DNA of 56,300 bases. It comes from Candidatus Pelagibacter communis (GTDB lineage Bacteria > Pseudomonadota > Alphaproteobacteria > Pelagibacterales > Pelagibacteraceae). The translations under genes and the position numbers were made by a program. The stretch spans positions 1-56,300 of the forward strand of contig CVSM01000030.1 of NCBI GenBank assembly GCA_001180065.1. Reading direction: 5' to 3'. Under the pieces are notes generated by a model that did not search any database, was not told where the DNA came from, and worked only from the letters and a program-made list of their open reading frames with translations. Position 1 is the first letter of the stretch, and each line of letters begins with the position of its first letter. Positions 1-56,300 of this stretch are shown piece after piece.

Positions 1-381
1 TGGTTTATCTATATTCTCTATCATTTTAAGATTAAGTTTTGCTACAACAAGTAATGCACCAGTATTACCCGCAGAAATTACAATATCACTATCTTTGTTT
101 TTTACGCTTTCTATAGCTAACCACATACTTGTATCTTTACCTCTTTTAGCTGCTTCTAATGGACTGTCAGTACTTTTAACAATTTTATCTGTATGGATAA
201 TTTCGTAAAATTTATTATCTAATTTATCTTTGATATAATCATAAATCTTATCTTTATTGCCAAAAATTTTATAGTAACTACTGTTATCTGAATTATGATT
301 ATGGATAATACCATCAATAATTTTCTTTGGAGAACCATCACCTCCCATTGCATCGACTGCAATTCTGATTAAATCTGACAT
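1..381 (-). CDS. plsX: Phosphate acyltransferase PlsX, N-terminal part
   Basis: PlsX makes acyl-phosphate from acyl-ACP for membrane phospholipid synthesis, with PlsY (also in this window) as the next enzyme. The visible 127 residues begin MSDLIRIAVDAMGGDGSP, the typical PlsX opening with the DAMGGD motif, and continue through an SAGNTGALL motif. The gene runs off the left edge, so the C-terminal two thirds are missing here and cannot be judged. It follows rpmF by 18 nt on the same strand, the common bacterial rpmF-plsX order. The start ATG is at 379-381. Confidence 0.93.
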   Translation of the reverse strand, partial: MSDLIRIAVDAMGGDGSPKKIIDGIIHNHNSDNSSYYKIFGNKDKIYDYIKDKLDNKFYEIIHTDKIVKSTDSPLEAAKRGKDTSMWLAIESVKNKDSDIVISAGNTGALLVVAKLNLKMIENIDKP

Positions 382-399
382 TTTTGAATATTATTTTAT

Positions 400-582
400 T
401 TATTCTTTAGGATCTAAAACTTGTCTTCCTTTATACATTCCAGTTTTCAAATCCATGTGATGTGAGAGTCTATATTCACCAGATTTTTTATCCTCAATAA
501 TATTTTTACTAGAGAACTTCATATTTTGTGCCCTTCTCATGCCAGTTCTTGATGGAGTTTGTTTTCGTTTAGGTACAGCCAT
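400..582 (-). CDS. rpmF: 50S ribosomal protein L32
   Basis: Small basic large-subunit protein of 60 residues, the normal family length. It opens [19 protein letters not shown], the diagnostic L32 start, and ends in a short charged tail. No zinc-binding cysteine pair is present, so this is the cysteine-free form. It lies 2 nt downstream of the bc1 chaperone gene and 18 nt upstream of plsX, so the three are probably co-transcribed. In many bacteria a YceD/DUF177 gene precedes rpmF; none is present here. Confidence 0.96.
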
Positions 583-584
583 AA

Positions 585-1052
585 TTAAAGGTTACTTACA
601 CTTTTTAAATAAGAATTCAAAGTTTTTTTTGATAGATTTTCCTTATATTTTTCAAAATATTCAATTAAATAATCAGTTTTTTCAAAATTTTCTAAAAATA
701 TTGAAAATTTTTTTTCTTTTTCATTATTATCAAAATCATCCCAAAAATGAATTTCAGAAACTAAAGAGTGAAAAAGATTAATATAATCTTTCATCTTTTT
801 ATTAATAGATTGATCACCATATCCAATTTCACGAATACTTAACTCTAACTGTCTAAAATTAAAATCATATATTTTTTGTAAAATTTCTGTATTGTCTTTA
901 TTTTTAAAAACTTTTAAGAAAAAAGCAAAATGTATCAAAAATAAAAGTAATCTATCAGAAAATGTATCCTGTTTATTAAGGCCTTTATATAGAAATTTAT
1001 TAGTAGTTAATTTGATTAAATTATTATAAAGATTTATATATAATTTATTCAT
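585..1052 (-). CDS. Ubiquinol-cytochrome c chaperone family protein (CBP3-like)
   Basis: A 155-residue protein resembling the CBP3 / ubiquinol-cytochrome c chaperone family, which helps assemble cytochrome b of respiratory complex III. The core similarity is a helical stretch at about residues 29-95, with [14 protein letters not shown] near the start and [19 protein letters not shown] in the middle. The latter matches the family's conserved LRExGxGDxxVxKKxK pattern. No signal peptide or membrane helix is evident. The position next to a BamE-type gene and upstream of plsX matches alphaproteobacterial gene order. Its start codon overlaps that of the divergent bamE-like gene by 2 nt. Family assignment is by recognition; the biochemical role is inferred. 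Confidence 0.8.
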
Positions 1053-1515
1053 GAAAAAAATTTTAATTTTTGTTGTATTTTTTTTAATTTTAAATTGTTC
1101 ATTTGAAAAAGTTATACAAAATCATGGTGTACATAATCTAGAAAAAAAACAAGCAAAACTAAAGATAAATCAATCAAATAAAAATGATATTTTTAATATT
1201 ATAGGTCCTCCTTCAACAAAAAGCTCTTTTGACAACGATATCTATATATATATTGAAAAAAAAACAAGTAGCTCAAAATTAACTAAATTAGGTAAAAAAA
1301 AACTTATCAGAAATAATGTTTTAGTTCTAGAGGTAGATAACAAAGGTTTGCTGTTAAGTAAGCAGTTTTATAATATGGATGATATGAAAAAAATACAATT
1401 TGATGAGTCAATTACGGAAATGAATCAAACAAGAAAATCATTTATTTATAATTTTCTTTATTCTGTAAGACAAAAAATTGATGACCCTTTAGGAAAAAAA
1501 AGGATCAAAAACTAA
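1051..1515 (+). CDS. bamE: Outer-membrane assembly lipoprotein, BamE/SmpA family
   Basis: A 154-residue predicted lipoprotein. A hydrophobic signal (residues 1-15) ends in LILNCS, so Cys16 would be lipidated. The following domain has the SmpA/BamE pattern of a short helical pair (about residues 39-52, [18 protein letters not shown]) followed by beta strands. In the BAM complex BamE stabilises BamD-BamA during outer-membrane protein insertion. It is the only plus-strand gene in the first 11 kb. It starts inside the start codon of the chaperone gene and overlaps the hppA stop codon by 4 nt at its end. A TATAAT sequence at 1039-1044 sits 6 nt before the ATG. Confidence 0.82.
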
Positions 1516-3617
1516 CCAGCGATTACAGCAAGTAATAATAAAGCTACTATATTTGTTATCTTAATCATTGGATTAACAGCAGGGCCAGCAGTATCTTTGT
1601 AGGGATCACCTACCGTATCACCTGTTACAGCAGCTTTATGAGCTTCAGAACCTTTCCCACCATGATTACCATCTTCTATATATTTTTTTGCATTATCCCA
1701 GGCTCCACCTCCAGCTGTCATTGATACAGCAACAAATAGTCCTGTAATAATTACACCTAACAACATTGCTCCAACAGAAGCTAAAGCTGCAACCTGACCA
1801 CCTATAGCTAATATTATAAAATATAAAACAATTGGTGATAAAACCGGTAACAATGAAGGGATTATCATTTCTTTGATTGCAGCAACAGTTAATAGATCTA
1901 CAAGTTTAGCGTAGTCGGGTTTTTGTTTTCTTTTCATAATACCTGGATATTTTTTAAATTGTCTTCTAACTTCAACAACAACGGCACCACCTGCTCTACC
2001 AACTGCTTGCATTCCCATTGAGCCAAATAAATATGGTAGCATTCCTCCAATTAACAGTCCAACAACAACGTAAGGGTTAGATAAATCAAATGTTACAACA
2101 ATGCCCTCTAATTTTGATCCTACTTCTTTCGAAAAATGTTTAATATCTTCAGTGTAAGCTGCAAATAAAACTAAGGCACCTAAACCTGCTGAACCAATTG
2201 CATATCCCTTTGTAACAGCTTTAGTAGTATTACCTACAGCATCTAATGCATCAGTAGTTTTTCTAACATTATTTGGCAATTTAGACATTTCAGCAATTCC
2301 GCCAGCATTATCTGTAACAGGTCCGTATGCATCTAATGCAACTACCATACCTGCAAGAGCTAACATTGTAGTAACAGCTATTGCAATGCCATAGAGTCCT
2401 GCAATGTGATTAGTTAATAAAATTCCAGCTACGATTATTAATGCTGGCACTGCAGTTGCTTCTAGAGAAACAGCTAAACCTTGTATTACATTCGTGCCAT
2501 GACCTGTAGTTGAAGAACTTGCAACACTTCTAACTGGTCTATAATTTGTACCAGTATAATATTCTGTTACCCATATTAGTAATCCAGTTATAATTAAGCC
2601 TATAACACCACAATAATAAAGACTAATACCTGAAAATGATGTGCCATTTAATTCATAAGTATTTTCTAATCCTAAGACATAATCTGTTACAGGATAAAGT
2701 ATTGCTAATGAAGCGACAGCAGAAACAACAAAACCTTTGTATAACGCATTCATAACATTTTTGCTTTTACCAAGTTTTACAAAGAAAGTTCCAATAATTG
2801 ATGTTAAAATACAAGCTCCACCAATAGTTAATGGATAAATCATCATTGATAGATCACTTGGAAAGAATATTGAGGACAAAACCATAGTTGCAACTATAGT
2901 TACTGCGTATGTTTCAAACAAGTCCGCAGCCATTCCCGCACAATCTCCAACATTATCACCAACATTATCTGCGATTACAGCAGGATTTCTTGGATCGTCT
3001 TCTGGTATACCAGCCTCAACTTTACCTACTAAATCAGCTCCTACATCGGCACCTTTCGTAAATATTCCTCCACCTAATCTTGCAAAAATTGAAATTAATG
3101 AAGCTCCAAAACCTAAAGCAACTAATGCATTGACAATTTCTCTTTCATCTACATTGAACTTTAGCAATAAATAATAATAAACTGCTATAGCTAATAATGC
3201 TAGACCAGCAACTAACATACCTGTAACTGCACCAGATTTAAAAGCAACCGAAAGACCACTCGCTAAGCCTTTTCTTGAAGCTTCTGCTGTTCTAACATTT
3301 GCTTCAACTGAAACTAACATTCCAACATAACCTGCAATGCCAGATAATGCTGCACCTATAAGATATCCTAAACCAACTAAAGGACTAAAAGCTATACTTA
3401 CAATCACCAAAACAACAACACCAACAATGGCAATAGTTTTATACTGTCTAGCTAAATATGCTTTAGCACCAATTTGAATTGCTGATGCAATTTCCTGCAT
3501 TTTAGAGTTACCAGCACTTGAATTTAAAATATTTTTTCCTGTGAAATATCCATAAACTATTGATAAAAGTCCTGCAGTAATTGTATATAAAAGAATTGTT
3601 TCGACTGTTGAGTTCAT
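1512..3617 (-). CDS. hppA: Membrane-bound proton-translocating pyrophosphatase, K+-independent type
   Basis: A 701-residue polytopic membrane protein of the H+-PPase family, which couples PPi hydrolysis to proton pumping. The substrate loops are visible: [39 protein letters not shown], and near the C terminus [19 protein letters not shown]. The potassium-dependence determinant reads [10 protein letters not shown] with Lys466, the signature of K+-independent enzymes (Ala in K+-dependent ones). Length is normal. It is the last gene after ribH-nusB-thiL but sits behind an 81-nt gap, so it may have its own promoter. An AAGG ribosome-binding sequence precedes the ATG. It would recover energy from PPi generated by biosynthesis. 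Confidence 0.97.
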
Positions 3618-3698
3618 ATTAACCTTAATTAAGTTATTGGTTGTTAGTTTTAAAATCCGGACAATACAAAAAAAAGTATAAAACGCAATGATTAACTT

Positions 3699-4658
3699 TT
3701 AAAATTTGTGAAAATACCCTTTATTTTTAAGGGCAATTTTCTCATTTTTTTCATTGATAATTTGAGATTTTTGACTGTGATGACAAATTTTTCCTATTTT
3801 TGAAATCTTAATGCCCAAAGATTTACCAATTTTAGAGATAATTCTGGATTTTGATGGCGAAGCAGTAAATAATATTTGGTAGTCATCACCACGAGTTATA
3901 GACTTAATTTTTTTTGTAATTTTTAATTCAATTAATTTATTAAGTTTTTCTGATATCGGAATATTATTTAAATATAGTACATAAGAAAGCTTTTGATTAT
4001 TAATCAATTTCTCTAAATCAGCTATTATGCCATCCGATATATCTATAGAAGTATTAGCAATCAAAAATAATTTTTTTGTAATATTTGTATGTATATTTGG
4101 ATGAAAATATTTATTTATAAAATATCTTGCTAAATTTCGGTTTAAATTAATTTTTTTTTGCAAAACTTTTAAACCAATAAAACTATCTCCTAAATTACCT
4201 GTAACATATATATCATCATCTATTTTTGCTCTATTTCTATAGATTATTTTATCTGAAAATCCAACAGATGTAATTGTGAAGGATAATTTTTTTGAAAAAG
4301 TGGTGTCTCCACCACTCAAATAAATTGAATATTTTTTTTGTTCTTGTTTTAATGATTTTGAAATCATTACAAGATTTTTTTTAGTAAAAGATTTTCTATT
4401 ACCAGAACCTGAAATAAAGTAATATTTAGGACTCACACCCTTACATATCAAGTCAGATATAGAAGATCTAATAATCTTTTTGATAACTAGATCTGGACTT
4501 CGAAAATCTAAAAAATGTACACCTTCAACATAGGTATCTACAGAGATAACTAATTTTTGCTTTTTATCAAAAAAAACATCATCATTTAATCTTAAAGAGT
4601 TTTTATTATTAGATGATAATTTTGAAAAATATTTTTTTATAAGTTCAAACTCATTCAT
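3699..4658 (-). CDS. thiL: Thiamine-monophosphate kinase
   Basis: ThiL phosphorylates thiamine monophosphate to thiamine pyrophosphate with ATP. The 319 residues show the family opening with a paired acidic site (LNDDVFF), then ISVDTYVEGVHF, then LSGGDTTFS and SFTITSVGF in the middle. The central VTGNLGDSFIGL and the later ISDGIIADL also fit the AIR-synthase-related fold of this family. Length is normal. The gene overlaps the nusB end by 8 nt, consistent with one ribH-nusB-thiL transcript. No other thiamine genes are in the window, so whether the cell makes or salvages thiamine is not shown here. Confidence 0.93.
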   Translation of the reverse strand: MNEFELIKKYFSKLSSNNKNSLRLNDDVFFDKKQKLVISVDTYVEGVHFLDFRSPDLVIKKIIRSSISDLICKGVSPKYYFISGSGNRKSFTKKNLVMISKSLKQEQKKYSIYLSGGDTTFSKKLSFTITSVGFSDKIIYRNRAKIDDDIYVTGNLGDSFIGLKVLQKKINLNRNLARYFINKYFHPNIHTNITKKLFLIANTSIDISDGIIADLEKLINNQKLSYVLYLNNIPISEKLNKLIELKITKKIKSITRGDDYQILFTASPSKSRIISKIGKSLGIKISKIGKICHHSQKSQIINEKNEKIALKNKGYFHKF

Positions 4659-5055
4659 CAGTTATTCTTACTTTTTTAGCAACATTATCCAGTAACGCGT
4701 TAAGATATTTTGTTTGGGAATTTTCTATAAAGAAATTTGAGGCAGTTAGATACTCTTTAATTATAATCTTTAATGAAACATTTGGCTTATATAAAAGTTC
4801 ATATGTTGCAGATTTTAATATTACTTGAAATAATTTATCTAAATTATTAAGTTTAAATTCATTTCCTAAACTTTTATCTAATTCTTCAGTCAAAATTTCA
4901 TTACGTTCAATTGTGCCAGAAACGACATCTTTAATAAATTTTTTAAATCTGTGTTTTGGAAAATCTAATTTTTCCTCATCATTGAAAAATTTTCCATATA
5001 ATTTTTGAATAATAATAACTCTAGGATTATTTTTAGGACTATAAGAGGTTCTCAT
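4651..5055 (-). CDS. nusB: Transcription antitermination factor NusB
   Basis: A 134-residue all-helical RNA-binding protein that pairs with NusE (ribosomal protein S10) to bind boxA and keep RNA polymerase reading rRNA operons. The sequence is diverged, but the helical spacing is right and the C-terminal portion (YELLYKPNVSLKIIIKEYL, then FIENSQTKYLNALLDNVAKK) carries the conserved NusB pattern AxYEL...VP...IINEYVxLAK...KFVNGVLD. It is flanked by ribH upstream (4-nt overlap) and thiL downstream (8-nt overlap). ribH-nusB-thiL is a standard proteobacterial order, which strengthens the call. Confidence 0.92.
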   Translation of the reverse strand: MRTSYSPKNNPRVIIIQKLYGKFFNDEEKLDFPKHRFKKFIKDVVSGTIERNEILTEELDKSLGNEFKLNNLDKLFQVILKSATYELLYKPNVSLKIIIKEYLTASNFFIENSQTKYLNALLDNVAKKVRITDE

Positions 5056-5456
5056 TTTTGAGATAATACAGATATAACTGCTTTAGTTGCTTCTTTACCC
5101 TTGCCTTTGTCTGCTACAGATCTTTGAATTGCCTGTTTAAGATTTAAAGAAGTGATTATTCCATTACCAATAGGTTTTTTATTGTCTATAGATAATTTCA
5201 TTAAACCTTCAAATGTTGTTTTTGAGATAAAGTCAAAATGTGGAGTTTCTCCTTTGATTACACATCCAAGCGCGATAAACCCATCATATTTTTTAATATT
5301 TTTGGCTATAGTTACAGGTATTTCAAAAACACCGGGTACATCAATAACGTCAAATCTAATTTTTGATTTCTCTAATAACAATTCTGCATCTGTTTTTAAG
5401 CTTTTTGTTATGTCCAAGTAATAACTTGCAGTGATTATTAATACTTTTTTTTTCAT
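5052..5456 (-). CDS. ribH: 6,7-dimethyl-8-ribityllumazine synthase
   Basis: RibH condenses 5-amino-6-ribitylaminouracil with 3,4-dihydroxy-2-butanone 4-phosphate to give lumazine, the penultimate riboflavin step. At 134 residues it is slightly short for the family. Seen directly: the substrate-binding segment DVPGVFEIPVTI, then GCVIKGETPHFDFI including the catalytic-histidine region, then KPIGNGIIT. It overlaps ribBA by 4 nt and nusB by 4 nt, so it sits inside a translationally coupled riboflavin operon. Confidence 0.96.
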   Translation of the reverse strand: MKKKVLIITASYYLDITKSLKTDAELLLEKSKIRFDVIDVPGVFEIPVTIAKNIKKYDGFIALGCVIKGETPHFDFISKTTFEGLMKLSIDNKKPIGNGIITSLNLKQAIQRSVADKGKGKEATKAVISVLSQK

Positions 5457-6556
5457 TTAATTATTTCTTGTTTAGTTATTCTAATCCCATAACCATCTAA
5501 ACCTACAACTTTTTTTCTAGATCTAGTTACTAATATCATATCTTTTATAAGTAAAGATTTAATAATTTGTGCACCTATACCATAATTTTTAATCAATTGA
5601 TCTTTACCTTTTTTATGCGAATCTTTTTTTTTAAAATTTTTTAATGTTTGAGAAACAGATTTAAGATTTGTATCCTTAATAAATACAAGCACACAATTAT
5701 TAAACTTTTTAAAATGATTTAATGTTTTTTTAAATGAATTTGGTAATTGTTGATTAGTAAGATAATTTTGTACTACATTCGATGAAATAACTCTTACTCT
5801 TGGTGCTATATTTTTTTTTATATTTCCTTTTATAAGAGCAAAATGTTCTGATCCATCAAGTAGATTCTCATAAATCTTTATCTTAAATTTTTGTTTATCT
5901 ATTTTAATATCTGACGTTTTTTTTAATTTAATCAATTTTTCTTTTTTTAATCTGTATGAAATTAAATCTTCAATTTTACCAATCTTTAATTTATGTTTTT
6001 TGGCAAAATTAAGTAGATTAAGTCCTCTAGCCATAGTTCCGTCTTCATTCATTATTTCACAAATTACAGCTGAGTTATTTTTCTTTGCAATTTTTGAAAT
6101 ATCAACTGAGGCTTCGGTATGGCCTGCTCTAACAAGCACACCTCCGTCTTTTGCAATAATAGGAAAAACATGGCCTGGGGAAACAATATCTTTTTTATTA
6201 ACATTTTTTCTTGATGCTATTCTAATAGTTCTAGCTCTATCTTTTGCAGATATTCCCGTTGTTATTCCTTTTTTTGCTTCAATTGAAACAGTAAATGCAG
6301 TTTTATTTCTTGACTGATTAACAGGAGACATTAAAGATAAGTTTAATCTCTTAGCTTGTAAACTATCTAAAGCCAAACAAATTAAACCTCTTCCGTACTT
6401 TGCCATAAAATTAATATTTTTAGCATTGGTATCAGATGTAGATATTACTAAATCACCTTCATTTTCTCTTTTTTCATCGTCAACTAAAATAAACATGCCA
6501 CCTTTTTTTGCAATTTTGATAATTGATTCTATTGGTGAATAATTACTTTTTTTCAT
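5453..6556 (-). CDS. ribB: RibBA-type protein: 3,4-dihydroxy-2-butanone 4-phosphate synthase with a degenerate GTP cyclohydrolase II domain
   Basis: A 367-residue two-domain protein. The N-terminal half (about residues 1-205) is a complete DHBP synthase: DDEKRENEGDLVI near the start and GHTEASVDI carry the acidic and histidine residues that act on ribulose 5-phosphate. The C-terminal half (about 208-367) keeps the GTP cyclohydrolase II outline, including NYGIGAQIIK near the end. However, it has a single cysteine and no GDVFxSxxCDC zinc motif, and the family's TNNPxK is replaced by TRSRKK. I infer that only the RibB activity is present. It overlaps ribE by 14 nt and ribH by 4 nt. Confidence 0.92.
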   Translation of the reverse strand: MKKSNYSPIESIIKIAKKGGMFILVDDEKRENEGDLVISTSDTNAKNINFMAKYGRGLICLALDSLQAKRLNLSLMSPVNQSRNKTAFTVSIEAKKGITTGISAKDRARTIRIASRKNVNKKDIVSPGHVFPIIAKDGGVLVRAGHTEASVDISKIAKKNNSAVICEIMNEDGTMARGLNLLNFAKKHKLKIGKIEDLISYRLKKEKLIKLKKTSDIKIDKQKFKIKIYENLLDGSEHFALIKGNIKKNIAPRVRVISSNVVQNYLTNQQLPNSFKKTLNHFKKFNNCVLVFIKDTNLKSVSQTLKNFKKKDSHKKGKDQLIKNYGIGAQIIKSLLIKDMILVTRSRKKVVGLDGYGIRITKQEIIK

Positions 6557-7136
6557 GAAAAAAGTTTTTAACGTATTTTGAAAGAATATCTATTTCAATA
6601 TTTACAAGGCTTCCTTTTTTAATTTGAGACAGATTAGTTAACTTATAAGTATGGGGAATTACCCATATCTGAAACCCTTTTTTTGTTATCTTTGATATTG
6701 TTAGAGAAATACCATTGATACAAATTGAGGCTTTTTCAATAATATTTTTTTTCTCCTTAAAGTTAATTTCAAAATCAAAGATATACGATTTATCTATTTT
6801 TTTAACACTTAACACTTTACCAGTAGTGTCGACATGTCCTTGACATATATGACCTGAAATTTTTTGACCATATTTAAGAGGAAGTTCTAAGTTAATTAAA
6901 TCATTTGTCTTTAAAAATTTAAATTTTGATCTTCTAATTGTTTCATTTGAAAGATAAAATTCTAAAATTTTTTTTTTAATCGTGATTAAAGTCAAACAAA
7001 CTCCATCACAAGCAACAGATACTCCAATATCTTTTTTAGTTAGTTTAAGATCTGATTTTACAAAAATATTTATACCTTTTGATCTTTTGGATATTTTGGT
7101 AATTAAACCTTTATTAAAAATAATTCCATTAAACAT
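6543..7136 (-). CDS. ribE: Riboflavin synthase alpha chain
   Basis: Converts two lumazine molecules to riboflavin plus a pyrimidine. The 197 residues form the two tandem lumazine-binding barrels of the family. Barrel one opens MFNGIIFNKG and contains VACDGVCLTL; the hinge region has SGHICQGHVDTTGKV; barrel two contains CINGISLTI. Length is normal. It sits one base after ribD and overlaps ribBA by 14 nt, so translation is probably coupled. Also called ribC in some species. Confidence 0.96.
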   Translation of the reverse strand: MFNGIIFNKGLITKISKRSKGINIFVKSDLKLTKKDIGVSVACDGVCLTLITIKKKILEFYLSNETIRRSKFKFLKTNDLINLELPLKYGQKISGHICQGHVDTTGKVLSVKKIDKSYIFDFEINFKEKKNIIEKASICINGISLTISKITKKGFQIWVIPHTYKLTNLSQIKKGSLVNIEIDILSKYVKNFFHEKK

Positions 7137-7137
7137 T

Positions 7138-8244
7138 TTATCTTTTATAAATTGTAATTTTATCTTTAGCTAGTTTAGAACTAACTTTATTTTTTTTTCT
7201 ATATCTGCTGTTTAATATATTTAAGGATGTGAAGAATTTATGTTTTCTACCAATTTTCATATTTTTGGAGCTTTTAAATAAATAAAATTTATCAATTAAT
7301 CTATTTTTAATCAAATTTTTCGTTATCTCATCACCACCTTCAATTAATAAATTTCTTGTTCCTAAAGTATACAATTTTTTTAGAATTATTCTTAAATCAA
7401 ATAGTTTATTATTATCTACTTTAGATTTAAGTAAAGTTAATCCTTTTTTTTTTAAGATCTGGATTTTTTTACTATTAGAAGAATTGTGAAATATAATAGT
7501 ATTATTCCTTTTAGTAGATTTAAAAATATAACTATTTATTTTCATTTTTAAATTCCTATCTAAAATTATCCTTCTAGGTGAAAAATTTTCAAATCCTTTT
7601 AATCTACAATTTAGTTTTGGATTATCAGTATTTAGAGTTTTGGACGAAATCATTATAGAATCGTTTTTATATCGTAAGTAATGAGTTATTTTATCAGATG
7701 ATTTATCAGTAATTCTTTTAATTCCCTCACTGTAAATTAATCTATTTTTTGAAATAGCAATCTTTCCAGTTACATAGGGTAACTTTTTAATTCTATTTAC
7801 AATATACGTATCATACAAATTTTTAGCCTCAGCTTTTAAAAGACCTTTTTTAACTTTTATATTCTTTTTTGATAAAATTTTAAAACTTTTTCCTTTAACT
7901 TTTTTATCTATATCATCCATTCCATAAATAACCTCACTAATGCTATTTTTAATTATGCTATTAGTGCAAGGAGGTGTTTTACCGTAATGATTACAAGGTT
8001 CGAGCGTCAAGTACATTTTAGAACCATTTAGTTTTTCTAAAGAATTGTTTATTGCATTGCGTTCAGCATGAGGTCTGCCCCCAAAACCGGTTTGGCCAAT
8101 AGAAATTATTCTATCATTTTTAACAATTAAACATCCTACTGATGGATTTTCCCCTGTTAATCCTATTCTTCCTCTCGCTAAACTAATAGCCAGTTTCATA
8201 TAACTTTTGTCTTTTGATGAAAATTTATCTTTTTTTGTAGACAT
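7138..8244 (-). CDS. ribD: Bifunctional riboflavin deaminase/reductase RibD
   Basis: RibD performs the deamination and side-chain reduction that follow GTP cyclohydrolase II. The deaminase domain (about residues 15-150) shows the zinc site as HAERNAI followed by [13 protein letters not shown]. The reductase half (about 150-368) has the dihydrofolate-reductase-like core with [13 protein letters not shown] near the C terminus. Length fits the family. The start used overlaps nrdR by 20 nt; an internal Met16 ([10 protein letters not shown]) would avoid overlap, but the earlier start keeps a normal N terminus. Confidence 0.95.
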
Positions 8245-8683
8245 CTAATTTGTCCACAAATTGTACAAAATCTTTTTCTTCTCTAAAATTTCTATAAACG
8301 GAAGCGAATCTTACATAAGCTACCGGATCAAGTTCTTTTAATCCTTCCATAACCATTGTTCCAATTGTATTAGTAGAAATCTCACTCTGACCTAGTTCCT
8401 CTAAAGATCGTGATATTCGACTAATGAATTTTTCAGTAGTTTCCGTATCTATTGGTCTTTTTTTTAATGCTATAAAAATAGATTTTGCAAGTTTGTCTCT
8501 ATCAAATGCTGATTTTCTTCCATTTTTTTTTATCACCATTATTTCTCTATATTGAACTCTTTCAAATGTTGTGAATCTAGCTCCACATACACAAAGTCTT
8601 CTTCTACGTATAGCGGTACCGTCTTCAGTTGGACGTGAGTCGACAACTGAAGTCTCACCCTTCTTACATATTGAACAAATCAT
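8225..8683 (-). CDS. nrdR: Transcriptional repressor NrdR
   Basis: NrdR senses ATP/dATP and represses ribonucleotide reductase genes. The 152-residue protein starts with a zinc ribbon ([18 protein letters not shown], partner cysteines in [12 protein letters not shown]), followed by an ATP-cone domain from about residue 49 with [16 protein letters not shown]. Length is typical. It sits between glyA (4-nt overlap) and ribD, the usual alphaproteobacterial order. Its targets are not in this window, so the location reflects gene order rather than local regulation. Confidence 0.97.
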
Positions 8684-9993
8684 CTATTAAGATTTTTATA
8701 AATTGGAAAAGAAGAACATAAATCTATAACTTCTTTTCTCACCTCATCCTCTACTTTGCTATTATCATTAGGGTTTTGTGATAAACCTTTTATTACTTTT
8801 GTTATTAGTTCACCAACTTTTTCAAATTCTTTTAAACCAAAACCTCTAGTAGTTGCTGCTTGAGATCCTAATCGAATTCCAGAAGTAATCATTGGTTTTT
8901 CTGTATCAAAAGGTATTCCATTTTTATTACATGTTATATTAGCTCTTTCTAAACTTTCAGAAGCTAAATTTCCTTTTACGTTAAACGGTCTTAAATCAAC
9001 AAGCATCAAATGAGTATCTGTTCCTCCAGAATAAATCTTAAAACCATTATTCTTTAAAGTTTCAGCTAATATTTTAGCATTGGCTAGAACATTTTTAATA
9101 TAAGTTTGGAATTCAGGTTTTAAGGCTTCAAAAAAACCTGCTGCTTTAGCTGCAATAATATGCATCAACGGCCCACCTTGGTATCCAGGAAAAACAGCTG
9201 TATCAAATTTTTTTCCAAGATCAACATCGTTTGAAAGTATAATACCTCCTCTAGCACTCCTAAAAACTTTATGTGTTGTTGAAGTAACAACATGAGCATA
9301 ATCACATGGATTAGGATATCCTTTTCCAGCAACCAATCCTGAGAAATGAGCCATATCAACCATCAAATAAGCTCCAACTTTATCAGCAATTTCTCTAAAC
9401 CTTTTAAAATCAATAACCCTTGAGTAAGCACTTCCTCCAGCAATTATTAATTTTGGTTTGTGCTCCAAAGCAAGTTTTTCAACATTATCGTAATCTATTA
9501 ATTCAGATTTTTTATCAACATCATAACTTATTGCATTAAACCATTTTCCAGACATTGAAATTTTTAATCCATGCGTTATGTGTCCTCCTGAATTTAAACT
9601 CATACCTAAAAATGTATCTTCAGGTTTAAGTAAAGCTAAAAAAACAGCACCATTAGCTTGGGCACCAGAGTGCGGTTGAACATTAGCATATTTACAATTA
9701 AAAAGTTTTTTTATTCTATCAATTGCTAATTGTTCAGCTACATCCACATGATCACATCCATTATAATATCTCTTACCTGGGTATCCTTCAGCATATTTGT
9801 TTGTTAAAACAGAACCTTGAGCTTCTAATACAGCTTGTGAGACGATGTTTTCTGATGCAATAAGTTCAATGTGGTTTTGTTGTCTAATTAATTCATCATT
9901 AATTGCTTTAAAAAGTTCAGGATCTGATTTTGATAAACTTTTTTCAAAAAAATCTTCATAGTTAGAATTTATATATTTTTTTTCACTTGACAT
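8680..9993 (-). CDS. glyA: Serine hydroxymethyltransferase
   Basis: PLP enzyme interconverting serine + THF with glycine + 5,10-methylene-THF. The 437-residue sequence is complete: [11 protein letters not shown] near the N terminus, [14 protein letters not shown], and the PLP-lysine region [15 protein letters not shown]. Residues around the lysine differ slightly from the commoner THKTLRGPRGG. It consumes or supplies the same one-carbon pool as the sarcosine oxidase operon at 21.8-26.9 kb, so the two loci are metabolically linked. It is 9 nt downstream of rpiB and overlaps nrdR by 4 nt. Confidence 0.98.
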
Positions 9994-10002
9994 AATGCTC
10001 TC

Positions 10003-10428
10003 TTATATTTTGTTTACTCTTTTTTTGTGTCTACCACCTTCAAATTTAGTATTTATAAAAGTTTCAATACATTTAAATGCGATATTTTTTTTTGTCAATC
10101 TAGATCCTAATGTAATAATATTTGCGTTGTTATGCAATCTAGATAATTTGGTGTTTTTAACTGAATAACACACAGCGGCCCTTATTTTTTTGTGTCGATT
10201 TGCTGCCATTGACATACCCATGCCTGAACCACATACTAAAATACCTATATTCTTGTTATTTTTTGCAACCTTTTTACAAAGATTATGAGCAAAGACTGGA
10301 TAATTAACAGAAATATTTGAGCTTGTCGTTCCTAAATCTAAAAATATGTATTTTCCTGAAAATTTTTTTTTAATTTGCTCCTTTAAAATAAATCCTGCAT
10401 GATCTGATGATATAAATATTTTTTTCAA
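10003..10428 (-). CDS. rpiB: Ribose-5-phosphate isomerase B
   Basis: Interconverts ribose 5-phosphate and ribulose 5-phosphate; ribulose 5-phosphate is the substrate of the RibB domain encoded nearby. The 141 residues show SSDHAGF at the N terminus, the phosphate/catalytic loop LVCGSGMGMSMAANR with the active-site cysteine, and a C-terminal FEGGRHKKRV resembling the family's GGRHxxRV. Length is normal. It lies directly upstream of glyA, an arrangement known from other alphaproteobacteria, and 1 nt after the 2-oxoglutarate oxygenase gene. Confidence 0.95.
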   Translation of the reverse strand: MKKIFISSDHAGFILKEQIKKKFSGKYIFLDLGTTSSNISVNYPVFAHNLCKKVAKNNKNIGILVCGSGMGMSMAANRHKKIRAAVCYSVKNTKLSRLHNNANIITLGSRLTKKNIAFKCIETFINTKFEGGRHKKRVNKI

Positions 10429-10429
10429 A

Positions 10430-11020
10430 TTAATTAAATTTATAATCTAAAACACAAGCTACTAAATGGATTCTATTTTCCTCTCCACCATTAAAAGCGT
10501 TGTGATATTTTGTATTATTAGTTATCCAAACTGAACCATCTGCAGGCATATGTTTGGCAACATTATCAATTACCATTATCGAACCAGGATTTGTGATTAT
10601 TGGAATATGCAATCTAGGTTCAGGATCTCTATGCCAACTAAGTGTAGACCTTGGTTCTTTTAGTAGCACTCTTACTCTTCCTAACTTATATTTTGATGAC
10701 AAAACATCAAACACTTCTTTGAAATAAGTATTTTTATAATCTTCAATAAATTCTGAATATGCTTCTTCATTTATTTTTTCGTCTCTCATTGCCTCTTTTC
10801 CTGATGAGTCAGGTTTAGTCCAAAAAACTCCTCTTGCTTTATGACCTTTAATAGAGTCTGGGTCACCTGGAATTTGAGTTAACGAAATTGCACCAAAATT
10901 AGAAATACCGTCAACACCTGTAAATCCTTTAATTGATAATACATCTTTATAAGCTTGCTGTAATTTATCTATATCAAACTTAATATCTTGTTTTTGAAAG
11001 TCATTAAAATTTAAATTCAT
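10430..11020 (-). CDS. Aspartyl/asparaginyl beta-hydroxylase-type 2-oxoglutarate/Fe(II) oxygenase
   Basis: A 196-residue soluble protein matching the aspartyl/asparaginyl beta-hydroxylase (AspH) family of double-stranded beta-helix oxygenases. The iron-binding residues are visible: His130 and Asp132 in LSWHRDPEPRLHIPI, His173 in KYHNAFNGGEENRIHLV, with Arg183 placed to bind 2-oxoglutarate. No signal peptide or membrane anchor is seen, unlike eukaryotic AspH. It is the first gene of the rpiB-glyA-rib run and faces hemB across a 93-nt gap. The substrate is unknown; it could be a protein side chain or a small metabolite. Confidence 0.85.
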   Translation of the reverse strand: MNLNFNDFQKQDIKFDIDKLQQAYKDVLSIKGFTGVDGISNFGAISLTQIPGDPDSIKGHKARGVFWTKPDSSGKEAMRDEKINEEAYSEFIEDYKNTYFKEVFDVLSSKYKLGRVRVLLKEPRSTLSWHRDPEPRLHIPIITNPGSIMVIDNVAKHMPADGSVWITNNTKYHNAFNGGEENRIHLVACVLDYKFN

Positions 11021-11113
11021 TTATAATATATTGTTTTCTTTAAAATTATTTAATATCCTTTTTATGATTTATTTGTATATTACATTTGTCGCATTATTTA
11101 AATAAATTTAAAC
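11021..11113. other. Divergent intergenic spacer, largest in the window
   Basis: This 93-nt AT-rich spacer separates the divergent oxygenase and hemB genes and must hold both promoters. A 12-bp perfect palindrome, TTATTTAAATAA, lies at 11094-11105, 8 nt before the hemB ATG. TTGTAT at 11072-11077 could be a hemB -35. I see no convincing pair of hexamers on either strand and no hairpin of note, so both promoters remain unassigned. Confidence 0.3.
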
Positions 11114-12103
11114 ATGATTACTGGCAAATACCCAAGTTTGAGACTTAGACGTAGTAGAAAAAATGATTGGTCGAGAAGATTAATTGAGGAAAATAATCTA
11201 ACTTCTAACGATTTTATATTGCCAGTCTTTCTAATAGACGGAAAAAATAAGAGACAAGCAATAAAATCAATGCCTGATGTTTATCGATATACACTTGATA
11301 AAATAGGTTTTATTATTGATAAAGCTATTAAAAATAATTTACCAATGGTTGCGTTATTTCCACATACGCAAAATAACAAAAAAAATTTTTTAGGTACTGA
11401 GGCTTTAAATGAAGACAATTTGGTATGTAAAGCAATTCAACTTATTAAAAAAAAGTATAAGGATGAAATTGGTATTATGTGTGATGTTGCTTTAGATCCA
11501 TATACATCACATGGCCATGATGGATTATTTAAATCAGGATATGTTTTAAATGATGAAACTATTGAAATTCTAATTAACCAATCTTTATTACAAGCACAAA
11601 TTGGTTGCGATGTGTTGGCACCTTCTGACATGATGGATGGTAGAATTGGAAAAATAAGAAAAGCGCTAGATAAAAACGGATATAAAATGACACAAATTTT
11701 GTCTTATGCTGTAAAATATGCATCAGGTTTTTATGGGCCATTTCGTGATGCAGTTGGATCAAAAGGATTATTAAAAGGAAACAAAAAAAACTATCAAATG
11801 GATTTTAAAAACAGCAATGAAGCGTTAAGAGAAGTTGCTTTGGATATAAAAGAAGGAGCTGATATGGTAATGGTGAAACCTGGTTTACCATATTTAGATA
11901 TAATTAGTCTAATTAAACAAAATTTTAAAATACCTGTGATGGCTTATCAAGTCTCTGGAGAATACAGTCTTTTAGCTAACGGTATAAAAAAAGGTATAAT
12001 AAGTAATGAAACTATAATAGAAAGTTTAATATCTTTTAAAAGAGCGGGCGCAAATGCAATAGTAAGTTACTATGCTGATAGAATACACACTATTCTAAAA
12101 TGA
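11114..12103 (+). CDS. hemB: Porphobilinogen synthase (delta-aminolevulinate dehydratase), Asp-rich metal site type
   Basis: Condenses two 5-aminolevulinate molecules to porphobilinogen in heme synthesis. The 329 residues include the metal-site segment CDVALDPYTSHGHDG. This is the aspartate-rich variant expected to use Mg2+ rather than the three-cysteine zinc site. Both Schiff-base lysines are in recognisable contexts: YAVKYASGFYGPFRDA and MVMVKPGLPYLD. Length is normal. It stands alone on the plus strand, and its TGA is followed immediately, with no gap, by the stop codon of the convergent recO. Confidence 0.98.
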   Translation: MITGKYPSLRLRRSRKNDWSRRLIEENNLTSNDFILPVFLIDGKNKRQAIKSMPDVYRYTLDKIGFIIDKAIKNNLPMVALFPHTQNNKKNFLGTEALNEDNLVCKAIQLIKKKYKDEIGIMCDVALDPYTSHGHDGLFKSGYVLNDETIEILINQSLLQAQIGCDVLAPSDMMDGRIGKIRKALDKNGYKMTQILSYAVKYASGFYGPFRDAVGSKGLLKGNKKNYQMDFKNSNEALREVALDIKEGADMVMVKPGLPYLDIISLIKQNFKIPVMAYQVSGEYSLLANGIKKGIISNETIIESLISFKRAGANAIVSYYADRIHTILK

Positions 12104-12112
12104 TTATTTTAG
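12095..12112. terminator. Small stem-loop across the hemB/recO stop codons
   Basis: CTAAAAT (12095-12101) and ATTTTAG (12106-12112) form a perfect 7-bp inverted repeat with a 4-nt loop. It covers both convergent stop codons (TGA 12101-12103, and recO TAA on the other strand at 12104-12106). The stem is almost all A-T, so it is weak. A bidirectional terminator role is a guess from position alone. Confidence 0.25.
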
Positions 12113-12784
12113 GCTGCTTATGAAATACTGTCTACTTAAAGGATAATTAAGATTATTAGGTTTTAATATAGTTTTTTCCAAATAATCACCTACCAATTTT
12201 AAACCATTTAATAAATTTTCAAGATTTTCTTGATCATTATTTCTTTCAATTAAAAAATTTGGAATAATTTTTCTATCAATATTCGATTTTGATACATATT
12301 TTAATTGATTACCAATTATTTTTTTATCAACTAAATTATTGAACTCTAAATCATATCCCAAAATTTTAAACAAATTTAGTTCCCAAAATATATAATTTTT
12401 TATCCAATTATTAGATTTTAATAGTAAAAAGAAATTTTCAATTGAAAAATAAATATCTTTATTTTTTTGGAATTCGGGTGTCAATAATTTAATCAAATTT
12501 ATTGCAGATGTAATACATGATAGTTTTTTATTATTATCAAAATAAAAAGGCGATAAAGCTTTTTGTATTTCTATCTTAAAATAACCAAGTTTATTATCTG
12601 ATTTTGACGTGTAATTTATATAAATTTGATTTCCAATTTGAAGATAATTCTTTATTTTTTTTGAAGTCCCACCGAATATAATACCAGATACTTTTCCATG
12701 ATTTTTAGTATAGACTTCAGAAATAATGGAATTTTCACTATATTTATTTTTGGAAAGTAAAAAACCTAAATCATCCCAGCTCAT
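12104..12784 (-). CDS. recO: DNA repair protein RecO
   Basis: RecO anneals strands and loads RecA with RecR in gap repair. The 226-residue protein starts MSWDDLGFLLSKNKYSEN, the N-terminal OB-fold opening of the family. It continues with VYTKNHGKVSGIIFGGTSKK, matching the conserved TxxHGxxxGxxxGGxSxK pattern. The C-terminal helical part is diverged. It is the last gene of the dapA-to-recO operon and directly abuts rnc with no intervening bases. The era gene usually found between rnc and recO is absent here. Confidence 0.9.
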   Translation of the reverse strand: MSWDDLGFLLSKNKYSENSIISEVYTKNHGKVSGIIFGGTSKKIKNYLQIGNQIYINYTSKSDNKLGYFKIEIQKALSPFYFDNNKKLSCITSAINLIKLLTPEFQKNKDIYFSIENFFLLLKSNNWIKNYIFWELNLFKILGYDLEFNNLVDKKIIGNQLKYVSKSNIDRKIIPNFLIERNNDQENLENLLNGLKLVGDYLEKTILKPNNLNYPLSRQYFISSLK

Positions 12785-13447
12785 TTAACTAATATTCTCC
12801 AAACATAAAACTGCTGCATTTTGTTCTGCTTCTTTTTTTGATTTACCCTTTGAAATATAAAATTTAGTATTAAATAATTTTACACCAACTTTAAAAATAG
12901 GCTTATGTCTTGGCCCTGTATTTGAGAATAATTTATAAACTGGCAATTTTTTAAATTTTTTTAATGAAAATTCTTGAAGCTTTGTTTTAGCATCAACTTT
13001 AGTAATCACACTATCTTTGATATGTTTAGACCACTGATTTAGAATAAATTTCTCAACAGCTAAAAAACCTTTCTCTAAATATATTGAACCAATTAAAGCT
13101 TCACAGCTATCAGCTAGAACTTTATCTTCAATTATGTTGTTTTTTTTCTTAACATTAAAAGTTAGAACAAATTTTTCTAACTCTAAATTTTGTGCGATTT
13201 CTAGACAGGTTTTTTTATTTACGAGTGAGGCAAATTTTTTATCAAGTATACCTTCTTTTTCATTAGGATAAATTTCTAAAAGTTTTTTTGCAATAACTAA
13301 ACCTAAAACCCTATCACCTAAGAATTCTATTTTTTCATTATTTTTTTTTTTGTCGAAGCTTTTATGAGTAAGTGATTGAATTAATAAATCTCTATTTTTA
13401 AATATTATTTCAATTTTTTTTTCTAATTTAGAATAATCTATTTTCAT
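12785..13447 (-). CDS. rnc: Ribonuclease III
   Basis: Double-strand-specific endoribonuclease for rRNA and mRNA processing. The catalytic domain has the signature EKIEFLGDRVLGLVI and the second acidic site DSCEALIGSIYLEKG. A double-stranded-RNA-binding domain follows from about residue 148 (TKLQEFSLKKFKKLPVY ... GKSKKEAEQNAAVLCLENI). The 220-residue length is typical. The start overlaps the lepB stop by one base, the classic lepB-rnc arrangement. Confidence 0.97.
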   Translation of the reverse strand: MKIDYSKLEKKIEIIFKNRDLLIQSLTHKSFDKKKNNEKIEFLGDRVLGLVIAKKLLEIYPNEKEGILDKKFASLVNKKTCLEIAQNLELEKFVLTFNVKKKNNIIEDKVLADSCEALIGSIYLEKGFLAVEKFILNQWSKHIKDSVITKVDAKTKLQEFSLKKFKKLPVYKLFSNTGPRHKPIFKVGVKLFNTKFYISKGKSKKEAEQNAAVLCLENIS

Positions 13448-14181
13448 TAGATAATTTTTTTAAAAAATCTATCAAACCTTATTGATTTATTCCATTTCCA
13501 AAAATAAAAAATACTACCAAAAGTTCTATCTGATGAAAAAAAAATAAATTGAGCCTTTCCTACAAGATTATCCTTATGTACGTATCCAACACTGGTTAAA
13601 AATCTGCTATCTTTGGAACAATCTCTATTATCACCAAGAAAAAAATAATGATTATCAGGAACTATAAATGGATCTGAATTTTGATAAGTATTTTTTCTTA
13701 AGTATACGGTTAAATGTTTTTTTTTTTCAGATAAATTTTCCTCAAATAAAACAACATCAATCTCATTGTTACCACAAAAAATCTTTTTTTTAATTTTTAA
13801 TTTTGATTTTAATATTTCAGTATTATTTACGTATAAATTGGATTCAATAAATTGAATTTTATCTCCTGGTAAACCTACCAATCTTTTAATATAATCAGTT
13901 CTATTATCTGCAGGAGTTTTAAAAACAACTACATCTCCCCTTTCTGGGTTATTTGAAAAAATCCTTCCTCGAAAAAATGGAGGACTGAATGGGAATGAAT
14001 GTTTACTATAACCATATGAATATTTTGTAACAAAAAGTCTATCACCCACTAATAAATTAGGTTCCATTGATGAAGATGGAATATAAAATGGTTGTATAAA
14101 AAGTGATCTTATTATTATAGCAATTATTAATGCATAAAATAAAGTTTTAGCGTTTTCAAATAAAAATTTTTTATTAAACAT
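13447..14181 (-). CDS. lepB: Signal peptidase I
   Basis: Membrane protease that removes signal peptides from exported proteins. The 244 residues begin with one transmembrane anchor (about 12-30, LFYALIIAIIIRSLFI). Then comes the catalytic serine box IPSSSMEPNLLVGDRLFVTK and the lysine box FKTPADNRTDYIKRLVGLPG with the general-base lysine. A later GDNRDCSKDSRF motif completes the S26 family pattern. It is tightly coupled to acpS (one-base overlap) and rnc (one-base overlap). Confidence 0.97.
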   Translation of the reverse strand: MFNKKFLFENAKTLFYALIIAIIIRSLFIQPFYIPSSSMEPNLLVGDRLFVTKYSYGYSKHSFPFSPPFFRGRIFSNNPERGDVVVFKTPADNRTDYIKRLVGLPGDKIQFIESNLYVNNTEILKSKLKIKKKIFCGNNEIDVVLFEENLSEKKKHLTVYLRKNTYQNSDPFIVPDNHYFFLGDNRDCSKDSRFLTSVGYVHKDNLVGKAQFIFFSSDRTFGSIFYFWKWNKSIRFDRFFKKII

Positions 14182-14567
14182 TATTGAGCCTTAAGAATTG
14201 TAAATGATATTGAATGATCTTTCTCATCAGAAATAGATAGAAATAAATCATATTTTCTAATTTTAAATTTTCTGAAAATAATAGTATCAATCTTTTTTGT
14301 TTTTAAAAAATAAGGTTTACCTAATTTATCGTTTAAAATTTGAATATCTTTTAAATTTAGATTATTTCTAAATCCAGTCCCTAAAGCTTTAGCTAGCGCT
14401 TCTTTAGCTGAAAACCTTTTAGCAAAATAATTTGTTTTATCGAAAAATTTTTTTGAAATCATGATTTCTTTTTTTCCAAATGTTCTATTAATAAAAATTT
14501 TATTTTTAATTAAATCTTTAATTCTCTTATTTTGTACAATATCAACTCCAATACCTAAAATTTTCAT
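14181..14567 (-). CDS. acpS: Holo-[acyl-carrier-protein] synthase
   Basis: Transfers the 4'-phosphopantetheine arm from CoA to acyl carrier protein. The 128-residue protein has the two metal-site motifs of the AcpS family: GIGVDIVQNKRI at the N terminus, and FAKRFSAKEALAKALGTG in the centre with the catalytic glutamate. It forms the usual alphaproteobacterial pdxJ-acpS-lepB block, 1 nt after pdxJ and overlapping lepB by one base. Confidence 0.97.
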   Translation of the reverse strand: MKILGIGVDIVQNKRIKDLIKNKIFINRTFGKKEIMISKKFFDKTNYFAKRFSAKEALAKALGTGFRNNLNLKDIQILNDKLGKPYFLKTKKIDTIIFRKFKIRKYDLFLSISDEKDHSISFTILKAQ

Positions 14568-14568
14568 C

Positions 14569-15288
14569 TTAAACTTTTATAATTTTCTTAAAAATTTTTA
14601 TAATTTTATTCAAACCGTAAAAAACAGACTCACCTATTAAATAATGACCAATATTAAATTCTTGAATTTCGTTAATTTTAGTTAAAATTTTTGTAGTCTT
14701 ATAATCAAGACCGTGTCCTGCATGCACTTCTATACCAAGATTGTTAGCCAATTTGGAACTTTTTTTTATTCTTTGAAATTCTTTAGAAAAGTTTTTTTTT
14801 GATTTTACTAAGTTTGCTAAATGACCTGTATGAATCTCAATACAGTCTGTTTTTAATTCTTTGGCTATTTTAATGTCACTCAAAGATGGATTAATGAATA
14901 AACTAGTTCTTATATTTTTATTAGCAAATTTAGAAATTATTTTTTTGATCTTAGATTTATTTTTTTTTAGGTTTAAACCGCCTTCTGTTGTAATTTCCTT
15001 TCTATTTTCTGGTACGATACAAACGAAATCAGGTTTTAATTTAAGTGCTATTTTTACAATTTCAGAATTTGTTGAAATTTCTAAATTTACTAAAAGATTT
15101 TTAATTGAACAAATTTTTTTTGCATCTATGTCATTTATATGTCTTCTATCTTCACGTAAGTGAATTGTGATCGAGTCTGCACCAGCATTTTTAGCAAATT
15201 TAGCTGCAAATAGTGGATTAGGATGTAATTCACCACGGGCGTTTCTTAATGTAGCGATATGATCTATGTTAACTCCTAAACGTTTCAC
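14569..15288 (-). CDS. pdxJ: Pyridoxine 5'-phosphate synthase
   Basis: PdxJ closes the pyridine ring of vitamin B6 from 1-deoxyxylulose 5-phosphate and an aminoacetone phosphate. The 239-residue barrel shows the diagnostic start RLGVNIDHIATLRNARG, then DSITIHLREDRRHI, FVCIVPENR, and the GHGLDYKT and FNIGHYLIGESVFYG motifs, so all catalytic regions look intact. It overlaps pyrE by 4 nt. Its product serves PLP enzymes such as GlyA in this window. The partner PdxA is not in the window. Confidence 0.97.
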   Translation of the reverse strand: MKRLGVNIDHIATLRNARGELHPNPLFAAKFAKNAGADSITIHLREDRRHINDIDAKKICSIKNLLVNLEISTNSEIVKIALKLKPDFVCIVPENRKEITTEGGLNLKKNKSKIKKIISKFANKNIRTSLFINPSLSDIKIAKELKTDCIEIHTGHLANLVKSKKNFSKEFQRIKKSSKLANNLGIEVHAGHGLDYKTTKILTKINEIQEFNIGHYLIGESVFYGLNKIIKIFKKIIKV

Positions 15289-15872
15289 TTAATAAATCTA
15301 CTCCCGGGAGTGGTAATTGGTAATAATTTAAGATCGCTAGGTAAGTTAGTTCTTTTGTAACTAGGAACCTCAATTTTTAACTGAGAAATGATCTTTCTTT
15401 TTATTTTAAGATCTTTTTTGTTAGATCTATTAATTATTGATGCAAAACCTAATAGTTTTGCATTATTTTTTTTTATTAATTTTACACATTCCATACTTGA
15501 TTTTCCAGTAGTAATAACGTCCTCAACAATTAAGACTCTTGATCCCTTTTTAATTTTAAAACCCCTTCTTAAATTAAACTTTCCTGAAACTCTCTCACAA
15601 AAAATTGTTTCTTTTTTTAGAATTCTTCCAATTTCATAACCTATTATAATACCACCTATTGCTGGAGCTAAAATTAAATCAATTTTTTTAAAGTTCTTTT
15701 TAATCTTATTTGCTAGTGATTTACATATTTTTTCAGCTAAATGAGGATAACTCATTAATTTAGCACATTGAATGTATTTTGGCGAGTGTAGTCCTGATGA
15801 TAAAATAAAATGACCCTCTAATAATGCATTAGTCTTTCTTAAAATATCTAAGGATTTTTTGTGTGAAAGCAT
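15285..15872 (-). CDS. pyrE: Orotate phosphoribosyltransferase
   Basis: Adds PRPP-derived ribose phosphate to orotate in pyrimidine synthesis. The 195 residues include the PRPP-binding motif VLIVEDVITTGKSS and the N-terminal GHFILSSGLHSPKYIQC typical of the short OPRTase branch. It starts 44 nt inside the 3' end of the (p)ppGpp synthase gene, a long same-strand overlap, and overlaps pdxJ by 4 nt. A later start would cut the conserved N terminus, so the overlap seems real. Confidence 0.95.
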   Translation of the reverse strand: MLSHKKSLDILRKTNALLEGHFILSSGLHSPKYIQCAKLMSYPHLAEKICKSLANKIKKNFKKIDLILAPAIGGIIIGYEIGRILKKETIFCERVSGKFNLRRGFKIKKGSRVLIVEDVITTGKSSMECVKLIKKNNAKLLGFASIINRSNKKDLKIKRKIISQLKIEVPSYKRTNLPSDLKLLPITTPGSRFIK

Positions 15873-17574
15873 TTCTTTTATCTTCGTGTCTGATTATCTT
15901 AAATTTTATACCTTTTTGTTTCAGCTCTGCAATAAAATTAGTAAAATTTTTAAGATCTCTTATAATTAATTGAAATTTGAAATTGATATAATTAGGGTTT
16001 TTTCCTGCCATCACAAGATTTGAAATATTTAGTTTATGCTCACCTATCAAAGAACTTACATTACCTAACTGACCTGGTTTATCAGGTAGGGAAATCCACA
16101 ATGTTGTATTATATTTCTTTATTTTACTCTCTTTTTTTTCACCTCTGTCGTGCCAGTATCTTCTTATTGCTGCTCTTGCTTTTCCAGTTTTAGTTATAGG
16201 TATCCAGTGTAAAGAAGGTGAATGATTTTTTGATGTAATTATTTTGACACTATCACCATTTCTTAAAATAGTTTGTAGCTCGCTTTTATTTCCATTTATT
16301 TCACATCCGATAGCAGTATCTCCAATTTTAGTATGAACCGCATAAGCAAAATCAATTGGAGTAGCATCTTTGGGTAATTTTATTACTGATCCTTTTGGAG
16401 TAAAACAAAAAACGTTTTCCTGAAACATTTGTAGTTTAGTATATTCATATGAATGTTCTGGATTCTCATTTTTCTCTATAATCTCAACTAAATCTTTCAA
16501 CCAGTCATATTCTTTCCATGTTAATGAATTAAATTTTTCTGAAGACTTATATTGCCAGTGAGATGCTATCCCTCTTTCAGCAAATTCATGCATATCCTTT
16601 GTTCTAATCTGGATTTCGATTGGTTTTTTGTTTGAACCAATCACGGCAGTATGTATAGATTTATAGCCATTTATCTTAGCTGAGGATATATAATCTTTAA
16701 ACTTTCCAGGTATGCAATTATATTCCTTGTGTATTACACCAAGTGTTTTATAGCAATCATCAATATTTGATAAGATTATTCTAAAACCAATAATATCAGT
16801 TATTTGCTCCAGAGATACTCTTTTCTTTTGAACTTTTCTCCAAATTGAGAAAGGCGTTTTTTCTCTTCCATAAATTTCAGATTTTATATTATTTTTTCCT
16901 AATAAATATTTAAATTCATTAGATAGTGTTTCAAAAATATCCTTTTTATCGAGTTTAATTTCATCGAGTCTTTTTTGAATTAATTTTCTAGCTTCGTTAT
17001 TAAGAATATCAAAAGATAGATCTTCAAGCTCATCTCTTATTCTATGCATTCCCATTCTATCAGCTAAAGGGGCATAAATTTCCATTGTCTCTTGTGCAAT
17101 TCTTTTTCTTTTATCCTCATTATTAATTGCTTTAATTGTTCTCATGTTATGTAATCGATCAGCTATTTTTACTAATAAAACTCTTATATCTTTTGATGTG
17201 GCTAAAATTAATTTTCTAAAATTTTCAGCTTTTGAATTAGTTGTAGCAGTGTTTTCAAAAACAGATATTTTAGTAACACCATCAACTAAATCAGCTACCT
17301 CATCTCCAAATTCTCCCTTAATTGTCTCGTAGGTAGCATAAGTATCTTCTATCGTATCATGCAACAATCCAGTTGTAATAGTTGCACTATCCAATTTTAA
17401 ATCTGTTAATATATTTGCAACTTCAATTGGATGAACAGAATAAGGGTCTCCTGAAGCTCTTTTTTGATTGCTATGAGCCTTAACTGCAAAGTTATAAGCT
17501 TTGTTTAGTTTTTCAGGATTAAAAAACTTATTGTAAATTTTTACTTTATTAATTAAATCTTCTGAATTCAACAT
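15829..17574 (-). CDS. spoT: Compact bifunctional (p)ppGpp synthetase/hydrolase (RelA/SpoT family)
   Basis: Controls the stringent-response alarmone. Domains in order: HD hydrolase (about 25-180, His72-Asp73 in LLHDTIEDT), synthetase (about 230-345, FKDYISSAKINGYKSIHT), TGS (about 388-447, VFCFTPKGSVIKLP) and a C-terminal ACT domain (about 490-565, WISLPDKPGQLGNVSSLIG). At 581 residues it is well below the usual 700 or more. TGS and ACT are separated by only about 40 residues, so the helical and zinc-finger/conserved-cysteine domains are missing. An extended -10 sequence lies just before its start. pyrE begins inside its last 44 bases. Confidence 0.95.
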   Translation of the reverse strand: MLNSEDLINKVKIYNKFFNPEKLNKAYNFAVKAHSNQKRASGDPYSVHPIEVANILTDLKLDSATITTGLLHDTIEDTYATYETIKGEFGDEVADLVDGVTKISVFENTATTNSKAENFRKLILATSKDIRVLLVKIADRLHNMRTIKAINNEDKRKRIAQETMEIYAPLADRMGMHRIRDELEDLSFDILNNEARKLIQKRLDEIKLDKKDIFETLSNEFKYLLGKNNIKSEIYGREKTPFSIWRKVQKKRVSLEQITDIIGFRIILSNIDDCYKTLGVIHKEYNCIPGKFKDYISSAKINGYKSIHTAVIGSNKKPIEIQIRTKDMHEFAERGIASHWQYKSSEKFNSLTWKEYDWLKDLVEIIEKNENPEHSYEYTKLQMFQENVFCFTPKGSVIKLPKDATPIDFAYAVHTKIGDTAIGCEINGNKSELQTILRNGDSVKIITSKNHSPSLHWIPITKTGKARAAIRRYWHDRGEKKESKIKKYNTTLWISLPDKPGQLGNVSSLIGEHKLNISNLVMAGKNPNYINFKFQLIIRDLKNFTNFIAELKQKGIKFKIIRHEDKRNAFTQKILRYFKKD

Positions 17575-17579
17575 AACTA

Positions 17580-17588
17580 ATTATACCA
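17580..17588 (-). promoter_or_regulatory. Extended -10 promoter candidate for spoT
   Basis: On the minus strand the sequence reads TGGTATAAT, a consensus TATAAT with the TGn extension. It ends 5 nt before the spoT ATG (17572-17574). No good -35 is visible, which extended -10 promoters tolerate. If used, transcription would start at about the first base of the coding region, giving a leaderless mRNA. Confidence 0.4.
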
Positions 17589-17593
17589 TTAAA

Positions 17594-18106
17594 TCAAATT
17601 TGTTTAATAGTTCTAATGTCTCTATTTGATAAAGAAAAAATGAGATATTTTATGTGTTGTTTAAATATTGGATGTTTCCAATCTTTATTTAACTCAAATA
17701 ATGGAAGTAATACAAAATTTCTCAAATGCATTCTTGGATGAGGTAAAATAATTGCGCCAGAAATATCTTTGTTGAAATAGTCAATTATATCAATATCACA
17801 TACACGAGGAGAGTTTCTTTTTGTTTTTTTTCTGCCAAGATCGATTTCAATTTCTTTACATTTACTTAGTAATTTTGAGGGATTTAAATTAGTTTTTACA
17901 TTCAAAACTATATTTAAAAATTTGGGATTTTTTGGATTTGGCCAGGATAAGCTCTCATAATAGCTTGAGGAGCTCAAAATTTTTATATCATTTTGAGATA
18001 ATTTAAATTTTGCTTTTTCAATATTTTCAAATCTATTACCTAAATTTGATCCAATTCCTAAATAAATAGATTTAGCTGGATTTTCTAATGTATCTTGATT
18101 TGTCAC
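17594..18106 (-). CDS. folK: 2-amino-4-hydroxy-6-hydroxymethyldihydropteridine pyrophosphokinase
   Basis: HPPK transfers pyrophosphate to the pterin in folate synthesis. Seen: the start of the fold [17 protein letters not shown], the pterin site [10 protein letters not shown], and the catalytic segment [11 protein letters not shown] followed by [17 protein letters not shown] chose the GTG at 18104-18106 (170 residues), which overlaps smpB by 35 nt. ATG starts at 18166 or 18145 would overlap smpB by 95 or 74 nt and add a non-homologous leader. Folate made through this step is the cofactor for GlyA and sarcosine oxidase. Confidence 0.9.
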
Positions 18107-18542
18107 GATCCCAATCCCTTTTTTTCTTAACTGCCCTTTTATCATATTGTTTTTTCCCTTTAGCAATTGCTAGTTCAATTTTTGCTTTTCCATTTTTAAA
18201 ATACATCTTTGTAGGAACTATTGTAAAACCATCTCTTTGCATCTTACCAATTAGTTTATTTATTTCTTTTTTATTAAGAAGAAGTTTTCTTTCATCTAAA
18301 GGTTTATGATTTGAAAAACTGGCTTGTTTATATGACGATATATGTGAATTTATCAAAATAATTTCTCCTTTTTTTTCTATAGCATAAGCGTCTGCAATAT
18401 TTACTTTACCACTTCTTATTGATTTGATTTCAGAACCTTTTAATACTATACCTGCCTCTAAAGTATTTTCAAAAAAATAATTAAAACTAGCTTTTCTATT
18501 GTAACAAATTATTTTAAAACCAGAATTGGTTTTCTTTTTCAT
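18072..18542 (-). CDS. smpB: SsrA-binding protein SmpB
   Basis: Partner of tmRNA in rescuing stalled ribosomes. The 156 residues contain the OB-fold core: [33 protein letters not shown], and [20 protein letters not shown]. The positively charged C-terminal tail [16 protein letters not shown] enters the ribosomal A site. Length is typical. It sits directly after dapA (one-base overlap) and overlaps the folK start. The ssrA RNA gene itself is not in the window. Confidence 0.97.
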
Positions 18543-19423
18543 TAAATTAATTTTGCAGATTGCAAAGCTTTTTTGATAATATTTTTAGTTTCCTCAGATA
18601 CTTTAACCATCGGAAGTCTTACATCATCTTCACACAAATTTAGCAATTTAGCAGCATATTTTACTGGACTTGGATTACTTTCAACAAACATTGAGTGATG
18701 TAATGGTTGTAAAATTTTATTTAAATTTTCAGCTTCAGACTGAGATTTTTCATCTTTCATTAAAGAAAATTTTTGAAATTCAGCACAAAGCTTTGGTGCT
18801 ATATTTGCAGTTACGCTTATGGTACCTACCCCTCCTCTTCTATTGAAATCCAAAGCATTATCATCATTACCAGTTAGTTGGATAAAATCTTTCCCTAATT
18901 TTTCTAAAGTAAGATTTACTCTATTAAGGTCTCCTGTAGCATCTTTTACTCCAACAATATTTTTTAATTCATAAAGTCTTGCCATTGTGTCAACATTCAT
19001 ATCTATTACAGATCTACTCGGAATGTTGTATATAATTATAGGTATTCCACATTTATCATTAATTGACTTGTAGTGTTGGTAAAGACCTTCTTGAGTAGGT
19101 TTGTTATAATAGGGTGTTACTATCAAAGCTGCATTTGCACCCATTTTTTCTGCATGTGTAGTGAGTGAAATAGCCTCCTCAGTAGAATTTGATCCTGTGC
19201 CTGCAATAACTGGTAATTTACCCTTGCTTTCCTTAACACATAAATCTATTACCCGCTGATGTTCATCATGGTTTAAAGTTGGCGACTCACCTGTAGTACC
19301 GGCTGGTACAAGACCATTTGTTCCATTTTCAATATGAAAGTGAATTAACTTAATGTAAGAGACTTCATCAAGTTTTTTATCTTTAAATGGGGTGACTAAA
19401 GCAACATTTGAACCTTTAAACAT
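18542..19423 (-). CDS. dapA: 4-hydroxy-tetrahydrodipicolinate synthase
   Basis: Condenses pyruvate with aspartate semialdehyde, the first committed step to diaminopimelate and lysine, needed for peptidoglycan. The 293-residue barrel shows [17 protein letters not shown] at the N terminus, the pyruvate site [16 protein letters not shown], the tyrosine region [17 protein letters not shown], and the Schiff-base lysine in [12 protein letters not shown]. It is the first gene of the long minus operon ending with recO, and is divergent from the lytic transglycosylase gene across 42 nt. Confidence 0.97.
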
Positions 19424-19465
19424 AAATACTTATAACATAGATTATAGATTCATATAATAAAGATT
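19424..19465. promoter_or_regulatory. Divergent dapA/slt promoter region with back-to-back TATAAT boxes
   Basis: The 42-nt spacer carries TATAAT on the plus strand at 19453-19458, 7 nt before the transglycosylase ATG at 19466. It also carries TATAAT on the minus strand at 19441-19446, 17 nt before the dapA ATG. Neither has a good -35 hexamer, and both -35 regions would fall in or beside the opposite gene. The plus-strand box predicts a nearly leaderless slt mRNA. AT-rich DNA makes such hexamers common. Confidence 0.35.
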
Positions 19466-21676
19466 ATGCTTAAAAAATTATTATTTTTTATGGTTTTGTC
19501 CTTATTGTCAATTTTGACAATTAGTTACTCTTCAGCGCAAATTTTGCCCATTAAAAAACCTGAATTATCAACAGAGGAGACTCAAAAAAAATTACTCGTA
19601 GACGTTTTAAAACCTCTTCCAAAACCAATTAAAAAAAAAGAAATTGAGGAAAAAAAAGAAATAATTGTTACAAAAGTGAAAGAACAAAGTGGTCTTCTTT
19701 TACCTAAAAAAAAACCAATTATTGCTGGGTCAGTAGTTGTAAAGAATATCAAGGAGTCAAAATATTTTAGCAAAAAAGACTTTAAATTAGCAAAAAAGGC
19801 AATTTCTGAAATGAAACTAGCAAAATGGCCTAATGCAATTCAAACTGCTAAAAAAGCTAAGGATAGGTCTATTTATGACTTTATTCAATGGAGACACTTA
19901 TTAACAAAAGGAAATAAGGCTTCCTACTTCGATTATAAAAATTTTATTGATAGAAATGAAGATTATCCAAGAATTGGAAGAATAAAATACCTTTCTGAAC
20001 ATAAATTATCCACAGATACTGTATCACCAAAAAAAATCGTGCAATGGTATGGTGAAAGGGAACCTTTGAGTGGATTTGGAAAAATGATTCTAGGTGAAAG
20101 TTATATTTTTACTGGAAATAAAGAAAAAGGAATAAAACTAATTAAAAATGGATGGGTAAATGCAGAGTTAACAAAATCAGAATTAAGATTTTTTAGAAAA
20201 AAATATAAAAAATATTTGGTTGCGGAAGATTATATTAAGCGTGCAGATTATCTTGCTTGGAATAATAAATATTGGGATTTAAAAAGAATGTTAAGATATT
20301 TACCAAAAGACTATGAACTCTTGTATAACGCTAGACAATTATTAATGAGTAAATCATATGGCGTTGACAATGCTATATCAAAAGTCCCAGATAAATTTAA
20401 GAATGATGCTGGTCTAAATTACGACAGATTAAAATGGAGAAGAAAAAGAGGTAGAGTTGATAGTTCAGTTGAAATCTTATTAAAGATTAAGAATACAAAA
20501 GATTATCTTGTAAGACCTGAAAAATGGTGGATCGAGAGAGAAATTATTTCAAGATCTCTGATATATAAAAAAAAATATGAGTTAGCTTACAAAATTTCTA
20601 GTAATCATGGTATGATAGATGGACCTGAATTAGCTGCAGCTGAATGGATGAGTGGTTGGATTGCTTTAAGTTTTTTAAATGATCCTTTGCTAGCAAAAGA
20701 ACATTTTGAAAAATTTTATAATAATGTTGGATATCCTATTAGTATAGCCCGTGGTGCATATTGGCTTGGAAGAACCTATAAAGAATTAAATAATAATGAA
20801 TTGGCAAAAAAATGGTTTGAAGAAGCGTCAAATTATTTAACAACTTACTACGGACAGTTAGCCCATATGGAAATAAATCCAAATACAAATTTTGAGCTTA
20901 CAAAAGATAAGGAGGTGAATAAAGAATATAGAGATTATTTTCAAAAAAAAGAAATTGTTAAAATGATTTATTTATTAGATGAACTAGATGAAGATAAATA
21001 CGCTAAATATATGTTAAGACATCTGGCTAATGATAATGTTGAAAATGGAAGTGAGATTCTTGCTGCTGAACTTGCTACAGATATTGAAAGGTTTGATTTT
21101 GCTATACAAATTTCCAAAATCGCATCCTATGAAAAAAGATTTCATAATAAATTCAACTACCCAATTATAAGCACTCCTAATTATATCAACGGTAGAAAAA
21201 TTCCTGAGACTGCATTTATTCTATCGATAATTAGACAAGAAAGTGAATTTGACATAAGCGCTAATAGTCACGCTGGTGCAAAAGGTTTAATGCAATTAAT
21301 GCCTTACACAGCTAAACTAGTTGCTAAACAAGCAAATCTTCCTTACACTAAATCTAGATTAACAACTGATCCTGAATATAATATTAATCTAGGTTCACAT
21401 TATATTGCTGGATTGATATTAGAATATGATGGAGCATATCCATTTGCTATTGCAGCCTATAACGCAGGACCAAAAAGAGTAAGATATTGGAAAAAATTAA
21501 ATAAAGATCCTCAAAAAAAACAAATCAATTATGTCGATTGGATAGAATTAATTAAATTTAAGGAAACTAGAAATTATGTTCAAAGAGTTTTAGAAAATTA
21601 TAACGTTTATAGATATATTTTAGAGCAAAAACCAATACCTTTGAAAGACTTCTTTAAAGATAATCCTTTGTTTTAA
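19466..21676 (+). CDS. slt: Soluble lytic murein transglycosylase (Slt type)
   Basis: Periplasmic enzyme that cleaves peptidoglycan glycan strands, forming 1,6-anhydro ends. Of 736 residues, about 1-25 are a signal peptide (ILTISYSSAQ). Then comes a Lys/Pro-rich linker to about 75 with LPIKKP, LPKPIKKK and LLPKKKP repeats. A long helical superhelix domain follows, and the catalytic SLT domain begins at about 581. Glu592 in IRQESEFD is the expected catalytic acid; HAGAKGLMQLMP and AIAAYNAGP complete the motifs. It is divergent from dapA, whose product is made for the same wall. Only 4 nt separate its stop from tRNA-Ser. Confidence 0.93.
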   Translation: MLKKLLFFMVLSLLSILTISYSSAQILPIKKPELSTEETQKKLLVDVLKPLPKPIKKKEIEEKKEIIVTKVKEQSGLLLPKKKPIIAGSVVVKNIKESKYFSKKDFKLAKKAISEMKLAKWPNAIQTAKKAKDRSIYDFIQWRHLLTKGNKASYFDYKNFIDRNEDYPRIGRIKYLSEHKLSTDTVSPKKIVQWYGEREPLSGFGKMILGESYIFTGNKEKGIKLIKNGWVNAELTKSELRFFRKKYKKYLVAEDYIKRADYLAWNNKYWDLKRMLRYLPKDYELLYNARQLLMSKSYGVDNAISKVPDKFKNDAGLNYDRLKWRRKRGRVDSSVEILLKIKNTKDYLVRPEKWWIEREIISRSLIYKKKYELAYKISSNHGMIDGPELAAAEWMSGWIALSFLNDPLLAKEHFEKFYNNVGYPISIARGAYWLGRTYKELNNNELAKKWFEEASNYLTTYYGQLAHMEINPNTNFELTKDKEVNKEYRDYFQKKEIVKMIYLLDELDEDKYAKYMLRHLANDNVENGSEILAAELATDIERFDFAIQISKIASYEKRFHNKFNYPIISTPNYINGRKIPETAFILSIIRQESEFDISANSHAGAKGLMQLMPYTAKLVAKQANLPYTKSRLTTDPEYNINLGSHYIAGLILEYDGAYPFAIAAYNAGPKRVRYWKKLNKDPQKKQINYVDWIELIKFKETRNYVQRVLENYNVYRYILEQKPIPLKDFFKDNPLF

Positions 21677-21680
21677 AAAG

Positions 21681-21772
21681 TGGCGGAAGAGGAGGGATTC
21701 GAACCCTCGGTACAAGTTTCCTCGCACGGTCATTTAGCAAACGACTGGTTTAAGCCTCTCACCCACTCTTCC
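21681..21772 (-). tRNA. tRNA-Ser(GCU), CCA encoded
   Basis: The minus strand folds as a class II tRNA. The acceptor GGAAGAG pairs with CTCTTCC. The anticodon stem GTCGT/ATGAC (one G-U pair) encloses the loop TTGCTAA with anticodon GCT. There is a long variable arm and a T arm with the GGTTCGAATCC loop region. The discriminator is G and the 3' CCA is encoded (21681-21683). It reads AGC/AGU codons. It is convergent with slt, 4 nt away, and shares its 5' spacer with soxB. Confidence 0.97.
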
Positions 21773-21791
21773 AGGAAATTTGTCACTTTTG

Positions 21792-21833
21792 ATTGTATTG
21801 AATAATCAATATTTATAAAGTAATTATTCAATA
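21792..21833. promoter_or_regulatory. Inverted repeat around a -10 box upstream of soxB
   Basis: TATTGAATAAT (21796-21806) and ATTATTCAATA (21823-21833) are a perfect 11-bp inverted repeat with a 16-nt centre containing TATAAA (21814-21819). The right arm ends 3 nt before the soxB ATG at 21837. TTGATT (21789-21794) or TTGTAT (21793-21798) could be the -35. On the minus strand TACAAT (21792-21797) could be the -10 of tRNA-Ser. This could be an operator for a dimeric regulator or an RNA hairpin hiding the start. A repeat of this size can also occur by chance in such AT-rich DNA. Confidence 0.35.
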
Positions 21834-21836
21834 ATT

Positions 21837-23090
21837 ATGAAAAATAAGTATTCTTTTTTTACACTATTAAAAAATGCTTTTTCTTACCATGAAAATTGGG
21901 AGAAAGCTTGGAAAGATCCTGAGCCAAAAAAAGAGTATGAGGTCGTAATTATAGGTGGTGGTGGCCATGGTTTAGCTACAGCCTATTATTTAGCAAAAAA
22001 ACATAATTTAAAAAATATTGCTGTAGTTGAAAAAGGATGGATTGGTGGTGGGAATACAGGAAGAAACACCACAATTATTAGATCTAATTATTTGTGGGAT
22101 GCAAGCGCAGGTCTTTATGATCACGCTTTAAAAATCTGGGAAGGTTTGTCTCAAGAACTTAATTATAATGTAATGTTTAGTCAAAGAGGAGTAATGAACC
22201 TTGCACATAATTTACAAGACGTAAGAGATTTGAAAAGAAGAACTCATGCGAATAGACTTAATGGTATAGATGCAGTTTATCTTAATACTGAAGAAGTCAA
22301 AAAATTTTGTCCTATTATAAATACATCTCCTGATATTCGTTATCCAGTTTTAGGAGGAACTCTTCAAAAAAGAGCTGGTACAGCTCGGCATGACGCTGTT
22401 GCATGGGGCTACGCGAGAGGTGCTGATCAAATGGGAGTTGATATAATACAAAATTGTGAAGTTAAAGGGATTAAAAGAAATGGTAATGAAGTTGAAGGAA
22501 TAGAAACAACAAAAGGTTTTATTAAAACTAAAAAAATTGGAGTAGTTGCAGCTGGACATTCTAGTGTAATTGCAAATATGGCTGGGCTCAGATTGCCTTT
22601 AGAGAGCAAACCACTTCAAGCTTTAGTATCAGAACCAGTAAAACCGATTATTGATACAGTTGTAATGTCAAACGCAGTTCATGCTTATGTAAGTCAATCA
22701 GATAAAGGTGAATTAGTTATCGGAGCAGGCACAGATGATTACATCTCTTATTCACAAAAAGGAAGTCATGAAATTGTAGAGGGAACCTTAAGCGCAATAT
22801 TAGAATTATATCCGATATTTAGTAGGATGAGAATGTTAAGACAATGGGGAGGTATTGTAGATATTTGTCCAGATGCAAGTCCGATTATTAGTAAAACAAC
22901 AATCAAAGGTTTGTATTTTAATTGTGGTTGGGGAACTGGTGGATTTAAAGCAACTCCTGGATCAGGTGATTTATTTGCTCATACAATTGCCAACGATGAA
23001 CCGCATAAATTGAATGCTGCTTTTAACATTAATAGATTTGTTAGTGGTGATCTTGTAGATGAGCACGGTGCAGCAGCTGTAGCACATTAA
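21837..23090 (+). CDS. soxB: Sarcosine oxidase, beta subunit
   Basis: FAD/FMN subunit of the heterotetrameric enzyme that oxidises sarcosine (N-methylglycine) to glycine. The 417 residues contain the dinucleotide motif [33 protein letters not shown] and the histidine region [15 protein letters not shown] follow; the latter matches the covalent FMN attachment context of known beta subunits. The C terminus has [17 protein letters not shown]. It is first in a soxB-soxD-soxA-soxG operon whose order is that of other bacteria. The substrate would come from choline, glycine betaine or dimethylglycine breakdown, or from external sarcosine. Confidence 0.97.
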
Positions 23091-23365
23091 TGTTTGTAAT
23101 AAATTGTCCATACTGTGGTGAAAGAGAACAAAGCGAATTCAAAGCTGGTGGTGAAGCACACATTGTCAGACCTAAACAACCAACTGAATTAAGTGATGAT
23201 CAGTGGGCTGAATACTTGTTTATGAGAAAAAATATAAAAGGTGTACAATTTGAAAGATGGGTCCATACACATGGATGTAGAAAATGGTTTAATATGGTTA
23301 GAGATACATCAAACGACGAAATAAAAGCTGTTTATAAAATGGGTGAAAAACCACCAACTAAATAA
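23090..23365 (+). CDS. soxD: Sarcosine oxidase, delta subunit
   Basis: A 91-residue zinc-binding subunit that bridges the complex. The N-terminal INCPYCGEREQSEF carries the CxxC pair, and VHTHGCRKWFNMVRDT carries the downstream His/Cys ligands. RPKQPTELSDDQWAEYLFMR is the conserved core. Length is normal. The start codon shares its first base with the soxB stop, and soxA follows after 3 nt, so the subunits are probably translated in step. Confidence 0.96.
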   Translation: MFVINCPYCGEREQSEFKAGGEAHIVRPKQPTELSDDQWAEYLFMRKNIKGVQFERWVHTHGCRKWFNMVRDTSNDEIKAVYKMGEKPPTK

Positions 23366-23368
23366 TCG

Positions 23369-26300
23369 ATGACAAAAAATTTAAGAGTTAAAACCAGTAA
23401 ATTTATTGATGAAACATATAAAATTTCATTTAAGTTTAATGGAAAAACTTATTACGGATTTAAAGGGGATACACTAGCATCTGCTCTTTTAGCAAATGAT
23501 ATACATTTAGTGGGGAGAAGTTTTAAGTATCACAGACCACGAGGAATAATGTCAGCTGGTTCTGAAGAACCTAACGCAATTGTACAACTACATAATAATT
23601 CATCAAGAACTGAGCCAAATGTGAGAGCAACTGAAATAGAAATTTATGAGGGATTAGAGGCTACAAGTCAAAATTGTTGGCCTAGTGTAAATTTCGATAT
23701 CGGTGGTATTAATAATTTTTTAAGTCCAATTTTACCTGCTGGTTTTTATTATAAAACTTTTATGTGGCCAGCAAGTTTTTGGGAAAAATACGAGTACTTT
23801 ATTAGAAAATCTGCAGGATTAGGTAAATCACCGACTGAAGCAGATCCAGATGTATACGAACATAAATACATTCATTGTGATGTTTTAATTATTGGGGCTG
23901 GAATTTCAGGAATAATGGCTGCAAAAACTTCTGCAAAGAATGGTTTTAAAACATTATTAGTTGATGAGAAACATTATCTAGGAGGTTCAACTATTTACCA
24001 AAATTCAGATCATTACAAAATTAATAATCAAGTTTCAAGTTCTTGGTTAGAAAAAGAAATTAATGAAATCAAAAAAATCGAAAATTTAGAAATTAAAACT
24101 AGAACTAGTGTAGCTGCATTTCATGGATATAATTTCCTATTAGCTCGAGAAAATTTAACAGATCATTTGCCTGTAGATCAAAGAAATAATAAAACTCGTC
24201 AAAGGTTACTTAAAATAAGAGCCAAAAAAGTCATAACAGCTACTGGATCTCTAGAGAGACCACTAATATTTAATAACAATGATCGACCAGGTATTTTACT
24301 TTGTTCCGCGATTAATAAATATGCAAATCTATTTGGTGTAGCATGTGGAGAAAAAAATATTCTTTTTACAAATAATGATACGGCTTATGAAACTGCTATT
24401 AATTTATTTAATAAAGGAATTAATGTTGAGGCAATTATTGATAATAGAGAAGAAATTGACTCAAAATTAATTAAAGATGCTGAAAAATATAATATTAAGA
24501 TTTATAAAGGATATACTGTAGTTAACACATCTGGTTACAAAAGAATTAATAAAGTTTCAATAATGCAACTTTCAAAAGATGGTCAAAAAGTTGTTGGTTC
24601 GAAAACATCTATTGCATGCGATTGTCTTGGGATTTCAGGTGGTTGGACTCCAGCAGTACATCTTTTTACTCAATCAGGTGGTAAATTAAAATTTAGGGAT
24701 GAAGATCAAGTTTTTATTCCTGATATATATCCATCCGACCAAATCAGTATAGGCTCATGTAATGGTGATTTTACTTTAGACGAAATATTAGTAGATTTAC
24801 CTAAAACTCTCAAAAAATTTTTAAATCTTAAGATAACAGATTACGAAAATCTTGAAGTTAAATCCTCATTTAATAAATCAAAAAGAAATATTTGGTTACT
24901 TCCTTCTGATAAAGCGATTGGAAAAACAAAATCTTTTGTTGATTATCAAAACGATGCTACTGCAAAAGATATTAAATTAGCATTAAGAGAAGGTTTTAGA
25001 TCAATTGAACATGTCAAAAGATACACTACTACCGGAATGGGCACCGACCAAGGTAAATTAGGTAATATGCATGCACTAGGTATTATTTCTGAAACTTCAA
25101 ATTCTAAAATGGGAGAGCTAGGTACAACAACATTTAGACCACCATATACTCCACTTACTTTTGGCACAATTGTTGGAAGGAATGTTGGTGAGTATTTTGA
25201 TGTATTTAGAAAAACGCCAATTCATGACTGGCATGTTCAAAATAAAGCTAAATTTGAAAACGTAGGTCAATGGAAAAGAGCTTGGTATTATCCAAAAGAT
25301 AATGAAAGTATGCATGATGCTGTTCAAAGAGAAAGTAAAGCTGCACGAGATAGTGCTGGTATTCTAGATGCATCTACTTTAGGTAAAATTGATATTCAAG
25401 GAACTGATGCTTCTGAATTTTTAAACAGAGTTTACACAAATGCTTGGTCTAAACTCGCTATTGGAAAATGTCGATATGGATTAATGCTTAACGAAGATGG
25501 CATGGTTTATGATGATGGTGTAACTACTAGATTAGATGAAAACCATTATATAATGACTACTACCACTGGTGGAGCTGCAACTGTTCTTGGTAAATTAGAA
25601 GATTACCTACAAACTGAGTGGCCTGAGTTAGATGTATATTTAACATCCGTAACCGATCACTACGCTACTATAAGTGTTTGTGGACCTAATAGTAAAAAGA
25701 TTGTTTCAAGGGTAATTCCTGATCTTGATTTATCAGATGAGAATTTTCCTCATATGTCTTTTAAAAATACTAAGATTGATAAAATTAAATGTAGGGTAAT
25801 GAGAATTAGTTTTACAGGCGAACATAGTTACGAGATAAATATTCAAGCTAATTATGGGAAGTCAGTATGGGAGAAATGTATGGAGGCAGGAAAAGAATTT
25901 AATATTACTCCTTATGGAACAGAAACTATGCATTTATTAAGAGCTGAAAAAGGATTTATAATAGTCGGTCAAGATACTGATGCAACAGTTACACCTATTG
26001 ATTTACAAATGGATTGGATTGTCAGTAAAAAGAAATACGATTTTATAGGAAAAAGATCTTTGTATAGATCTGATACAATAAGAGATGATAGAAAACAGTT
26101 AGTTGGTTTACTTACAGAAAACCCAGATGAAGTTTTAGAAGAAGGTGCACAAATAGTTGCTGATATAAACAAATCACCTGTTGAAATGTTAGGTCACGTT
26201 ACTTCAAGTTATTACAGTCCAAACTTAAATAAATCTATTGCTTTAGGTGTTGTTAAAGGTGGAAAAAAAATGATGGGTCAAAGATTAATTGTGCCAATGG

Positions 26301-26374
26301 AAAATAAGAAGATTAATGTAATAGTAGCTGACCCAGTGTTTTTAGATAAGGAGAATAAAAGATTAAATGCTTAA
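23369..26374 (+). CDS. soxA: Sarcosine oxidase, alpha subunit
   Basis: The 1001-residue subunit holds the NAD+ site and the tetrahydrofolate-binding aminomethyltransferase-like half. The N-terminal region (about 1-110) has FKGDTLASALLANDI and GRSFKYHRPRGIMSAG. A Rossmann domain starts at about 170 with CDVLIIGAGISGIMAAKT. The C-terminal 400 residues resemble GcvT, with GILDASTLGKIDIQG, FTGEHSYEINI and LRAEKGFIIVGQDTD. It channels formaldehyde to THF, giving methylene-THF. It overlaps soxG by 8 nt. Confidence 0.97.
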   Translation: MTKNLRVKTSKFIDETYKISFKFNGKTYYGFKGDTLASALLANDIHLVGRSFKYHRPRGIMSAGSEEPNAIVQLHNNSSRTEPNVRATEIEIYEGLEATSQNCWPSVNFDIGGINNFLSPILPAGFYYKTFMWPASFWEKYEYFIRKSAGLGKSPTEADPDVYEHKYIHCDVLIIGAGISGIMAAKTSAKNGFKTLLVDEKHYLGGSTIYQNSDHYKINNQVSSSWLEKEINEIKKIENLEIKTRTSVAAFHGYNFLLARENLTDHLPVDQRNNKTRQRLLKIRAKKVITATGSLERPLIFNNNDRPGILLCSAINKYANLFGVACGEKNILFTNNDTAYETAINLFNKGINVEAIIDNREEIDSKLIKDAEKYNIKIYKGYTVVNTSGYKRINKVSIMQLSKDGQKVVGSKTSIACDCLGISGGWTPAVHLFTQSGGKLKFRDEDQVFIPDIYPSDQISIGSCNGDFTLDEILVDLPKTLKKFLNLKITDYENLEVKSSFNKSKRNIWLLPSDKAIGKTKSFVDYQNDATAKDIKLALREGFRSIEHVKRYTTTGMGTDQGKLGNMHALGIISETSNSKMGELGTTTFRPPYTPLTFGTIVGRNVGEYFDVFRKTPIHDWHVQNKAKFENVGQWKRAWYYPKDNESMHDAVQRESKAARDSAGILDASTLGKIDIQGTDASEFLNRVYTNAWSKLAIGKCRYGLMLNEDGMVYDDGVTTRLDENHYIMTTTTGGAATVLGKLEDYLQTEWPELDVYLTSVTDHYATISVCGPNSKKIVSRVIPDLDLSDENFPHMSFKNTKIDKIKCRVMRISFTGEHSYEINIQANYGKSVWEKCMEAGKEFNITPYGTETMHLLRAEKGFIIVGQDTDATVTPIDLQMDWIVSKKKYDFIGKRSLYRSDTIRDDRKQLVGLLTENPDEVLEEGAQIVADINKSPVEMLGHVTSSYYSPNLNKSIALGVVKGGKKMMGQRLIVPMENKKINVIVADPVFLDKENKRLNA

Positions 26375-26930
26375 TTATTCAAATGTAATAACTAAAGAAA
26401 ATTCATACTCGGGTATACAAATGAAAGAAATAAGGCCTGTTATGAAATTAATAATAAGAGGAAAAAAAAGAGAATTTTTATCAGCTATTGGTAAATCATT
26501 AAATTTATTGTTACCGACTGAAGCTAATACATCCTCAAGTAGTGAAAAATTAACGGCTCTTTGGCTTAGTCCTGATGAGTGGTTGGTTTACTCAAATGAA
26601 ATTTCCAATCCTGATAATAATAATTATGAAACTGAAAATTTACTTAACAAAAATATATCTAAAGTGAACTTAGGAGCTGTGACAGATGTTACAGATCAAT
26701 TTGTTTTAATAAATATTAAAGGTGATAAAATTTTTGATTTATTTGAGACTGGATCACCATTTAATTTTAATGATTTTAGAAGAAAAAAAGGCTCTACAAC
26801 TCAAACAATTCTCGCAAAAATTGATGTAATAATACATAATCAAAATCAAAATGAAGTAAATCTTTTCGTAAGACGCTCATTTTCACAACATTTATTCTCA
26901 TGGATGAGTGATAGTGCGTCAAGATTATAG
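26367..26930 (+). CDS. soxG: Sarcosine oxidase, gamma subunit
   Basis: A 187-residue subunit that contacts the folate half of the alpha subunit and is itself GcvT-like. Seen: ALWLSPDEWLVYSNE, matching the WLxPDEWL pattern of SoxG, then VTDVTDQFVLINIKG and FVRRSFSQHLFSWMSDSASR at the C terminus. Its start lies 8 nt inside the alpha gene, so translation is coupled. It completes the four-gene operon. The next gene, a transporter binding protein, starts 34 nt later. Confidence 0.93.
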   Translation: MLNYSNVITKENSYSGIQMKEIRPVMKLIIRGKKREFLSAIGKSLNLLLPTEANTSSSSEKLTALWLSPDEWLVYSNEISNPDNNNYETENLLNKNISKVNLGAVTDVTDQFVLINIKGDKIFDLFETGSPFNFNDFRRKKGSTTQTILAKIDVIIHNQNQNEVNLFVRRSFSQHLFSWMSDSASRL

Positions 26931-26964
26931 TCTCATTTAAATTTTAAATAAGTTACAAGTAATA

Positions 26965-27732
26965 ATGAAAAAAATATTACTTATAGCATTATTTGCTTTT
27001 TTACCCTTTTCTTTAAATGCAGAATCGAATTTAGACAAAATTTTATCATCAGGAGTTTTAAAAGTTGGGACAACTGGTGATTGGGATCCCATGACAATGA
27101 AAGATCCAGCTACCAATAAATATAAAGGGTTTGATATTGATGTAATGACTGAGTTAGCAAAAGATATGGGTGTTAAAATTGAATTTGTTCCTGCAGAATG
27201 GAAAACGATTGTTTCTGGAATAACTTCAGCAAGATACGATATATCAACAAGTGTAACAAAAACACCAAAAAGAGCTGAAGTAGCTGGTTTTACAGACACT
27301 TACTATAAATATGGAACTGTTCCTTTGGTTTTAAAGAAAAATTTAAAAAAATTTCCAACATGGGACTCATTAAATAATTCGAAAGTAATAATTGCTACTA
27401 CTCTAGGTACTTCACAAGAAGAAAAAGCAAAAGAATTTTTTCCAAAATCAAAATTAAATTCAGTTGAAGCACCTGCTAGAGATTTTCAAGAAGTTTTAGC
27501 CGGAAGAGCTGATGGAAATATTACAAGTTCCACTGAAGCAAATAAATTAGTGATCAAATACCCACAATTAGCGATAGTTCCTGATGGAGAGAAAAATCCT
27601 GCTTTCTTAGCAATGATGGTTCCAAAAGGCGACGATAAATGGAACAACTATATGAATGACTGGATCAAGAAGAAAAAGTCATCAGGCTTCTTCACTAAGT
27701 TATTAGCTAAATATAATTTAAAAAGCCTATAA
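26965..27732 (+). CDS. Periplasmic amino-acid-type ABC transporter substrate-binding protein
   Basis: A 255-residue family 3 solute-binding protein. The signal peptide is about residues 1-20 ([15 protein letters not shown]). The mature start [20 protein letters not shown], then [19 protein letters not shown] and [19 protein letters not shown], resemble the polar amino acid / cyclohexadienyl-dehydratase-like branch. Ligand-contact positions fit a small zwitterion, but the ligand cannot be named; nearness to sarcosine oxidase makes an amino or N-methyl compound plausible. A permease gene follows after 40 nt; no ATPase gene is next to it. Confidence 0.88.
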
Positions 27733-27772
27733 TAAATTAGTAATTAATTTTTTATTCTTTATAAACTAAAGA

Positions 27773-28504
27773 GTGAGAAATTTATTTTTTTTATCTTTAA
27801 TTCTACTTTTAACCTCTTGTGGTAAAAGTGAGCTTAATTGGTTAATTTTATCTCCTAATAATATAGAAGGATTAACCAATCTAAAATTTTTATTGAGTGG
27901 TCTGACCACAACTATTTTTATTTCAATAGTTTCAATAATTATTTCTATATTTTTAGGACTTGTTGTTGCAATACCCTCTTTGGCTAAGAATAAATTTTTA
28001 ACTTATTTAAATATAGGCTATGTTGAAATAGTAAGAGCAATACCGTTGTTGGTTCTTATTCTATGGATTTATTATGGTCTCCCAATCATGACAGGTATAA
28101 GTTTTAGTCCATTTGTTTCTGGTATCATAGCACTATCAATAAGTGAAAGTGCTTTTCAAGCTGAAATTTTCAGAGCAGGAATTAATTCAATAAAAAAATC
28201 ACAATGGGAAGCAGGAAGTTCTTTAGGACTCGGTTTTTTTAGAAAATTAAGATTAGTTATTTTACCTCAAGCAATAAAGAATATTTTACCTGCTATTGGT
28301 AACCAATTTGTTTATGTGCTTAAAATGTCATCTCTTGTGTCAATAATCGGTATTGGTGATTTAACAAGAAAAGCAAACGAATTAGTCGTCACAACTTATC
28401 GGCCACTGGAAATTTATACATTTCTAATTCTAGAATATTTAATCTTAATATTGATTGTTTCTTATCTTGTTAGAAAATTAGAAAAAAAATTACAAAAAGA
28501 TTAA
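27773..28504 (+). CDS. Amino-acid ABC transporter permease with a lipoprotein-like N terminus
   Basis: A 243-residue His/Glu/Gln/Arg-type inner-membrane permease. Several membrane helices are evident, and the ATPase-coupling loop reads EAGSSLGLGFFRKLRLVILPQA, close to the EAAxxLG consensus. The start is a GTG at 27773; the next methionine is far inside the domain. The extreme N terminus (LSLILLLTSCGKSE) looks like a signal with a lipobox cysteine at residue 16, odd for a permease and possibly just an extra helix. It pairs with the binding protein upstream. It overlaps the convergent nuclease gene by 4 nt. Confidence 0.88.
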   Translation: MRNLFFLSLILLLTSCGKSELNWLILSPNNIEGLTNLKFLLSGLTTTIFISIVSIIISIFLGLVVAIPSLAKNKFLTYLNIGYVEIVRAIPLLVLILWIYYGLPIMTGISFSPFVSGIIALSISESAFQAEIFRAGINSIKKSQWEAGSSLGLGFFRKLRLVILPQAIKNILPAIGNQFVYVLKMSSLVSIIGIGDLTRKANELVVTTYRPLEIYTFLILEYLILILIVSYLVRKLEKKLQKD

Positions 28505-28980
28505 TTTTTTCTTCTATAATCCCAAGGGTATTCAAAAGTCATTGCCCACATACCTTTTTTATTTTTTTTAGCATAATCCTCGTCTTGAACATATTTTGTT
28601 GAATATTTTCTGTAAGCAAAAGCATAACCCTCCCGAACAAGATACTTAGATAGACTTTGATTATTCACAAAACATTCAGCTAAAATTCTATTATATTTAT
28701 CTAAACCATTCTTTATACATTTTACTTTATTATTACCGATCTTATTAATTAGTAATTCTTTTGCTTGTATTCCGCATTTAATAGTCTCATTATTCTTATT
28801 GCAAGTTTGTTTAATTTCAGGAGTATCAATACCACTAAAACGAATTTTTTCATTTTTTAAATAAATAGTATCTCCATCAACAATCTTTACTTTGTTAGAT
28901 TTTAAATCAAGATATGTAACAAAGACAAATATTAGACAAATACTAGTAAGTAAAAAGACTTTTATTTTGTTTGAAAACAT
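28501..28980 (-). CDS. Thermonuclease (SNase-like) family protein, membrane-anchored or secreted
   Basis: A 159-residue protein with an N-terminal hydrophobic segment (about 7-25, VFLLTSICLIFVFVTYL) and a staphylococcal-nuclease fold. VDGDTIYLKNEKIRFSGIDT carries the Ca2+-site aspartates and first catalytic arginine, and CIKNGLDKYNRILAECF carries the second region. A C-terminal AKKNKKGMWAM fits the family. It probably degrades extracytoplasmic nucleic acid for nutrients, but similar proteins have other roles. Its start lies 38 nt inside the MATE gene; its stop overlaps the convergent permease gene. Confidence 0.87.
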   Translation of the reverse strand: MFSNKIKVFLLTSICLIFVFVTYLDLKSNKVKIVDGDTIYLKNEKIRFSGIDTPEIKQTCNKNNETIKCGIQAKELLINKIGNNKVKCIKNGLDKYNRILAECFVNNQSLSKYLVREGYAFAYRKYSTKYVQDEDYAKKNKKGMWAMTFEYPWDYRRKN

Positions 28981-30313
28981 TATTCAAAAAATACCCAATA
29001 AACATTAGAACTGCAATTCCCATAAACCAATTTGTTACTAAAATTGTATAAAAAATATCCTCATAATCTCCTCCTTTAATATTAATTACATACCATAGAC
29101 TTAAAAATGGAAGGGCTGTTAATCGAAGAATACTTAGATAAAGACTGTAAAGTGGTTTTTTCACTGCTTGGAATACTGCAGTGGTTATAAAGAAAACAGG
29201 ATAAATTGGGCCAATTAATGCAGCAACTTTTAGATATATTGCACCATGCTTAATTGCCTCTGAGTTATCCGTAAATAATGAAACTAAAAACTCTGCACCT
29301 AAAAATATTATTATTCCTGCACAGATCATAAAAGATGATCCGAACATTAGAGCTTTTCTGTATAATTCTCTCAATCTATCATAATTTTTTGCACCAAAAT
29401 TTTGTCCGCCAATAGATAATACTGCTGTATTTAATCCAATTACAGGAAGTAAAAAAACTTGTTCAATTCTTAAAGCAGCACCATAACCAGCAGTAGCTAA
29501 GTCTCCAAATTGACCAATGAAGTAAAGGATATTGAACAAACCGACGCCAATCAATAACATGCTAAACATTACAGGAATTGTCTGATACAAAAGTTCTCCT
29601 AGAAGATCAAATTTTGGAATAAAACACTCAGGCTTAAGATATTGTTTTAATTCACAACAATACACCTTATATGCCAAATACAAAAGACCAATAAATTGTG
29701 CAACTACTGTGGCTATTGCAAGTCCAGCTATACCAAATGCTGGAATAAAACCATAACCAAAAATAAATAATGGATTTAAAATAATATTTAAAAAGAAACT
29801 AAAAATTAATACATTCCTATAACTTTTTGTATCGCCTTGTGCATTTAGTGTTCCATTTAAGGAAATTTGTATCAAAACAATTATAGTTCCATAAAAAATT
29901 ACATCTAGATATTTTCTAGTTAATATAATTGCCTCTTGGTCTGATCCCATAAGGGAAAGTAAAAAATCTGAAACATTCAAACCAAAAAAAGTAACTAGTA
30001 TGGATAAAAAGATTGCAAAAATAATTGATTGAGCAACAAATAGCGATGCCTTCTTCTTATTATTAGCACCTATATTATTTCCAATTAAAGTATTAGTTCC
30101 AGCAGTTAATCCAACACCTATTGCAATAATAGTAAAATAAATTGGAAAAGATTTTGCAATTGCGGCTATTGCTTCAGCGGATATTCTTCCTGCAAACCAA
30201 GTATCTACTAGATTATAAAAGGTCTGAAATAATGAGCCAACACTTGCTGGAATAGTTACTTTTCTTAATAAAAACCATATTGGATCTTTGGTTAATTTGA
30301 ATGATTGTGACAA
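28943..30313 (-). CDS. MATE family efflux transporter
   Basis: A 456-residue membrane protein with about twelve helices in two similar halves. Features seen: the N-terminal FQTFYNLVDTWFAGRISAEA (the NorM-like NxxDxxxxG pattern), AGTNTLIGNNIGANNKKKAS at the end of helix 2-3, and the matching second-half VLSIGGQNFGAKNYDR. It would export cationic or organic compounds with Na+ or H+. Substrate unknown. It lies 8 nt after trhO and runs 38 nt into the downstream nuclease gene. Confidence 0.92.
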   Translation of the reverse strand: MSQSFKLTKDPIWFLLRKVTIPASVGSLFQTFYNLVDTWFAGRISAEAIAAIAKSFPIYFTIIAIGVGLTAGTNTLIGNNIGANNKKKASLFVAQSIIFAIFLSILVTFFGLNVSDFLLSLMGSDQEAIILTRKYLDVIFYGTIIVLIQISLNGTLNAQGDTKSYRNVLIFSFFLNIILNPLFIFGYGFIPAFGIAGLAIATVVAQFIGLLYLAYKVYCCELKQYLKPECFIPKFDLLGELLYQTIPVMFSMLLIGVGLFNILYFIGQFGDLATAGYGAALRIEQVFLLPVIGLNTAVLSIGGQNFGAKNYDRLRELYRKALMFGSSFMICAGIIIFLGAEFLVSLFTDNSEAIKHGAIYLKVAALIGPIYPVFFITTAVFQAVKKPLYSLYLSILRLTALPFLSLWYVINIKGGDYEDIFYTILVTNWFMGIAVLMFIGYFLNNVFKQNKSLFTY

Positions 30314-30321
30314 ATAAATCC

Positions 30322-31230
30322 TTAGTTAAATTCTTTTTGAAAAATATATTTTTTTCCTGATATTTTTGCCTTGTATATCTGACTTTGTCTCATTCTAAAA
30401 CGAGATTTTTGGTTTTTTGAGAGTTTATCAAAACAACTAGGACAAGTTACACCCTCCTCATATTTTCTAGATTTTTTATCTTTAATTGAAATTGGTTGTC
30501 TACATCCACCACAAATTGAATAAGTTCCCTGTGTAAGTCCATGTTTTAAAGTTACTCTGTTGTCAAATACAAAACATTCACCTTTCCATAAACTTTTTTT
30601 TTGTTTGATTTTCTTTAAGTAATTAAGAATTCCGCCCTTTAATTGATAAATATTTTTAAACCCTTTTTTTTCTAAATATATAGAGGCTTTTTCACATCTA
30701 ATTCCACCGGTGCAAAACATTGCTATAGGCTGATCTTTTTTTAATTTTTTTAAATATTTTGGGAAATCTCTAAAATTACCTATATTTGGATTCACAGATT
30801 TTTTAAAAGATCCAACCTTATGTTCAAAAGGTTTTCTTGCATCAAGTAAAAGAGTTTCTTTTTTTTTAATTAATTCATTCCATTTTGTTGGATCAATATA
30901 AGTATTCTTTTTTTTGATCCTATTTGACATTTTAAGATCCATTGGAACAACTTCTTTTTTAATTTTCACTTTAGGTCTGTGAAAAGGTTTAAACTTACTT
31001 TTTGAATCATTAAAACTATCAAATTCTTTAATATTCAAAATTTTTTTTAATTTAATAATTGTAGTCTTAATATCTTTATTTATTCCAGAAATCGATCCAT
31101 TTAAACCCTCTTTGGATATGATAATTGATCCATTTATGTTTTTATTAGCTAAAAGATCACTCAACATTTTTTGATTTTTTTTTAAATTATTAATTTTTTG
31201 AAATTTATAAAAACCAAATACAGTGAACAT
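30322..31230 (-). CDS. trhO: tRNA uridine(34) hydroxylase, rhodanese-like (TrhO/UPF0176)
   Basis: TrhO proteins make 5-hydroxyuridine at the tRNA wobble position using oxygen. The 302 residues have the family's N-terminal acylphosphatase-like part (GSIIISKEGLNGSISGI), a rhodanese domain with LLDARKPFEHKVGSF, and the active cysteine in MFCTGGIRCEKASIYL. A C-terminal tail has two zinc-like CxxC pairs (YSICGGCRQP, VTCPSCFDKL). Family membership is clear; the function is taken from characterised relatives. It starts on the last base of the O-methyltransferase gene. Confidence 0.92.
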   Translation of the reverse strand: MFTVFGFYKFQKINNLKKNQKMLSDLLANKNINGSIIISKEGLNGSISGINKDIKTTIIKLKKILNIKEFDSFNDSKSKFKPFHRPKVKIKKEVVPMDLKMSNRIKKKNTYIDPTKWNELIKKKETLLLDARKPFEHKVGSFKKSVNPNIGNFRDFPKYLKKLKKDQPIAMFCTGGIRCEKASIYLEKKGFKNIYQLKGGILNYLKKIKQKKSLWKGECFVFDNRVTLKHGLTQGTYSICGGCRQPISIKDKKSRKYEEGVTCPSCFDKLSKNQKSRFRMRQSQIYKAKISGKKYIFQKEFN

Positions 31231-31880
31231 TAAATCTTCCTACAAACAGTCATTCCATCACCAAAGGGTATCATGACTTTTTCGATTCTTTTATCTTTAG
31301 AGATAAAATCATTTAAATCTCTTATATTTTTTGTATATTTGTCATTTATATCTTTGTTAACGACTTCTCCATGCCATAATACATTATCAATAATTACTAG
31401 ACCCTCTTTATTCAATAGATCTAATGAAATTTCATAATATTTTTGATAATTCATTTTATCTGCATCAATAAAAACTAAATCAAATTTTTCATTTCTAATA
31501 CTCATCAAACTTTCTAAGGCTGGTTTAATTATTGTTTTAATTTTGTGATCTTGATTAGCTTTTTTGAAAAAATTTTGAGCAATTTTATTTGTCTCTTCAT
31601 TTTTATCTAATGCAATTATACTACCTTCATCTGGTAAAGCTAAAGCCATGGACAACGTACTTAAACCTGTAAAAGTTCCTATCTCTAAAACTTTATTAAT
31701 TTTGGAAATCTTAATAATCAAATGTAAAAATTGACATTGGGAAATAGATATTTGCATTCTTTTTGAGTCACCAAGTGACAAGTTATAATCTATAATTTCT
31801 TTTTGAATGGGATGTAATTTCAAACCATTCTTTAGAATGTAATCTTGTAAATGTTTTGTGATATTAAGGTCTGAACCCAT
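31230..31880 (-). CDS. Class I SAM-dependent O-methyltransferase (catechol/caffeoyl-CoA type)
   Basis: A 216-residue soluble methyltransferase of family 3. The SAM-binding motif reads VLEIGTFTGLSTLSMALALP, the metal-site region FDLVFIDADKMNYQKYYE, and NKEGLVIIDNVLWHGEV supplies the second metal ligand set. Bacterial relatives methylate small catechols or unknown metabolites. The substrate cannot be told from the sequence. It lies 4 nt after gatB and overlaps trhO by one base, so it is probably co-transcribed with gatCAB. Confidence 0.9.
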   Translation of the reverse strand: MGSDLNITKHLQDYILKNGLKLHPIQKEIIDYNLSLGDSKRMQISISQCQFLHLIIKISKINKVLEIGTFTGLSTLSMALALPDEGSIIALDKNEETNKIAQNFFKKANQDHKIKTIIKPALESLMSIRNEKFDLVFIDADKMNYQKYYEISLDLLNKEGLVIIDNVLWHGEVVNKDINDKYTKNIRDLNDFISKDKRIEKVMIPFGDGMTVCRKI

Positions 31881-31884
31881 AACC

Positions 31885-33360
31885 TTATAGTTTTTTCTTT
31901 AGGATCTCATTGATTAATTGAGGATTAGCTTTTCCACCTGATGCTTTCATTGCTTGACCAACAAAAAAACCAAATAATTTTTCTTTACCTTGTTTATATT
32001 CAATAGCTTTTTCTCTATTATCATTAATTATTTTATCAATTAAAGCCTCTAAAGCCTTTGGATCACTTTGTTGCTTAAGTCCTTTTTCTTCTACAATCTT
32101 TTGTGGATCTTTATCTCCATCGATCATGAACTCAAAAACAGTTTTTGCTATTTTTCCTGAAATGGTTCCATTCTTAATTAGATTTATCAATATGGCAAAA
32201 TTCTTAGCACTTACTGGACTTTGAGAAATTTCCAAACCTTTGGTATTTAAAAGAGCAAATAGTTCGCCAGTAATCCAATTGACCGCTAACTTAATATCTT
32301 TGTTCTTACCCATTTTAGCTACAACTTCTTCAAAATATTTTGCAGTATCAATATCAGAAACTAAAATATTGGCTTCATAAGGTGACAATTTAAACTCTTC
32401 AATAAATCTTTTCTTTTTATCATCTGGGAGTTCTGGAATATCATTTTTAAGTTCTTCAATAAATTTTTCTGAAACCTCTAAAGGTAACAAATCAGGATCA
32501 GGAAAATATCTGTAATCATGAGCATCTTCTTTTGATCTCATTGATCTTGTCTCATTTTTCTTCGTATCAAAAAGTCTTGTTTCTTGATCAATAGTTTTAC
32601 CCTCTTCTATTAAATCAACTTGCCTATTAGCCTCATATTCTATTGCCATTTGCATAAACTTAATTGAATTAACATTTTTAATTTCACATCGAGTACCAAA
32701 TTCTTTTGAGCCTTTTGGTCTTACAGAGACATTCACATCAGCTCTTAAAGAGCCCTCTTGCATGTTTCCGTCACAAGTTCCTAGATATCTCATAATAGAT
32801 CTTAATTTTTTGATGTAAGCATTAACCTCATCTGGAGATCTTAGATCAGGCTTACTCACTATTTCCATTAAAGCCACTCCTGATCTGTTTAAATCAACAA
32901 AGGTATTTTGTGGGTCAAGATCATGTATACTTTTTCCAGCGTCTTGTTCTAGATGTAATCTTTCTATACCAATTTCTTTTTGGCCATTGGGCATATCCAA
33001 AATAACTTTGCCCTCGCCTACTATTGGATCTTTAAACTGTGAAATTTGATATCCTTGAGGTAAATCAGCATAAAAATAATTTTTTCTATCAAACACTGAA
33101 CGTTTATTAATTTTTGCATTAAGGCCAATACCGGTTTTAATTGCTTGTTTAACACAAAATTCATTTATTACTGGTAACATGCCTGGAAATGCAGCATCAA
33201 CTAAACTAACCTGGGTATTGGGCTCTGCTCCAAATTTGGTTGCTGAAGTAGAAAATAATTTTGACTCAGATAAAACTTGTGCATGAACTTCTAAACCAAT
33301 TACAACCTCATACTGATTATCTTTTCGATTGATCAAATATTCTGAATCTTTTTTACTCAT
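31885..33360 (-). CDS. gatB: Aspartyl/glutamyl-tRNA amidotransferase subunit B
   Basis: Kinase subunit of GatCAB, which converts Glu-tRNA(Gln) and/or Asp-tRNA(Asn) to the amidated forms. Seen: [45 protein letters not shown] and a C-terminal helical tail domain ([15 protein letters not shown]). I place the start at 33358-33360 (491 residues), giving a 4-nt ATGA overlap with gatA; an ATG 12 nt upstream is possible. This enzyme is required where GlnRS or AsnRS is missing. Confidence 0.97.
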
Positions 33361-34814
33361 TTTATCCACCAATCAGTAATTTTGTTTTTAAAATTGATCT
33401 TTTCTTCCATAGCATAAGCTATATTCAATATATTTTGTTCATCAAAAGCTTTGCCAATAATTTGTAAACCTAAAGGATAACCTTTTGAATCATGGCCTGC
33501 AGGTATTGAGATACCTGGAAGTCCAGCTAAGTTAACAGGCACTGTAAATATATCATTAAGATACATTGAAACTGGATCATTCGTTTTTTCACCTATTTTG
33601 AATGCTGAGCTAGGTGTTGATGGAGTTAAAATTGCATCAACTTTTTTATATACTTCATCAAAATCATTCTTAATGAGTTTCCTTACTTTTTGGGCTTTTA
33701 AATAATATGCATCATAATAACCAGAAGACAAAACATATGTTCCAATCATAATTCTTCTTTGAACCTCCGTACCAAAACCTTCAGATCTAGTTTTTTCATA
33801 CATATCAATTAAGTTTTCACCTTTGGCTCTAAATCCATATTTGACACCATCATATCTGGCTAAATTCGAAGATGCCTCAGCAGGAGCTACAATATAATAA
33901 GTTGGTAAAGCATAACTTGTGTGTGGAAGAGAAATATCGATCGTTTCTGCACCACATTCTTTTACATATTCAATTCCTTTTTGCCAAAGATCTTCAATTT
34001 CTTTAGGCATACCATCAACTCTATATTCTTTTGGTATCCCAATTTTTTTTCCTTTTATGTTATTTGTAAGATCTTTACTGTAATGATTTCTTTTAAAGTC
34101 TATCGAGGTAGAATCTTTAGGATCAAAGGAACTAATTACCTCTTGTAATAAAGCACAATCCTTGACATTTTGTGCCATTGGTCCTGCTTGATCTAACGAT
34201 GATGCAAAAGCGACAATTCCATAACGTGAGCAACTTCCATACGTAGGTTTTAAACCAACTGTTCCTGTAAATGATGCTGGTTGTCTTATTGATCCACCAG
34301 TATCAGTACCAATTGTAATTGGAGTTAATTGTCCAGCTACTGCAGATGCTGAGCCACCAGATGAACCACCAGGGACTAAATCTTTATCAATAGGACTTTG
34401 GACATTACCAAAAAAACTTGTCTCATTTGATGAGCCCATTGCAAACTCATCACAATTTAATTTTCCTAGAAGTATTGCACCTTCATTCCAAATATTTTCT
34501 GTTACTGTTGACTCGTAAGTTGGTACAAAGTTATTCAAAATTTTACTACCAGCAGTTGTTTTAATATTTTTTGTACAAAACAAATCCTTAACAGCCATCG
34601 GTATACCAGGCAGTTTTAAATCTAAATTAGGTTTTTGATCAAATTTTTTTGCTTTATCCAAAGCTGATGTAAAGTCATTTGTAATATAAGCATTCAATTC
34701 CTCAGATTTTTCAGATCTATCAATAAATGCTTTAGTCACATCTGTTGAAGAAAGTTTTTTACTTCTAATATTTTCAATTAGTTCTGTTAGAGATTGTTTT
34801 GTTATATCGGACAT
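33357..34814 (-). CDS. gatA: Aspartyl/glutamyl-tRNA amidotransferase subunit A
   Basis: Amidase subunit releasing ammonia from glutamine. The 485 residues hold the Ser-cisSer-Lys triad: lysine in [19 protein letters not shown], the glycine/serine loop [14 protein letters not shown], and the nucleophile region [15 protein letters not shown]. Length is standard. It overlaps the gatC stop by one base and gatB by 4 nt, so the three subunits are coupled for equal synthesis. Confidence 0.98.
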
Positions 34815-35101
34815 TATTCGATCACCTTGGGCACTACAAAATAATCCTCATTATCTTGGGGAGAATTTTTAATAATTTGTTCTCTGATATTTTTGCTTTT
34901 TACTTCATCTGATCTTAATTTTAAGGTTGTTTCTGCAATAGAAGTTAATGGTTCAACATTATCTGTTTTTAATTCGTTAAGTTTTTCAATGAAATCAAAA
35001 ATAGAATTTAAGTCACCAGCTAATTTTTCAGCTCTTTGCTCGTCAACTGAAATTCTTGCCAATTTAGATATATGTTTTATTGTTTTATGATCTATACTCA
35101 T
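34814..35101 (-). CDS. gatC: Aspartyl/glutamyl-tRNA amidotransferase subunit C
   Basis: Small 95-residue helical subunit that wraps around GatA and supports its folding. The pattern HISKLARISVDEQRAEKLAG, then LNSIFDFIEKLNELKTDNVE and PLTSIAETTLKLRSDEV, is typical GatC. It leads the gatCAB run and is divergent from ruvX across 50 nt. The order gatC-gatA-gatB is common in bacteria. Confidence 0.96.
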   Translation of the reverse strand: MSIDHKTIKHISKLARISVDEQRAEKLAGDLNSIFDFIEKLNELKTDNVEPLTSIAETTLKLRSDEVKSKNIREQIIKNSPQDNEDYFVVPKVIE

Positions 35102-35151
35102 ATGCTATTTAAATATGAGGCAAAGTATCACTTAAGTTTAAAATATACAAT
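35102..35151. promoter_or_regulatory. Divergent gatC/ruvX spacer with a candidate ruvX -10 box
   Basis: This 50-nt spacer must hold both start regions. TAAAAT (35139-35144) lies 7 nt before the ruvX ATG at 35152 and could give a leaderless mRNA. An 8-bp palindrome ACTTAAGT sits at 35129-35136. No credible gatC promoter hexamers stand out. Confidence 0.25.
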
Positions 35152-35607
35152 ATGATCACTTTAGAGGAATTTAAAAAAAAACACTTAGATAAGTGTAGAT
35201 TGATAGGTTTAGACCTGGGTTCTAAAAGAATTGGTGTGTCAATCTGTGATGATAAACAATTAATTGCTACCCCATTAAAAACAATAAATAGAAATTCACT
35301 AAAAAACCTTGTTGAAGAACTCAGATTAATCATTGATGAAAATAATATAAAAGGAATCATTGTTGGAAATCCTTTAAATATGGATGGATCTTCAGGTAGG
35401 TCAGCTCAATCAGTAAAAGATACGACTGAAAATATTGAAAAAAACTTAGATATTCCAATTTGTCTCTGGGATGAGAGACTCTCAACTGTTGGTGCTTTCA
35501 ATCTATCTAGCGAATTAGATATTAATGTGAGTAAAAGAGAAAAAAAGATAGATGAAAACGCTGCTGCTTTTATATTACAAGGAGCTTTAGATTTTTTAAA
35601 TAATTAA
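35152..35607 (+). CDS. ruvX: Putative pre-16S rRNA nuclease / Holliday junction resolvase-like RuvX (YqgF)
   Basis: A 151-residue RNase H-fold protein of the YqgF family, implicated in 16S rRNA 5'-end maturation. Seen: LIGLDLGSKRIGVSICDD at the N terminus with the first acidic residue, GIIVGNPLNMDGSSGRSAQS in the centre, and LWDERLSTVGAF followed by KKIDENAAAFILQ with the C-terminal acidic residue. Length is normal. It lies 42 nt before pyrB; pairing with pyrBC and gatCAB is a common alphaproteobacterial context. Confidence 0.95.
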   Translation: MITLEEFKKKHLDKCRLIGLDLGSKRIGVSICDDKQLIATPLKTINRNSLKNLVEELRLIIDENNIKGIIVGNPLNMDGSSGRSAQSVKDTTENIEKNLDIPICLWDERLSTVGAFNLSSELDINVSKREKKIDENAAAFILQGALDFLNN

Positions 35608-35610
35608 TAC

Positions 35611-35639
35611 TTGCTTTTATAGAGCTTTATAGTTATAGA
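35611..35639 (+). promoter_or_regulatory. Candidate promoter for pyrB
   Basis: TTGCTT (35611-35616) and TATAGA (35634-35639) are 17 nt apart in the ruvX-pyrB gap, ending 10 nt before the preferred pyrB ATG at 35650. Match to consensus is moderate (4 and 5 of 6). A TTG at 35641 would be too close to this promoter to act as the start. Confidence 0.33.
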
Positions 35640-35649
35640 GTTGGTTTTA

Positions 35650-36591
35650 ATGGCAATTAAAACAAATCAAGCTATTAAAATCTCTCAAAAACATCTGTTA
35701 GGAATTCAAGATTTATCAATCAATGATGTTAATTTGATACTTGATGAAGCAAACTCATTTATAAAAGTAAATCAAAGTAAAAATAAAAAAGTTGATGTTT
35801 TAAGAGGAAAGACCCAAATTAATTTATTTTTTGAACCTTCCACTAGAACTCAAAGCTCTTTTGAATTAGCAGGTAAAAGACTTGGAGCAGATGTTATGTC
35901 AATGAATATTAGCAACTCAGCAATAAAAAAAGGTGAAACATTAATAGATACTGCAATGACTCTTAATGCTATGCATCCTGATATTATTGTAATTAGACAT
36001 CAAGACTCTGGGGCATGCAATCTACTTTCGCAAAAAGTAAACTGCGCAGTTCTTAATGCTGGTGATGGCAGAAGAGAACACCCTACTCAAGCTTTATTGG
36101 ATGCATTAACAATTATTACTCGTAAAAAAAAGATTCAAGGATTAAAAATTGCAATCTGTGGAGATATTCTTCATTCAAGAGTTGCAAGATCAAATATTTA
36201 CTTACTTAGTATGTTAGGAGCAGAAGTAAATATAATTGCTCCAACAAATCTTATGCCAAAAGAAATTGAAAAATTTGGTGTTAATACTTTTACTGATATG
36301 AAAAAAGGATTGAAAGATTGTGATATTGTTATGATGTTAAGATTGCAGAATGAAAGAATGACAAGTTCATATCTTTCATCCAATAGAGAATATTATGAAT
36401 ATTACGGATTAACTCCTGATAAATTAGAACATGCTAAATCTGATGCCTTAATTATGCATCCTGGTCCAATGAACAGAGGTATAGAAATAGATACAATGCT
36501 AGCAGATGATATCAACAAAAGTGTAATTAAAGAGCAAGTTGAATTAGGTGTCGCGGTAAGGATGGCTTGTCTTAAAATATTTTGTACATAA
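35650..36591 (+). CDS. pyrB: Aspartate carbamoyltransferase catalytic subunit
   Basis: Joins carbamoyl phosphate and aspartate at the first committed pyrimidine step. Seen: the carbamoyl phosphate motif [20 protein letters not shown], the HPDIIVIRH segment, [20 protein letters not shown], and [11 protein letters not shown] near the C terminus. All catalytic motifs are intact. I prefer the ATG at 35650 (313 residues) to a TTG 9 nt upstream. The stop TAA shares its last base with the pyrC ATG (TAATG), so the two proteins are made together, as expected for a PyrB-PyrC complex. Confidence 0.97.
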
Positions 36592-37877
36592 TGAAAAAAC
36601 AATATTTTATAAACGCTAATATAATTGACCCTCATAACTCCATGAATGAAAATGGGGGTCTGATTATAAGTGAAGATGGAAAAATTGAAGCTATAGGAAA
36701 AAAAGTAAATATCAATAATTTACCTAGTAGAGAAAAGCCTACTGATTTAAAAGGTAAGTATATTTTTCCTGGATTAGTTGACATGAGGGTTTTTGTTGGT
36801 GAACCAGGTTATGAGTATAAAGAAAATTTTAGAACTCTAAGTAATGCGGCTCTCTCAGGTGGCGTCACTTCCGTCGTAACAATGCCGAATACAGATCCAA
36901 TAATTGATAACGTCTCTATAGTCGATTTTCTAAAAAGAAGAGGAAGAGATAAATCAAAAATAAATATTTTTCCATGTGCATCCTTAACAAAAAATACTGA
37001 GGGTACAAACATGACTGAATTTGGTTTGTTACAAAGTAAAGGAATAATTGCATTTACCGATGGCGTTAAAACAATTCAAAATCCAAGATTGATGTCTAGA
37101 ATAATGAATTCAGCTAAAGATTTGGGTAGTTTAATAATGCAACACGCAGAAGATTATGAGTTGGCAAAAAATGGCATGATTAACTCTGGAATAATTGCGT
37201 CAAAATTAGGTCTATCTGGTATTCCTGAAATCGCTGAACGTATTCTGATTGAGAGAGATTTAACATTACTGGAAAAAGTTAAATGTAGATATCATATCTC
37301 TCAATTATCATCACAAAAGTCTATTGAAGTAGTTAAATCAAGAAAGGAAATAGTAAAATTTACATGTGGTGTTTCAGTCAATAATTTATCTTTAAATGAA
37401 AACGACATAGGAGATTTCAAAACATTTTTGAAATTATCACCACCATTGAGAAGAGAAGAAGATAGACTAGCTTTAGTACAAGGTTTAAAGGACGATTTAA
37501 TTGACGTAATAGTTTCAGATCACAAACCTGAAGATGAAGAGTCAAAAAGATTAACATTTGCTCAAGCAGCAACAGGTGCGTCAGGGATAGAAACTTTGCT
37601 GTCTCTAAGTTTAGAATTATATCATAATGGATCGCTCAAATTAGAAACAATAATTAAAGCGTTAACATCAAACCCTGCTAAAATATTAAAAATAAATAAA
37701 GGGAATCTATCTATTGGTAATGATGCCGATCTATGTATAGTAGATATAGATAAACCTTGGATTGTAAAAAAAGATAAGCTTATCTCAAAATCAAAAAATA
37801 CATCTATAGAAGATAAAAAACTTCAAGGCAAAGTCACAAATACATTTGTAAACGGTAAAGAATTATTTAAGCTATAG
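36591..37877 (+). CDS. pyrC: Dihydroorotase-like protein, probably non-catalytic partner of PyrB
   Basis: A 428-residue amidohydrolase of the dihydroorotase family. GVTSVVTMPNTDP and VIVSDHKPEDEESK are recognisable. The metal-binding HxH that should follow strand one is replaced: residues 64-68 read DMRVF, where active enzymes have DxHxH. This resembles the inactive dihydroorotase homologues that in some proteobacteria act as structural partners of PyrB. I therefore infer a scaffold role, with the true dihydroorotase elsewhere in the genome. The ATG at 36591 overlaps the pyrB stop; a TTG 9 nt upstream is less likely. Confidence 0.88.
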   Translation: MKKQYFINANIIDPHNSMNENGGLIISEDGKIEAIGKKVNINNLPSREKPTDLKGKYIFPGLVDMRVFVGEPGYEYKENFRTLSNAALSGGVTSVVTMPNTDPIIDNVSIVDFLKRRGRDKSKINIFPCASLTKNTEGTNMTEFGLLQSKGIIAFTDGVKTIQNPRLMSRIMNSAKDLGSLIMQHAEDYELAKNGMINSGIIASKLGLSGIPEIAERILIERDLTLLEKVKCRYHISQLSSQKSIEVVKSRKEIVKFTCGVSVNNLSLNENDIGDFKTFLKLSPPLRREEDRLALVQGLKDDLIDVIVSDHKPEDEESKRLTFAQAATGASGIETLLSLSLELYHNGSLKLETIIKALTSNPAKILKINKGNLSIGNDADLCIVDIDKPWIVKKDKLISKSKNTSIEDKKLQGKVTNTFVNGKELFKL

Positions 37878-37878
37878 T

Positions 37879-38457
37879 ATGGATATTTTAATCATAGGTA
37901 TAATTTCATATTTGATGGGTTCAATTCCATTTGGATTGATACTAACAAAAATTTTTTTGAAAAAAGATTTAAGGAATATTGGGTCTGGAAATATTGGAGC
38001 TACAAATGTACTTAGAACTGGTAATAAGACGGTTGGTTACATCACGCTATCTCTTGATATTTTAAAAGCTGTTATCCCTGTAATATTTGTTAAAATTTAT
38101 TATACAGATTTTTTATATGTAGCATCACTATGTATATTTATAGGTCATGTATTTCCTGTATGGCTCAAATTTAAAGGAGGAAAAGGTGTTGCTACATACG
38201 TTGGTATTCTATTTGCTATAAATATTTATTTTGGAATTATTTTTGCTTTATCTTGGTTTGTAATTTTTGCTATAACAAAATTTTCATCTTTATCTTCATT
38301 AATTGCTTCTATATCTGTTCCTATTTATTTACTGGTCACAGATCAATTTAAAGATGTATATTTTTTTATAATCATGTTTGTATTAATATTTTTTACCCAT
38401 CGAGAAAATATTAAAAGATTGAAAAATAAAGAAGAAACTAAGACAAAAATTTATTAG
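37879..38457 (+). CDS. plsY: Acyl-phosphate:glycerol-3-phosphate acyltransferase PlsY
   Basis: Inner-membrane enzyme that transfers the acyl group from PlsX-made acyl-phosphate to glycerol 3-phosphate. The 192 residues have several membrane helices and the three conserved loops: YLMGSIPFGLIL, NIGSGNIGATNVLRTGNK, and VWLKFKGGKGVATYVG. Length is normal. It sits one base after pyrC. PlsX is encoded at the left edge of this window, so both halves of the pathway are here but in separate units. Confidence 0.97.
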   Translation: MDILIIGIISYLMGSIPFGLILTKIFLKKDLRNIGSGNIGATNVLRTGNKTVGYITLSLDILKAVIPVIFVKIYYTDFLYVASLCIFIGHVFPVWLKFKGGKGVATYVGILFAINIYFGIIFALSWFVIFAITKFSSLSSLIASISVPIYLLVTDQFKDVYFFIIMFVLIFFTHRENIKRLKNKEETKTKIY

Positions 38458-38458
38458 T

Positions 38459-38484
38459 TTGACTATCTAACTCTTTTAGGTAGT
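38459..38484 (+). promoter_or_regulatory. Stem-loop and TTGACT element between plsY and topA
   Basis: ACTATCTAA (38462-38470) pairs with TTAGGTAGT (38476-38484), with one G-U pair and a 5-nt loop, 9 nt before the topA ATG. TTGACT at 38459-38464 overlaps the left arm and is a good -35, but the matching -10 (TAGTTT region) is poor. It could be a promoter, a regulatory hairpin or a weak attenuator. Confidence 0.28.
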
Positions 38485-38493
38485 TTGTCATTT

Positions 38494-41070
38494 ATGAACT
38501 TGGTCATTGTAGAAAGTCCAGCTAAAGCCAAAACTATTAATAAATATTTAGGTAACAATTATAAAGTATTAGCTAGTTATGGACATATTAGAGATTTACC
38601 TTCTAAAAATGGTTCTGTTGATCCAGATCAAGATTTTAAAATGGAATGGGAGATTGATAGTTTTTCTAAAAAATACCTTAAAGAAATTACGGATGCAGCT
38701 AAAGATTCTTCAAAAATAATATTGGCTACCGATCCTGATCGTGAAGGTGAAGCAATAGCTTGGCACGTAAAAGAGTACCTAAATGAAAAAAAACTTCTTA
38801 AAGATAAAGAAATTGAAAGAGTTGTGTTTAACGAAATTACAAAAAAAGCAGTGATTCATGGCATTGAAAATCCAAGACAAATTGAACCACTGTTAGTTGA
38901 TGCTTACATGGCTCGAAGAGCTTTAGATTATTTGGTTGGCTTTAATATTTCACCAATATTATGGACTAAACTTCCAGGCTCTAAATCCGCAGGTAGAGTT
39001 CAATCAGTAGCTTTAAAATTAATAACTGAAAGAGAACATGAAATTGAATCTTTTAAACCAGAAGAATTTTGGACTTTAAGTATCAAATTTAAAGATGAAA
39101 AAAATCAGAATATCCTAGCAAGTATTAGTCAACTAGATAACAACAAAGTTGAAAAATTCTCTTTTAGAAATAAAGATGATATTAATAAGGCTATATCAAG
39201 TATCAATCAAAAAAAATTTAATATTACTGATATATCTAGTAAAGTGGTAAACCGTAATCCATCAGGACCATTTACTACATCAACTCTTCAACAAACAGCT
39301 TCAAGTCGATTAGGTTTTGGTGCATCAAGAACTATGCAAATTGCACAAAAACTTTACCAGGGAGTCGAAATTGAAGGAGAAACTATAGGGTTGATAACAT
39401 ATATGAGAACAGATGGTACTAATTTATCAAAAGATGCTGTTGTTGCTTTTAGAGATTATATCAAAAAAGAAATCGGTAATGAATATTTACCTGAAAATGC
39501 TTTAAATTACTCTGGCAAAAAGGCAAAAAATGCACAAGAGGCACACGAAGCAATAAGACCCACGGATATTATCAGGACTCCCCAAAGTGTAAAAAAGTAT
39601 CTAAGCACAGATCAAAATAAACTTTATGATTTAATATGGAGTAGAGCTTTATCTTCTCAAATGCAATCAGCTAAATTTGATAGAAATACTATAACGATTA
39701 CATCAAGTAATAATGATACAGTATGCAAAGCAAGTGGATCAGTTCTTAAATTTGATGGATTTTTAAAGATATATAGTAATCAAGGTAAGGATGATGATGA
39801 AAACATTCTACCCTCTGTATCTAAAGGACTTGTAAATATTGAGTCCTTAATAGATGAACAGCATTTTACACAACCTCCTCCAAGATATTCTGAGGCTAGC
39901 TTAGTAAAAAAACTAGAGGAGTTGGGAATAGGAAGACCATCTACTTATGCAAGTATAATTTCTACAATAGCAAATAGAGGTTACACAGAGATATTGAATA
40001 AAAGATTTTTTCCTACTGATAGAGGAAAGCTTATTTCAGCTTTTCTTGAAAAATTGTTCTCAAAATACGTGGATTATAACTTTACTGCTGGTTTAGAGGA
40101 TCAATTAGACGAGATTACAACTGGTAAAGAAAACTGGATAAAAGTTTTGGAGCTATTCTGGAAAGATTTCAATAGCAATGTAACTGAAGTAAAGGAAAAA
40201 AGAACAAGAGAGGTTTTAGATCTTTTAAATGATAGTTTAGGAGATTTGGTTTTCGATAAGGATGATAAAGGAAATATTGTAAGAAAGTGTCAATTATGTA
40301 ATTCAGGGACACTAAGCTTAAAGAATAGCTTTAGAGGTGGTGCGTTTATTGGTTGTTCAAATTACCCTGAATGTAAATTTACTAGACCTCTGTCTAAAGC
40401 TAAGGCAGCTGCACAAGCACAGTTAGCAGAACCAAAATTTATTGGAAAACATGAGAATGGCAATGATATATATCTTAAAAACGGAAGATTCGGTCCATAT
40501 TTGCAATATGAAAAAATCCCTGAGGAAATAGAAGTTGAAAAAACAACAAAGAAAAAAAGGAAAACAAAAAAACCTAAATCAGATGTAAATGAACTTTTAA
40601 AAAATGTCTCTATTCCAAAGGGTTTGGAATTAGATAATATTGATTTAGAAAAAGCACAATTTTTATGCTCACTACCTAAATCTTTAGGAATAAATCCTGA
40701 TAATCAAAAAGAAATTACTTTAAATACTGGAAGATTTGGTCCTTACCTGAAGTGTGAAAATAAATCAGCTCGAATAGAAAATATTGAGGAAATCTTCTCT
40801 ATTGGTTTGAATAGAGCCGTGACGTTGATTGCTGAAGCAAAACCAGGAAGAATTTCTTCCTCCATGATCAAAGATTTAGGTGAACACCCTGATGATAAAA
40901 AACCGGTAAAAATTATGAAGGGTCAATACGGACCTTATATCAAATATAAATCTCTAAATGCAACTATTCCTGAGGAAAAAGATCCTACAGAACTAACCAT
41001 GGAAGAAGCGTTAATATTAATTGAGAAAAGGAAAGAATACGATAAAAATAAAAAAAGGAAAAAAAAATGA
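38494..41070 (+). CDS. topA: DNA topoisomerase I
   Basis: Relaxes negative supercoils. The 858-residue protein begins NLVIVESPAKAKTINKYLG (Toprim). It has ILATDPDREGEAIAWHVKEY and the catalytic tyrosine in GLITYMRTDGTNLSKDA. One four-cysteine zinc finger (CQLCNSGTLSLK ... GCSNYPECKF) is followed by three C-terminal repeats (RFGPYLQYE, RFGPYLKCE, QYGPYIKYK). I use the ATG at 38494; a TTG 9 nt upstream is less likely. A dprA gene, often placed between plsY and topA in related bacteria, is absent. Confidence 0.97.
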   Translation: MNLVIVESPAKAKTINKYLGNNYKVLASYGHIRDLPSKNGSVDPDQDFKMEWEIDSFSKKYLKEITDAAKDSSKIILATDPDREGEAIAWHVKEYLNEKKLLKDKEIERVVFNEITKKAVIHGIENPRQIEPLLVDAYMARRALDYLVGFNISPILWTKLPGSKSAGRVQSVALKLITEREHEIESFKPEEFWTLSIKFKDEKNQNILASISQLDNNKVEKFSFRNKDDINKAISSINQKKFNITDISSKVVNRNPSGPFTTSTLQQTASSRLGFGASRTMQIAQKLYQGVEIEGETIGLITYMRTDGTNLSKDAVVAFRDYIKKEIGNEYLPENALNYSGKKAKNAQEAHEAIRPTDIIRTPQSVKKYLSTDQNKLYDLIWSRALSSQMQSAKFDRNTITITSSNNDTVCKASGSVLKFDGFLKIYSNQGKDDDENILPSVSKGLVNIESLIDEQHFTQPPPRYSEASLVKKLEELGIGRPSTYASIISTIANRGYTEILNKRFFPTDRGKLISAFLEKLFSKYVDYNFTAGLEDQLDEITTGKENWIKVLELFWKDFNSNVTEVKEKRTREVLDLLNDSLGDLVFDKDDKGNIVRKCQLCNSGTLSLKNSFRGGAFIGCSNYPECKFTRPLSKAKAAAQAQLAEPKFIGKHENGNDIYLKNGRFGPYLQYEKIPEEIEVEKTTKKKRKTKKPKSDVNELLKNVSIPKGLELDNIDLEKAQFLCSLPKSLGINPDNQKEITLNTGRFGPYLKCENKSARIENIEEIFSIGLNRAVTLIAEAKPGRISSSMIKDLGEHPDDKKPVKIMKGQYGPYIKYKSLNATIPEEKDPTELTMEEALILIEKRKEYDKNKKRKKK

Positions 41071-41351
41071 AAAGAGTATTTATTTATACGATAATATTAT
41101 TTTTTACTTTTACTTTGAAAGTTTTATCAGATAACAAACCATGTAATGATTTCAAGAAATATTCTATAGATTATATGAAATGTAAAACAAACCAATTAAA
41201 GATTAAAACACTTGAAACTGGAAAAAAAATAAAGGATAAAACAGTAAATACTAGTAAAAATATAATAAAAGATACTAAGGAATATCAAAGTAAAGAGTGG
41301 TCTGAAGAAAAAGAAAAAATTAATAAAATAAAAGAGAAAGTTTTTGATTAA
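41067..41351 (+). CDS. Small secreted or membrane-attached protein of unknown function
   Basis: I do not recognise this 94-residue protein. It has a signal-like hydrophobic segment (about 4-20, VFIYTIILFFTFTLKVL), two cysteines at about 26 and 38 (KPCNDF and DYMKCKTN) that could form a disulfide, and then a lysine-rich, probably helical tail to the end. It overlaps the topA stop by ATGA, and its own stop shares a base with the next start (TAATG). These couplings argue that it is a real gene. Confidence 0.75.
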   Translation: MKRVFIYTIILFFTFTLKVLSDNKPCNDFKKYSIDYMKCKTNQLKIKTLETGKKIKDKTVNTSKNIIKDTKEYQSKEWSEEKEKINKIKEKVFD

Positions 41352-41812
41352 TGTCCTTTAAAGAAAATATAGAAAAAAATAACATAATTTTACCAAAAGC
41401 TGCTGATCCTGTTGGTTCTTATGTAGCGTCAAAAATTTCAGGTAAATTGATATTTATATCAGGACAAATTTCAATTGATGAAAAAGGTGTTTTAATAAAA
41501 GGAAAACTTGGGAAAGACCTAGATGTAGAGGCTGGTTATAATGCTGCAAAAAGATGTGCTTTAAGTATAGTTGCTCAAGTAAAAAAAATATGTAACGATG
41601 ATTTGGAAAAAGTTAAATCTTGTATAAAATTAACTGGATATGTTAATTCAACAAACGATTTTACTGATCAACCAAAAGTTATAAATGGTGCTTCTGATTT
41701 AATTGTGTCTATTTTTGCTGACTCAGGAATGCATACAAGAGCAGCTGTAAGTGTTAATAGTCTTCCATTAGGTGTTGCTGTAGAAGTTGATGCTGTATTT
41801 GAGCTAAATTAA
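41351..41812 (+). CDS. RidA/YjgF/YER057c/UK114 family protein
   Basis: A 153-residue member of the Rid superfamily, whose best-known members hydrolyse reactive enamines/imines formed by PLP enzymes. Seen: LIFISGQISIDEKG and the C-terminal HTRAAVSVNSLPLGVAVEV, whose arginine aligns with the catalytic residue of RidA. It is longer than the roughly 130-residue RidA group and resembles an alphaproteobacterial subgroup with an N-terminal extension. The exact function is not established. It ends 3 nt before the convergent ugd stop. Confidence 0.88.
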   Translation: MSFKENIEKNNIILPKAADPVGSYVASKISGKLIFISGQISIDEKGVLIKGKLGKDLDVEAGYNAAKRCALSIVAQVKKICNDDLEKVKSCIKLTGYVNSTNDFTDQPKVINGASDLIVSIFADSGMHTRAAVSVNSLPLGVAVEVDAVFELN

Positions 41813-41815
41813 AAT

Positions 41816-43114
41816 TTATCTTCCAATACAATAATATTTAAAACCTTGATTTATAATTTTTGATGGCGAGTATATATTTCTCATATCATAAATAATAAAT
41901 TTTTTACCTTTTACTAAATTTCTAAAATTAATTGACTTAAAATCATTCCATTCTGTATGAATTATTACAAGATCTGAGCCTTTAACAGAATCTCTGATGT
42001 TATCAATGTAAGAAACATTTTTAGTCTTCGAAAATTCCTTTTTAAATCCAGTTGGGTCATAATATTTTATTTTTGCACCTCTTTTTACTAAAGCTGGTAT
42101 CATTGATAAGCTTGATGAGTCTCTCATATCATCGGTATTAGCTTTAAATGTAACTCCCAAAAAAGTTATTCTCTTATTTCTAATCTTATTTTTCAAAATT
42201 TTAAAAACTCTTCCTAGTAAAAGATTAGATCGATTTTGGTTAGATTTTATTACTGACTTTATTACAGATAAATTAGTTTTAAATTTATCAGCGGTTGAAG
42301 TTATAGCTTTAGTATCTTTTGGAAAACAAGATCCACCATATGCTGGACCAGCTCTTAAAAAACGACCGCCTATTCTTTTATCTAAACCCATTCCAATTGA
42401 AATATCTTCAACATTTATCCCAATTTTTTCACACAAATTCGCCATTTCATTGATAAATGTAATTTTTGTAGCCAAAAATGCGTTTGAGGCATATTTAATC
42501 AACTCTGCAGCTTTTCGCGATGTATTGATATAATGAGCTCCTTTAGAAATTAAAGGTGTATACAAAGCGCTCATAATACGATTAGACTTTTTATCATTAG
42601 AACCTACAACTATTCTGTCAGGATATGTAAAATCTCTAATAGCCTCACCTTCTCTAAGAAATTCTGGATTTGATATTACCGCAAATTTATTCTTATTATT
42701 TTTTTTTAATAAGATTTTTTCAATTTCATCACCTGTTGTAACAGGCACTGTTGACTTAGTGACTATTATTTTAAACTTATTAATAGATAAACTTATCTCC
42801 TTTGCTACTTTATAAATTTGACTTAAATCTGCACTACTACCACCTTTTTTAGTGGGTGTTCCAACACAAATAAAAATAATATCTGAGTCTTTAATAGATT
42901 TTTTTAAGTTATTTGAAAATTTTAATCTTTTATTTTTAAAATTCTTTATTACTAGTTCAGTTAGACCGGGTTCATAGATAGGAATATCACCTTTTGATAG
43001 TGAATCAATTTTTTTTAAATCTTTATCAACACAAATTACATCATTACCCAAGTCTGCAAAACATACACCACTAACTAAACCAACGTAGCCAGTTCCTATC
43101 ATACAAAGTTTCAT
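41816..43114 (-). CDS. ugd: UDP-glucose 6-dehydrogenase
   Basis: Oxidises UDP-glucose twice with NAD+ to UDP-glucuronate. The 432 residues show the Rossmann motif MIGTGYVGLVSGVCFADLG, VTKSTVPVTTG, the catalytic cysteine in YGGSCFPKDTKAI, and FLGVTFKANTDDMRDS. Length is normal. It overlaps galU by 4 nt, and galU makes its substrate, so the pair is a UDP-glucuronate module for surface polysaccharide or glycolipid. No glycosyltransferase is nearby to say which. Confidence 0.96.
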   Translation of the reverse strand: MKLCMIGTGYVGLVSGVCFADLGNDVICVDKDLKKIDSLSKGDIPIYEPGLTELVIKNFKNKRLKFSNNLKKSIKDSDIIFICVGTPTKKGGSSADLSQIYKVAKEISLSINKFKIIVTKSTVPVTTGDEIEKILLKKNNKNKFAVISNPEFLREGEAIRDFTYPDRIVVGSNDKKSNRIMSALYTPLISKGAHYINTSRKAAELIKYASNAFLATKITFINEMANLCEKIGINVEDISIGMGLDKRIGGRFLRAGPAYGGSCFPKDTKAITSTADKFKTNLSVIKSVIKSNQNRSNLLLGRVFKILKNKIRNKRITFLGVTFKANTDDMRDSSSLSMIPALVKRGAKIKYYDPTGFKKEFSKTKNVSYIDNIRDSVKGSDLVIIHTEWNDFKSINFRNLVKGKKFIIYDMRNIYSPSKIINQGFKYYCIGR

Positions 43115-43926
43115 GATTTTGCTATTTCTAATGTTGATTTAATATAACCACTCATACTTCCACAATCTAAATATTTTCCCATGAAATTATGAGCAATAAA
43201 TTTTTCATTATTTTGTATCAATGATTGTATTGCATCAGTAATATGAATCTCACTACCTTTACCTGGTTTTTGATTTAGTAATTTTGAAAAAATCTTTTTT
43301 GGAAGAATATATCTTCCTATTACAGCTTTATTTGATGGTGCTTTAAAGATTGAGGGTTTTTCAATAACATCTTTTATAATGTAATTATTTTTATTTAATT
43401 TTTTTCCCAATTTATAAATACCCCATCTTGAGACCGATTTTTTTGGAACATTTATACTTGCCATTACAGATGATTTATAAAGTTTATGTATATTAATCAT
43501 GGCTAATGAGCAATTTTTCTTAATTATTAAATCATCGGGTAATAACATGAGAAAAAAATTATCAGTGATAAATTTTTTAGTTTTTAATACTGCATCTCCT
43601 GTTCCTAAAGGTTTATTTTGGTAAACAAATTTAATCATCTTTTTATATTTTAAAATTTTTTTATATTCTTTAATAATTCTGGGATCTTTTTTTTTCTTAA
43701 TAATCTTTTTATAAAATTTGTCTTTATAAAAATAATCTTTGATCATTTGTTTTTTTTTTGAAATAATGAAAATTACTTCTTTGATTCCAGCCTCAATACA
43801 CTCATCTAGAATATATTCAATTCCAGGCTTACCATTAATAGGCAAAAGTTCTTTAGCAAAAACACTGGTCAAAGGTAATAATCGTGTGCCTAATCCAGCG
43901 AGTGGAATAATTGCTTGTTTAATCAT
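43111..43926 (-). CDS. galU: UTP-glucose-1-phosphate uridylyltransferase
   Basis: Makes UDP-glucose from UTP and glucose 1-phosphate. The 271 residues begin with IIPLAGLGTRLLPLTSVFAK and continue with KELLPINGKPGIEYILDECI, YQNKPLGTGDAV and FLMLLPDDLI, the GalU pattern with nucleotide-binding glycines and catalytic acids. Slightly shorter than the usual 290-300. Its product feeds Ugd directly downstream. It is divergent from panC. Confidence 0.95.
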   Translation of the reverse strand: MIKQAIIPLAGLGTRLLPLTSVFAKELLPINGKPGIEYILDECIEAGIKEVIFIISKKKQMIKDYFYKDKFYKKIIKKKKDPRIIKEYKKILKYKKMIKFVYQNKPLGTGDAVLKTKKFITDNFFLMLLPDDLIIKKNCSLAMINIHKLYKSSVMASINVPKKSVSRWGIYKLGKKLNKNNYIIKDVIEKPSIFKAPSNKAVIGRYILPKKIFSKLLNQKPGKGSEIHITDAIQSLIQNNEKFIAHNFMGKYLDCGSMSGYIKSTLEIAKS

Positions 43927-43960
43927 TTAAATGTTTTACTTATTAAAATATTTAATACAA

Positions 43961-44773
43961 ATGAAAATTTTATTAACAAATAATGATTTAAATGAGGCAT
44001 TATTAGGTAACTCAAATATAGGTTTTGTGCCTACAATGGGAAGTCTTCACAAGGGTCATATTTCATTAATTAGAAAATCATTAATTCAATGTAATAAAAC
44101 TATTGTAAGTATATTTGTTAATCCTACTCAATTTAACAATAAAAATGATTACGTAAAATATCCTCGAAATTTAAAAAATGATTTAAAAATTTTAAAAAAA
44201 TTAAAGGTTAATTTCATTTTCATACCAATTAAAAACCAAATTTATAATTCAAAAAATTCAATTAAAATTCAACTATTAAAAAAAGATAAAATCCTATGTG
44301 CAAAATATAGAAAAGGCCATTTTGAAGGGGTTATTGACGTGATGACTCGCTTAACGAAAATTGTAAAACCATCAAAAATTTACATGGGGGAAAAAGACTT
44401 TCAACAATTAATCTTAGTAAAGCGATTTATTGAAAAAAATTTTAATTCAAAAATTATATCTTGTAAAACTATAAGAGATAAAAATAAACTAGCTTTATCT
44501 TCAAGAAATTTACTATTAAAAAAAGATAATCTAATTAAAGCAGGAAAAATTGCTCAAAATTTAATTTCTTTTAAAAAAAAATTTTCAAAAAAAAAGATTT
44601 CAAAAAAAGAGATTTTAAAAAAAAAGAAAGAATTAATTAAAAAATTCAATCTTAATATTGAATATTTAGAAATTAGAAATAAAAAAAATTTACAACCTAA
44701 TTACAAGATAAAAAATTCTAAAATATTCATTGCTTATTATTTGAATAAAATAAGGCTAATAGATAATTTTTGA
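43961..44773 (+). CDS. panC: Pantoate-beta-alanine ligase (pantothenate synthetase)
   Basis: ATP-dependent joining of pantoate and beta-alanine to pantothenate (vitamin B5). Seen: GFVPTMGSLHKGHISLI with the HxGH signature, SIFVNPTQFN, and YMGEKDFQQLILVKRF. I choose the ATG at 43961 (270 residues); one at 43931 adds ten residues not expected for the family. The C-terminal third contains a lysine-rich stretch encoded by three degenerate 15-bp repeats with A-runs (44582-44626). panB is not adjacent. It ends 3 nt from the convergent mgtE stop. Confidence 0.94.
   Translation: MKILLTNNDLNEALLGNSNIGFVPTMGSLHKGHISLIRKSLIQCNKTIVSIFVNPTQFNNKNDYVKYPRNLKNDLKILKKLKVNFIFIPIKNQIYNSKNSIKIQLLKKDKILCAKYRKGHFEGVIDVMTRLTKIVKPSKIYMGEKDFQQLILVKRFIEKNFNSKIISCKTIRDKNKLALSSRNLLLKKDNLIKAGKIAQNLISFKKKFSKKKISKKEILKKKKELIKKFNLNIEYLEIRNKKNLQPNYKIKNSKIFIAYYLNKIRLIDNF
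44582..44626 (+). repeat. Three degenerate 15-bp tandem repeats in panC
   Basis: Units start at 44582, 44597 and 44612, each (T/A)TT-T(C/T)A followed by AAA AAA and AAG or GAG, encoding FSKKK, ISKKE and ILKKK. They contain A-runs of 9, 7 and 9 bases, with another 9-A run just before (44573-44581). They keep the reading frame. Confidence 0.7.
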
Positions 44774-44776
44774 TAT

Positions 44777-46150
44777 TTATAGAAAGTATGCACCAACACC
44801 TAAGAAAGAAACAAAACCAATTACATCTGTAATTGTAGTAACAAAAACACCTGATGCTATTGCAGGATCAATATTCATTTTCTTTAACGTAACAGGCACT
44901 AATATTCCAAATAACCCTGCTACAACCATCGTCAATACCATTGAAATAGAAATTATTAGTGAAAGTTGGTAATCCTGAAACCAAATTTGAACTATGAATG
45001 AACTTATAATTGCAAAAATAATTCCATTTAAGATACCTATGTTAAATTCTTTAAATATATTTTGATTAAAATTATTTTTCGTTAAGTCGTTTGTAGCAAG
45101 AGTTCTTATTGTTACAGCCAAAGTTTGCATCCCAGCATTCCCACCCATTGATGCAACAATTGGCATTAAAAAAGCTAAAACTACCATTTGTTCAATAGTT
45201 GCACCAAATAAACTTATACAATAAGTAGCTAGGAAGGCTGTAAACAAGTTCAATAACAACCAGTTGAACCTTCTTTTTGTTTTTGTAATCACACCATCTG
45301 TAATTTCTTCGTCTCCTACACCCGCTAATCTTAAAGCATCTTCTTCAGCTTCTTCTTTTAAAACTGTAAGGACATCATCAGATGTAATCATACCAACTAA
45401 TTTGTTATTTTTATCTACAACACATGCCGAATTTAAATTATAATTTTCAAAAGAATGCCCTACTTCTTCTCTATCCATATCTACTGGAATTAAAAAAATT
45501 GAGTCATCCATTATTGAAGACATTTTGGTTTCTCTAGATGTTCTTAAAACTTTTGATGAAGGAACAGCTCCAATAGGTTTAAAATTTTCATCAACAATGT
45601 AAATTTCTAAAAATTGTTCAGGCAGATCTTCATTTTCTCTTAAATAATCAATTGTTTGTCCCACAGACCAATTGCTAGGAATAGCTGTAAACTCCCTCTG
45701 CATAATTCTTGCAGCACTTTCTTCTGGATAACTTAGACCCTCTAAAAGAGCAAAACGATCCTTTGGAGGCAACAAGCTTAAAATGGAATTCTTATCTTTC
45801 TCATCAACATTTTCTAAAATTGCTATTGCATCATCAGATTCAAGATTCTTTAATATTCTTACAATAGCTTCTGATGATAAATATTTAATAATTTCAGTCT
45901 GGACTGACTCATTAAGCTCAATAAATACCTCTGGATCTATCTTAAAATTATTAAGTTTAATTAAATTTTCTCTATCATTTTCACTTAAATGCTCAATTAT
46001 ATCAGCAGCATCCGCTGGGTGCATTTCTTTAAAAGAATTTGTAATAAACTGAGCATCATTATTAGAGATTTTATCAGTTACAACTTTTATATATTCTTTA
46101 TTAAATTCAAAATTGACTTTTTTATCTTTGATTTTTTTTATTAAAGCCAT
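44777..46150 (-). CDS. mgtE: Magnesium transporter MgtE
   Basis: A 457-residue Mg2+ channel/transporter. Order: N-terminal helical domain (about 20-140, with EMHPADAADIIEHL), two CBS domains (about 145-270, including VGMITSDDVLTVLKEEAEED) that act as Mg2+ sensors, then about five membrane helices with the pore region FLMPIVASMGGNAGMQTLAV. Length is typical. It is convergent with panC (3-nt gap) and divergent from lipB (60 nt). No M-box-like leader is visible in the short upstream gap; an AGG ribosome-binding sequence precedes the ATG. Confidence 0.97.
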   Translation of the reverse strand: MALIKKIKDKKVNFEFNKEYIKVVTDKISNNDAQFITNSFKEMHPADAADIIEHLSENDRENLIKLNNFKIDPEVFIELNESVQTEIIKYLSSEAIVRILKNLESDDAIAILENVDEKDKNSILSLLPPKDRFALLEGLSYPEESAARIMQREFTAIPSNWSVGQTIDYLRENEDLPEQFLEIYIVDENFKPIGAVPSSKVLRTSRETKMSSIMDDSIFLIPVDMDREEVGHSFENYNLNSACVVDKNNKLVGMITSDDVLTVLKEEAEEDALRLAGVGDEEITDGVITKTKRRFNWLLLNLFTAFLATYCISLFGATIEQMVVLAFLMPIVASMGGNAGMQTLAVTIRTLATNDLTKNNFNQNIFKEFNIGILNGIIFAIISSFIVQIWFQDYQLSLIISISMVLTMVVAGLFGILVPVTLKKMNIDPAIASGVFVTTITDVIGFVSFLGVGAYFL

Positions 46151-46210
46151 AAATTTACCTATTATTCTGACGGATCTTTTAATACATAATAAAAAGAATA
46201 CAATTTATAA
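46151..46210. promoter_or_regulatory. Divergent mgtE/lipB spacer with a candidate lipB -10 box
   Basis: The 60-nt spacer holds TACAAT at 46199-46204, 6 nt before the lipB ATG at 46211, which would give an almost leaderless mRNA. A clear -35 is not seen. For mgtE I cannot assign a promoter. Confidence 0.25.
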
Positions 46211-46840
46211 ATGAATATAGAAATTAAAAAGTCACAAAAACCAGTAAAATACGAGGATGCTTTATCATTCATGGAGAAACGTCTCATTGAAATAGATCAA
46301 AATAAATCCAATGATTTAATTTGGATTTTAGAACACAATGAAATTTTTACCGCAGGAAAAGCATACAAAGAGGATGAAATTATTGATAAATCTATAACAA
46401 TTTTTAAGACAAATAGAGGAGGAAAAATAACGTATCATGGGCCAGGACAGTTGATCTGTTATTTTGTTGTAGATTTAAAAAAAAGAAAAAAAGATATAAG
46501 AAAATTTATATCTATTATCGAAAAAACGATTATTGAAACTCTTAAATATTATCAAATTAATACTTTTCCAGATAAAGATAATATTGGAGTATGGTATGAT
46601 GATAAAACACAAATCAAAAAAATTGCTGCAATAGGAGTTAGAGTGAGTAAATGGATTGCTTATCATGGCTTCTCAATAAACATAAATAATGATTTAGAAA
46701 AATATAGCGCAATAATACCCTGCGGAATTTCAGATAAAGGAGTTACAAATTTAAAAAATATAAAAGATCAAAATTATGATGGTATAAAAGATAAGTTGGT
46801 TGAAAATTTTATTTCAAACCTTAAAAGTTTAAACGTTTAG
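46211..46840 (+). CDS. lipB: Octanoyl-[acyl-carrier-protein]:protein N-octanoyltransferase LipB
   Basis: Transfers octanoyl from ACP to lipoyl domains, the first lipoate step for pyruvate and 2-oxoglutarate dehydrogenases and the glycine cleavage system. The 209 residues include [38 protein letters not shown], and the catalytic cysteine in [14 protein letters not shown]. Length is normal. Its last 20 bases overlap the 3' end of the convergent pseudouridine synthase gene. A 10-bp palindrome TAAACGTTTA (46830-46839) lies in this overlap. Confidence 0.96.
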
Positions 46841-47726
46841 CCTTTAATAATTTTCTGAAATAATCTGGTAGTAAAGCAGTATAAGTATGTTTGATATCGT
46901 TAATCATAAATTTAATTTGGTATGAATGTAACATTAAATTCTTATTAATACCTTTATTTGAATTTGATAATTTATATTTAGTATCTCCAAAAATTGGTTG
47001 ACCTAATGAATATAATTGTTTTCTAAGTTGATGTTTACGTCCTGTAATAGGTCTTAATTCTACCAAGCTGGCTTCTGAATTTTTATCAATCACTTTGAAT
47101 ATTGTTTTTGCTTTTTCAACAATCTTTTTATCTCCATCATATCTAATTAAATGATTATTCCATTCTCCAGAATTTTTTTGTAATTCACCATGACATATAG
47201 CTAAATAAGTTTTGTGCACTTTTCTTAATCTAAATAGTGAAGTTAATAATTGTGCACTTTCTCTTTTTTTCGCAATGATAAATACTCCCGATGTATCTTT
47301 ATCAAGTCTATGTACTGAATAAGGTTTGCTATTTTTAAAAATTTCACTCTTAGCAAAGATATCTACTAAGTTTTTTTTTGATTTTGTTCCACCTTGAACA
47401 GAAATACCTGAGCTTTTATTTATAACTATAAAATTTTCATTATTTTCAATTATCAAATTTTCATTAGATTTGATTATTTCTTTTGTTGGATTAAATCTTA
47501 CTTTATTCTTTAATATTTTTTCTTCAAAATTAAAATTAAATAACTCAATTTTATCATTAGTTTTTATCTTATATGAACTTTTAATCTTTTTTTTATTTAA
47601 TTTTATTTTTCCAGATCTTAAACTTTTTTCTATTAATCCTTGTGGAATTTTACCTAATGAGTGTCTTAACCATCGGTCAATACGCATATCGTTATACGTT
47701 GAATCAACGGTAAACGACTTTTTCAT
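46821..47726 (-). CDS. rluC: Ribosomal large subunit pseudouridine synthase, RluC/RluD type
   Basis: Isomerises uridines in 23S rRNA. The 301 residues have an N-terminal S4-like RNA-binding domain (about 12-75, [19 protein letters not shown]) and the catalytic core with [19 protein letters not shown], containing the catalytic aspartate. [19 protein letters not shown] and PIFGDTKYK follow. Similarity is strongest to the RluC branch, but RluD cannot be excluded. It is 10 nt downstream of rplQ and probably co-transcribed with the alpha operon. Confidence 0.92.
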
Positions 47727-47736
47727 GATTTAAAAT

Positions 47737-48180
47737 TTAGGCTGTAGCCTGTTTTTTTTCTTCAGTCTTAGATGTTTCTTTTTTGGTATCTTTTTTCTTT
47801 TTATCGACTCTTTTTGCCTCTAAATCTCTATCTACTAATTCAATAATTGCCATAGGTGCATTATCTCCATATCTATATCCAGCTTTGATAATTCTTGTAT
47901 AACCTCCACTTCTTTTTTCATATCTTTTTGATAAAGTTTTTTTTACCTTATTAGCAGATTTAATATCTTGTAATTTAGAAACCAATTGTTTTGTAGTGTG
48001 TAAATTATCTTTTTTTCCTAATGTTATAATTTTATCTGCTTGAGGTTTTAGAAATTTGGCTTTTGGTAAAGTAGTTTTTATTTGCTCATATTTAATAAGT
48101 GTATTGAGCATATTTTTAAGAAGTGCTTTTCTGTGCTCAGAAGTCCTATTGAGTTTTTTGTTAGCCATTCCATGTCTCAT
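47737..48180 (-). CDS. rplQ: 50S ribosomal protein L17
   Basis: Large-subunit protein near the exit tunnel. The 147 residues begin [19 protein letters not shown], the L17 signature, and the conserved core ends with GDNAPMAIIELVD. A C-terminal tail of about 25 Lys/Glu-rich residues (KKDTKKETSKTEEKKQATA) follows the core and is probably disordered. The start shares its first base with the rpoA stop codon region, as in the standard rpoA-rplQ pair. Confidence 0.97.
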   Translation of the reverse strand: MRHGMANKKLNRTSEHRKALLKNMLNTLIKYEQIKTTLPKAKFLKPQADKIITLGKKDNLHTTKQLVSKLQDIKSANKVKKTLSKRYEKRSGGYTRIIKAGYRYGDNAPMAIIELVDRDLEAKRVDKKKKDTKKETSKTEEKKQATA

Positions 48181-49208
48181 TAAATTGCCTCCTCTAATTT
48201 CTTGGACATTTCAGCTATATTATCAGGTGGCCAATTTGGAACTTCCATGCCTAAATATAAAGACATTCCAGTTAAAACTTCTTTTATTTCATTTAGGGAC
48301 TTTCTTCCAAAGTTAGGAGTTCTTAACATTTCACCCTCTGATTTTTGGACTAAGTCACCAATATAAATAATATTATCATTTTTTAAACAGTTCATTGATC
48401 TTACAGAAAGTTCAAGCTCGTCAACTTTTCTCAATAAATTTTTATTAAATTCAGGCTCTGTGGAAACTTCTTTAATTGGTGCTTCAACAGGCTCATCAAA
48501 ATTTATAAACATTTTAAGTTGATCTTGAAAAATTCGAGCTGAATAAGCTACAGCATCTTCAGCAGATATAGAACCATTCGTTTCTACAACCATAGTAAGT
48601 TTGTCGTAGTCTAATGCTTTTCCCTCTCTTGCTGTACTAACAGAGTATGAAACTTTTTTTACCGGACTATATAAAGAGTCTATAGCAATTAATCCTAATG
48701 GTGGCTCCTCTGGCTTATTTAGATCAGCAGGAACATAACCTTTTCCAGTATTTACGTTCATTTCCATATGAAAATGAGTGTTTTCATCTAAATTACAAAT
48801 TACCATATCTGGATTTAAGATTTCAACATCAGTTACTGGTGTGATATCAGAAGCTTTGATTTCTCCAGGACCTTTAGCATCTAAAACTAATTTTTTTGTT
48901 CCTTCAGACATGCATTTCAATGCTAGTGATTTAACATTTAAAACAATGTCAGTTACATCCTCTCTTACACCTTTGATTGAGGTAAATTCATGTAAAACGC
49001 CATCAATTTGTATTGAAGTTACTGCAGCTCCTCTTATTGAAGATAATAAAATTCTTCTTAATGAATTTCCTAAAGTTAAACCATATCCTTTTTCTAAAGG
49101 CTCAGCTACTATAGTGGCTTGCGTAAGGTCTTCACTAATTTTAACATCTAACTTAGATGGTTTAATTAATGACTTCCAATTTTTAATATTTACATTTTCT
49201 GTTTCCAT
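48180..49208 (-). CDS. rpoA: DNA-directed RNA polymerase subunit alpha
   Basis: Assembles RNA polymerase and contacts upstream promoter DNA and activators. The 342 residues comprise the N-terminal dimerisation domain ([20 protein letters not shown], then [16 protein letters not shown]), a linker, and the C-terminal domain from about 265 with [20 protein letters not shown] and [15 protein letters not shown]. Length is typical of alphaproteobacteria. It lies between rpsK (one-base overlap) and rplQ (one-base overlap). Confidence 0.98.
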
Positions 49209-49657
49209 TAAACTCTCCTTTTTTTTGGTGGTCTAGTTCCATTATGGGGCATAGGCGTAGTATCTTTAATAGATAAAATCTTAAAACCTCTTGCTTGTAA
49301 TGCTCTTAAAGCAGTTTCTCTTCCTGAACCAGGTCCTTTTACCTCTACTGATAAAGTTTTCATTCCATACTCTAAAGCTTTAGATGCGGCCGCATCGGCA
49401 GCGATTTGAGCAGCATAGGGTGTTGATTTTCTTGAACCTTTAAAACCTTTTTGACCAGCAGATGCCCACGAAACTACATTACCATTAGTGTCAGCAATCG
49501 AAATTATTGTGTTGTTAAAAGTTGATTGGACGTAAGCAATTCCATTCAAAATGTTCTTCTTAATTTTCTTTTTTTTTGAATAAGAACTTTTATTTATTTT
49601 CTTTGAAGACTTTTCAACTTTTTGGTCTTTATTTTCAACCTTATCAACTTTTGCCAT
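49208..49657 (-). CDS. rpsK: 30S ribosomal protein S11
   Basis: Platform protein of the small subunit. The conserved part includes [36 protein letters not shown] and the C-terminal [16 protein letters not shown]. At 149 residues it is about 20 longer than usual because of a lysine-rich N-terminal extension (residues 1-35). It lies 2 nt after rpsM and overlaps rpoA by one base. Confidence 0.97.
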
Positions 49658-49659
49658 AA

Positions 49660-50043
49660 CTATTTTTTAAGTGGTGTTAATTTTTTTCCAGCAATTGCGA
49701 TTGCTTTACCTTTTCTTGTCCTCGCATTACATCTTGTTCTTTGACCTCTTACTGGAAGTTTTTTCCTATGTCTCGACCCTCTGTAGCATGCAAGGTCAAT
49801 CAATCTTTTGATACTTAAAGAGTAATCTCGTCTTAGATCACCTTCAACTTTAAAATTTTGATCTATATATTCTCTTATTTTTAAAATTTCGTCATCAGTT
49901 AGTTCATTGACTCTCTTTTTTTTGGGTATTTCTAAAGATGAACAAATTTGTTTTGAAAATTTATCTCCTATTCCATAAATGTAAGTTAGGCCTACTTGGA
50001 CTAATTTATTTTGTGGAATATTAATACCTGCAATACGAGCCAT
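49660..50043 (-). CDS. rpsM: 30S ribosomal protein S13
   Basis: Small-subunit head protein contacting the P-site tRNA. It begins [20 protein letters not shown], contains [20 protein letters not shown], and has the basic tail [13 protein letters not shown]. 127 residues is the normal length. It is the first gene of the alpha-operon segment rpsM-rpsK-rpoA-rplQ and is preceded by the best promoter-like sequence in the window (50068-50095) in the 56-nt gap after adk. Confidence 0.98.
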
Positions 50044-50067
50044 AAATTTTGAGATAAATTTTAGCCT

Positions 50068-50095
50068 TTTATATAAGAAGATCTTTCAAAGTCAA
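50068..50095 (-). promoter_or_regulatory. Sigma-70-type promoter for the rpsM-rpsK-rpoA-rplQ operon
   Basis: On the minus strand TTGACT (50090-50095) and TATAAA (50068-50073) are separated by 16 nt, with 5 of 6 matches to each consensus hexamer, directly after the adk stop at 50100. Transcription would start about 18 nt before the rpsM ATG (50041-50043). This would let the alpha operon be expressed apart from the upstream spc-type genes. Confidence 0.6.
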
Positions 50096-50099
50096 CGCC

Positions 50100-50663
50100 T
50101 TAAACCTTCAGAAAAGTATCTATTTTCGCTATTATTTCGTCAATTTCTTGTGATCCATCAATTTCATGAAAATTCGGATTTTTTGAATAGAAATCTAAAA
50201 CTGGTTTAGTAGTTTCCATATATGTCTCATATCTTTTAAGAATAGTATCTAATTCGTCATCAGATCTATTTTCCTCAGTTTTTCTTTTTTCTATTCTTTT
50301 TACAATAGTATTTTTATTCACATTTAAGAAAAAAATTAAATCTATTTTTTGATTTGAATTATTTAATAATAAATCTAAATTTTTAGCTTGGGTCAGCGAT
50401 CTAGGATAGCCATCAAATATTAATTTATCTTTTTTTTTTGGATCTGAAATTACATTTTCAATTATTTTATTCACAATTTCATCACTTACAAATTTACCAT
50501 CATTCATATCTTTTATTATTTTTTTTCCAATATCTGAGTCTTTTTTGATCTCATCTCTTAACATATCTCCTGTCGATACTTGAAAACCGTTGATCTTTTT
50601 TTCAATATATTTAGCTTGTGTTCCTTTACCAGCGCCAGGAGGACCAATCAAAATAATATTCAC
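50100..50663 (-). CDS. adk: Adenylate kinase
   Basis: Catalyses ATP + AMP to 2 ADP. The 187 residues begin MNIILIGPPGAGKGTQAKYI (P-loop), contain the AMP-site VSTGDMLRDEI and FDGYPRSLTQA, and have the short lid KRIEKRKTEENRSDDE without the zinc-type LID insertion. This is therefore the short adenylate kinase form. It is 4 nt after secY and 56 nt before rpsM, the usual secY-adk-rpsM order. Confidence 0.97.
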   Translation of the reverse strand: MNIILIGPPGAGKGTQAKYIEKKINGFQVSTGDMLRDEIKKDSDIGKKIIKDMNDGKFVSDEIVNKIIENVISDPKKKDKLIFDGYPRSLTQAKNLDLLLNNSNQKIDLIFFLNVNKNTIVKRIEKRKTEENRSDDELDTILKRYETYMETTKPVLDFYSKNPNFHEIDGSQEIDEIIAKIDTFLKV

Positions 50664-50667
50664 TTAA

Positions 50668-51948
50668 TTATTTTCCGAATTTTGTTTTTTTTATAAGTTG
50701 CTCATATTGAGAACTCATTAATCTAGTTTGTATTTGAGTCACTGTATCTATTGCAACAACTACTACAATCAATATTGAAGTTCCACCTAAGTAAAATGGA
50801 ATAGGATAATTTGCAATAAGAAATTCAGGCATTAAACAAACCAATGTAAGATATAAAGCTCCAATTGTAGTTAATTTTGTTAAAATATTTTCAATATAAA
50901 TTGCTGTGCTTTCACCAGGTCTTATACCAGGTACAAAACCACCATACTTTCTTAAATTGTCTGCAGTTTCTGTTGGATTAAAAGTTATCGATGTGTAAAA
51001 AAAGGTAAAAAAGATTATTCCTGATGCATAAAGTAACATGTATAGAGGTTGGCCCTGGGTAAAGTAAGAACTAATATTCAAGAAAGTTTCACTTTCAGAC
51101 AAATTAAAATTCGAGAAAGTTACTGGTAATAATAACAAAGCTGATGCAAATATTGCTGGTATTACACCAGCTTGATTTATCTTTAAAGGTAGATGAGATG
51201 ACTCACCACCATACATTTTATTACCCATTTGTCTTTTAGGATAATTAATTAAGATTTTTCTTAATGCACGCTCCATGAAAACAATAAAAAGAATAGTTAT
51301 TATCAGAAGAACAAAAATTCCTATTATCATAATTGTCGAAACTGCTCCAGTTCTCCCAAGTTCGAAAGTTGTAACAAGAGCTCTTGGAATTTCTGCAACT
51401 ATACCAGCAAAGATTATTAACGATATACCATTACCAATCCCTCTTTGTGTTATCTGTTCACCTAACCACATTAGAAAAATTGTACCAGCAACTATTGTTG
51501 TTACTGTTGATATTTTAAAAAACAAGCCAGGATTTATTACTAAATTAGCTGATGACTCTAAACCTACTGCTAAACCATATCCCTGAACTGTTGCGAGTAA
51601 AACAGTTCCATATCTTGTTATTTGAGTTATTTTTGCTCTTCCATTTTCTCCTTGAGCTTTTAAATTCTTGAAATAATCTGAAACTCCTGTCAAAAGTTGT
51701 ACAATAATTGATGAAGAAATATATGGCATTATTCCTAATGCAAAAATTGCCATTCTACTTACAGCTCCACCAGCAAAAACATTAAACATACCTAGGAGAC
51801 CTTTTTGATTACCTTCCATTAAAATTTTAAGTTGATCAGGATCGATCCCGGGTAATGGTACAAAGGTTCCAAATCTGTATACTGCTAATATCGCAATAGA
51901 AAAAATTATTCTGTTTCTTAGATCGTTGGAAGGTGTGCTAGCACTCAT
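50668..51948 (-). CDS. secY: Protein translocase subunit SecY
   Basis: Core channel of the Sec translocon in the inner membrane. The 426 residues have about ten membrane helices. It opens with NDLRNRIIFSIAILAVYRFG and PLPGIDPDQLK, contains LGIMPYISSSIIVQLL and GIGNGISLIIFAGI, and the C-terminal cytoplasmic loop carries GGFVPGIRPGESTAIYIEN. Length is normal. It lies 6 nt after rplO in the spc-type operon. LepB in this window acts on its exported substrates. Confidence 0.98.
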   Translation of the reverse strand: MSASTPSNDLRNRIIFSIAILAVYRFGTFVPLPGIDPDQLKILMEGNQKGLLGMFNVFAGGAVSRMAIFALGIMPYISSSIIVQLLTGVSDYFKNLKAQGENGRAKITQITRYGTVLLATVQGYGLAVGLESSANLVINPGLFFKISTVTTIVAGTIFLMWLGEQITQRGIGNGISLIIFAGIVAEIPRALVTTFELGRTGAVSTIMIIGIFVLLIITILFIVFMERALRKILINYPKRQMGNKMYGGESSHLPLKINQAGVIPAIFASALLLLPVTFSNFNLSESETFLNISSYFTQGQPLYMLLYASGIIFFTFFYTSITFNPTETADNLRKYGGFVPGIRPGESTAIYIENILTKLTTIGALYLTLVCLMPEFLIANYPIPFYLGGTSILIVVVVAIDTVTQIQTRLMSSQYEQLIKKTKFGK

Positions 51949-51954
51949 TAAACT

Positions 51955-52410
51955 TTAACTTTTTTTTAATTGTATAGATCCACCTATTTTTTCTAGTTTT
52001 TCTATAGCAGATTTTGATGCTAAATCTGCTTCTATATCTATTTTATCTTTAATTTCACCATTACCTAATATTTTTAATTTATTAGAATTTTTATCTATTA
52101 ATTTTAATTTCTTAAGTAAATCAGAGTTCAATACTTCTGATGTTTTGATACTTTTTTTATTTATGTATGACTGTATCTTTTCTAAATTCAATATAGCAAC
52201 ATTTTGTTTTAAAATTGAATTAAAACCTCTTTTAGGCAATCTTCTATATAAAGGCATTTGACCACCTTCAAAGCTTTTAATTGCAACTCCCGATCTTGAT
52301 TTTTGTCCTTTTACTCCCCTCCCACAAGTTTTACCTTTGCCAGAGCCAATACCTCTACCTACTCTTATTTTTTTTTTATTAATTTTTTCTCTATTGTTTA
52401 AAGTAATCAT
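51955..52410 (-). CDS. rplO: 50S ribosomal protein L15
   Basis: Large-subunit assembly protein. The N-terminal basic, glycine-rich part ([20 protein letters not shown], then [20 protein letters not shown] and RLPKRGFNS) is diagnostic, and the C-terminal globular half is diverged. 151 residues is normal. It starts on the last base of rpsE. The rpmD gene (L30) that normally lies between rpsE and rplO is absent. Confidence 0.97.
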
Positions 52411-52925
52411 TATCCTCTTTTTTCTATTATCTCAGAAATCTTTTTATTTCTAATTGATGAAATTTGTTTAGGTGAATTTTGTTTTAAAAGTGCCTTCATT
52501 GTTGCTCGAATAACATTATGTGCATTAGAGGTGCCCATTGATTTAGCAACAATATCTTTTACACCTAAAACTTCACATACAGCTCTAACTGGTCCTCCTG
52601 CAATTATGCCTGTTCCTTTAGAAGCTGCTCTTAATACAATTCTACCGGATCCATCTTTAGCTTTTACATCATGATGTATTGTTCTTCCCTCTCTTAAAGG
52701 AATATGTATTAATTTTCTTCTAGCCATTTCATTTGCTTTTTTTATAGCATCTGGAACTTGTTTTGCTTTAGCATGAGCAATACCAATTCTTCCAGCTTGG
52801 TTTCCAACTACCACCAAGGCTGAAAAACCAAATCTTCTTCCACCTTTTACAACTTTAGTTATACGGTTGATATGAACTAATTTTTCTAAAATATCGTCAG
52901 TTTTATTTTCTTTAATTGTATTCAT
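52410..52925 (-). CDS. rpsE: 30S ribosomal protein S5
   Basis: Small-subunit fidelity protein. Seen: the N-terminal dsRNA-binding-like domain [20 protein letters not shown] with [20 protein letters not shown], and the C-terminal half with APGG-like [19 protein letters not shown]. 171 residues is close to normal. It lies 2 nt after rplR and overlaps rplO by one base. Confidence 0.97.
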
Positions 52926-52927
52926 AT

Positions 52928-53284
52928 TTAAAATTCCATTCCATTTTTACGAAGTGTTTCAGCAAAAATTTTTACTCTTCCATGGTATTTATATACACCT
53001 CTGTCAAAGTAAATTTTGGTTATTTTTTTTTCTAATGCCTTTTTTGCCAATCTTTCTGCAACAATTTTTGAAAGTTCAGATTTATTAACTTTTGAACCAG
53101 ATTTTACGTCTTTTTCTACAGATGAAGCTGATATAAGTGTTATACTTTTACTATCATCAATTATTTGAGCTGAAATATTTTTTGATGATCTTGATATACT
53201 TAATCTAAATCTATCACTAGAAGAGACTTTTTTTACTTTGTTGCTTACTCTAAATCTTTTTCTTATTGTTGTATTTATTTTCAT
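52928..53284 (-). CDS. rplR: 50S ribosomal protein L18
   Basis: 5S rRNA-binding protein of 118 residues. The core [20 protein letters not shown] and the C-terminal [20 protein letters not shown] with [10 protein letters not shown] are typical of L18. It overlaps rplF by one base and is followed by rpsE after 2 nt, as in the standard spc operon. Confidence 0.97.
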
Positions 53285-53823
53285 TATTTCTTTTTTCCCT
53301 CTTTTTTAAGTATATACTGACCCTTCTCTCTTACTCCTTTTCCTTTATATGGTTCAATTTTTCTTAATGTCTTAAGTTTTGAAACTATCGCTCCAACTTG
53401 TTGTTTATCAGCTCCGGAAATTTTTAAAGTTGTTTGCTTTTCAACTAATATCTTTATCCCTTCAGGTATATCAAAATTTATGTCATGACTATAACCTAAT
53501 TGGAGATTTAATTGATTTCCTTTCAGTGCCGCTCTATATCCGACACCAACTAACTCAAGAATTTTTTCATAACCTTTGCTGGATCCAATAACTGCATTAT
53601 TGATTAAACTTCTATTCATTCCCCATAATCTTTTTGTATCTTGATTAATCTTTATTGGTTTAATAGAGATCTCTTTACCCTCTTTGATATCAAGTTTAAA
53701 TAAATCTAAGTCTATATTTAAAGATTTTTTTCCTAAAGGTCCCTCAATATTTAAAATATTACCAGCTAAAGCGACTTTAACTTTTTCTGGTATTGATATA
53801 TTAATTTTACCTATTTTCGACAT
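53284..53823 (-). CDS. rplF: 50S ribosomal protein L6
   Basis: Large-subunit protein near the factor-binding site. The 179 residues form two related domains, starting [20 protein letters not shown]; the second carries [20 protein letters not shown] and [20 protein letters not shown]. Length is normal. It is joined to rpsH and rplR by one-base overlaps. Confidence 0.97.
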
Positions 53824-54218
53824 TAAAATACCTTACAAATTATTTCACCACCTACACGTTTTTTTCTAGCGTCAATATCAGTCATTACTCCTTGTGGAGT
53901 TGAGACTATAGCAATTCCTAAACCATTATTTATTTTTGGCAATCCATCAGCACTTGAAAAAATTCTTCGTCCTGGTTTTGACACTCTTTCGAAAGTATTT
54001 ATTACTGGGTTGCCTGAGTAATATTTAAGTTCTAAAGAAAGTAGTGATTTATTATTTTCTTTAGTCACCTTAAAGTCTTTTATAAAACCCTCATTTTTAA
54101 GTATATCAGCAATTTTAGCTTTAAAGTTTGATGATGGAAGAGCAACCATTTTGTGATTCCTCTCTTGAGCATTTTTAACTCTTGCAATCATATCTCCTAT
54201 CGGGTCACTTAAACTCAT
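53823..54218 (-). CDS. rpsH: 30S ribosomal protein S8
   Basis: 16S rRNA-binding protein and, in other bacteria, translational regulator of the spc operon. I use the ATG at 54216-54218 (131 residues, MSLSDPIGDMIARVKNAQ), the universal S8 start, with an AGGAA ribosome-binding sequence just upstream. An in-frame ATG 57 nt earlier would run into rpsN and add unrelated residues. The C-terminal half has GLGIAIVSTPQGVMTDIDA and RKKRVGGEIICKVF. Confidence 0.97.
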   Translation of the reverse strand: MSLSDPIGDMIARVKNAQERNHKMVALPSSNFKAKIADILKNEGFIKDFKVTKENNKSLLSLELKYYSGNPVINTFERVSKPGRRIFSSADGLPKINNGLGIAIVSTPQGVMTDIDARKKRVGGEIICKVF

Positions 54219-54228
54219 AAATTCCTTT

Positions 54229-54534
54229 CTACCAGCTGGATTTAACCAGTCCAGGTATCTTTCCTTGTAAACCAAGTTGCCTTAATGCAATCCTTGAAAC
54301 TTTTAATTTTCTATAAACGCCATGTGGTCTTCCTGTTATTTGGCATCTATTCATTACTCTTATTTTAGCAGAATTTCGTGGTAATTTAGACAATTTCTGT
54401 TGAGCCTTAAATCTTTCCTCCAATGAAATTTTTTTATTCATTACAATTTTTTTTAATTTTTCTCTTTTTTTAAAGAATTTATTTGAGAGTTTAATTCTTT
54501 TATTATTTTTATTTATAGAACTTAACTTAGCCAT
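54229..54534 (-). CDS. rpsN: 30S ribosomal protein S14
   Basis: Small-subunit head protein. The 101-residue long form without a zinc finger is typical of Proteobacteria: LPRNSAKIRVMNRCQITGRP, HGVYRKLKVSRIALRQLG and the ending GLVKSSW are all present. It lies 2 nt after rplE and 10 nt before rpsH. Confidence 0.98.
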   Translation of the reverse strand: MAKLSSINKNNKRIKLSNKFFKKREKLKKIVMNKKISLEERFKAQQKLSKLPRNSAKIRVMNRCQITGRPHGVYRKLKVSRIALRQLGLQGKIPGLVKSSW

Positions 54535-54536
54535 AT

Positions 54537-55091
54537 TTAATTATCTCCTTTTTTTATAAATGGAAAATTCAATTTCTCTAACAAAGCATAACTATGATCT
54601 CTACTTTTAGATGATATAACAATTATAATATCTAAACCTCTAACTTTATCAGCTCTATCAAAGCTTACTTCAGGAAAAATAATATGCTCTTTCACACCAA
54701 ATGTGTAATTTCCGAACTTATCAAAACCATTAGAAGAAAGACCTCTAAAATCTTTTATCCTTGGTAATGCTATATTTACTAATCTATCTAAAAATTCATA
54801 CATTTTATCTTTTCGTAAAGTTACTTTCAAACCGGCATTTGATCCTTTACGAGTTTTAAAATTAGCAACTGATTTTTTAAACTTTGTAACTATAGGTTTT
54901 TGACCAGAAATTTTAGCCAAATCTTCTTGGCATGACTTAAGAATTTTTGAATCATTTCCATCTAGTCCAAGGCCCATATTTAAAATTATCTTTTCTATCT
55001 TTGGCCCCATATATAAATTTTTAAAACCAAATTGAGTTTTTAATGAAGGCTGTATCTCTTTATAATAAAGTTCTTTTAGTCTTGGTGTCAT
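54537..55091 (-). CDS. rplE: 50S ribosomal protein L5
   Basis: 5S rRNA-binding protein at the central protuberance. The 184 residues include PKIEKIILNMGLGLDGND, GQKPIVTKFKKSVANFKTRK, and LPRIKDFRGLSSNGFDKFGN with the ending FGVKEHIIFPEVSFD. Length is normal. One-base overlap with rplX. Confidence 0.97.
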   Translation of the reverse strand: MTPRLKELYYKEIQPSLKTQFGFKNLYMGPKIEKIILNMGLGLDGNDSKILKSCQEDLAKISGQKPIVTKFKKSVANFKTRKGSNAGLKVTLRKDKMYEFLDRLVNIALPRIKDFRGLSSNGFDKFGNYTFGVKEHIIFPEVSFDRADKVRGLDIIIVISSKSRDHSYALLEKLNFPFIKKGDN

Positions 55092-55339
55092 TATTTTTTA
55101 GCCTCTATTTTTTTATTTTTATTTTTTTGATCAATAATTTTTAAATTTGACATATGAATAAAACTTTCTTTAGTTACAATCCCACCTTTTTTTTCTTTTG
55201 TTGTTTTAATGTGTTTTTTAACCATATTTATGTCTTTTACTTTTGCTCTATTATTTGATCTATCAATCTCAATAACTTCACCCTCTTTTTTTTTATCTTT
55301 GCCAGATAATACAAGTACTTTTAATCCTTTTTTAATCAT
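55091..55339 (-). CDS. rplX: 50S ribosomal protein L24, short form
   Basis: Assembly initiator protein at the tunnel exit. The KOW motif is visible at the N terminus ([20 protein letters not shown]), followed by [20 protein letters not shown] and [12 protein letters not shown]. At 82 residues it is about 20 shorter than most bacterial L24 because the C-terminal part after the core is replaced by a short lysine-rich tail. The core is intact. Joined to rplN and rplE by one-base overlaps. Confidence 0.96.
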
Positions 55340-55707
55340 TATAAAACCTCAGGAGCCAGTGAAATTATTTTCATCTGACCTCTATTTCTTAGTTCTCTGG
55401 TTACTGGTCCAAAAATTCTAGTACCAACTGGTTCTCCTTTATCATCAACTAAGACAGCTGCATTATTATCAAATCTTACTTTAGAACCATCATCTCTGTG
55501 AATTCCTTTTTTAACTCTTACAACTACAGCCTTGTGAACTGAACCTTTTTTAACTTTTCCTTTTGGAATAGCCTCTTTAACTGCAATTACAATTGTATCC
55601 CCAATGCTGGCATATCTTCTTTTAGATCCACCTAAAACTTTTATACATTCAATTTTTTTTGCACCTGTGTTATCAGCAACTTGTAATTCTGTTTGTACTT
55701 GTATCAT
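55339..55707 (-). CDS. rplN: 50S ribosomal protein L14
   Basis: Subunit-interface protein of 122 residues, the standard length. It begins [20 protein letters not shown], contains [20 protein letters not shown] and [20 protein letters not shown], and ends IISLAPEVL, all diagnostic of L14. It overlaps rpsQ by one base and rplX by one base. Confidence 0.98.
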
Positions 55708-55943
55708 TATTTTAAATTCTCCATTACTTGAAATTTTTTATTTTTTGAAAAAGGTTTACTTTCTATTATTGATACTTTATCACCATTTTTAAACTTGTTG
55801 TTTTCATCATGCACATTGTATTTTTTTCTTACTTTAACTACCTTTTTCAGTAAAGGATGAGAATATTTTCTTTCAACCATAACAGTAATTGTTTTATTAG
55901 GTTTATCGCTAACAACCACGCCTGTTAAAATTTTCTTAGGCAT
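55707..55943 (-). CDS. rpsQ: 30S ribosomal protein S17
   Basis: Primary 16S rRNA-binding OB-fold protein. The 78 residues start [20 protein letters not shown], contain [20 protein letters not shown] and [20 protein letters not shown]. Length is normal. It overlaps rpmC by 8 nt, so the two are translated in different frames through the same bases. Confidence 0.97.
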
Positions 55944-56127
55944 TGATTTTTCCTTTCAATAATGTTTTTAACCTTGCTATTGTTTTTTTCGTCTCACCTA
56001 TTTTAGCAGGATTTGTAACTTGTGAGTTCATTTTTTGAAATCTAAAATTAAATAAATCTTTTTTTAATTTATCTATATTTTTAAGCGCTTCATCTTTTGA
56101 CATCTTTTTAATTTCTTGTTTTTTCAT
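55936..56127 (-). CDS. rpmC: 50S ribosomal protein L29
   Basis: Small two-helix protein at the tunnel exit where trigger factor and SRP bind. The 63 residues show [20 protein letters not shown], matching the L29 pattern LxxLRxELFNLRFQxAxGQL, and then [12 protein letters not shown]. It directly follows rplP and overlaps rpsQ by 8 nt. Confidence 0.96.
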
Positions 56128-56300
56128 TTATGCAAACCTCTTAATAGTTTTTGTTTTAATAGGTAATTTTGCTGATGCTTTATATAAAGCCTCTTTTGCT
56201 ATTTCTTCAGAAACACCATCAACTTCAAATAAAATTCTACCTGGCTTTACCCTGCATGCATAAAACTCTGGTGACCCCTTCCCTTTACCCATTCTAACTT
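56128..56300 (-). CDS. rplP: 50S ribosomal protein L16, C-terminal part
   Basis: Large-subunit protein that positions the A-site tRNA. Only the last 56 residues are in the window. They read [20 protein letters not shown], then [20 protein letters not shown], and end [12 protein letters not shown], matching the L16 C-terminal domain. The stop TAA is at 56128-56130, directly next to the rpmC start. The gene is cut by the right edge and continues upstream with the rest of the S10/spc cluster. Confidence 0.95.

Follow-up and report, generated by a model that had tools for sequence, protein, structure and literature searches.

Candidate -10 boxes directly ahead of start codons suggest a restricted class of leaderless messages in SAR11

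Leaderless genes in other bacteria

Genes with a TA-led signal and presumed leaderless transcripts have been described across bacteria, including alphaproteobacteria, by Zheng et al. (2011), who read a TAtaaT-like signal ~10-12 bp before the start codon as leaderless and found that in some low-GC genomes a TG stands ahead of the TA-led box (PMC3160421). In Caulobacter crescentus 375 leaderless mRNAs, or 9.6% of CDSs, are known (PMC4117421, where 171 are cited for Sinorhizobium meliloti), and 119 have been reported from Zymomonas mobilis (PMC7566282). In Deinococcus-Thermus, a -10 motif adjoining the ORF has been put forward as a mode of expression via leaderless mRNA (PMC12340547). The main text of Zheng et al. 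contains no occurrence of Pelagibacter, the single use of the word leaderless in a paper on structured RNAs of Pelagibacter is in the title of a reference (PMC2704228), and searches of the open-licence literature listed neither a start-site map nor a leaderless claim for SAR11. In alphaproteobacteria other than SAR11, leaderless mRNA is established.

The SAR11 boxes take the same position as those of the TA-led genes (PMC3160421), with the difference that in SAR11 the class goes with little space upstream of the gene. As in Caulobacter and Zymomonas, likewise Alphaproteobacteria, a minority of messages would start at the AUG, although the leaderless mRNAs of those two organisms were mapped by experiment whereas the SAR11 class is drawn from sequence alone and belongs to a streamlined genome. 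A -10 motif next to the ORF is called common in the title of the Deinococcus-Thermus study, while in SAR11 it appears restricted.

The reading we favour, with a probability of roughly 60%, is that the boxes at spoT, dapA, lipB and bamE function as genuine -10 elements for the housekeeping sigma factor and give rise, in a restricted class of SAR11 genes, to mRNAs that are leaderless or whose leader is too short. RNA polymerase would start ~7 bp downstream of the -10 element, and with the element so near the start codon transcription would begin at the first base of the AUG itself or only a few nt away. The leader of such an mRNA would be absent, or not long enough to hold a Shine-Dalgarno (SD) sequence, and translation would follow the leaderless route, from a 5'-terminal AUG. 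The class would occur where the upstream gap is short, while genes with more room would more often carry an SD-bearing leader.

Candidate boxes in the window and their conservation

The window, i.e. the whole stretch of DNA that was analysed, has 56,300 bases at 28.4% GC and is one contig of an 834,822-base assembly of 150 contigs. It was picked by an earlier reader for its box pattern, and counts made within it are to be read with that caution. Gene starts are our own uncurated ORF calls, and spacers are given as the nt between the last T of a box and the ATG. Pfam agrees with the gene names used here, the BamE match lying under the Pfam cut-off (20.1 vs 23.2 bits). The first-pass annotation had listed five boxes ending 5-7 nt ahead of an ATG, and all five are present at the coordinates it gave, with spacers of 5 nt at spoT, 7 nt at slt, 6 nt at bamE and lipB and 7 nt at ruvX.

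Among the 21 unit starts of the window (12 divergent and 9 co-directional, the latter with 15 nt or more of upstream gap), nine show a hexamer at 5-7 nt that agrees with TATAAT in five or all six letters, as compared to a mean of 2.24 and a maximum of 4 in 17 control windows of the same width further upstream. TATAAT also ranks first among the 20 A3T3 hexamers at this position. The earlier estimate that the boxes exceed chance thus holds, its five boxes being a subset of the nine. Boxes that had been missed include TATAAG at 5 nt from dapA, TAAAAT at 7 nt from the minus-strand gene starting at 1,052, TATAAA ahead of the GTG at 27,773, and TTTAAT at the start at 43,931. The second of these (1,060-1,065, minus strand; gene 585-1,052) is a weak candidate, examined in this window only. 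The third (27,760-27,765, plus strand) is likewise weak. It is spaced 7 nt from the start codon of an ABC permease gene (27,773-28,504, named from Pfam) and found in 0.88 of 8 genomes; since that start is a GTG, leaderless translation is less probable. A different kind of element was observed in the region 11,021-11,113 upstream of hemB (ALAD; start 11,114, plus strand), with an Asp/Asn hydroxylase-like gene on its other side (10,430, minus strand): TGTCGCA, which 11 of 13 genomes retain at ~20-35 nt from the hemB start, resembles a regulator site.

Conservation was followed in the best 80 of 403 relatives, all of them Pelagibacteraceae or Pelagibacterales and hence SAR11, and for ruvX, lipB and bamE, which had matches in 57, 55 and 50 genomes, in the best 30 loci each; as only the best matches were taken, these sets lean to close relatives. 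Identical upstream sequences were merged, so that counts refer to distinct sequences. A wider set held 14 genomes, 10 of the window's genus and 4 from other genera, and here the box was sought at 4-8 nt. With a start picker that favours ATG, the start codon was ATG in 80/80 spoT, 74/74 dapA and 73/74 slt loci, and in 30/30 each for ruvX, lipB and bamE. SD tetramers at -16 to -4 were absent from every distinct upstream sequence of spoT (0/62), slt, bamE, lipB, ruvX, dapA and hemB.

The strongest case among the boxes of the window is spoT. Its extended -10 box TGGTATAAT (17,580-17,588, minus strand), which reads TGG-TATAAT, ends 5 nt before the ATG (17,574) of spoT/rel (15,829-17,574, minus strand; HD, RelA_SpoT, TGS and ACT domains) and sits inside the 19-nt gap that follows folK. 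All 80 loci yielded a start, and each of the 62 distinct upstream sequences has TGn directly before a hexamer with at least five of six matches at 5-7 nt (39 TATAAT, 21 TATAGT and 2 TATAAA). Pairwise identity is 0.91 in the box as compared to 0.38 in the final 4 nt ahead of the ATG. In the wider set the box is kept in 13 of 14 genomes, TGn in all 13, and three of these 13 are among the four that belong to other genera. Given its place in the folK-spoT gap, the box would be an internal promoter, by which the alarmone enzyme would receive a leaderless message of its own. The second case, outside the window, is a gene with semialdehyde dehydrogenase domains in Pfam, which we take from inspection of its sequence to be argC: the box is present in eight of nine genomes and TGn in seven.

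The dapA candidate is also of the extended type (TGTTATAAG, 19,429-19,437, minus strand, 5 nt before the ATG at 19,423). TGn and box at 5 nt recur in 42/42 distinct upstream sequences, and as the spacer is just as conserved (0.98), conservation alone does not pick out the box. In the wider set it is confined to the genus, with 10/10 genomes there and 0/4 of the other genera (10/14). The extended-box members spoT, argC and dapA are few, and the TGn prefix is missing at slt (0/32), ruvX (0/22) and lipB (0/19) and nearly so at bamE (1/30) in the upstream sequences of the relatives. At lipB, TACAAT (46,199-46,204, plus strand, 6 nt before the ATG at 46,211) has at least five matches in 17 of 19 distinct upstream sequences, with a spacer conserved about as well as the box (0.88), and is found in 7/9 genomes of the wider set.

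At bamE, TATAAT (1,039-1,044, plus strand, 6 nt before the ATG at 1,051) is kept with at least five matches in 20 of 30 relatives (best 30 of 50) and in 5/9 genomes of the wider set. Its bases are at the same time coding sequence of the divergent opposite-strand gene (585-1,052), which is ubiquinol-cytochrome c chaperone-like. The start codons of the two genes overlap (CATG, 1,050-1,053); any promoter of either gene must therefore lie within the coding sequence of the other. A gap of -2 at this pair is also called, from one or both sides, in G010, G015, G019, G034 and G046.

At ruvX, TAAAAT (35,139-35,144, plus strand, 7 nt before the ATG at 35,152) has at least five matches in 16 of 22 distinct sequences of close relatives, with a spacer conserved at 0.96, about as well as the box, and is found in 5/13 genomes of the wider set. 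The whole 50-bp gap between gatC and ruvX (35,102-35,151) is strongly conserved over 30 genomes, CACTTAAG being present in 25 of them, and this conservation exceeds what a promoter box would need. At slt, TATAAT (19,453-19,458, plus strand, 7 nt before the ATG at 19,466) is mainly TATACT or TATAGT in close relatives, with at least five matches in 21 of 32 distinct upstream sequences, and occurs in just 4/14 genomes of the wider set. Gene by gene, the proposal that these hexamers are -10 boxes therefore gains from the deep conservation at spoT and argC and loses at slt and ruvX. By their counts in the wider set, lipB and dapA also belong with the conserved boxes, and bamE with the weakly conserved ones.

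Limited conservation of the latter kind is what would be seen if AT-rich composition close to start codons, as in unstructured initiation regions, merely produced chance look-alikes of TATAAT and no promoters. Such an origin agrees poorly with the spoT box, which is retained while its spacer drifts.

Positional excess and Shine-Dalgarno rarity at short-gap starts

The genome sample took in ~40% each of three SAR11 genomes, of which two share the genus of the window and the third belongs to a different one (1,483 starts). Blocks of eleven more genomes, the window among them, brought the total to 2,521 starts. Genes near a block end or lacking an upstream neighbour were left out, as were two stretches of G003 that overlap the 120-kb block. 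Starts were classed as short-gap when divergent with up to 60 nt, or co-directional with 15-60 nt, of upstream gap, and dinucleotide shuffles of the last 36 nt (n=300) served as control. Strict TATANT at 5-8 nt was found at 34 of 370 short-gap starts, while the shuffles gave a mean of 14.2 and a maximum of 23, with 0/300 reaching 34. These 34 matches are spread over 29 families, and with one member per protein family the count is 23.7/290 vs 8.8 in control windows. For divergent gaps of 18-60 nt, the three genomes taken singly gave 7/45 vs 1.4, 7/55 vs 3.0 and 5/48 vs 1.4 in the control.

Long-gap starts showed no strict TATANT excess (7/361 vs 8.1 in shuffles, three genomes), and neither did operon-internal starts (8/752 vs 10.3 in shuffles and 8.1 in control windows). 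The first-pass annotation had spoken of widespread leaderless mRNAs and proposed a shuffle-controlled scan of gene starts: the peak at 5-8 nt did emerge at short-gap starts, but the excess there is only ~20 of 370 and does not extend to long-gap or internal starts, so that the word widespread finds only partial support. If TATANT catches a quarter to a third of the real boxes, the class would by rough inference make up ~8-10% of unit starts and a few percent of genes.

The lack of a strict excess at internal genes, together with the excess over dinucleotide shuffles at short-gap starts, argues against chance look-alikes as the source of the pattern. So does the extended box: among 1,728 starts, which include orthologues, TGn-prefixed TATAAT occurs 15 times at 4-8 nt, and the runner-up among the 20 A3T3 hexamers six times. 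A loose box with one mismatch fits look-alikes better, as it is enriched before operon-internal genes too (79/752 at 5-8 nt; elsewhere a mean of 49.6 and a maximum of 65). All in all, we consider an origin by composition alone distinctly improbable. The same rise at internal starts shows that the loose box over-counts, and it was dropped as a counting tool; in divergent gaps of up to 60 nt it gave 49/226, other windows having a mean of 32.3 and a largest value of 51.

Several other counts were of little use. At such a base composition, simply plotting TATAAT by position in a single genome gave too much noise, and TANNNT alone was too weak, with ratios of 1.13 at divergent, 1.31 at co-directional and 1.23 at internal starts (three genomes). 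Counting families with a box in at least 75% of genomes gave 2/24 at 4-8 nt for divergent starts vs 1-2 in other windows, with permuted hexamers reaching up to 3, and so did not discriminate there; it did so only for co-directional gaps of at least 15 nt, with 3/18 vs 0 in other windows, though the overlapping hexamer TTATAA gave 4. Across 28 SAR11 genomes, each of at least 94% completeness, the strict extended form TGNTATAAT ahead of any ATG had 287 occurrences with a spacer of 5-8 nt and 244 with one of 15-18 nt, while reversed-pattern controls summed to 138 and 126. The displaced count of 244 is inflated by true boxes that are followed by a second ATG; the excess is nonetheless small, and the class of extended boxes must therefore be small as well.

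SD sequences, counted as strict tetramers at 3-12 nt before the start in the three genomes, are rare where divergent gaps are short: 3/148 starts at 18-60 nt, 8/77 at 61-120 nt and 26/123 above 120 nt (Fisher, 18-60 vs >120 nt, 3.9e-7). The direction is the same in every genome singly (p 0.024, 0.0006 and 0.011), and the ATG share of the 148 starts is 0.97. The split is weaker for co-directional genes, with 14/144 at 15-60 nt, 18/77 at 61-120 nt and 12/84 above (30/161 for all above 60 nt). No gene in the three-genome sample has both a box and an SD, which is partly forced since the two would take the same bases.

Motif learning gave diffuse AT motifs when all unit starts were pooled, and a split by gap length was needed; the -10 weights used in one analysis were preset rather than fitted. 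When learning began from -10 seeds, short-gap starts (n=451, 14 genomes) yielded TG-T-TATAA(T). Spacers of 5-11 nt took 57% of the spacer weight, and the score was 122.6 vs 57.0 +/- 6.9 in shuffles. For divergent gaps above 60 nt (n=291) the motif drifted to an AAGAG-like SD type near the start (105.4 vs 48.9 +/- 5.5). With the three genomes only, short divergent gaps scored 52.0 vs 42.0 +/- 4.4, which is not beyond all shuffles (maximum 53.1), and short co-directional gaps scored a moderate 65.7 vs 51.9 +/- 4.7; the 14-genome score thus leans partly on orthologues.

Spacers that range over 5-11 nt would also be in line with real -10 boxes whose transcripts start 2-9 nt upstream of the AUG, giving ultra-short leaders that lack an SD and are not strictly leaderless, and TANNNT is indeed raised at spacers of 9-15 in short divergent gaps too. 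The peak of the extended box at 5-8 nt (orthologues included in one count) speaks rather for starts at the AUG, as a polymerase starting ~7 bp past such a box would arrive at the first base of the ATG. We regard ultra-short leaders in place of strictly leaderless mRNAs as rather unlikely, and infer from the box positions that transcription probably starts at the AUG or next to it, with translation free of a leader.

Divergent gaps and their possible meaning

Start codons of divergent genes in the three SAR11 genomes are a median of 54 bp apart (179 pairs, after pairs were dropped if the smaller gene was below 90 aa). The comparison with E. coli K-12 used 21 divergent CDS pairs collected manually, with the omission of one pseudogene pair, one tRNA pair and one nested small gene; there the median was 189 bp and the smallest distance 92. 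A median of 54 bp would imply that about half of the SAR11 pairs have no room for two leader-bearing promoters. A preferred gap of 42-43 bp was considered and dropped, as the three-genome distribution is broad.

At the slt/dapA pair, whose start codons are 42 bp apart (43 bp from A to A), the dapA -10 candidate occupies the -35 position of slt: TTATAA (19,430-19,435, plus strand), 17 bp upstream of the slt -10 candidate, shares bases with the dapA -10 candidate of the opposite strand. The arrangement TTATA(A/C)-17-TATANT at 6-8 nt was found in 63 of the 74 loci with a slt start. In E. coli, bidirectional promoters have common start-to-start distances of 18, 10 or 23 bp, and the optimum start lies 7 bp after the -10 (PMC12825309). 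SAR11 divergent pairs resemble these in that divergent starts would share promoter DNA, but at 43 bp, and with one -10 at the position of the other's -35, slt/dapA is not of their symmetric-core type.

Only one pair, outside the window, comes near the E. coli distances, at 17 bp. It is a divergent pair with BolA and DnaJ domains (Pfam) and a 16-bp gap (L089:3716-3732, equal to G003:C1:184715-184731) that takes in 15 of the 16 bases of the palindromic TGATATAATTATATCA. This palindrome is a possible two-way leaderless promoter. Exact copies of TGATATAATTATATCA were found at one place among seven genomes (G003) and also before an ATG in G042, and copies with one mismatch in G003 (two), G019 and G034; with so few places, the 16-bp palindrome was ruled out as a general SAR11 element.

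Perhaps streamlining has squeezed divergent pairs until two promoters came to share one short interval, either with the -10 of one doubling as the -35 of the other, as may be the case in slt/dapA, or with a single palindromic -10 firing both ways, as the bolA/dnaJ-like pair could be read. Promoters packed in this way would leave both genes leaderless, and the length of the gap would then decide the route of translation initiation. We offer this only tentatively.

SAR11 is a very abundant group of ocean bacteria whose cells are difficult to manipulate. If the class of leaderless messages is real, start-codon annotation and promoter prediction in SAR11 would have to change. It would also account for the way in which divergent genes fit into gaps of 20-60 bp, and it would place spoT, a gene of the stringent response, under a route of translation that has no need of an SD.
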